Below, in pieces: positions 1 to 64,000 of a stretch of 64,000 bases of DNA. Numbering within the stretch: position 1 is the first letter of the stretch; each line of letters starts with the position of its first letter. The position numbers were made by a program, and so were the translations under genes. Location: NCBI RefSeq assembly GCF_037975245.1, contig NC_092580.1, forward strand, positions 32,639,001-32,703,000, in the 5' to 3' direction. This DNA is from Apostichopus japonicus. Lineage: Eukaryota > Echinodermata > Holothuroidea > Aspidochirotida > Stichopodidae. The notes beneath the pieces were generated by a model. It did no database searches. It saw only the letters and a program-made list of their open reading frames with translations, and was not told the DNA's origin.

Positions 1-884
1 CTTTCTTTTCCCCCCGCTTAACACCAGATGTGGTCTTCGGTTTATTCATAAATGGGTGTACTAGAGCCTTGTATACATGACATTAGTTGCATTTAGCACG
101 ATTTGCCAGTTTCTTGTGAATTTTTCGAAAGTGTTTAGCTGGATCTGTCGTAAAATTTGAAAGGTGTACAACTTACTTTTCGTACACAATTGGTAATTTC
201 TCTACTGATTTGCAGAGTTTTTTTTACGATCTCCAATCGATACATTTCCCTTGATCATGTATTTGAACAACTATTACCAAGTCAAGTATTCGACCCGGTA
301 TTGTCTGGTCGGAGAGTTCAACGTGATGGACAGGGATTGTAATCATTTCGATCGAACTTGCATTGACTGGATTATCTGCGCCGCCGCTGTCGGCTCGATA
401 TAAAGTACACTTGTGCCGCGAATCAGGAAGTTTTCACAAAAGGATAACAGCTTTCAAGTTTAAGCAATTCATATCGCCGGATACATGGGGGGGTGGACAA
501 AAGTAGGATTACGTTCGCGGTTTATGATTCGACTGATCGTAAGTTGTGTTGTTATTTCGCTTAGTAGACAAAATAAACACGGGAATGGATACGCGATTTT
601 TGCCAATAATTTAATTTTCAGTTGATATCATAGTTTCGTTTAAACGTTCATAAGGTTTTATTAAACGTTTAAACGATGTTTCGTTCGTTTACACGTTTAA
701 ACGGCACAGCACTAGTAGATATTAGCTCAATCTTTTGTTTGATATAAATCTAATTAATGAATAGCCTAGAATGCCTTAGAATTCACCATTTTATGTCAAT
801 TTTTTTCTGGGAAGATCCCTTACCCTCCCCCACCACCCCCCCCCCTACACTAGAGTTGGCTTCAACAACCTCAGGGCCAGACCT

Positions 885-1065
885 CTTCAAGTATTAAGAT
901 ACAAGGCGTAGCATACTAACACTACAACAAGTAACAGGCCAAGATTATGACGCAGCTCAATAAACAGACTAGTGAGAGTACAGCCTAGATGCAGGCCAGG
1001 CTATCTAGTTGATTTATATCATATCTTATTAGCCTAGGCCTCTAGCTACCCCAAAACCGGAAGTT
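885..1065 (+). repeat. Direct duplication, copy 1
   Basis: About 180 bases resemble 2692-2860. Shared landmarks in the same order are a GACGCAGC..AATAAACAGACTAG segment, GTGAGAGTACA, a GCAGGCC..GGCTAT segment, CCTAGGC and CTACCCCAAAAC. The copies have diverged by small indels. The origin (segmental duplication or a dispersed repeat) is unresolved. Confidence 0.55.
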
Positions 1066-2144
1066 CAAAGTATACTTAAATTTCCTTGAATATGCTTTTT
1101 GGTCTTGTATACAATACACCACACTTAGAAAGTATAATGCATTTTCAGGAAAACTTACAACTCACAGACTATGATCAGGTGAATACACAAGCGTGCCATG
1201 CTAATTCACCCGATGATCAGGTAGATAGCCATAAATTTCCAATAAATGGGTAAAATAATAATTTATGAAAGTGTCACAAAATACAATATTTTCTGTCACC
1301 TTATTTCATTGTGGCAATTATGGCCATTTTTGTTGAGGCTTGTTAGGCTAACATTGCGAATGATAAAGCAAAATCTTGCCTTACAAACACAACAACTTCA
1401 GTGTTTATCAGTGTTGTTACGTTTGTGTAACACTGCATGAAGTAAGAGGACAAGCGAAGCATAAACCACCATACTTACTAAGTACACTACTTTAGTCTAA
1501 GGCCTTGTCATGAATAATAATGTAGAAGCATGGTGGGCTCATAATTGACGCATCTAAGGATTTGATCAACGATGTCTATCAGGGAAAAATCCAAATCACT
1601 CAACTGTATGTGTTTTTCATATGTGTAGTTCTTCAGAATTGTTATGATCTCAAAACTGTTAAGGTTCTGTGCTTATGCACCGTACAATTGAGCAGAATTT
1701 GACCACAAAATGTCTGCCGTGTCAAGTTCTTTCATACCCCTAAATTGACACATGCGTCGATAAGCCAACTGTAGTGTAGGCCTTAGTATACATCCATTGA
1801 CTTAAGATGCTGTTTGCTATGCTCTGAGCCTCTAAGCTCAGACAGGTCAGGTCCCAGAGAGTAGTGTTATCATATTGAGGTAATGTTGGTTACTTTTAGG
1901 GTGTAAGATTTCCAAATGCCCAAAATACATGCAAAACTGGGGGGAGGGTGTTAAAAGCTTAAAGAATACCACAACTTGGTCAGCAAATAGCTGAAATGGA
2001 TTCAAACTCATGATGTAATTCTGCTTGACTGCAAAAAGTTTAGGTGGCCTGCTGTATCGTTGCTAGTAATAATTGAAGGTGCATGAATTACGGGGGTGCG
2101 TCAATTATGAAGCCTTTTCTATACTACTAGTACTGTATGAAGGA

Positions 2145-2602
2145 CACTTCGAACTTCGGACACCTAAGCCTTAAAACACCCCAAAACTATATCTTCTAGT
2201 ATAAATCACCTGAAAATATACTTGATATGGTGGAGAAGTGTGTTATATTACGATACACGGCCAAACTTTCTTTCCTGCAAACTGTTTTCACGTTGTATTC
2301 CAAGAAGATTCTTCAAGATTGTGGAACTGGTATTTCTTTGCTAGAGTATTGCGAAGTTCGGACACCCAGCCCACAGTGTGGCGCTGGTGATAAAATTGGT
2401 GGCGCAGTTGCTCTTTCAGTAATTATAACAGACTTCATAGATCTCCGTCATTTTATTGACAAATATGTAAGTACTTACTTGCACACGGGTCATTTTGGAG
2501 AGAAAATAACTGTAGCTTTGTAGTTTTTCGTGAAATTGGCTGTTGCTATTGGTTGTCATGGTGAAATCGTGTATTTCTTAGGGGTGTCCGAACTTTGCAG
2601 TG
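2145..2602. mobile_element. Foldback/MITE-like element
   Basis: The left end (2145-2168, starting CACTTCGAACTTCGGACACC) is an imperfect inverted repeat of the right end (2577-2602, whose complement starts CACTGCAAAGTTCGGACACC). A third GTTCGGACACC motif lies inside near 2356. No coding capacity and no clear target duplication are visible. The 98-codon frame inside (2227-2523) is best treated as chance. Confidence 0.4.
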
Positions 2603-2691
2603 TTCCGAACTTCGCAATACTGACTAGGCCTAGGCCCCTAGGCCTATCTTATTAGTAGACGACTGCCTTTATCCAGACAACAGTATTTTTT

Positions 2692-2860
2692 TTATTCAAG
2701 GCTTAGCATAATCACAGAGGCCGATATTACGACGCAGCAATAAACAGACTAGTGAGAGTACAACCTGTGCAGGCCTGGCTATGTACTAATTGACTTATCC
2801 TTCATCTTACTAGCACAGTACTCTTCTTAGCCTAGGCCTAGGCTACCCCAAAACTGTTAC
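2692..2860 (+). repeat. Direct duplication, copy 2
   Basis: This is the partner of 885-1065, about 1.8 kb away in the same orientation. The foldback element at 2145-2602 lies between the two copies. Confidence 0.5.
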
Positions 2861-3403
2861 TTTGTAAGTTGCAGTCTAACGTAAACATTGCGAATGGGAA
2901 GTTCAAAAGTGTTTCGTGGCTAAGGCAAGTTTTTCAGTAAAAAGAATCCTAAATACTGTCACACAACTTACCTATTAAGAAAGCGAGATACGTAGCTGGT
3001 CCCTAAATTCAAGGCCGAGTTTTTGCTTTCAACTATCTGATTCGTCTACAGCATTCGCCTTCACTGGCAGTGTCACTGTCAAGGGCTAGGGGAAGACGGC
3101 AATGTTATGACTAGTACAGAGGGTTGTGATCGATTCTGTTACAACTGCACAATACATGCAGAAGTACGTATGTACATTATGTCCTTGCAAATACACAAGA
3201 CTGAGAAGTATGGCTTTACGTAGGAGCAAAGTTCTGCAATTTTACATAGCGCCATCTTTTGGGGAAATGTCTGCAGACCACTGGTGACTACCACGCTAAT
3301 TTATGTCAGTGCTTGCGGCGACTGAGGCGTTAGATGTTTGATAAACTAAGTTTAGTATAAAAAACTAAAAGGAGAGATGCAGTTAAAAAAATTGCTGTTA
3401 TAT

Positions 3404-3431
3404 CAGGGAGTTGCTATGGAACAACTCCCTG
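3404..3431. repeat. Short perfect hairpin
   Basis: Stem CAGGGAGTTG (3404-3413) pairs with CAACTCCCTG (3422-3431) around an 8-base loop. Nearly the same hairpin occurs inside the TTAA MITE at 53038-53076, so this may be the relic of a related element. Confidence 0.45.
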
Positions 3432-6188
3432 GTTATACCCTTTGACGACTTTCAGTATGACAACTGATTCGGGAAAACAAAATCCATTCATTTCAAGCCC
3501 TCTGAAAAAGTTCCATCCGGAAATTCCCAAACAACATTAATTGTAACTTCAAAAGTAGCCTATATCCCTGCACTAAAACTACTTTATGAGGCTGGTGTAC
3601 TTTTCGGATTATAATATCCAGACCACTAGACATCAGTCTGATAAATAAATAAAATACACTAGCTGTATCAGACGTTTTCCCGTGAATATTGTCAAAACGA
3701 GATTATGTACCATCGTGTGTGAGGCTGGTATACATGGGCTCTCGATGCGCCGACTATGATCATAGGAAATTTGGCACCGGTTCTATAACTTTTCTTGGGT
3801 CAGTGGTTCGGATACCGAGCAACAAAACGAGTTCTTCCTGGCTTTGAATAGTTTCATAGTCAGTGTTTTGTTTATTACCATTTCATTATTCCAGCCACCG
3901 ACCTGAAGTATAACCACAAAGACTCCGTAGAAAGTACTAGAGTTGTAGCTGAGTTTGACTCAACTCAACACGAGTAGCTTTTTGAGTACAAATTAAGCCA
4001 GGGCCCAGGGGTAGGGCTAGATGAAAATTTTCTTCTCAGAACGAGCACGAGCACAAATCTGACATCTCTCCAACAATTCATCAGAGTAAAATAGTAACCA
4101 TTGTTGTAAAGAAGTCCTACAATTAACGCCAGTTTGCGCAACAGCCTCAAACAGAGGCGCAACCACGTATTCGTGTAGGTAACCTCCTCCCCCCTCCCCC
4201 GCCCAGAATAAATGCGACCACCCCACCCGAATTAGACAGAATATTACACACAAAAATCATAGTGCACAGTACATTGTTTCAAAAGTTGCAAAATATAGCA
4301 CGTTTTGCATCTAATCAACCTCAATTTTATTAGAAGTTCTCACAGGGGGAATGGAGATCCCTCCACTGGACAACATGATATCTTAGCCCCTCCCTCTCCC
4401 ACGTCTCCCCCCCCCCGATGAATGTAAAAATGGTGTTTGCGCTCCTGTGATGTTGAGGAAGGATTTCACTATTCCAACACCGTGCATTCGATTAATTGCA
4501 GACTGTTATATGCAATAATGCAACTTACTGCGAAGTTGCTTGAAAACATAAACATATGCATACAGCAAATGCTTACAATGACAACAGCTAGACCAGTTCA
4601 GTAAAATACAATTTGGTAAATATACATTGTTGTTAGAATAAATAATGACGGACACTATATAGTGTAATATCCCGAATATTCCAAAATAAAATATAAACCA
4701 CGGAAACGTAGTCAAGCCATCACATTGAAAACGAAGACCGTGACATCGGTAAACGATAAAATATTGAAATCTACCGTTCTGACGAGATATAAAAAAAACT
4801 ATCGTGCATTGATGAATAATACAAAGATGGTAAGTTTCCGTTTCATTGGCTATACTAGGATATGACTTATTGTGCATGCACTGGAAGTGTTGCTAATTTT
4901 GCAAAGATGGAACCAGTTAAGAGCGTGAATCTGCAATTTCATATCATTTTGCCGCTTTCTGAAGATGATATTCAAAATGACCACTTCAATATACTAGCAA
5001 TGGCTGTAAAATTGTATTGCAAAACAGCAAGTATTAAATTTTTACCGTTTTTATTTTTTTCTACCGTGTTTGTAAATTATCGATATGTCCTTTCTACGCT
5101 CCCGTAGCAAACCCGTTGTTGGGGACTTCCCACAGTTTCAGGTTGCCTGTGATCGCGCACGAGCTAAAAAGAGGAACCCAAATTATAATATAAGGACCAC
5201 TCAATACTGTATGTTATTGTGTTGTTCTTTAATATAATGATGTTGATCATATGCAAAAACGGTTTTGAAAATCTCGTTAACCTGAAAAACCCATCTTCAG
5301 AGCTGAAACACTGGTAAGTTATTGAAAGTTGAGACAGGTTGTGCAGAAATTTAGCTGCCTGCACAGCAGATGGTTAGCGTACCACTTGCACGAAACTCAA
5401 TTTCAAGACCGGACGAACGTAGATTATTCACCTGGTACTGGGGCGTCAATCCCAACCGAAAAATGCGGGGGGGGGGGTGGGGGATGGGGAATAAATGACT
5501 GAACTTGGGTAAAACTGAAGAAGCGTGCGCGTAGCCAAACCGCGATCGCCTTGGCGCAACACCTTTATTGGATGGGGTCCAGATGCGTACCCTGGTGAGG
5601 GCAAGGGGGCCGACTCACATCTAGAAATCTTCAAGTTTGCTTCTGTTTGGTCCCTGAATTGATCTGTCAGTCATAAATACATATTTTAACAAACTTCAAA
5701 TCTGACATGTGATTAGACTTAAATTAAGAAAGGCTTATCTATTTAACATCCTGGCCTTTATCATGAATAATAAAACTCAAACCAAATTGGAAATTCTTTA
5801 AATTTGTACACAAGAATAAAATCATCTTGTAGTACAGATGTCTACAACACGCACACAAACGGCATCATAAGTACATTTAAAAGCAGTTGGATACATTCAC
5901 TGGACAAATGTGTACATCACTGGGCACATTCACTTAATTGGAAACAAAATATCCTATAAAATAATCAATACAGTACTTCAGGGCTCTTGCCTGGGTAGAA
6001 TCTCTAGGGGGCAGTTGAGGAACATGGAAAAACATGCATAGTCCAAACGTTACTGCACATAGTGATGCTTTTGATGTGTGTGTATACCAGGGCCATTTAT
6101 AAGAAATTTTTAGTGGGTGGCCATTGCCAAAAAGGGACCATTATGACACTATCTAAGCAGAGAACCACCATTGGTTAGTGCATGGTTT

Positions 6189-6708
6189 CAATCAATCAAT
6201 CAATAGTCATAAGCCAAATTGGCCCGTTGACCTCCCCGAAGATTATAAACATTCTTAGGTTTGTAACCTTTCATAATGTTAATCCGGTGCCTGCCATCTT
6301 CGAGTAGCTGGGCTGCAGAACGGCCGGACCATTTGGTTAGATTGTCAATCCATCGTAGATTACGTTTGTAGCCGCAGGGTAGCCCACAGAGTACAGCAAA
6401 TGTAAGGCCTCCACAACGTACAGCATGTCCGAACCATTTTGCGTTATGTTGAAGAACAGTTTCAGACGAGAATAGCCATCGGCCCGCAATCTTAGTGTTT
6501 AGTTCCTCATTCGACACATGGTCCTTCCATGTGAGACCAAGCAAACGTCGCCAAATTTCTCTACCTAAAGCGTCAAGGCGATTCATGTCAGCCGCTTTTA
6601 TGGTCCAGGTGCTACAACCGTATGTAAGACGAGATGCAACCAGAGCTCTGGTCAGGTGGAATTTAACATCCATAGAGATACGATTCGACTTCAAATAGAC
6701 TTCAAATA
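6189..6708 (-). mobile_element. 5'-truncated non-LTR retrotransposon (LINE)
   Basis: On the minus strand, 6694-6200 encodes 164 residues resembling the C-terminal end of a LINE ORF2 after the reverse transcriptase palm. Recognisable pieces are a RALVASRLTYGCSTWTI segment and a LGREIWRRLLGLTWKDHVSN segment. The element ends in a (TTGA)n microsatellite at about 6189-6204, and the stop codon is formed by that tail. A perfect 10-bp direct repeat TGCATGGTTT flanks the insertion (6179-6188 and 6709-6718), which fits target-primed reverse transcription with 5' truncation. The remaining frame is open, so the insertion is not very old, but it lacks endonuclease and the RT core. The clade is uncertain. 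Confidence 0.8.
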
Positions 6709-8188
6709 TGCATGGTTTGCATGAAAATTATTGCCAAACATGCCTTGAGCACAGATTGCCGGAACTGGTACTTCCCAGGCCTGTTAAGGTGCATCTAAAC
6801 ATTCTTTATTTTGAGATCTCAAGTGTTTGAAATTAGAATAAAAACAGGTAAATTAGAAAACAAAATTATTCGGTAAAATCACTTTGTAGGGGAATTACAG
6901 GACCTTGGGTTACTTTATAAAGCTCTGCTTTATTCATTGTTTTTACGCAAGTAATTGAAGCTATAAAACACGCTAGAGCATTCTGATGGTAGCCGAAGCC
7001 TATATATGCTGAGGGGATGCCATATGGGAATTTTAGGTGTATTACTAAGTTGGCGGTTTGTGTTATCATTATTTGTTTGACATTCCAAAAAGAGACCTAC
7101 TGTGGAGGGGGAGGGGGAAATAAGTGGGTGGTTGGGAGGGGTTGAAAATAAGTGAGTGGGTGGGTTGTGTAGGGGACTTTGCCATGATGTTCCAACTTAA
7201 GACATTGAGGCACTCATATGAGGGTCAACAATGAAACTGATAGGACCTACATAACACATATAGTAATAAAAACGTAATAAACATATTTATGAGCCGTATT
7301 TTCACATTTGAATTCTACAAATTTTAGGAGCTCTGTACGCTTATTGTGATTCTAACAAAACTTGAGACAACCAAAACAAACGCACTGTCATCGAATCCAC
7401 GATCGTGCAGCGTTTAAACTAAACCTAAGAAATGATATGAACATTACGCTAAAACTAAATGAAATAGCTCATTCTGTCCAGGCATTCACATTATCTTAGG
7501 CCTACTTTCATTAAGGAAGTGGAAATCTCAGGGGACATTTATACTGGAAAGGAGATCAGCGATTGCTGCAGGCTTTCATTATCTGGTGGCTTAACAGATA
7601 GCCTCAGCAGTGTATGAGAGTGGTTCCTCACATAAGTTACGCTATAAATGAAATCCGTAATTCTTATTTCAACCCAATTGAAAAGTGCTATTTTTCGTCG
7701 GGGGCTTGAGCAGATGAGAATAAAACATTGATAACTACTAGTCTCATAGCACAATGTTTGAGCTCCCTTTATGAGATACATGTGTCATTATGAGCCTGAT
7801 AGGCCAAGCACCTACACAAGTCCTTCACCATAACCCTGAGGGGAGGGGGGATGGGATTTGATATTGTGTCCCCCACCCTTCAGAAAGTGGGGGACATGTC
7901 CTCCCCCTCCCACCATAATTGATGCCCCTGACCTGGTATATCATTTATTGGCATTAATGACCAATATAATTTGCAGGGATTGATATTACCACTTTAAGTA
8001 TCAAAATTTAATGCAAGTTTATAATGCTCTAGCCTAGACCGTAGTTTCAGTGCAGAAACAATTCATTTGATGTTTTTTGGGGGGCTGATTCATACATATT
8101 TATTATAGGTAGACTTTACTTCATTTCTGTGTCTCATTTACTTGTTTTATTTTTTGTTTCATGAGTAGGTGCAGATCCGCTCATCATT

Positions 8189-24532
<16,344 letters not shown>

Positions 24533-24755
24533 AAAAATGGTGTGGTTGCCACGGGAATGTTTTTAAAAAAAAGGCCATTTTGTGGTTGCTGTGCTAAAGA
24601 AAATTCAGTGAACTCTCTTTGCTTGGGCAGTAGCCTTTATCCCTTTCTTATGGCTGAAATATTCTGGCACATTACAACATTTCAAACCAAAAATATCAGC
24701 ATAAACCAAACAGTATTTTCGATGAACCTGTAGGCGTGACATCAAAAACCAAACA

Positions 24756-24823
24756 AATAAACAACACTAGCAATTTGTTGATTGTTGTTATATCAGCACC
24801 TTATAAGTAGTTTGCATAATAAA
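24756..24823 (+). promoter_or_regulatory. Candidate MOV10L1 poly(A) signals
   Basis: Two AATAAA hexamers follow the stop codon, at 24756-24761 and 24818-24823 (224 and 286 bases downstream). Either could end the transcript. Transcript data would decide between them. Confidence 0.5.
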
Positions 24824-27417
24824 ATCTAACGTTATTCTGTTGATGAACTCCTGTTGGAACATATAAAAGGCCAAAGCTGTAAGAAAATTGATGAGTTTCT
24901 GATTTTACTTTGAAAATTTGAGATATAATGGTGACATAAAACCTTTTTCTAGCTATCAGGTACATTTTAATTTTCTTCTCTCAGGTAGTTTAGCCTACAG
25001 TCTTGAGACTGGTACAGTTGTTGTTCATGATCCAAGAGTAACACAATCAGCAGGGGCAGACAAATGCAGGATTTTAACAGGGAGGGGGTGTGGCCACAAG
25101 TGACCCCCATGTAGGGGGCTCAGGGTCCCTGAGGCATATATTGGCTATAAATGAGGTCTTTAATTAGTTCTGCATGCAAAGTTGTCCTATTAACTACTTA
25201 TATCATTTTTTATGTGTAGGGTTGAAAGGTGGGGGGAGGGGGGGGGGACTGCACAATCTTACAACCCCCTTGCAGAAGACAGCGGTTTGAAGAATTTTAA
25301 TTTAAGTTTTAGTAGGAGACCACTGAGTACATGATCTCAATGTTACAAGTTTTATTACAAAAATATATTTTTACTAGTTTACTAGATATTTCACTAGTTG
25401 GTATATCTAAATCGTGAACTTTATGAGTACAACTTTGAGTACAAAGCTGTGCTGGTGAGTACAACCTTACAGCTTGAACCGGATAACAGACTCACTGCAC
25501 TGAGAGGTGGTCCATAATCTATTAAAACACACAAGCTCCATTCAACTAAAAGATCTCTAAAACTGATCAGGTGCAACATTGTAACTAGAAAAATGTTGAT
25601 TTCTGCCAAGTTGTTTCTGCACTGCCAACTGCCTCAGAGAGATCTTTATCTAACCTTCAGTTAACATCAATACCAGATCTCAATACTTTTAAAAACATGG
25701 GCATATGCATGGGCAAAGAAAGTCGGATTGTCAGGAATGGTCACATGATACAGTATCAGCCAATCAAAGCTAAGGATGAAAGAAACGACTAGAAACGATT
25801 CTAGAATGAACAGTATCTATACAAGTGTGTTTTCAAGATCTTACCCTTAATCTTATTATAAGCAGTACTATATATAGTTAACATCAAAGCAGTGTACAAT
25901 GTATTTAGGTAACCTTGCCATGTAAATATACATCTCTTCTATTCTCTTTACTGAGTAGGATATGTCTTTGCACTTCCTGTTGCATAGATGTTTGTCTTTT
26001 TTATTACTCAGAGATAATCAGTCTCTTTGTTTCGGCTATTAATGATGGCGTGTATTAGTTAGTTTTCTAGTTGCCGTTGCATTTGCTGGTTTTGCACTGA
26101 ACATCTTTTAGTTGAACACATAGCTGTGACAAGATGGTCATCTTGTTAATGAAGTTGGACAGTTGTATATTACAGGCCATTAACATTATCAGGTTTGTTG
26201 AAAGGAAACAATTTATTCAGTGCAAGTGGTAGGACATTTGGATGAAACGGATAAAACGATAATGCCATCAAAATTGTCGTTTTGTTGTCCTCCACTTGAT
26301 AGAACATGTGGTTGTATTCAACAGGACAATTTGGCGATCAACATTGTCAGTTTGTTGAAGGAATGAAAAGGAAACGAGCCACATATATAGTTTGAACATT
26401 TGGTTGTTTGTGTCAGGCATTAAACCATCAAACTCTCAGCATTGTTGGAAGGGAGCCAGATCTTCTGCACGTGGCCTAGTGCTGTTGTATTTCTATTCCG
26501 TAAGACTATAACTTTATTGAAAAGCAAAAATTAAAAAAGACAAAGAAAATAGCGGAATTGGCACTCAATTTTACACAGAGCAGAAGGTAAACGCATTCTA
26601 CATCGAAATTAATGATTTGTCTCGATTTATTCTTGTTAACAGAGATGTATAGTTGCCAGAGAAACAAATTGCTACGTTAAGGAGCTGAACCAAACAGAAC
26701 TGTATAGGGGTAGGCTAAATATAATCGGTCGTCATAGCAACAAGGTTGGATCTCAATTATTGTTGGCCTTTCATTTAGTCACGTTTGAGTTACACACCAT
26801 GAATAATTCCAGACTTATTCAAGATGTTTATGTTTCGCAAGAACTTTGTATTTCTCTTTGAATAATAATATTGAAATCACAGACAACGCAAAAGAACGTC
26901 ACCATTATTTTTTGCAATTTGATACAATATTTTACATGAAGATGTCAATTTTTGTGAAGTCAGTGAGATAATGTATGTGATCGTTCAAATGTCGATTTTC
27001 GTTATTGTACGACATTAGCGACTTTACGAATTTTTATTCTATTTTTAAATTATTTGCAGTAAGTTTCCAGTGTGATTTCCTCACGTTGGCCCTTATTTCT
27101 CAACGGATATCCGACGGAATTTGTTGCAACAAATTCCGTCAGGTTTTTTTTTTTATTATCTCTGCTGGTGTAGGCAAGCTGGTTGTTGTTATGAAGTTTA
27201 ATCAGTTCACAGGAATAAAGAGATAGTGCTTTCGCGCGCTTGGAGCTAGTTAGTAACAACGGCTCTGGTATGCATATTATAACGAGTGCCGCCGCAACAG
27301 CAGATAACAAAAACCTTCACAGGACCAATGTAAGCTGTCTCTCTTAATGGTTCCCTAACCGAAATATTTTTCAATCCGTTGACTATGATAGCAATAACCC
27401 ATTTGTGATAGCTTTAC

Positions 27418-27535
27418 GGAGGGAAGAGGAGGGGGACTCCATGAGGGAAGAGGGAACTCCATGAGGGAAGAGGAGGGGGGCTCCATGAGGGAAGAGGAGG
27501 GGGAACTCCATAAGGGAAGAGGAGAAGGGAGTCCA
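27418..27535 (+). repeat. Purine-rich minisatellite
   Basis: About five units of roughly 26 bases share GAGGGAAGAGGAGGGG and ACTCCATGAG. The G-rich strand could form G-quadruplex or triplex structures. Confidence 0.8.
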
Positions 27536-27846
27536 TGTGCGTAAACCATTATCATTGTTACTATATAGGCCTACTGGTGCTTGTTTGGGAATGTAACCCC
27601 CGTACCGACTTAAATTGTGACCACTCGTATTTTTTTCGCGACTAGATCCTTTATATGCAACAAGACATGGGTAGAGTCCTCTGATATAAAAAAAACGTTA
27701 CCATAGATGAAACATAAAATACTCCTCGGAATATTAAGTAGACATCAACAGGTATCATGTCAATGCTCGGTGGGGTGGGGGGGGGGGGGAGGGAACAATA
27801 ACTTGGACTTACCAAACCTGGACGACCTACAATCAGGCAAGATATT

Positions 27847-28105
27847 GATTCCGATGCGCAAGTGTTAGAATTAAAGATTATTGCCAATTGTCAGTTTCCT
27901 ATCCTGTTATTATGCTAATAGTGCATGCAAACTTTACTGAACATAACGGCATATCAAATTCGTGTATTGATTTCGATGCATGCACAAGTGGTAGAATTAA
28001 AGTTTATGACCAATTGTTAGTTTCCAATCCTGTTCACTGATGATTATGCTTATAGTGCATACACACTGTACTGAAAATAACAGCATATCAAATTCGGCAG
28101 TTGCA
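27847..28105 (+). repeat. Tandem duplication of about 120 bp
   Basis: Two adjacent copies share GATTTCGATGC/GATTCCGATGC, GCAAGTG.TAGAATTAAAG, CAATTGT.AGTTTCC, ATCCTGTT, TAGTGCAT and CATATCAAATTCG in the same order, with about 20% divergence and a small insertion in the second. Confidence 0.65.
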
Positions 28106-29850
28106 CTCAACGTAGTAAAAAAAAAAAAAACCTATAGGCTAACAGTACTTTTTTTTAAAAATAAATTTTATCATTCATTTCTTATAACTGATTTTGTATT
28201 CACCTTGTCGCATTATGACTGTAATAAACAGCTTTACTTACATCATATAATATGTCACACCCATTGTTTAGTATTACTTAGTGCTTGTTGAATTTTGATA
28301 ACGATAAATTATGACGTGGTAATAACCTACGTCATCGACGAAGCAAAGAACAGAGCTAGCCATACACGGCTCTGCATACGGTAGACTTAAGATATGTCAT
28401 GTCTGTTCAACCGATTAGCGATACCAATTTCTCACATAGAAATTTGGAGAATACATCAAACTGTCTAAAGCATTATTTACTCGAGCTTGGTTTGCTGACA
28501 TCGTTGCAGCGTTATTTTCAATATAAAAAAGTTGACTCATTCTACAATCCGTGCAGTTCATTTCTCAAGCAAGAGTTAAATGAATAGGCTTTGTTTGTGT
28601 TTAATTGAAACACAATCTTCCATCGATATTGCGCCCAAACTATAAAACCAGCGTGTATACCCTCAATATGTTACATGCATAGGTTACCCGTGAGGTAAAC
28701 GCCCAGGCAACCAATATGCAAAGGCTCAACGGGGGAGCGGGGGGGGGGGAAGGGGGAGTGAGGGAGGGAACAACAATAACCGGGAACTACCGAAAACCTG
28801 GACGACCTACCATCAAGCAAGATATATGTGTAGGTCAATAAGTATTTTTGTGCCACTATATTTCCCCGTTTTTATGTAGTTTGATGTTTCCGTTAAGCTA
28901 AGAGTCGGGTGAACACACGTATAGTTTACAGCTAATTCACGACTTGACATAAGTTTCAGCTTTAGAGAATGGTACGAAACACAACAATTAAAATATCAAT
29001 CTTTCAGCATATTGCGTCCAACTATAAAACCAACGTGTGTTCCCTCAACTTGTTACACATACTTTTGCACGTGATGTATACGCCCCTGCAGGCAACCAAA
29101 ATGCCGCATAGCTGTGTCGCAATCGGGCCACAAATCCCCTGATCTCATGTAGTTGTTCTCACAAATTGGGGAACAACTGGGCCTTCAAGTAAACACTACG
29201 AGCGATCTAACAGTAAATGAAAAGAAACCAAAGTTGTACTGAGAAAAAAAACTGGCTTCAGTTTATATGGGTTTTATATGCAAAAGAATTTAATCCATTT
29301 AATTTGTCCAGAGGGACAGTTTAAGACTGGCCCATCCAGTGAAGATTAAGTATTTCAATTGATATTGGAACGATAGCTGAGTTATTGTCGCCATGTGAGG
29401 AGAAGGATGTAAGCTCAGACTTCAAAGGAATTCATCCGTTTAAGGGCTGAAAAATTAGTACTCGCAGTGGTTACGGGAATGATAGATGGATGCATTGGGC
29501 CGCCGTTACTGGAAAAAACTGCGAAATCAAAGTTCTTTCTCCTAAATAAAGTAAATATGCCTTGTTAAATCAACCAACGGTCCAAGTAAAATGTGATATT
29601 TAATTTGAAATCAAAATCAAATTTGATGTAAAAAAAAATGCAATAGGTCAATCATAAAAGGACTAGGAGATAAAAAAGTTACTAATTTAATAGAACGATT
29701 CGAAAATAAGTAGAACGATTCATTTCGTTTTTGATAATAACATTGATCTTGCGGTTTGCGTTGTTTTCTGCTGAAATGCTGCCCATAATGTAACTCCTTA
29801 CACAAGGAATATAGAGGGCTTGGATCATGCATGACACCGTACCCTCGTTA

Positions 29851-30195
29851 TTGTAGTGCGCGTACGCACCATAATATTGGCATTACTGGACAAGTGAAAG
29901 GTACTTACATGACTGGACGTTGAAAATTAGTGTTTCATGAAGTCTCTTTACATTTGCAGTTTCGGAGTCTAGCTGCGCAGGCAATTTATTCTGAACCCGT
30001 CTCTATATAAGGTTCTGTACCACGGCGCGATTTGTTATAATTGTAGTGCGCGTGCGCGCTTTAATATTGGCATTACTGGCCAAGCGAACGATACCTACAT
30101 GACTGGATGTTCAAACTTTAAGTTTCATATCGCCTCTTAACATTTGCAGTTTCGGAGGCAGCTAGCTGCGTAGCCACCTTACTCTGAGCCTGTCA
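29851..30195 (+). repeat. Direct duplication of about 160 bp
   Basis: Both copies begin ATTGTAGTGCGCGT and continue TAATATTGGCATTACTGG, ACATGACTGGA.GTT, ACATTTGCAGTTTCGGAG and GCTGCG. The copies start near 29851 and 30040. The unit resembles a promoter or MITE fragment, but its function is unknown. Confidence 0.65.
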
Positions 30196-30659
30196 CGGCG
30201 CCCACAAGCACCCCCACTTTGTATAGGTACCTACAAGACCAGGGGCGGATCCAGGGGGGGGGCAGACCCGGCCCCGGCCCCCCCTTTTTGGAAATCAGTT
30301 GCGTTTTTTTTATGTGGGAGTACTTCAAATTCCTAATAGGCATAACTTGGTGAAAGAAAAGCCTAATATATATCCAGCTGCTCTTCCCTGAAACGCGATC
30401 GTTTTTATTCCAAATTTGAAACTAAGGCAATTATCAGGCCTACGCGACATCACGTATTAATTAGATACGGCTCAGTACTATAGTGCTGACTATTACTGTC
30501 AGGGAAAATCAATGCACAGTTAGCAAGTATATCATAATTATCTGAATGAAAGGGGGTGTAGGCGGTTTTACACTATCTAACGCAACGTAGTCGCCAAGAA
30601 CCTGAAGTATTTTTAAGGGAGGGCCCGAGGAACATGAACTTATAGCATGCTCCTCGTGG

Positions 30660-31402
30660 CAGGGGCGTAGCGAGCGGGGGTGTGGGGGGGGGTGTCACAC
30701 CCCCCCAATAATTTGGTCGCTGTCGGCAAATTTTGGGTCTGTCGGCAAAAGGAGAAAAGGTGAAGAGAGCGTAAGGGGAAGAAAGAAGGAAAGCTGAATA
30801 GAGAAAAGGAGAACGGGAGCTTCTTCCGTGCCAAATTTGACTTAAAATATGCACCAGATTGCATCTAAGGACGTTTCAAAACTAAAAATTTTCCAAAGGG
30901 GAGGGGTAGACCCCCTACCCTTAGATCCCTCCCCCATTTCAGTCACCACTTCCAGATCCGTCGGCAAATCAAATTTGACTTAAAATATGCACCAGATTGC
31001 ATCTAACGACGTTTCAAAACTAAAAATATTCCAAAGGGGAGGGGTAGACCCCCTACCCTTAGGCCCCTCCCCCATTTCAGTCACCACTTCCAGATCCGTC
31101 GGCAAATCAAATTTGACTTAAAATATGCACCAGATTGCATCTAAGGACGTTTCAAAACTAAAAATTTTCCTTAGACCCCTCCCCCATTTCAGTCACCACT
31201 TCCAGATCCGTCGGCAAATCAAATTTGACTTAAAATATACACCAGATTGCATCTAAGGACGTTTCAAAACTAAAAATTTTCCAAAGGGGAGGGGGACACC
31301 CCCTCCCCTTAGACCCCTCCCCCATTTCAGTCACCACTTCCAGATCCGTCGGCAAATCAAATTCTCCACACCCCCCCAACAAAAACCCCCGCTACGCCCC
31401 TG
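30660..31402. mobile_element. hAT-like MITE with 8-bp TSD
   Basis: TIRs start CAGGGGCGTAGCG, and a perfect 8-bp duplication CCTCGTGG flanks it (30652-30659 and 31403-31410). The element is 743 bp with no coding capacity. Its right part consists of four tandem units of about 112-138 bases (starting near 30833, 30971, 31109 and 31221), each with TGCACCAGATTGCATCTAA and a C-rich CCCCTCCCC.TTAGA module. It sits inside the Penelope-like element. Confidence 0.9.
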
Positions 31403-31787
31403 CCTCGTGGTGAAACATAATTGCACCTATTAGGTGAATTGAGTGTACTGTTAATAGTAGGAGAGACTAGTGTAGGTTCTTATGACCAACTAGACCGGTT
31501 TCTGCTCTCAAACTTTATAGGAGGAGCTTCATCAGTAGTAGCCTTTGAATATTTTATATTCGGCCTGGGCGTCTCGTTCTCAAAATGTATCTATTTTCTG
31601 TGCACGAGTTTTTATGGACCCATAGTGCAGCTATAAGAGCATCTAAAAGAGCTTCGTGTGAACCTTGAGAGTCAGCTGATTCTTCGTTAGTATGAAACCT
31701 TGAGTTAACAAGTAAATCTTTGAGATTTTGGGCCCTTTTGTAGGCTAGAATCGGTTCTTTTGGAAACAGTTTGGATAATTCCGCGTG

Positions 31788-32675
31788 CAGGGGCGTAGCG
31801 AGCGGGGGTGGGGTGGGGGGTGTCACACCCCCCAATAATTTGGTCGCTGTCGGCAAATTTTGGGTCTGTCGGCAAAAGGAGAAAAGGTGAAGAGAGCGGA
31901 AGGGGAAGAAAGAAGGAAAGCTGAATAGAGAAAAGGAGAACGGGAGCTTCTTTATCGGTTATTTCGATTTTCCAGTTCTTCATCTGATAAACTCATTCAC
32001 CAATCCAATCACCCGACGCCTGCAAGTTAAAAACCTCTCGGCAAATAACTGATAATGTCACGGCCGTCAGTATAGCTACCGTAGCCAGGCTCAGCTAGAC
32101 GAGTGCCAGAATCGCCGGCAACTCAGTGAAAGAAATGGAATTAAAAGCTTCCGTATAGGCCGCAGCCCATGAGTCGTGCTATCGTGTGACAACGTGTTGT
32201 TATTATCTTCTGTTCAGAATGACGTCATCGCAGATGTCATTCGTTCTCCGTGGAAAACTTAAGGACACGGCTCACGAATTGTACACAATTTTTAACGTTT
32301 CTCGCTTGTATATCAATGAATGTTGTTATTTCTCATTACCGGAAAGTTTTCTGAACATTTTCATCACGAAGTTTCACTATTTCAACGATCGGTGAAAGAG
32401 AAAACACAGTTCGATAATTGGTCCCAATTAATTCTTCTTCTGCCGACTGCCATAAAAATAATATCGAAATGGAAATTCTACGGTGCCAAATTTGACTTAA
32501 AATATGCACCAGATTGCATCTAAGGACGTTTCAAAACTAAAAATTTTCCAAAGGGGAGGGGGACACCCCCTCCCCTTAGACCCCTCCCCCATTTCAGTCA
32601 CCACTTCCAGATCCGTCGGCAAATCAAATCCTCCACACCCCCCCCCCAAACAAAAAAAACTTCGCTACGCCCCTG
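31788..32675. mobile_element. Second hAT-like MITE with 8-bp TSD
   Basis: It shares the first 160-170 bases and the right end with the MITE at 30660-31402, has the same CAGGGGCGTAGCG TIR, and is flanked by a perfect 8-bp duplication TCCGCGTG (31780-31787 and 32676-32683). It has one C-rich unit instead of four and carries about 500 bases of unrelated internal sequence (about 31955-32485). It interrupts the Penelope-like frame, which resumes on the other side. Confidence 0.9.
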
Positions 32676-32721
32676 TCCGCGTGTTGCGAGATTAAGTGCC
32701 AATGTTTCAAAAGTACATTTT

Positions 32722-33709
32722 TCAAATGCGTGGTTTTGATATGGGGTGTATAGGTAAGCTTGAACACCATTGGTGGTTCCTTTGGTTTAGGTTTGGTATA
32801 GTGAGGTATTGCCCACGGTTTTCGAATTTTATGCCTTTCGTGGCTGAGGCAATTTCCTCTTTCTTATAGTTACGGAGTAACAGTTTCTCTGTGAACGCAT
32901 TCTTTTTCTGTAAGAAATCAGTCTCATTGTTACATAGACGTGCGTATCGTAAGACTTCCCCTTTAATGAAGCCTTTAAAAGTGGCAAGTGGGTGTGCAGA
33001 GTTTCTGTCGAGGTATTGGAAGGTTTCCGTGGGTTTGGTGTAGACTTTGGTGTCTAATAACCCATTGGTTTCAAACCTTGGACCTTTGAAGATTTTCAAA
33101 TCTAGGTATGTTACCTCGGTGTGTAATATTTCTACCGTAAACTTTAAGAAGCGGTGAATTTCATTCAACCTGTTTACTAGTTGTTCAAGTTCCTGATGTG
33201 AACCGTCGTAAAGCAATAGAATTTCATCTCTATAGCGGAGCCATTTTAAGATTTTATTATCTGTCGGTAAAATCTGGTTTTCCAGTCTATGCATGACGAA
33301 ATCACAGATTTCCGGAGAGGCTTGGCTACCCATGGCGCAACCGATCTTTTGTAGATAGAATTGGTTATTGAACTCGAAACAGTTTCTTGTTAAAAATAAG
33401 TTCAATTAGTTTGCGCATGCATGGATATGGAAGATATTTTATTTATTCCATATTCGCTTTTTTCCGCCTTTTCATAGACTTCTTGACATATATCTAATGC
33501 CTCCTCTTGGGGAGTATTGGTATACATGGCGACGACATCGAGTGTAGCAAGTACTACTGCTTTTGGTAACGGGGTGGCTTCCACAATTTTCAGAATGTGA
33601 TTTGTGTCTTTCACATAGGTGCTTTGTTTTAATACAATAGGAAGCAAGAAATAGTCCACAAATTCCGATATTTTTTCGGTCGGTGATCCGTTTCCGCTTA
33701 TTATCGGGC
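32722..33709 (-). pseudogene. Penelope-like reverse transcriptase, frameshifted
   Basis: The frame read from 33709 to about 33402 holds RT motif A (LDVVAMYTN). The frame from 33405 to 32722 holds the motif B region and motif C. Between them the reading frame shifts at least twice (about 33440-33375). Motif C reads RYRDE where active enzymes have a [IV]DD-type core, so one catalytic aspartate is replaced. The chain continues beyond the MITE at 31788-32675 into 31787-31554, where FPKEPILAYKRAQNLKDLL is a typical Penelope linker. The element is inactive on this evidence. Confidence 0.8.
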
Positions 33710-34179
33710 CCTCCCTTAAAAATACTTCAGGTTCTTGGCGACTACGTTGCGTTAGATAGTGTAAAACCGCCTACACCCCCCTTTCATTAAAAAGTATATC
33801 ATAATTATCTCATTGAATATATCTTGTTTTATGTTTTTTCTTGGGGTGAATCTGGTGTCATAATTTTCGCGCAAAAGAAAAAACGAATCGACGCAATAAT
33901 AGTGTATCCATTGTACATGCACTGTTGAGCGTTGTTAAATATGTGTCTATCGAGAAAAAATATGTGCACAAAAAAGCGTGTCTGCAACGTTTCTGGTTTT
34001 TCTAGTTTTTGGCGAAATGTTTCACCATTTTGCATCTAAGCACTCACAATTAACCAAAAATTTCCAAGGGGGAGAGGGACAACCCCTCCCCCTAGACCCC
34101 TCCCCCAGGACGCAGATCACTAAAGTGCTACCATCGGGATGTCGGCCCCCCCTTTCTCAAAATCCTGGATCCGCCCCTG

Positions 34180-36217
34180 AAGACTATACTCGCTGGTGTG
34201 TTGTTCGCCTAAAAAGTAACAGCATGAACAACCGAAAAGTTGTTCCTAATACTGCAATCACTCCAGATGCACTATAATACTGCGTTTTGCAGACAAATGC
34301 AGTTCTATACTTGAGTATTATCTGAAGACAAGTTTCGCCAACCATTATCGTAATCATAAATAGGTGAAACAATAGGGCGGAATCATGACACTATAGTTGT
34401 CAAACACTTTAGCACGCCTGTGGCCTTCACGTGAGCGGCTTCCCCCCCCCCCCAACCCTTACCCTACAGGAGTGAGCGTTCATGCAGTCCAACCAAAACT
34501 AGAAGGGGAACTAATGTGATGAAAACTTTTCACATTAACGAATCACATAATTTGGTCAATTTTTATGCATGTCGTTGCCCGGGATTTGTGAGCGGAACAA
34601 CGTAATATTTTGATGGAAAAAAAAATTGAAAGTGTGTACAATAGTTGTTGAAAAACATCTCCAGAGTACACACAATGAAGAAAGTTTAACAAAGTTTATG
34701 TCTCAAATAACTTTCTTCCTGTATTAGTTTTAGTGATGTATGCAACCTGCCTTGTCCTTGATATTGTATTTCACGATCGCGACAGGATACAATTCTAACA
34801 AGAAATCAGAAGATACTGGTATAGTATTCATTCGAGACTGACATTGTAATATTGGCTATAGAAAAGTTAGTAAGTAAGACCATTAAGATATTTAAAGTTA
34901 TATCTGTATACTTGCATTAACACAGAACACATGCGTATAACCAAGATTGACTAACAAGGTAAGACACATATTTTCTTCTTATATTTGAAAAAAAAATTAA
35001 AAAAACATAGTCGGTGATTTACATTTGTCTTTTACAAACAAACATTTTGTTCGAGACATATTTATTACCCAAAATAATGATCAAACTTAATATCATAGTT
35101 TTGTTGTGCTTCAACGGATATTAAGTTTAATAATTTTCTTAAATTGGAAAACGTAAATACATCACGAAATTTCTAGCTTACCAGGATTGTCTGGCCGATC
35201 GGCATGGGGCCAAGGGCGGCGGAAGCACTTTTAATCTGGGGGGGGGGGGCACCGACATCAAAGGGCACTTCGCAGAAATTCGATTGGACTGATGTAGCCT
35301 TATATTTAGTACCCTTTATAACTCTTATTGTATTATCTTATTTGCGTATGCACATCACTCCATCAACGCCCACCCCCCCCCCCCCTGAAGGAAAATATGC
35401 ATGCTAGCACTGCAATATCCAATGTGCAAATTGGGAAACAAGGAACAAGTTTTCTTTTGAGACAAAATGAGGTGAAATCATGTAAGTTGCTAATGTAGGA
35501 ATCTTCCGAATTAGAGTTTATTTCTTGTTAATATCTTAACAAATTTTTTTCCATTCGAAATAGCTTTGAGTTTGACCCACAGAAACTCATTAAAAAGTCA
35601 AGGGCGTAGCCAGGATTTGCAAAGTTGTATGCACGACTATCTGAGCGGAGCGCCACCATCGGGTGGCGCGGAGAAAATGTTTGGTTTTACAAACCCTTCA
35701 GATGGCCGGAAACGGCCCTTCCCGAGTGTTCATTCTGGTTCCCTGGCCTCTTGCTAACTTGAGACACCTCAATTTTTATGTAGAAAAAGGACACATTTTT
35801 AACCTGAGGAAAAGTGGGGGGGGGGCACGTGCCCCCTGTGCCCCCCGGTTCCGCCGCCCTTGGCATGGGGGTCCGCAAGGAGGGGGTAGGACAATAAACA
35901 TATATCTCAAATGATAGGTAGCTTCCGGGACTTTTGGGGCGTTTCAAAAACATCCTAGTGAAATTGAATTCCTCTATATGAAATGTGCTTTAGTTCATTA
36001 AAACCTCTATCAGAGAACATTAAATATCTGCAAAGTGAAATGTCTCAGCTGACTCGCAGCCCAGACCTCCCACCAGGGCTTAGAGTATATATTCCGGAGA
36101 AATTCAATTCCTCTCTGGCATTTATTTTCGTGCTTTAAATTCGCTACGAGAGACCAACAGTAATGGTGTCAAAATCTCTTCCGATTGTAAAATTCACAAC
36201 AAAATACCATTCTATAG

Positions 36218-36248
<31 letters not shown>

Positions 36249-36600
36249 GTGAAAAGAAAAAGAAAAATGTGAATTCCCAAGGCGCCGATCTACTTGAGTG
36301 AAGTTACGGTCCATGGAACGCCCTTACGAAGGTACTTTGTCTTTTACCCATTTTTGATTGTTTGAAGTCCCAACTTACAACTCATCTTTTTATAATTCAC
36401 TTTAATAACTTTTGTTTGCTTTGACTTACTTTATTCCTTTTATTACTCTGTAGGTATCTCATATTTGTACTTGTTTTACTATATAGTCCCACGTAAAGTG
36501 TTTTGAAATATTATTTTATGTAAAGCGCTATATATAAGTATACATCGTCGTCAAGATCAATATCCCGGTAGTCTATTATTTTACAATTTGTGCATTTATC
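34180..36600. other. Intergenic stretch between the nested elements and the Kazal-type gene
   Basis: No gene is recognised. It holds the MITE at 35210-35862, an orphan hAT-like left end near 35602-35617 (CAAGGGCGTAGCCAGG) and a short (TA)n tract at 36217-36245. Confidence 0.5.
35210..35862. mobile_element. TIR MITE with 8-bp TSD
   Basis: The ends are inverted copies of CAAGGGCGGCGGAA. GCATGGGG occurs directly outside both ends (35202-35209 and 35863-35870). The left end has one extra C between the duplication and the TIR. It is non-coding, with homopolymer G/C near both ends. An orphan end CAAGGGCGTAGCCAGG (about 35602) may be a second element nested inside. Confidence 0.75.
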
Positions 36601-36641
36601 TTCTTCTTTTCTTTGAGGTGGGGCTTAGGAGGGGAGAGTTG

Positions 36642-36660
36642 TTATATTAATTAATAAAAC
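36642..36660 (+). promoter_or_regulatory. Possible TATA region of the Kazal-type gene
   Basis: A TTATATTAATTAATAAAA stretch lies about 65-80 bases before the ATG at 36723. An initiator-like TCAGTC follows at about 36686. Spacing fits a short 5' leader, but AT-rich DNA makes chance matches likely. Confidence 0.3.
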
Positions 36661-36722
36661 TTGTCTCGTGATTTTAAATTCAGAGTCAGTCAGTAGTTTC
36701 CATTCTTCCATGCAGACACAGG

Positions 36723-36792
36723 ATGAAGTTCTTTCTGGTCATGATGCTGTGCCTGTGCGCAAGCGCACTGCCCCAACAGAGGAAGAGAAGGG
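36723..36792 (+). CDS. Kazal-type gene exon 1: signal peptide
   Basis: Encodes residues 1-23 plus one base. ATG is followed by a hydrophobic core with an Ala-Ser-Ala cleavage site and then LPQQRKRR. The donor GTAGGT at 36793 gives phase 1, which fits the acceptor at 40750. Intron 1 is about 4 kb and full of insertions. Confidence 0.7.
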
Positions 36793-39700
36793 GTAGGTAC
36801 AGTTACTGACAGAATTTCACTCTATTATCTGAAGAACTTTGGCAAATGAAACTTAAAAATTGTTGGATATGAAGGTATTATGTCATGTAAAGGCGTAATG
36901 GAACAGCTGGCATGTCTATAGAACTAAAGGCGACGGACAATCTCATAATGTCACCTGAAGTTTTACAAAAATCTAGCACACAGCAAACAGAAGATTGCTA
37001 GACTAAGGAACTCAGTCGTATGTGTTTGTCTTTAACCTGTATCTCTTATACGTTGGTTATAGACATGTACGATCATTGTTACTATGCTTGACCGATCCCT
37101 AGTGCAATATATCAGCTCGTATGTCTTTTAACCTTTATCCTAACTACACTGCACGTTCTCTTGTCTGTTATCTCTTATATACGTTACGTTATATTGTACG
37201 TGTTTTTGTCCCTTCTGTTACTGTTACTTGTCATTTAACCTTTGAAGTAGATCCTGCCAGGTGTTATGAAATAGTAATACTGTCTCTTTGATGTTACCGA
37301 AAAACACCATCGAGACACCTTACAGGCCCCTTATATATTTATCTATAGGTCATGGATTCAGTTTTCCCACGAGAAGTTTTAACAATCTTATTGAATCTTG
37401 TTACAGGGCCTTTTCCCAAAATAGATTCCATTGTGTCTGTAGAACATTCGAGAAAGTGCTTCTCACGTGGTATGGAAGTTTCCATAGAAAGGGGTGGACT
37501 TCCAAACTCCCAACCAATCAGGGCAGATCAGTGCTTTCTAGACTGATATTTATATCGTTAGCTAATACAGGATGGTCAGGTTATTGGCTGCCTTCTGATA
37601 GTGCGCAGTGGGATTTTCGGTGTTGTAATGTATAAAAGGCGGCATGGTCCCGCATGTTCTGCACTCCGTCGTCAGTTCGTCGCTTCGTCACCATTTCATC
37701 ACTCCTTCTAATTGCGTAATTGACGGAGTCAAATCATTGTAATTTTGTTTGTTAGAGAATCGACAGAGAAGAAATTAGTACCGAATCAATAATCAAATCC
37801 TATCTCGTCAACTTGTTTTTGTGAGAACTCATTGTTTTCTTCTATCTTCCGTTCGAGACGTCTCCTGAAGAAGCATAAAATACGGCATCAAGATAACCCC
37901 AGTACCTTTCTATCGCGAGTCCCGATATAGTATTACTATCGGAGGAGCCGGGCTCGTCACAATATTACACAGGATCGAAACGTCAGGCCAACATACTTTT
38001 ACACATTCTTATATAGTCAGGGGCGTATCCAGGATTTTCTAACCCGGGGGGGGGGGGGCGCGAATTACTATCTAAGCGGAGCGCCACCATCGGTTGGCGC
38101 GCAGCGTACAAGAAAATTTCTGGTTTTGATACCCCCTAGATCACCGGAAATGGCAATTCTCGGGCTTGAAAATGACCAACCAGATGTACACTTTTGCCTG
38201 ATAACCAGGTATTTCCCAATAGTTTTTTTTCCAATCCATAACCTTTTTGAAGATTTTCACCAGTCACACATCATGTTCGACCTCATCGCATGTCCTGTGA
38301 ATCATTGCTTTTGTAGGTGATTCTACGTCGCGGCCCACAATACCCGACAGCCCCACTTTTCAAGGTTTTCAGCCCATTATTTGTTCCGAATTATAAATTC
38401 ACTTCAAAACATACGCATAATGTTGCAAAAAATGTCATCTTTGGACAACCAATATAGAAAAACCTCCTTCAACCCCAAACAGACCGGTCAAAATTACACC
38501 AGTAGTGGGAAGTATGATTAAGAATGCTGGTCAGGAAATTTTCGAAAATAATTTATTGGTGTACAAATATTAAACCCTCTTATAACAGCTATTATAAACT
38601 TGGTTGAAGGAAATGAAAAAATACCAGATATTTCCGAAACCGAACACTACACACATAGGCGTAGGAGGCGGGGGGGGGGGGCTCCTACTGAAAGAAAAAT
38701 AAGTTGAAATGATGTAGCTAAAGGAAATGAATCTCCTTGACAATTAAAATAAAGGTTCTAAGCATGGCCGACTAATTCGCCATTACCATGGAGGTAAAAA
38801 CAGACCATTACTAATGTAAAAGCATGGAGGTAAAAACAGATGGTAAAACAGAGAATTTGACATTATTTGACCTCCATGCTTTTACTACATCTACATAAGA
38901 CATTTCGTTGTTTACAATAGCATCCCGCGGTATACTGCGCAATTTCCACTGACCGTACGGTACTTGATGTCATGCGATGTAATAACCGATGCTTGCTTAT
39001 ATGATATTGACCAACATGTTGAACGCGCGCGAAAAATTTAGGATATATTTTTCGGGCAAGTCGTTACAGCCCCCAAATCAAATTGGGTTCCTATGACTGG
39101 AACCGCCATTTACATGCTCATTGATATGATGTCATATCTGCTGTGCTTTACAAATTCGAACAGGCGCGTTTCGAATAATTTTCCAAGGGAGGGGCGAAGC
39201 CTGTAGGCAAACTACCTAAGCGTAGCGCCACCACGAGTTGGCGCGAAGCGTACAAGAAAATTTTGGCCGAAACTGCCTCCCAGATCGCTGGAAATGGCAA
39301 TTCCCAGGACCATGGGTTGGCGCGAAGCGTACAAGAACATTTTGGCCGAAAATGCCTCCCAGATCGCTGGAAATGACACTTCCCATGCCTTGTTAGTTGC
39401 ATCTAAGCATTTCTATTTTGAAATTACTAGCGATATCATAAAAAATATATACTCGGGGGGGGGGGGCGTTCCTCCCCTTCCCGTCATGTTTCCCGACGAC
39501 TCGGTCGAGTTCGAGACCAGCCACAGTTGATTTCATAGCACAATTGTTTAAGGTGTCCATACACACACAAGCGTTATGATAGACCATATATAGTATATAT
39601 ATATAGATACATTAGTGAGAGAGGTAAAATGGAAACGTCAAAAATGGATTTGTCGGTGTAAGGGGTAGGGTGAGGCGCACGCCCTTCCGAAATCCTCGAT

Positions 39701-42700
39701 CCGCCACTGGCTATCCTGTGTATATAATAGGACTCAGCGCTGTAATTATGTCACTGTTCCCCTTCTCTTCCCTTGGCGTTTTTTTTCTTTTACTCCCTCC
39801 TTTTCTCCCTTTTCTCTCTTTCTTCTCTTTCTTTTCCCTTCCTTCCCCTCCTCCTCCTCTTTTCCCCCTCTTTTTTCTTATTTTCTCTCCTCTTTTTCTT
39901 ACCGGGGGGGGGGGGCGCCCCCAACGCCCCCCCTGGATACGCGCCTGTAATACGTTGTTTAATATAGACCTGTGCGATTATTGGTATATGCTTGAAGACC
40001 CCTAGTACAATAGATCAGCTCGTATGTCTTTTAACCTTTATCCTGACTATACTGCACGTTCTCTTGTCTTTATCTCTTATACGTTGTTTCATATAGACAT
40101 ATACGATTATTGTTACTATGCTTAACCGATCCCTAGTGCAATAGATCAGTTCGTATGTGTTTCAACCTTTATCCTGACTATACTGCACGTTCTCTTGTCT
40201 TTAACCTTTATCTCTTATACGTTGTTTCATATAGACATATACGATTATTGTTACTATGCTTAACCGATCCCTAGTGCAATAGATCAGTTCGTATGTATTT
40301 CAACCTTTATCCTGACTATACTGCACGTTCTCTTGTCTTTATCTCGTATACGTTGTTTTATATAGACATGTACGATCATTGTTACTATGCTTAACCGATC
40401 CCTAGTGCACAGGCGCGTAGCCAGGAATTTGCCAAGGGAGGGGCGAAACTGTAGACTCGGCATTGCAAACTATCTAAGCGTAGCGTCACCATGATTGGCG
40501 CGAAGCGTACAAGAAAATTTTGGCTGAAAATGCCCCCCACATCGCTGGAAATGGCACTTCCCAGGCCTTGTAAGTTGCATCTTAGCATTTTCTTTTTTGA
40601 AAATACTAGCGATATCATAAAAACATTAAAAACAATATAAAAAATATGCTCAAGGGGGGGCTTCCCCCTTCGCCCCCCCTTGGCTACGTGCCTTATCCTA
40701 GCTTTATTCTAATTATACTGTACATTCTCTTGTCTTTCTTTGCTTAAAGCAGCGGAAGATTCTGAATCACTAAAGAAAGATTTTGAAAGATTTCTAGAAG
40801 ACACCAATCAGAGAACATCACTCAATGACGTCACTGACAGATGTTCTTCCATTCGTCGAAGATGCGTCGAATCAGGGCAACTTTTCAAACGAAACGTAGT
40901 CTGCGCTAGTAACATGAAAAGATACATGAACTTGTGTCATTTGCAGATAAGGTCATGTGACCTCTTGGAACAATCGGGAGACGAACTCCAACAGAAACGG
41001 TGCCTTTGGATAGAAGTTCCCGACGGTAAGCGTTCGACAAAAAAAAGTATACCCCGTTACTCAAAATGGCCATTTAATAGTTGTCAAGCATGAGAAGAAT
41101 CGACTCCGAGTCAGTGATTCAACTCGACTCCAAGATAAATTGGATCGTTAGATCGAGTCTCTGATACATGATTATGTGAGTTCTCGCTCCTAGTCCTTCT
41201 ATACTCATGGGCAACAGAAGAGATATTCATGCTATCTTGAACTCATTTATTACAACTTTTTTTGTCTTCACTGAAGCATTAAACCTAAATCTGGTACAGC
41301 GAAATACGATACAACTTATCCAACAGTTTGATGCATACAACCACGTGTACAAAATACATCATGTAAACCTATAGCTAATAGATGGTTAGTTAGTTATATC
41401 ATATTACTTTCCACGATAGAAATTCGAGACGGCGGTTAATTCATGGTGGGATATGAACTGCAAAAAAGGAGGAAAGTACACGAAACCCCTCTCTGAAACT
41501 ACAATGTTAGAGCACAAAACAATAACTAAAGGTTTTGATATTTTCAAACAATGTCAGATCCTCTCCCTATACGCTCACCCCATCTACCACTCTCCTGTTC
41601 TCAACCCCTCGTACGTAATACAGTCTCTGTCTTTGAAATATGTGTGGTGTTTAAAGAGAGAGAGAGAGGGGGAGGGGGGTTAAAGGGGGCATTTTTGCAT
41701 TTTTGTTACATTCTACACCATAGTCTGTCTTTAGCTTCTTTTAGTTTCTTGTTTCTGTTACTCAATAACAAGATGGCGATAATGGTGACGACAGCAGTGG
41801 AACAAACAGCAAGGGAACAAGTAGTACAAGTACGGATGAAGATAGTGACGTCACGGGTAGCAATAGTAAGTCCAAGAGTGATGGCAGCAACAGCAAGATG
41901 AGGACTAACGATGAGGATAGCATTGACGGAGAAAGTGAAGGTAAACATCTTCTTTAATACATTTCGTAGAATCTGTAGAAAGTCATATATATCATTAAGC
42001 CGACAACACACTGCCCTACTAGGGTGCAACCACGTTTATTTCTGGGTGTTAAATCCCCAAGGTTTACATAAGCGGTGCTGCTCTCCCCCTCCGGTCACTG
42101 GCAGACAGGATATTACAAACATTTCTTTAACATGCTTATACGGTACAACCTAATTAGTCGAAAATTGTCGAAAATTGTTTCAAGAAATGGCAAAATATAG
42201 CACCATTTTGCATTCTCCATTTTGCATTCTCCAAGCACTCTCCATTTTCCCCAAATTTTTCAGAAGAAAGGGTAACACTCGATTTAGTTCCTTCCCCCTG
42301 GAGGACTGGACACTTTAGCTCCCCCCCCCCACCCACCCGGCCGTCGTATCGTGGAGAGTCTTAGATGGTCTGACAGGGTCACGATTGCAGTGTGCGATGG
42401 TCAAGACAATTGGGGTCAGTCGTACGACGATAGGTTCTTTGGCGATTATCGAAACCTAGCTAGGCTACTACATCCACCCCATCTACCACCTACTGTTCTC
42501 AACCTCTCGTACGTAATGCAGTCTCTGTCATTAAAATGTGTGTGATGTTTAAAATGGGGGGGGGGGGAGTAAAGGGGGAGGGGAGAAGTTTCATTGTCAT
42601 TTTTTTCATTTTTGTTACATTCTACACCATAGTCTGTCTTTAGCTTCTTTTAGTTTCTTGTTTCTGTTACTCAATAACAAGATGGCGATAGTGGTGACGA

Positions 42701-43991
42701 CAGCAGTGGGACAAACAGCAAGGGAACAAATAGTAAAAGTAAGGATGAAGATAGTGACGTCACGGGTAGCAATAGTAAGTCCAAGAGTGATAGCAGCGGC
42801 AGCAAGATGAGGACTAACGATGAAGATAGCATTGACGGAGAAAGTGAAGGTAAACATCTTTTTTTATACATACCGTAGAATCTGTAAAAAGTCATATATA
42901 TCATTAAGCCGACAACACACTGCCCTACTACGGTGCAACCACGTATATTTCTGGGGTTAAATCTCCCAGGTTTACATCAGCTGGGCTGCCCTCCTCCTCC
43001 GGTCACTGGCAGACAGGATATTACAAACATTTCTAGTGCATAAATATATAATATGCTTATACGGTACAACCTAATCAGTCGAAAATTGTGTCAAGAAATG
43101 GCAAAATATAGCACCATTTAGCATCTAAGCACCCTCCATTTTACACACATATCTCAATAGAAGGGGGGAACACTATCTTTAGTTCCTTCCCCTGGACAAC
43201 TGGACAATTTCGCTCCCACAGTTTTAGTGCTGAAAAATATAACATGCTTTTACGGTAAAACCTTATCATTCTAAATTTGTTTCCAGAAATGGCAAAATAT
43301 AGCACTATTTTGCATCTAAGCACTCTCCATTTTACCCAAATTTCTCAAAAGAAGGAGGAACACTATCTTTAGTTCCTTCCCCTGGAGGGCTGGACACTTT
43401 AGCTTCCCCACCCACCCCCCATCCCCGACCGTCGTAACGTGGAGAATCTCAGATGGTCTGACAGGGTCACGATTGCATTCTGCGAGGGTCACGACGACTG
43501 GGGTTAGTCGTACGACGATAGGTTCTTTTGCGATTATCAAAACCTAGCAAGGCTACTACATTCACCCCATCTACCACCCTACTGTTCTCAACCCCTCGTA
43601 CGTAATGCAGTCTCTGTCTTTGAAATATGTGTGTGAAAGGGGGAGGTAAAAGGGGGGGGGGGTGGGGAGAAGTTTCATTGTCATTTTTTCATGTTTGTTA
43701 CATTCTATACCATAGTCTCTATACCATAGTCTGTCTTTATCTTCTATTTGTTTCTTGTTTCTGTTTCTCAATAACAAGATGGCGATAATGGTGACGACAG
43801 CAGCGGGAGAAACAGCAAGGGAACAAATAGTAAAAGTAAGGATGAAGATAGTGACGTCACGGGTAGCAATAGTAAGTCCAAGAGTGATAGCAGCGGCAGC
43901 AAGATGAGGACTAGCGATGAAGATCAAGGTGTGACGAGCGGTAACGAATATGTGACGAAAATTGACGGAAAAAGTGAAGGTAAACATCATA

Positions 43992-44029
<38 letters not shown>

Positions 44030-47000
44030 TTAAGCCGACAACACACTGCCCTGCTGATCGCGGCGATCTGACGGGTGGGGCGCAGCCATGTATATTTCTG
44101 GGGGCTCAATTCCTCAGGTTTACATCAGTGGGACTACATTCCCCCCTCTCTGGCAGCGAGAATATTACAACATTTCTAGTGTATAAATATATAACATGCT
44201 TATACGGTACAACCTTAACAGTCGGTCGTTAATTGTTTCAAAAAGTTGCAAAATATAGCACCATATTGCATCTTAGCGCCCTCTACTAATTTACCCAAAT
44301 ATCTCAAAAGAGGGGGCTAAGTCCCTCAGGTTTACATCAATGGGGCTACCCCCTCCCCCTCACTAGCAGACATGATATTACAACATTTCTAGTGTATAAA
44401 TATATCACATGCTTATACGGTACAACCTTAACAGTCGTTCGGAAATTGTTTCAAAAAGTTGCAAAAAATAACACAATTTTGCATCTATGCACTCTTCATT
44501 TTACCCAAATTTCAAATTTTTCAAATGAAGGGGATAACACTATCCTTAGATCCCTCCACTTGGCGAATTGACACTTTACCTCCCCCCTCCCTGTCTCAAC
44601 GTGGGGAGTCTTAGATTGTCGGACAGGGTCATTATCGCTTACGATCACCACTAATCAAGACTGACCCAGTATTGATTCGCGTCTGCTTCAGTCGTAGAAA
44701 ACAACATGTATCGTTTTCCCGACTGGCAGACTACATTGTGCGAGGGTCACGACGATTGTGGTCGGTCTTACGACGATAATAGGTTCGTTGGCGATGATAA
44801 TAACCTAGCTAGGATACTATATATACATTCACCCCATCTACCACCCTACTGTTCTCAAACCCTCGTAGGTAATGCAGCCTCTGTCTTTGACATGTGTGGG
44901 TGTTAAGTAGGGGGAAAAAAGTTTCATTTCCAATAATAATAATATTAAAGTGAAAACGTTATGCTAACATACATTGCGATATACCATCCAGGGTCGTATT
45001 TACTTTGTTATGAGAATGGCATGGCACAGGCAGACAGCTAAGCTACTACATTCAATATGAGCTGGGTCTTTTCCGTCTTGTTGTTGTTTAGTCGGATTGT
45101 ATAAACGGTCGGCTTTCTATTGTATTGATGCTGAAACTCCAACACAATATTCGCATTAATCACCCACTGATCAAGTGTCCCATGTGTCCCAAACAGTGAA
45201 AGGCAAAAATCGTCACGCAGTTTTCATTCTCAGATATAAAGATTTATATAGATATTTCAGACCAATATCGCAAATTGTGATTTTGTGTTTTTTTAATCCT
45301 AAAGGTCGCAGCAGCTCAGAGATTACATTTACTTCAAATTATGAAGATGTCTCTTTGATATGTGAGTTTTTTTTTAAGGATCAGTAGTCAGAGGCAGTAC
45401 ATTTGAGTCCGTCAGGGGGGGCATTCGTCCCCCTGACTATATGGACGCTCCGCCACTGCCCACCACCAAACCAAAGCACACCCCCCTTCTTCCCGCTTCA
45501 GTCCTCATCCCATGTTTTCTAACGAATAAACTTTTCCTTATCTCTTTAAAATTAGTCTCAAGCAGTGATGAAGAAGATGTTTTCACTCCTACAGGTAAGA
45601 GGCACTCCTCCTCTCTTCTGCTCCCCTCCCCCACCCTCTCTCTATCTCTCTATATGTCTTTCACTCAAGTCCACTCCATCAAGTAGAATAAACATTATGC
45701 GATTTCATCGTATAGGTCTAGGTATCATACATGAACTATATTCAAGCTTTTGATTTCATTTTATTTTTCAAAACTATTTTTTCACTCTTTTTTTAATAAA
45801 ACGTTATGAAATATTCTAAAGCCTCAATTCTTGTGTGAAAACATTATTTTTTTTACTTTCCTTACTTATAAATGTATATATTATGCAATGACGTCACTTT
45901 TTTAAGGCCTGTTTTTCATTCATAGTAGTATTTTGAACTTAGAATGACCAATGAGAAACTTCCCCATCTTCTGAACAAAAAATGTTCAAGTTTTTTCCAA
46001 ATATTTTTTTTACTGCAGGTAACGATAGGGATACGGATGGTAATATAGGTAAGTCAAAGTGAAATGTTAATGTATGTTATCAGGTTGTCATGGTAATTAA
46101 AATGTATATGCTAAAATGATGCTAGATGGGAAATTAGTAACAGTGATATAGTTAAACTGTTTACGCATGCGCAATACTGTTAACGCTATGGCGGACAGAA
46201 GGCTTCCATTTGGAAGCAGGACACTTCGCCCAACAACCATTTCGCCCAACTGCCATTTCGCCCAACCTTACCATTTCGCCCAACCAGCCTGGTCATTTCG
46301 CCCAACCAGCCTGGTCATTTCGCCCAACCAGCCTGGTCATTTCGCCCAACCAGCCTGGTCATTTCGCCCAACCTTGATTAAATATGATACTTCAAAAGGA
46401 AACGTTCGGGAATTGTTAAAGTTACAGGATACGAACAGAATATTAAGGAATCTTGAGGATAGATCAGTGTTTTAGGAGTTAGTGCGGGTAGGTTCGATAG
46501 TAAACGTTCGGGAATTATTAACGTTACGGGTTACGAACCGAGTATTATAAGGAAACTTGAAGTCGTGGTTAAATTGATTACATATGTGGTTACATTGATA
46601 AGGTGGTTACATTGATTAATTATAGTACTTCAATATTACGGACGGGTTTTATATATATATATTTTTTTCAATTTAATAAGGAAACGTTCGGGAATTGTTA
46701 GTCAGTAGGATGGATCAGTGTTTAAGGGGTAAGGTTTGAAAGGTTTTTATGAAGACCGATTCCCCTGTGTTTGTATAATAATATAACTTCCATTGTATGC
46801 GTAAACGCCTAAAGTAGTGTAATCCTCCCATTATACCCGAAATAACTGCTCAGACTTTGATCGATATCGAGCGGACCTCACTTTTTTCATTTACCTATTA
46901 CGAAGTAACCTAATCCAAAATAAATCAAATTGAACTAGTGGAATAGAAAAAGTAATATTATTCTGACTGAATATTAGAAAAAATAAGGTTGGGCGAAATG

Positions 47001-47690
47001 ACCAGGCTGGTTGGGCGAAATGACCAGGCTGGTTGGGCGAAATGACCAGGCTGGTTGGGCGAAATGGCAGTTGGGCGAAATGGTTGTTGGGCGAAGTGAC
47101 TAGAAAGCATATAAACTTAGTGGTAAAACCGATGCTACTTTGTTTCATTTTTCCTTCCCCGTTTTTTCTGAAATTTCGTCAAGTCACTTATTTTACGACA
47201 CTGAGTTCGTGCTTGGTACCATCTTCAAAATTTATGAAAAAGATTATGACGGCTTATAAATCTGTATAAATATACGGGATACGCAAAAAACCAAGGCTGT
47301 AGCTGACCCAGAGAGACCTTACATAGACTTCGCACTCATCCTATTATATTGCTATTTTATCAATGAGTGAAAACAATTCCAAGGTAACAGGTAGCACAAA
47401 GGGGCATGACTTCTCCAACTCTATCTCTCACACCTGATCGGATAGACCAGTGATATAAATAGCACCTCTCTGGATATACCATGGAAATGCCATGTTTACA
47501 CTTTCAAGATCTACTGAGACCCCCCCCCCCCTCCCCTTCTTCAGCACGTCCCTATACTGTCTCCATTATACGCTTTCCAATGCATGGAACTATCTGGTAC
47601 ATTGCGTTTACAGGCTTTAACCGGTTGGTATTTATCAATTTTATCGACTGTATTTCTTTTTCTTTCTTTGAAGGAGACTTTCATCAGTGA
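36723..47690 (+). CDS. Secreted Kazal-like protein with acidic Ser/Asp-rich tail
   Basis: Predicted exons: 36723-36792, 40750-41025, 41773-41940, 42682-42849, 43779-43979, 45305-45361 (candidate), 45556-45594, 46019-46048 and 47674-47690. All have GT-AG borders, all junctions are phase 1, and the result is about 341 residues. Residues 1-15 form a signal peptide (MKFFLVMMLCLCASA), followed by a basic QQRKRR that may be a furin site. Cysteines 55, 62, 75, 86, 93 and 108 have Kazal/follistatin spacing (10 residues between Cys3 and Cys4, 6 between Cys4 and Cys5) and VCAS..YMNLC resembles the Kazal core. Residues 116-336 are Ser, Asp, Gly and Lys rich with S-x-E and SSSDEED motifs, possible sites for secretory (FAM20C-like) or CK2-like kinases. 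I do not recognise a named family; a secreted inhibitor-like or matrix protein is the inference. Splicing is unconfirmed. Confidence 0.72.
36985..37210 (+). repeat. First part of a 130-bp tandem array in intron 1
   Basis: Contains the unit landmarks CTCTTATACGTTG, ACGAT.ATTGTTACTATGCTT, GACCGATCCCTAGTGCAATA, CAGCTCGTATGTCTTTTAAC and CTGCACGTTCTCTTGTC. The same unit recurs at 39948-40408, so an array has probably been split by insertions. Confidence 0.7.
37262..37969 (+). mobile_element. Solo LTR of an LTR retrotransposon
   Basis: 708 bases begin TGTTATGAAAT and end ATATTACA, flanked by the 4-bp direct repeat CAGG (37258-37261 and 37970-37973). A strong TATAAAAGG at 37631-37639 and a TCAGTTCG initiator-like site about 35 bases on are what an LTR promoter should have. 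No internal region or second LTR is present, which suggests loss by recombination. A 4-bp repeat can arise by chance. Confidence 0.6.
38018..39947. mobile_element. Cluster of degraded hAT-like ends
   Basis: Ends seen: CAGGGGCGTATCCAGG at 38018-38033, CATAGGCGTAGGAGG at 38654-38668, CAGGCGCGTTTCG at 39161, CCTCGATCCGCCACTG ending at 39709, and CCTGGATACGCGCCTG at 39932-39947. The first and last match as inverted repeats at 15 of 16 bases but lack matching flanks. Inside, 39180-39420 has two copies of GTTGGCGCGAAGCGTACAAG. Boundaries are unresolved. A pyrimidine-rich run (39755-39900) gives spurious frames. Confidence 0.45.
39948..40749 (+). repeat. Main part of the 130-bp tandem array in intron 1
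   Basis: Units start near 39967, 40096, 40234 and 40365 (129, 138 and 131 bases apart) with ATATAGACAT.TACGAT.ATTG. The last unit is split by a MITE at 40409-40694 and resumes with TTATCCTAGCTTTATTCT up to the exon 2 acceptor. Confidence 0.85.
40409..40694. mobile_element. MITE inserted in the tandem array
   Basis: Left end CAGGCGCGTAGCCAGG and right end CTTGGCTACGTGCCT are imperfect inverted repeats. The insertion splits a repeat unit exactly after CCCTAGTGCA. The interior (AAGCGTAGCGTCACCA, GGCGCGAAGCGTACAAG, GTTGCATCT) is shared with the element near 39161. No clean 8-bp duplication was found. Confidence 0.65.
40750..41025 (+). CDS. Kazal-type gene exon 2: Kazal/follistatin-like domain
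   Basis: Encodes residues 24-115. An acidic helical lead (SESLKKDFERFLEDTNQ) precedes six cysteines spaced 6, 12, 10, 6 and 14 residues apart. Spacing from Cys3 to Cys5 agrees with Kazal domains, while the Cys1-Cys2 spacing and the replaced G in the usual CGSDG core are atypical. The acceptor is TTAAAG and the donor GTAAGC, both phase 1. Confidence 0.8.
41773..41940 (+). CDS. Kazal-type gene acidic exon, copy A
   Basis: 168 bases, phase 1 at both ends, residues about 116-171, from DGDNGDDSSGTNSKG to DEDSIDGESE. Very rich in Ser, Asp, Gly and Lys. The acceptor AACAAG has a weak pyrimidine tract in all three copies. The donor is GTAAAC. Antisense frames across it are shadows. Confidence 0.78.
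42682..42849 (+). CDS. Kazal-type gene acidic exon, copy B
   Basis: 168 bases, same length and phase as copy A, and differing from it at only a few codons (for example N to S and T to N/K changes). It lies 909 bases downstream of copy A, and the surrounding intron sequence is duplicated too. Most differences from copy A change residues while Ser/Asp richness is kept. Confidence 0.78.
43779..43979 (+). CDS. Kazal-type gene acidic exon, copy C
   Basis: 201 bases, phase 1 at both ends. It matches copy B through KMRT.DED, then gains an 11-codon in-frame insertion (QGVTSGNEYVT) before the shared DGKSE end. The added 33 bases keep the frame, consistent with selection on coding. A (TA)n tract follows in the intron near 43996-44025. 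Confidence 0.78.
45305..45361 (+). CDS. Candidate short exon of the Kazal-type gene
   Basis: 57 bases between a T-rich acceptor (TTTTTTTAATCCTAAAG) and a strong donor GTGAGT. It is phase 1 at both ends and open in frame: GRSSSEITFTSNYEDVSLI. Including or skipping it leaves the frame of the gene intact. It is supported only by splice signals and phase agreement. Confidence 0.5.
45556..46048 (+). CDS. Two short acidic exons of the Kazal-type gene
   Basis: 45556-45594 (39 bases) encodes SSSDEEDVFTPT with acceptor ATTAG and donor GTAAGA. 46019-46048 (30 bases) encodes GNDRDTDGNI with acceptor CTGCAG and donor GTAAGT. Both are symmetric phase 1 and keep the Ser/Asp/Glu bias of the copied exons. 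Exons this small are weak individually; consistent phase is the main support. Confidence 0.62.
46222..47098. mobile_element. Foldback element with GCCCAAC subterminal repeats
   Basis: Left arm 46222-46375: CACTTCGCCCAACAACCATT, then ATTTCGCCCAACTGCC, then several tandem 22-base units of TCATTTCGCCCAACCAGCC type. Right arm 46987-47098 is the inverted complement in mirrored order and ends GTTGGGCGAAGTG. The interior (about 600 bases) is non-coding. No target duplication was identified. It lies in the intron between 46048 and 47674. Confidence 0.85.
47674..47690 (+). CDS. Kazal-type gene last coding exon, version 1
   Basis: After acceptor TTTGAAG, phase 1 reading gives GDFHQ and a TGA. The exon seems to continue to a donor GTAAAT at 47703, only 12 bases past the stop, so the next exon would be 3' non-coding and nonsense decay is not expected. 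Confidence 0.5.
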
Positions 47691-48278
47691 AATCGTGAAA
47701 AGGTAAATTTAATAGTAATGATAGCATATATATATAAGGAAAAGTCGTTGGGCACGTGATCTCGAGACCTGATGTTGCTGCACACACCATAACTGTGAGT
47801 TAATTTGAAAGAATCATTTGAATTTACAATTTCTTTTCACGAGCAAAGGTACTGAATATACATGTTATATAGGCCTATAGGTAATTACATTCTGCTATGT
47901 TCTTAGTACATTAGTGTAGTCTTACAGAAAACTGACTGTTAGAACTATTAAAGTGAAATTAACTTACTCTGATATCTGAATGAAAATCGGCAGACCTGAA
48001 TACGCGTTTAAGAGATATACGTGTGCTTATGTGTGTTAGTGTGTGTGATTCTGTATGTGTGTGCGCCTACAATCAACCCACTGGAAAAAGGAAGACATTT
48101 CCATGGTTACGGTGCCAGATAAAACTAACATGTCCATAATTTTCAATGAGACTAAACTTAAGGTAGTATCTATATATAGACTTTCAGCTACACGTCAATT
48201 TTAATGACATAAGCAACAATTGAAAATATGAACTTCTGTCTAGCCTTGAAAGAAAATACTTTCTTTTTATTTCCACAG

Positions 48279-48331
48279 AATCGACAGACGAACCGGAGAA
48301 GGCCCATTACATAATTCATTACAACATTTAA
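48279..48331 (+). CDS. Kazal-type gene alternative last coding exon
   Basis: If 47674-47702 is skipped, the acceptor TTCCACAG at 48278 joins 46048 in phase 1 and adds ESTDEPEKAHYIIHYNI before TAA. The same exon serves as 3' UTR in version 1. An AATAAA follows at 48493-48498. Confidence 0.45.
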
Positions 48332-48492
48332 AGGTTATACATTATAAGTATACATATATTCATATGTATGCTTTATATCAAGTAGTGGGGTTTTTAGTTT
48401 CTCTATATGCCAGGGTTCCTTTTCATTTAGTAGTAACTTGACTTTGTATTTGATTACCAATGCCAACTGTTTAATATACAGAAATAGAGCAA

Positions 48493-48498
48493 AATAAA
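48493..48498 (+). promoter_or_regulatory. Candidate poly(A) signal of the Kazal-type gene
   Basis: AATAAA about 160 bases after the alternative stop codon, in an AT-rich stretch suitable for a 3' UTR. Confidence 0.5.
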
Positions 48499-48515
48499 AC
48501 TTAACGAAACGTCAA

Positions 48516-51500
48516 AGAACGATGCTCTGCACTACATATATATTAAATTAAGTTAGATTAGTTTAGAATACTACATTTTCCTAGGGTATGTTTCTCTTCT
48601 ATAGACACATAATCACATCATTTCAACAAATGGCCATGGTTTTGAGAAAGTGAGTATACATTATTCTCTACCATATACCCCCCGCCACCCGGGCGGGGGG
48701 GGAGTAATTAACTGACCACGAGGCTGTTGGTCCTTCACTCATCACCTCTCGACAGGCCTGCTCCCGACATTAATTACTCGTCTTAATTACTCGTCATTAA
48801 TTACCCGCTCATTAGATCGAAGACAATCACATGCACTTTTAATAATACGTTAGCTGTTTAGCGGAACATATATTAGCATATATACGTCAAATATTGACTA
48901 AGGTATGCGTTTATACTTTGGACTAGTAATAATAATAATAATAATCGGGAAAAGTCCATACGCTATTGTACAACTCTGCAGCAAATAACTCAATAGTGTA
49001 AACAAAGTTTATCATGGTAAGGAATTAACACAGGTATGTATCTGAAATTATCAGAGACAACACGTGCATTTATTCACTACGGTCATGGCAATTTTTCTGT
49101 TTGTTCTGACTCTTATTACGTCAAACTGATTTTGATCAATAATATAAATGAAACATATACGAGTGATATATGATGATTAATGCCCCGAACTGCCTCCATG
49201 CACAAGGAAAAACGTCGTTATACAGGCATGTACTATACAGCAATAACAGTATACATAACATCTACCTGAAATGTCAATGGAAGTCCCTAAATGAACCTAC
49301 TGAAGTGACGTTGTCATTTTTTTTGCATTTGAAGACGATGAAATCACCTATAAACAAGACCAGTAACGCTGAAGAAGCTCAGCTAAGCTTCTTTTTGAGA
49401 AATTTGTTTTGATTAGTAATATTTTGGACGGTGTCATGTCCTTTCCTCCCATGCATCTCCCTTTTCCCTTGCCTTATATGCTCCTTGTTAACAAACACAT
49501 AGTTGGATACAATGTTAGAAAGTTGTAAACATTTGTTCTGAAAAAAAGATAAATGTAAGTTGCTTTTATTGAAATGAACAATGATAAAAGTTTGAAATAT
49601 ATTTGAAGAATCAAAAGGCTGTAATTAACGTTTAAGTTGTGTTCTTGAATACTTGAAATACAGAGCTGCCTTGAGTTTGCAATATATATTTAAACCAAAA
49701 TGTAAAACTGTATCGCGGTCTGATGGATGACTTCATCGGAACAGAGGATAAGCCAATGTTATCCTTGTAAGATATCATGACAAAGCTTTGTTTATATGAG
49801 TCCAGCAGATACTGTTGATCTTTTTCATGAATTTTGACCTTCACAAAATCAATACATTTATTATAAATATGATACCTTCTCATGGAGGTAGGAGACTTGT
49901 CAACATTACATTTCCTTAGCTATGGTGGTCACGATGTTTTCACATTTGAGCTAGTTGACGTCAAATGACTTCAGCCTTACTAATATCAATGGGTTTGTCC
50001 AACAAAGAAAGGGTAACATGCATGTTTCCGTTCAAGAGATAAGGTAGGTACAAGGTTTCCCCTCTTTATCCTGATAACTTCAAATGACTCTTAACCTCCA
50101 ATAAAAACAACAAGGTCCCTATCTAATATGGGCAACCAATATGCCAAGTATATATATATTGCCAAGCAGCTACAGTTTTAGAGATATGGGTGTTATAAGA
50201 AGGCAGTGCACATCACACGCATACCAACCCATATGTCCAGAGCCGAATATATAAGGCTTTGCATATACATACTCACACACGCTATCGGAGTTCATAAGTT
50301 TGGATTGTCATTGGATCTATACTGTCACGAACTCATTTGATGCAATAGATCGTTGTACTTATTACTAGGGATAAGCTATACCCATGCATTGCAAACACAA
50401 AGAACCAACAGTATATGCACTTCGTAGTTTTCACTCTTGCAATAAGAGAAACGAAAAACGTAATAAAATATTCCTTTTGTACATCTGCTAAACTGTGGAT
50501 ATCATGTTTGATGCATCTCATCAAAACGTCAATTTACATGTTCCTTCTACGCTTCCGTACCAACCTGCTCTTTCATTACTGTGCACTAGCGCTCATGGAG
50601 AACCTGGGATATTTATAGATTAGTTGGAAAGTCTATAGAAACTACATCAATCAACCGTTATTGTTAAATGGTGATGTCCGAAGTGTAATCATGGTCCAAC
50701 CACATCATGCTTGATACTCTCAAGTATGGAAGAGTTCTGTTTGTGGGGCCGTCGATTAGTGTCAACACGGGGGTGGTCAACTTATGAGCTGTCCAAGAGT
50801 ACAACATAACTGAAATCTTTATACAGAAGGCAATGTTTTGGGTCCTCACATGACGACACTTTTTGCCCTGAACAAGGTTAAATTGGTTCACCATCATTGG
50901 AATGTCATATCCACAACATTTCAGCAAATTTGAAAAGGAATAGCATTTTTTAAAGTTTTCAGAAAATGACCCCTCGTGGCCTCTATTACTTTTGATATAT
51001 GATTGCATGTATAAAACTTAACTCACACAAACTTCTCACGAAATTTCAGCCAAATCGAAAAAAAAATAAAATGACGAAATGGTCGTCATTCAAACACGGT
51101 GGCAAAAAGTGACAGAATTTAGGCAAAATCACACGATAGCTATATACCTCACCTGAAAGCTTTCAGCTGAGCTAAAGATCAGAAGGATTGAACATAGTGA
51201 TTGGGGTGGGGCTAACAAGAAGGATGGTGGCACAAATGTGTGTGTGGGGGGGGGGTAGGGGGTGCAAGTCGTCTCAAAGGTAGATGGGCCCCACTTGCCC
51301 CTACCTGGTTACTGGCCTGATTTTATCAAATGGCATATGATCAAAATTGTTCCAAAATCAGTGTTTTATGAATACTGAGAATATTTCACTTAACATTCAG
51401 CTATATATATATATAACCTGTATCATGGATTGACGTACGTAAGTAAGTGCGGTCAAAGGTCATTTTAAAATTGATAGTATACAAAGTGTTGAGTTAAATC

Positions 51501-52733
51501 ATAGAAAGGCAAATTTTGGTACGCGTTATCATATAAGAATTAACCATTCGGATCGAGTACGGATGCAGTGTACTTTAAACTTAGACGACACAGGCTTTAT
51601 ATGAAAATGAAAGTAGGCCTTCTTTATACAAGAAAAGGTTGCTGCGGAAATTTGGAATTTGTCCAATATTTAGGTTCCTGATACGAAGCAACCTCCAGGA
51701 AACCCTTGAACGAGTTTTGTAAGATACCTTAAACATATATTAAACAAGCTGTAATCTTTTCTAGACAGGTTTAAACATGTTTGTACAAGAAAGTAACTAT
51801 TGGAGTTAAACATGAGCAGCATGGACAGGAAACTGGTCGGAAAAGAATAATTTAAGATATTGAAAGATGGATTTTGAACAATGAATTAAATGTGAATTTT
51901 TCAATGATGATATTTTGTGAACGCATTTGACTGGCAGAGTGAATGATGTTTGTTTTAGGAAATTGAGCTAAAAATCGTCTTTGTTTTTCTTTATAACTTT
52001 TAAATTATTTATCCACACAGGGAAAACAATTTGTCTACAAAAAAAGGGGGGAGCATTTGGATGAAATTTGAAATACAGAAAACATGGGATGGTTAAGCAA
52101 ACATTCCATCTATATCATACTTCCAGGATAAATCAGCAAGAAGATAAATAAAATGGAGGATAAAGCTTTTGAAATACATTTGTTATAATGACATACCAGA
52201 CCACTATATTATAATACACTTCCTTGAGTAAGGCAGGGTTTTAGCTAGTAACAATGTAGCTTCTATACACTTAATCAATCCGGGATAAGGTATTGAAACA
52301 ACTTGAAGTTAACACAACTTTATATCCTGATGTTAATATGAAATATTTCTTTCGCTATTGAACAAACACATTCTGGGAAAAATCTGTCTCATTTATATCG
52401 AAAGCTCCAATCCATGCAGTATCTTTGTCTGTGTGATGTATGTGTGTGTGTGTGTGTGTCAGGCTGTGCATATTACGTTGTCTGTGTCTGCCTTATTTGC
52501 ATTTGCATACTCTGCATTTGCATATCATTTTAATTGGCAGCAACTGCATTTGCATAATACAAACTTGCACTTGCCCTGGAAATGTCATAATTTGTAGTTT
52601 TATGCCTATTCATGGTGTTTTCAGTTCATTGCAATCTTGGTCATAAGTACAAGCGATAAGCGATCATTTATTTCAGTAATGTAATGGCTACCAGGTGGCT
52701 GACAGTCGTTTTTATCACCCGATCCATCTTAAT
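48516..52733. other. Gene-poor region
   Basis: No supported gene. A short C/G hairpin lies near 48680-48701 (CCCCCCGCCACCCGGGCGGGGGG type), followed by repeated ATTAATTACTCG/ACCCGC motifs to about 48812, a run of TAATAA (48925-48945), and short (TA)n tracts. The longest antisense frame (51008-50664) has no recognisable content. Confidence 0.4.
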
Positions 52734-52737
52734 TTAA

Positions 52738-53353
52738 AGCAGCATTTTGCGTTGGGTCGCTTTTTTCCACTTTTTTAATATGTGCATCGATTTTTTTACA
52801 TGTATCAATCATAAAACAGCAATCTAAGATACCATCCAAGTTTCACCCTGCCAAGAGCGTTAATTAGCGAGTAATTAACGATTTATGTCGATAAATGAGA
52901 AGAGTGTCCTCGACAAATTTCACAGTTAAAATTAATCGCATACAATTCCGCCAAACCCACTAGTTTGAATTCAACCAATCAGAGATGCAGGTTTAGTTAT
53001 GAGCCGTTGCTAAAAATAGTTTCACGACTTCGCGTTGGTTGTACCAGGGAGTTGTTATGCAACTCCCTGGTACAACTGCCATATAGACTGTACACAAATC
53101 AAGCGTGGTGTTATATTACGTATCTGTCAATGACGTTCGTAGTGTTTAAATATTCATATTATGGGCGAGGTTTATTGGGTTCCCAACGGAAAATATCTTG
53201 GAGAACAACAAAGTTGAAAGTGGCAAATTTTTCGACTTTCATGCCACCATTTGAAGTAAAATATAAATAGATTAGCTAGTTATGTATGTCGTTATGGCAA
53301 AGTGGAATCAGTGAGGTTGAGAAAAATCATAGAAAAGGACGCAAAATGCTGCT
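52738..53353. mobile_element. TTAA-flanked MITE (piggyBac/Kolobok type)
   Basis: The ends are perfect inverted repeats AGCAGCATTTTGCGT, each directly flanked by TTAA (52734-52737 and 53354-53357). The 616-bp interior has no transposase. TTAA duplications are typical of piggyBac and Kolobok; which applies cannot be told from the TIR alone. Confidence 0.82.
53038..53076. repeat. Perfect hairpin inside the TTAA MITE
   Basis: A 17-bp stem (53038-53054 pairs with 53060-53076) flanks a 5-base TTATG loop, with core CCAGGGAGTTG. It resembles the hairpin at 3404-3431. Confidence 0.9.
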
Positions 53354-53706
53354 TTAACCAAGGGAAATTCCAACAACAAAGGACAATCACAGCTTATATT
53401 TGTTTGTCATTTGATATGATGTACCGGTATATGATATACGAATGGCGCCTTGTTTGACTAAATCAAACTTCTACCTTGAAAAAACTGAACGCAAACCATT
53501 GTTCCAATTGAAGGTGAATCCATGGTCATCGATTTAGACCGATTACTCGATTTTTGTTCCACTAATAACTGCACTTAGCATACCATTCAAACTAACATCA
53601 TCGTAACTATGACAAACGAGGAAAAAATTGCGCAACAGCTGTGGCAAGAACGTCTGTTGGGGAAATTTATTAATGACGTCAGATTTTTCGTACGTTACTT
53701 CGAAAA

Positions 53707-53803
53707 TCACATGATCAGTGGTTAGAAGTCACATGATCAGTGGTTAGAAGTCACATGATCAGTGGTTAGAAGTCACATGATCAGTGGTTAGAAGTCGCAT
53801 GAT
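53707..53803 (+). repeat. 22-bp tandem repeat
   Basis: Four and a half nearly perfect units of CACATGATCAGTGG plus TTAGAAGT. The unit contains the palindrome TGATCA. Confidence 0.95.
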
Positions 53804-54369
53804 GATTCATAGAAACGTTCGTTGGTATTACTAACGATTATGAGTGCCTATACTGGAAAACCGGATGTGACGTAGCTCTGGTGGAGTCTCGTAATTAAAA
53901 TTAGGATTAGGGACGACCTCTTTCCTTTAATAATTGACTACCGTAATGGGATGATATTTAAGATAAATAATGATAAAATCATTAAAAGATATTAGTGATC
54001 ATCATTCCACAGTGTGATATTGATTGTTCAGTTGTTGTCCGTACTTTTGATATTGGCACGATTGCATCACCGTTTTGGCGGGCAGTTTTCTTCAGACTTA
54101 AGATGGAAAGTAGATATTTTGACCATGTGCATATTACAGAGCGAATTTCTTTTCTTTCTTTCTTTTTAGATGATTTTGGATGAGGTGTATTTGTTTTTAT
54201 TTTCGTATTTTATGTGTAACTGTATGTCAAAATGGTAAGCCGATACGTGTGTACAACATTACATTAGTTTTTATGTAGTAATACTTCTGGGAGACAATTT
54301 ATATCGTTCAGCTGCATATATCTATCGTTTTCTTCTTTATTTCGGGAAGGGATAGTAAAGAAGTGGTGT

Positions 54370-54525
54370 GAGGAATGGGATGGGAGATAATACATATGAT
54401 AAGGCTTTAAGGGACCACAAAGTCTCCATGTTGCAACCGCTTTTTAGAGGACTTCCCTCCACATGTATATATTTATTATCTGTGAAAAATCAAATAAATC
54501 AAATCAAATCAAATCAAAAATCGAT
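54370..54525 (+). mobile_element. Possible LINE 3' end with (AAATC)n tail
   Basis: A segment ending in CAAATCAAATCAAATCAAA (54492-54520) follows a short frame. Pentamer tails of this kind are common at LINE 3' ends, but no reverse transcriptase sequence is attached. Confidence 0.3.
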
Positions 54526-54750
54526 AACCGAACTCAGTGCTGCCTCGAAATATGCCAGAAAGGACAAAAAAATGGTCACCTATGTTCACACTACAAAGTC
54601 ACTTTTATGATGGACGTCCACTAATCGATATTTCAGCACAAAACACATTGTGCATGGTACAATTTGTACCTAGATAAAATGTCCGGGAGGCTTTTTGACA
54701 CTTTTAGAAATGTTAGCATGGTAATATTTGACAGCACATAGACTTAGCAT

Positions 54751-55091
54751 GGTGTTGCTTATACGTACCCGATACACATAGAGAACACAGTTACTACTGT
54801 AAATCTTATGTACCACAGTAAAAACTGGATCGTGCTATAAATCGGTATAGCATGTGCTATTAGGATTAAAGTAAGAACTGACGATATGTGTAATTCCAAC
54901 AAATCCAGTCGTTATGATTTGTTGGGCTTACACATATCCTCAGTTGTTACTGTAAACCTAATTGCACATGCTACCGATTTATCAGATTTGTCAGCACAAT
55001 CCATTATTTACTGTGGTACAAAATTTTAAGATTTACAGTAGGTACTGTAATCTCTGTGCGAATCGGTTGGCTAACAGTACAAGCAACATCC
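54751..55091. mobile_element. Foldback MITE
   Basis: The left half is the imperfect inverted complement of the right half, centred near 54925. Pairings: GTTGCTT near 54754 with AAGCAAC near 55083; ACTGTAAATCTTA..GTACCACAGTAAA near 54796 with TTTACTGTGGTAC..TAAGATTTACAGTA near 55010; TAGCATGTGC with GCACATGCTA. The transcript could fold along nearly its whole length. No target duplication was seen. Confidence 0.7.
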
Positions 55092-58000
55092 GGTGTGACG
55101 AAAATATATATATTTAGACAACTTCTTTGAAACTGACACATAATCTTCGTGTAAGCTGCTATTTACATAACCAAGGAAGCGTAAACTCGGTACACGTGAT
55201 TAGGAAGGTCTGTAGAGCACTCACGTATCTTGACGTATATCTACGCGTTTGGCTAATGGCATGTATGAAGCTAAATATTGTGACAAAGTTTTCTGATAAT
55301 TAATATCATTTCATTACTGCATAACTGCATAAACTTAAAATATTCGGATTTCCGAATGCTTGGTCATGTTCGTTTGATGTAGGTTACGTTGGTTTTGTTT
55401 CAAAAGTGATGCTTACATTCATGTCGCGAATTCTTACTGCATGATAATAATAAACAAGGGGTTCCACGTCAAGAGTAAATTCATTAAAATCATAAAAAAA
55501 AGAACTTGCTAACCAATCAGTACGTCACCATGCTTATATTGTACCAGCTTTCATTAGTTGGCAATGCTCTGACGTCACGCCTGTGATAATGTGATAGTTA
55601 TTACTATCTGAGATAAGATATCTTTAACTTAAATTGATTGAACTGGAAAACATGATATATGTATTGCATGATCTTTGACATATACGGTAGCTATACAGTA
55701 TTATCTATAGTCTAAGAATCTTTTGTTTCAAGTACCATATTCGATAAGAGATTCAATGATTCATGTTAAATGTGAATTTCTGTTGGGTAGTAAGGTTGCT
55801 GCTTTGCATTGTGTGTGCGTGTATGCGAGCGTGTGTGTGCGTGGCATGGGGGAGGGGTGTTCTATCTTCGAGGGGTGTCAACAATTTCGCGGGACAGTGG
55901 GAATGGGACTTTGATTTGATTGAGTGAACTGCTGAACATTTTCAAAATTTCCCGACGTATAATTAATCCTATAGCGTACTACACATTGAAGGTAAATATA
56001 AGTGCATGAGTTGACTTGTCATGAAACATATTTCTTCTTGGAATGTTTGTCAACAAAAGGGCACTTACAGTTTACCAAAAATAAAACATAGTGATACCTT
56101 TTGAATATTACAAACATGGAAAGAGAGTACATTCACTTCCACTAAAAAAACAGGGTAACTTTTAATTAAGGAACAATGTGCACTGTGGGGGCATCCCTGT
56201 GTCCCCATTCGGCGCCCTGCCCTTGATTCTCTCGTCCTCTCACCCACTCGACCTCTCTATACACAGAAATATCTCTTCCAATAACCAGGCTTGACTTTAT
56301 ACTACAATTGTTTCTCACAATACTCTGTATTGTTCATAACTGCGTCCACTTACATAATTCGATCGCCCCCTCCCCCACTTCCTCATTCAGAGATAGTTGC
56401 GTGGGAATAATGTCATCCTGTAAATGTAGTTCAAATTAGTAACTTTGGCTATTATTATCCATCGGGAAAATTCCAAACGCTATTGCACAACATATCGTCA
56501 ACAACAAGTATATTTAAATATCCAGTTGTAGCTTATAATGGTCATTATACAGTTGCTGTTTCAACCTAAGACTATCTTAGTAAGTATATTACATTTTCCT
56601 CTTGTTTTGATTTCGTTACTGTGTTGACACTATTTATCAATAAAAAGAATAATAATTACTCGCCGGCAAAAATATGATTAAGATTGTACTGAACCGTTAC
56701 AACGGTGAACGTTAAAACACTAAAATATACAATGGAAAATTCACATAATGTAATCATACATATAAAAACCTTTTTTATCGGCCAAAAAAAATATTTACAG
56801 GGAAGGATAACATATAAAAATATCATCCATAATAATGGATAATTGGTTTTTATCATAGTTTATACTTAGTTTTAATATTAGCTTCTAATTCAATTTAAAT
56901 TGTAAATATGACTCGAATATAGGCAGTTTTGTACACGACATGTTCAGTATAATTATGTACAGCTTTTAGAAAAAATAAAGAGCAAATAAGCATATGAGTC
57001 GGTCATAGCATAGCTGTGAAGTTTCATTTGTCTTTACAATCCGATTCAATTGCTTCACGTTTATCAGCTTGTGAAACTCTACGATTAATTATCCATACCG
57101 ATGTTTTTTTGTAAACTTAAAAAGTTTATTGTAATTTTATACTATTCACGACATTACTTTGAAAACGATGTTAAGAAAAATGTAGAACTCACAATTCAGA
57201 CAGCCATTTAATGCAAAGTCATCATGATCTGTCGGCACACTGCTAGTTAACCTAATCTCAAATTATTTTTCTAAAACGATGTACATTTTTAAGTAAAAAT
57301 TCATTAAAATACAATGAACATCGTCTAGCCCCCAAGTTCCCTCCCACACCCACCACCACCACTCGCTCCAACGAACCAGAGCAGTCAAGTTACTTTTTTT
57401 TTAATTAAACTTGTTATTAAAAAAAAAAAAAATTAAAAAATAACTAAAGCTTGGCTATACTGCATGCTAATGGCGAGACACCTGTTTGCCACCGATAGTG
57501 AAAGCATTACTGTTGTGAAATTTCGAAAATAATACATTGAAGACATATTCTTACACATAACTCTTTACACAAGATTTTAAAGAAAAGGAAATATCTAGGA
57601 TAACGTCTGTAAGATTAAGTAAGAAACATTTAATTACATATATCTAAATCGCGGGTACCACTTCTTTACAAAGTTGTGCCAACCCATAGGAGTACATATA
57701 GGGATGTTATACTCACAGGTAGGACCATGGTGCACCCTCTGGTGCTTTTAATAGTAATGGTCAGTTTTGTATGGCAAATTCGAACATGAAATACCAGTAG
57801 TTTTTTTTTTGGGGGGGGGGGGGAGGGGGTTTAGTTAAGCTAACTATTACGTCATTTGTATAAACATATAATATTAATATATATTATTACTTATATAGAG
57901 TTTTAGTCTTTGCTCTTTCTAACTTTGCTAACTAAAATGTTTTCAATCGATTAGCAAAGAGCATATTCATCTCTAGTATTAATAATAGTGTAACATTCTC

Positions 58001-60325
58001 GTTTGAAAGAGTCAAAGTTTATTGTATTTTCGATGTGTTTTTTCAATTCAATGAATTGAAATTGGTCCTGTATGTAGAAAAACAAAAATATTGAAGTCGA
58101 AAAATTGCTCAACTTTTCTATAAAGTCACAAAACGGTTCTTGTATCGAATCCTGTATGCTATTTAGCTCAAACATATCTCCTATGTTGTTTCACTGTGTA
58201 CTATAGCTAGCATTTCTACACTAAAACAGTTCCCAAAATGGTGGGCAGCTGGGTCCATTTCTAGAAAGAATTTGTCAAAAAATTAAACTTATATTTTGCT
58301 GAAATAATTAATTTTTAGGATTTGAATAAACAACTGAATTTGAACGATGCTTTAGTTCTCAATTCGTGTAAAATCTTTTAATACAATTTTTAGATGTGCA
58401 ATGATTTGTTTAACTATGATTATTTTATTCTTCTATCATGTTTGTCTATACTTTCAGTTTAATGATAATGTTTTACATTCCTATTAATAAATAAGTATTT
58501 TATATATTAATACTGGATTTTAATCAACTTCCAGTTCAAAACAAACATGAGATCTTGTAAGATCTTCAAGTAAGCGAGAAAACAAAAATTGTTTTAAAGG
58601 TTGCTGAAAAAATGTAAAGACAATAACTAAAGTTTCGGCTTTCCTTTGTACTGCCAACCCTCTTATGTTTAGCGGTAAAAACATTTCTTGTTTTAATTGA
58701 AAATCAAGCAAGTACACAGAGAGCTGTAGATCGTCTAATTAAAACAGTTTTATGTTTCACGTGTTTACTAATTATGATTTTTTTATTATTATTATTATTT
58801 TCTTTGCCCTTTGCAACCCCTTTTGTGTAGTTTTTCGGTTAATTTAATTTTCGGCTTCAGGTGATATTTTTGTGTACAATACATAAAGTACCAAATTAAT
58901 TAAATATCTCATATTGTTTAACATATCAAATATTTATAGAAAAAAATTAATATACGTGTCTATAATTGATTTCCATATAATGGACTAATTATGTTTCCGT
59001 TAATTTCAAACTTAGGGGATAAACTACATAGAGGCCTTACCATACAATAACATATTACGTTACATTTCTAACTATATGTAGTATCTATATATGTAAACCG
59101 TTTGTTTGTCTAATAAAACAAACATAAAACATTGCTCTACTGGCACCGACGTAGCTAACAACGAAAAGGTTAAACGAACTTGGTTTTATAAATAGCATAT
59201 CGTATATCATATTGTGCATAGATACCGAAGACCTATATCACATTGTGCATATATGGATCTCATATTACAACTTGGGGAGAATTCCAAACGGTACTACACT
59301 TCTTCGCTCAAGTAGCCTAAGTATGTTGATTGTACTCAGTTGTCATTCATTGCGTAATGGGGGGGGGGGGGGGAATTACGTGATAAATGCACGGTGTTGC
59401 TGAATGTAAATTCAAGTTGTAGACTTAGTGTGTCAGTATAACACGACAGCATAGCTAAAATATGATCATATTTTGCTACGTACAACGTAACAATTCTACA
59501 ATTATCGTATAACTTGTCAACTCGACAAAATTAAAATTATTTTTGTTTCTTAGACTATACAGTCCAGTCACTTTAAACGATGAACCTCACTTTGTTAAAG
59601 GATAATTTCTCACAAATTAAAGTTCGTCAGTATAGAGAAATACAACATGGAGCTGATAATAGTGAGATTTAATGGTCTACAATATACTTTCTGTGCCTAT
59701 TGTTATCCTTTAAATAATGAATAGGCTATTTAGTTACAAACCTCGGATTGTTCGGCGTTTCCGTGGTTCCTTGTGTTAGATTTCTTTATGGTGTGTTCAT
59801 GTATACCTTATCGATACATCGAGTATCCGGTTCCAAAGGATTCCATCAATTTCAATGATTCACTTTGCAATGTTATTTTCTTTCTTTTTTTACTTCATAT
59901 TCTGGTATTTACTTTGTGTTCGCTATACGTGTTCTGTATTATCTATCAGATCTTTGACATTAGCCTATGTTCGAAATTTCACACATATTATATTGGTATG
60001 GATCTAATATTAAACTAAGGGGGAATTCCAAACGGTCAAAAATATAACTCATATATAGTTATCAGTTAATCAAAGAGTGTGGTGATGCAATTATCTTTTT
60101 GAATACAAAGATCATTTTACCAATGAATGACGTAAGATTATTTCACAAAGTGTCACTATATTATATAGGCCTATGATGAGTGATCATGGAAGCTGTATTG
60201 GGTAGTAAGTTCGGTCACACTAACTTTTAGCTCAATCACGTCATTAATTACAAATGATTGGGTACTCCTTAGTCTATTAATGAAAGATATGTGTATAAAA
60301 ACGGTATAGTGCCTGACGTATATAT
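55092..60325. other. Gene-poor AT-rich region
   Basis: No confirmed gene. Two minus-strand frames with balanced amino acid content (58175-57951, 74 codons; 58717-58520, 65 codons) are noted but unidentified. C/G or A homopolymers occur near 57412-57431, 57796-57828 and 59359-59373. Confidence 0.4.
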
Positions 60326-61932
60326 GGTTGGCCACAGTGGACAAAATTCGGGAATTCATACACTCAGACATAGGCCTATATTCAAATTAATTCTTGCATA
60401 AAATCAATTTAATATCAGCATAGGATATTCGATTTAATGCTGACATAAATTCGATTTAAAGCTGATCTGTTCGACCAATGAGCATGCAGGAATATATGTC
60501 TGCATATAATCACTTTCGACGACAATTCAACAGCCAATCCCCGGTCTTGTTAGAAATGGATCACGGCGCTGGTTATAAAATGCAGATTGTCACCAGTTAC
60601 TCAGCATACATAAATGCTACTATATAGGCCTAGGAAACTAGTCTATAGGCTTAGCCCCAGCATTGTTCGGCTATATCATGGGCTAGAATAGGCGAAGGAG
60701 CCCAATTTGATTGGGGGGGGGGGGGGCTGCAACAACTTGCCCGAAAAATATAACCAACATTTCTCGCGCGGTCGGCGCGCGTTCAACATCTTAATGTGCA
60801 TATCATATAGGCATATATCGGTAATTACATCGCATGCCAATAACAAACAATCATTTGCCGTGTTATTAATCTTCCACATTGGTTATAATTATTGGGAAGT
60901 CGTTACAATAATAATGATGATAATAATATAAGTTTAGCCATTGAAAAACCAAGGGCGTAGGAACCGGGGGGGGGGGGCTGGGGGGCGCCAGCCCCCAGTG
61001 AAAAATATGGGGGGGGGCGGAAGTATCATTCCGCCCCCCCCGCTCAGCAAGTCAGAAAACCCCTTTTTCATTTCCAAATCAGAAAAAAAATCTCATTTGG
61101 AGCACCAAATTGCATCTAAGGCCAGGTGAAAATGCAAAATTATTTACAAAATGGAGTGGGTGTTGAAGTGTGCTATATTGCACCAAATTGCATCTGAGGC
61201 CACCTGGAAATGCAAAAACAATCCAAAGGGGAGGGGCACACCCCCTCCCCTTAGACCCCTCCCCCAGGCCGGCCATCAGTCTTCAGCCCCCCCCCCCCCC
61301 CACTCAAAAGTACCTTCCTACGCCACTGTGAAAAACACATTGCAAATTATTTTCCTTTTAGTAGGTGCCCAAAAAATTCTCAGCATATTGCTCGAATTTT
61401 CACCAAAAAAAATTGGTTGGGGGGGGCTGCAGTCCCCAGCCCCCCCGCCTCCTACGCCTATGTGAGCTAGCCGCCTACATCTATGATAAGAAAGCGTCTA
61501 ACGTTAGGCCTGAGCTTGTTGTAGTATAGTTTGCCTTTATCTAGGCTATATATAGTATGATTATCCCGCCTGTTAGTGTAGAGTATCTAACAAGAGCGGT
61601 GATTGGCTAATACTGAATTATTGTCGGACGTGGCTGAATTGTTGTCGGAAGTGATTATATGTAGACATAATATTCCTGCATTCTCATTGGTCGAATATAT
61701 GTCAGCATTAAATCGAATATATGCTGACATTAAATCTAATATATGCTAGCATTAAATCGAATATATATCAGCTTAAAATCGACTATATGCCCTCATGAAA
61801 TCCATTTTATACCTGAATTAATTTGAATATATGCCATAAATGGATTTTATGTCAGCATAAAAAAATATAAATAAAAAATAAAAAATTAATGTCAGCATAA
61901 AAAATCACGAATTTTTTCCACTGTGGCCAACC
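60326..61932. mobile_element. Long-inverted-repeat element with nested MITE
   Basis: Termini are perfect inverted copies of GGTTGGCCACAGTGGA (60326-60341 and 61917-61932). The inverted arms extend about 240 bases on the left (to about 60562) and about 350 on the right (from about 61581). Shared pieces include GACCAATGAG.ATGCAGGAAT, CATATAATCACTT and AGCCAATC.CCG.TCTTGTTAGA. The right arm has extra copies of a TCGAATATATGCTGACATT-type unit. The centre holds a hAT-like MITE and an orphan end (CCTCCTACGCCTATG, 61448-61462). No transposase is seen. Confidence 0.75.
60950..61328. mobile_element. hAT-like MITE with 8-bp TSD
   Basis: Ends CAAGGGCGTAGGAA and, inverted, CAGTGGCGTAGGAA are flanked by a perfect 8-bp duplication TGAAAAAC (60942-60949 and 61329-61336). 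The interior has G and C homopolymers and the CACCAAATTGCATCT module twice, linking it to the MITEs at 30660 and 31788. Confidence 0.88.
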
Positions 61933-62092
61933 GTAAACGTTTCGATCCTAGCTTGTCCATCTTCAGAGGAAGACGAAAGCGAAGACAGAAAAGGGACACA
62001 AGTAACTTAGACGGACGGACAAGTTAATTGAACATTGAACACTGAATAGAGTTGAAATATAAAATCTGTCTCAAGCAGTTTGGTGACAATTA

Positions 62093-62412
62093 CTCACTCT
62101 CCACCCATCTCTATGCACCTCTCTCTATCTCTGCAACTCTCTCTGCACCTCTCTCCACGCACCTCTCTCCTGCACCTCTCTGCACCTCCTTCTCTCTCCA
62201 CCTCTCTGCACCCATCTCTCCATCTCTCCATCTCTGCACCTCTCTGCACCTCTCTGCACCCCTCTCCACCCACCTGCACCTCTCTTCACGCCTCTCTCCA
62301 TGCACCTCTCTCCTGCACCTCTCTCTCTCCACCTGCACCTCTCTTCACGCCTCTCTCCATGCACCTCCCTCCTGCACCTCTCTCACTCTCTATCTCTCGG
62401 CACCTCACGTCT
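62093..62412 (+). repeat. Pyrimidine-rich CTCTCTGCACC tandem repeat
   Basis: Imperfect CTCTCTGCACCTCTC/CTCCACC units occupy about 320 bases with almost no purine except in GCA. A 54-base higher-order unit (CTCTTCACGCCTCTCTCC..) occurs twice near the end. Frames on either strand are repeat artefacts. Confidence 0.85.
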
Positions 62413-62539
62413 CTCTAGCATGAATCCTGTACAAAGTACTCTTCCCATCCCAAACCGCTTGTAAACCGCATAGGAAAGTTGTGTCTCCGGGATACGGTGC
62501 ACATTTCCACCAGCTGCAAGTGCAATGGATTATGATTTG

Positions 62540-63110
62540 CAACAAACATATCAAATTTGATGATAAACTTAACTTCACATCATCACATTGACGATATGTG
62601 TGCAGGAAGGTTTCTCAAGAAGTCGGTATTCTGAACCGTCTGAGATTTCAACTGTCAAAAAGAACTTTCCCTTCTACAGATAATAACACCATTATCTTAC
62701 CTTATTTATGTCACTGTAATTCTGACTGGGCCAACAACTCTCCTACTCGACTGCAGAGACTTCATGTTTTTCAAAATATGGCAGTTGGTTACATTTCAAA
62801 GGACTCTCTTTCTTAGAGTAATCCCCTTTTCGTCAACACAACACCATCAATCTTTATCAACAAATACAAAACGGCCACCTTGATGTTCTAATTTTGTGAT
62901 GGGGTTATACCTACTAACTGTTTCAACCTATCTTTTTTTCAACCGTCCGCCGCACACAACCACAACACAATATTCAACAAATCTCTCAGCATTCCTGTAA
63001 ATCGTTTGAAATCCATGCAGTATTGTATCTGTTTCAAAGGTCCTAAGGTCTGCAACTCTATGTGCAATAATTAAGTCGTCCATAGACTCGTGTTGAAACA
63101 ATTCAACAAT
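62540..63110 (+). pseudogene. Decayed LINE reverse transcriptase C-terminal end
   Basis: The frame around 62540-62816 reads FDDKLNFTSSHIDD, then KVSQEVGILNRLR, ILPYLCHCNSDWANN and LQRLHVFQN. This is the palm-to-thumb region of CR1/Jockey/L2-type LINE reverse transcriptases. After a stop at 62814-62816 the match resumes in another frame near 62938-63070 (LSIPVNRLKSMQYCICFKGP). The catalytic core is absent, so only the 3' part of a dead copy remains. Confidence 0.75.
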
Positions 63111-63164
63111 GGAAGAATGATGTGTATAATGCTAGCTTCCTGATTTAAGTTGATGAACGATGAA

Positions 63165-63830
63165 GTTATTGATGATACTTTGAGTGAATAATGATTGTAT
63201 TATTGGTGAGGTTGGTTAATCGCTATTTGAATAGGAATACGTTCATATTAATGGCCGTTAAAATTGAGGAAGATCGATGGTGATTGATTGATTGATTTAC
63301 TTATTGATAGTTGATAATGTTATTGATGATACTTTGAGTGCATAATGATTGTATTATTGGTGAGGTTGGTTGATCGCTATTTGAATGGGAAAACGTTCAT
63401 ATTGATGGCCGTTAAATTGAAGAAGATCGATGGTGATTGATTGACTGATTTACTTATTGATAGTTGATAATGTTATTGATGATACTTTGAGTGAATAAAG
63501 ATTGAATTATTGGTGAGGTTGGCTGATCACTATTTGAATGGGAAAACGTTCATATTGATGGCCGTTAAATTGAAGAAGATCGATTGTGATTGATTGACTG
63601 ATTTACTTATTGATAGTTGATAATGTTATTGATGATACTTTGAGTGAATAATGATTGTATTATTGGTGAGGTTGGTTGATCACTATTTGAATGAGAATAC
63701 GTTCATTAATGGCCGTTAAATTGAGGAAGATCGATGCTGATTTATTGACTGATTTACTTATTGATAGTTGACAAATTTATTGATGATACTTTGAATAATG
63801 ATTGCATTAATAGTGAGGTTAGTTTATCAC
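63165..63830 (+). repeat. 153-bp satellite array
   Basis: About 4.3 units start near 63165, 63319, 63472, 63625 and 63775, each with GTTATTGATGATACTTTGAG, TGGTGAGGTTGG, ACGTTCAT, ATGGCCGTTAAA and GAAGATCGAT, then (TGAT)-rich spacers. A degraded tail of GATTGATTGATAC motifs continues to about 63930. Confidence 0.9.
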
Positions 63831-63952
63831 TGAAGAGACTGCATTCAATGTTGAAGAAGATTGATAGTAATTGATTGATTGATACCGTAATTGACGAAGA
63901 TCGATAGTAATTGATTGATTGATTGATACCGTAATAGATGATGTAATTGGTG

Positions 63953-64000
63953 CAGGCGCGGCGGAACGGAAAAATTATTGGGGGGGCTAATGTGTGGAGA
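63953..64000 (+). mobile_element. Left end of a further TIR element, cut by the window
   Basis: CAGGCGCGGCGGAACGG followed by a G homopolymer resembles the GGGCGGCGGAA end at 35210. Only the first 48 bases are in view. Confidence 0.4.

Follow-up and report, generated by a model that had tools for sequence, protein, structure and literature searches.

The 64,000-nt stretch of Apostichopus japonicus DNA analysed here (contig NC_092580.1, positions 32,639,001 to 32,703,000; referred to below as the window) very probably harbors a real gene for a secreted protein that combines a Kazal domain with an acidic tail, and the gene is of interest chiefly because the multiplication of one exon can be seen in it. 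A chain of nine exons on the + strand (36723-48331) joins into an open frame of 353 aa that ends with TAA, and all eight introns have GT-AG borders and lie in phase 1, which bears out an earlier reading of this DNA from its letters alone (the sequence-only reading) that had the modules joined in this phase. The predicted protein begins with a signal peptide and an RKRR site, followed by a single six-Cys domain and an acidic tail of 238 aa (Table 1). By analogy with the echinoderm proteins discussed below, we take this combination of a Kazal domain and a copied-exon tail most likely to be secreted, open to phosphorylation and able to bind matrix or mineral, a reading to which we assign a probability of about 0.5.

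Table 1. Features of the proposed gene, numbered along the window.
Feature	Position	Strand	Remarks
TATA-like stretch (possible promoter)	36650..36660	+	starts 73 nt before the ATG; likeness judged by eye
Exon 1: ATG, signal peptide MKFFLVMMLCLCASA, then LPQQRKRR	36723..36792	+	ends in phase 1
Exon 2, 276 nt, phase 1-1: Kazal domain with six Cys	40750..41025	+	Pfam Kazal_2 match
Exon 3, 168 nt, phase 1-1: first copy (copy 1) of the acidic Ser/Asp/Gly exon	41773..41940	+	
Exon 4, 168 nt: second copy of the acidic exon	42682..42849	+	protein identity to copy 1, 89%
Exon 5, 201 nt: third copy of the acidic exon	43779..43979	+	carries the 33-nt in-frame extra stretch
Exon 6: RSSSEITFTSNYEDVSLI	45305..45361	+	
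Exon 7: SSSDEED, entirely inside the exon	45556..45594	+	
Exon 8: NDRDTDGNI	46019..46048	+	
Last exon, with TAA	48279..48331	+	rivals at 47545 and 47674
AATAAA polyadenylation-like signal	48493..48498	+	162 nt 3' of the stop
ATTAAA, second polyadenylation-like signal	48542	+	

The start of exon 1 looks like a signal peptide, as had been claimed, and its stretch FFLVMMLCLCA has a mean Kyte-Doolittle hydropathy of 2.9. Cleavage would presumably follow A-S-A, and RKRR is taken to be a furin-like site, both by general rules; the codon after RKRR is split by intron 1. To grade the exon borders, we scored splice sites with a matrix of general consensus values, in which the exon 1 donor ranked in the top 1.8% of 3752 GT sites and the exon 2 acceptor and donor in the top 3.7 and 0.75%, and the acceptors of acidic exons 3, 4 and 5 were weak, ranking no better than the top 55, 55 and 37% of 3602 AG sites. 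Exon 6 (acceptor top 6.0%, donor top 3.7%), exon 8 (top 1.1 and 0.45%) and the acceptor of the last exon (top 0.22%) ranked high on the same scale. The exon 7 acceptor at 45556 was weak (top 30%), with a score of -3.3 vs 7.8 for a rival acceptor at 45502, which would give an exon of 93 nt with 18 further, mostly hydrophobic residues. Five possible terminal acceptors scored at least 4 (47545, 47674, 48279, 48605 and 48756), the last two lying 3' of the AATAAA at 48493. The later exons are less sure than the early ones, as the exon 7 acceptor and the last exon have rivals. A search of intron 1, intron 2 and the last intron for additional phase 1-1 exons of 27-399 nt (acceptor ≥0, donor ≥3) returned none.

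The HMM search of exon 2 against Kazal profiles that the sequence-only reading had proposed gave 24.8 bits with Pfam Kazal_2 (PF07648), above the gathering cut-off of 22.8; in the whole 353-aa protein the same model scored 22.3 bits, 0.5 bit under the cut-off, and the match begins at profile position 14 of 48. The remaining Pfam matches of exon 2 (Kazal_CFAI, Kazal_1 and DUF4332) were each under their own cut-off. When the peptide was shuffled with its cysteines fixed, none of nine shuffles matched any Kazal model in a search asked up to E 10, in which HMMER filters discard most matches above about E 0.1, and so the cysteines alone do not produce the match. The hallmark of a Kazal domain is six Cys with a C-x6-Y-x3-C core; the exon 2 peptide has Cys at 31, 38, 51, 62, 69 and 84 (spacing 6, 12, 10, 6, 14) and contains this core as CASNMKRYMNLC. 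A search of PDB sequences up to E 10 returned a single, non-significant match, FSTL1 (6jza, E 0.37), whose alignment with exon 2 shares a VC-x6-Y-x3-C-x6-C core. Searching the window for further copies of exon 2 gave itself and four short matches (E 0.04-0.5), each with a stop. In classical Kazal inhibitors the second and third Cys enclose a reactive-site loop of 7 residues, whereas in exon 2 this loop is 12 residues long and Glu occupies the second residue after the second Cys, the usual P1; a binding domain would thus be likelier than a working inhibitor.

Exons 3-5 are tandem copies of one another, spaced 909 and 1097 nt, a feature absent from the sequence-only reading. The exon copies differ pairwise at 9, 14 and 7 of 168 aligned bases (4-8%) and their flanks differ more, by 12-17% upstream and 19-28% downstream (exon vs flank, one-sided Fisher p = 7e-6, 3e-6 and 2e-9 for three pairs that are not independent and whose gap-rich flank alignment may inflate the flank differences). 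All three copies keep acceptor, donor and phase, and because an in-frame stop ends 4 nt 5' of each exon, only a CAAG acceptor fits them. The sole change of exon length between copies is 33 nt, in frame. Judging from these copies, the tail appears to have grown through tandem duplication of a single phase 1-1 exon. We rejected the idea that the three copies reveal selection on the protein, as the changes are too few and no frame is favoured: among changed codons 6/8, 9/12 and 5/6 alter the amino acid, dN/dS is about 0.5-0.7 from very few changes, and two antisense frames are also open through the copies (the third compared minus its 33 nt), amino-acid-changing codons being slightly less frequent in one of these frames (5/8, 8/12 and 3/7). 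Since most changed codons alter the residue and an antisense frame is comparable, the copies show no selection on protein, and gene conversion or DNA-level constraint could also keep them alike. Searching the window with the acidic exon recovered, besides its three copies, a single weak match (E 0.25). At 44734-44904 lies a fourth, partial copy of the unit from which the exon itself is absent, suggesting that copies were both gained and lost in the past.

The whole 353-aa model has a pI of 4.45, the 330 aa after RKRR a pI of 4.33, and the 238-aa tail a pI of 4.11 with 59 D+E, 25 K+R and 56 S. Serine makes up 24% and aspartate 17% of the tail, exons 3-5 being rich in Ser/Asp/Gly/Asn, and Ala and Pro are each at most 5%. 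The acidic Ser/Asp/Gly tail described by the sequence-only reading thus stands, together with the SSSDEED motif, which is present within exon 7, but its emphasis on S-x-E was overstated, with 3 such sites in the protein vs 24 S/T-x-x-D/E sites, 22 of which are in the tail. Neither an N-glycosylation sequon nor an RGD was found in the protein. The tail is probably disordered, since it falls on the disordered side of the charge-hydropathy boundary (H 0.328 vs a boundary of 0.465).

The claim that this order of parts matches no nameable family does not survive comparison with the sea urchin tooth matrix, where signal peptide, Kazal domain and acidic blocks are published for Glean3:17589 and 17590, with the Kazal domain after the signal peptide (PMC2614417). 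According to the sections of that report on this group, all five proteins have a signal peptide and four of them one or two Kazal domains, the domain being absent from 17587; 22278 contains an additional set of Kazal domains and ends in DEED-like repeats (PMC2614417). The models Glean3:17587-17590 are from S. purpuratus and bear consecutive numbers. The group is described there as having a global pI of 4-5 and as alternating acidic Gly/Ser-rich blocks (Gly-rich, and in 17590 often Ser-rich) with neutral or basic Ala/Pro-rich blocks of 17-21% Pro and 14-25% Ala (PMC2614417). The likeness to our gene, i.e., signal peptide, Kazal domain, acidic blocks and low pI (here 4.45), is one of layout only; Ala/Pro-rich blocks are absent here and, unlike in the urchin proteins, the core of the tail is a multiplied exon. 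By its layout, it is plausible that the gene is a variant of the sea urchin Kazal/acidic tooth-matrix kind and not a new kind. Phosphopeptides are listed for 17588 and 17590/22278 in a work that also lists a FAM20C-like protein, the two phosphopeptides of 17590/22278 being Ala/Pro-rich and from no clearly acidic blocks (PMC2830187). Phosphodontin, likewise a secreted acidic repeat phosphoprotein of the sea urchin tooth, differs in having thirty-five 11-12-residue EISSGEGEQPK-type repeats, and the passages describing it mention no Kazal domain (PMC2830187). The sea star skeletal proteome, as summarized in its report, includes one Kazal protein but no acidic repeat stretches comparable to those in the spicule matrix proteins of urchins, and this disfavours a general echinoderm rule (PMC5460417). 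Among the literature matches listed, titles and abstract openings held no description of this gene.

Two further comparisons were drawn with families that the gene resembles in part. A follistatin (FS) domain joins an EGF-like half to a Kazal half with 10 Cys, and in the SPARC family an acidic region comes first and an EF-hand extracellular calcium domain follows FS. Exon 2 has 6 Cys and no EGF-like Pfam match, no EF-hand Pfam match was found in the 353-aa model at E 0.1, and the acidic tail here comes after the Kazal domain; the six-Cys domain earlier called Kazal/follistatin-type is therefore upheld as Kazal and corresponds to follistatin in its Kazal half only. The SCPP/SIBLING proteins of vertebrates, such as DSPP and DMP1, are acidic Ser/Asp-rich secreted proteins encoded on small symmetric exons. 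Introns of vertebrate SCPP genes are stated to be virtually all in phase 0 (PMC6732285), whereas the eight introns here are all in phase 1 and a Kazal domain is present; SCPP membership was ruled out by intron phase, and any likeness would be convergent.

An error in the exon chain itself, with exon 2 being part of a short Kazal gene and the acidic repeats being either non-coding or part of a different transcript, would agree with the weak acidic-exon acceptors, the open antisense frames and the absent selection signal. We regard this as improbable, given that the three copies keep acceptor, donor, phase and open frame while their flanks differ more, that their phase fits exon 2, and that phase-1 candidate exons in 43980-48278 number 8 on the + strand vs 2 on the - strand, a count in which several candidates share sites and the thresholds were derived from the proposed exons themselves. 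The eight comprise 3 proposed exons, 4 that overlap them and a separate one (46681-46728). Candidates of other phases in the same region were 2 (+) and 4 (-) for phase 0 and 0 (+) and 1 (-) for phase 2, and the whole window held 45 phase-1 candidates on the + and 20 on the - strand.

Accepting the chain, the Kazal domain might be a true serine-protease inhibitor that guards the secreted matrix or fluid and is merely localised by the tail. The matched Pfam model is named for Kazal-type serine protease inhibitors, and Kazal proteins of shells are generally interpreted as protective inhibitors in the account of PMC8217771; the long loop, the Glu at the usual P1 and a Pfam match that starts only at profile position 14 make such a role unlikely here. 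A follistatin-like (FSTL) or SPARC-lineage ligand binder, acting on TGF-beta/BMP or collagen with a secondary acidic tail, draws on FSTL1 being the sole solved-structure match and on the shared C-x6-Y-x3-C-x6-C core, but an E-value of 0.37 and the missing EF-hand and EGF-like matches leave it an improbable reading as well. The preferred reading of a matrix- or mineral-binding phosphoprotein draws on the open phase-1 chain, the Kazal_2 match of exon 2, the acidic tail with its S/T-x-x-D/E sites and predicted disorder, the closeness of the exon copies, and the tooth-matrix proteins with their phosphopeptides and the FAM20C-like protein. Points that count against it are the 3 S-x-E sites, the 25 K+R in the tail, the weak acidic-exon acceptors, the whole-protein Kazal score just under the cut-off, the missing selection signal in the copies, the Ala/Pro-rich nature of the 17590/22278 phosphopeptides and the sea star proteome.

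Under this preferred reading, the signal peptide would be removed after ASA and a furin-type protease would trim the protein at RKRR, whereupon the Kazal domain would fold and dock to a partner, more likely a protein of the matrix or a growth factor than a protease. Casein-kinase-like secretory kinases would phosphorylate the tail, which would stay disordered and may bind calcium or nascent mineral or cross-link matrix, and copying of the phase 1-1 exon would alter tail length and charge with the frame unharmed. The sequence-only reading had offered a role in matrix, mineral or protease control; a secreted Kazal protein with a phosphorylatable-looking tail is borne out, and analogy makes a function in mineral or matrix plausible. 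More tentatively, the gene could encode a lineage-specific phosphoprotein of mineral or matrix control that arose when phase-1 exon shuffling brought a non-inhibitory Kazal domain together with an acidic exon, the latter multiplying afterwards; this would be an independent route, convergent with that of the phase-0 SCPP genes of vertebrates. Biomineral and matrix proteins often evolve too fast for ordinary homology searches, and a gene whose acidic part has visibly lengthened through copies of a single phase 1-1 exon would capture one stage of such growth; the copied exon would also allow copy number to be compared among individuals and between related species whose skeletons differ.

Elsewhere in the window, pieces of an upstream RNA-helicase-like gene, possibly MOV10L1-like, were found on the + strand at 8165-24532, with an S1-like domain (8165-8998) and an AAA_11 piece (19242-19556) recognized by Pfam; its frame 23471-24529 matched no Pfam family and the S1-like frame matched no PDB sequence. 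A reverse-transcriptase remnant, Penelope-like by eye, lies in two pieces and different frames on the - strand (32722-33770); RVT_1 scored 27.0 bits on 32722-33402, under its cut-off of 29.6, and further Pfam names for these pieces, far under cut-off, were read as chance. Low-complexity Ser/Leu/Pro/His-rich frames, open in all three + frames at 62046-62464, are a simple repeat and not a gene. Rfam and tRNA scans found nothing, none of seven viral contig matches by pattern was confirmed, and a scan of 36500-36800 for bacterial promoters and terminators, a type unsuited to animals, was empty. Within the gene, intron 1 contains a tandem array of 131-nt units (39950-40409, 3.5 copies), and a piece related to it was seen by eye near 37030-37200. 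The last intron carries an insertion-like element at 46200-47105 (outer limits by eye) that consists largely of 22-nt tandem units and has 82-nt inverted arms, 100% complementary and 609 nt apart; its appearance is that of a young foldback or MITE-type element.
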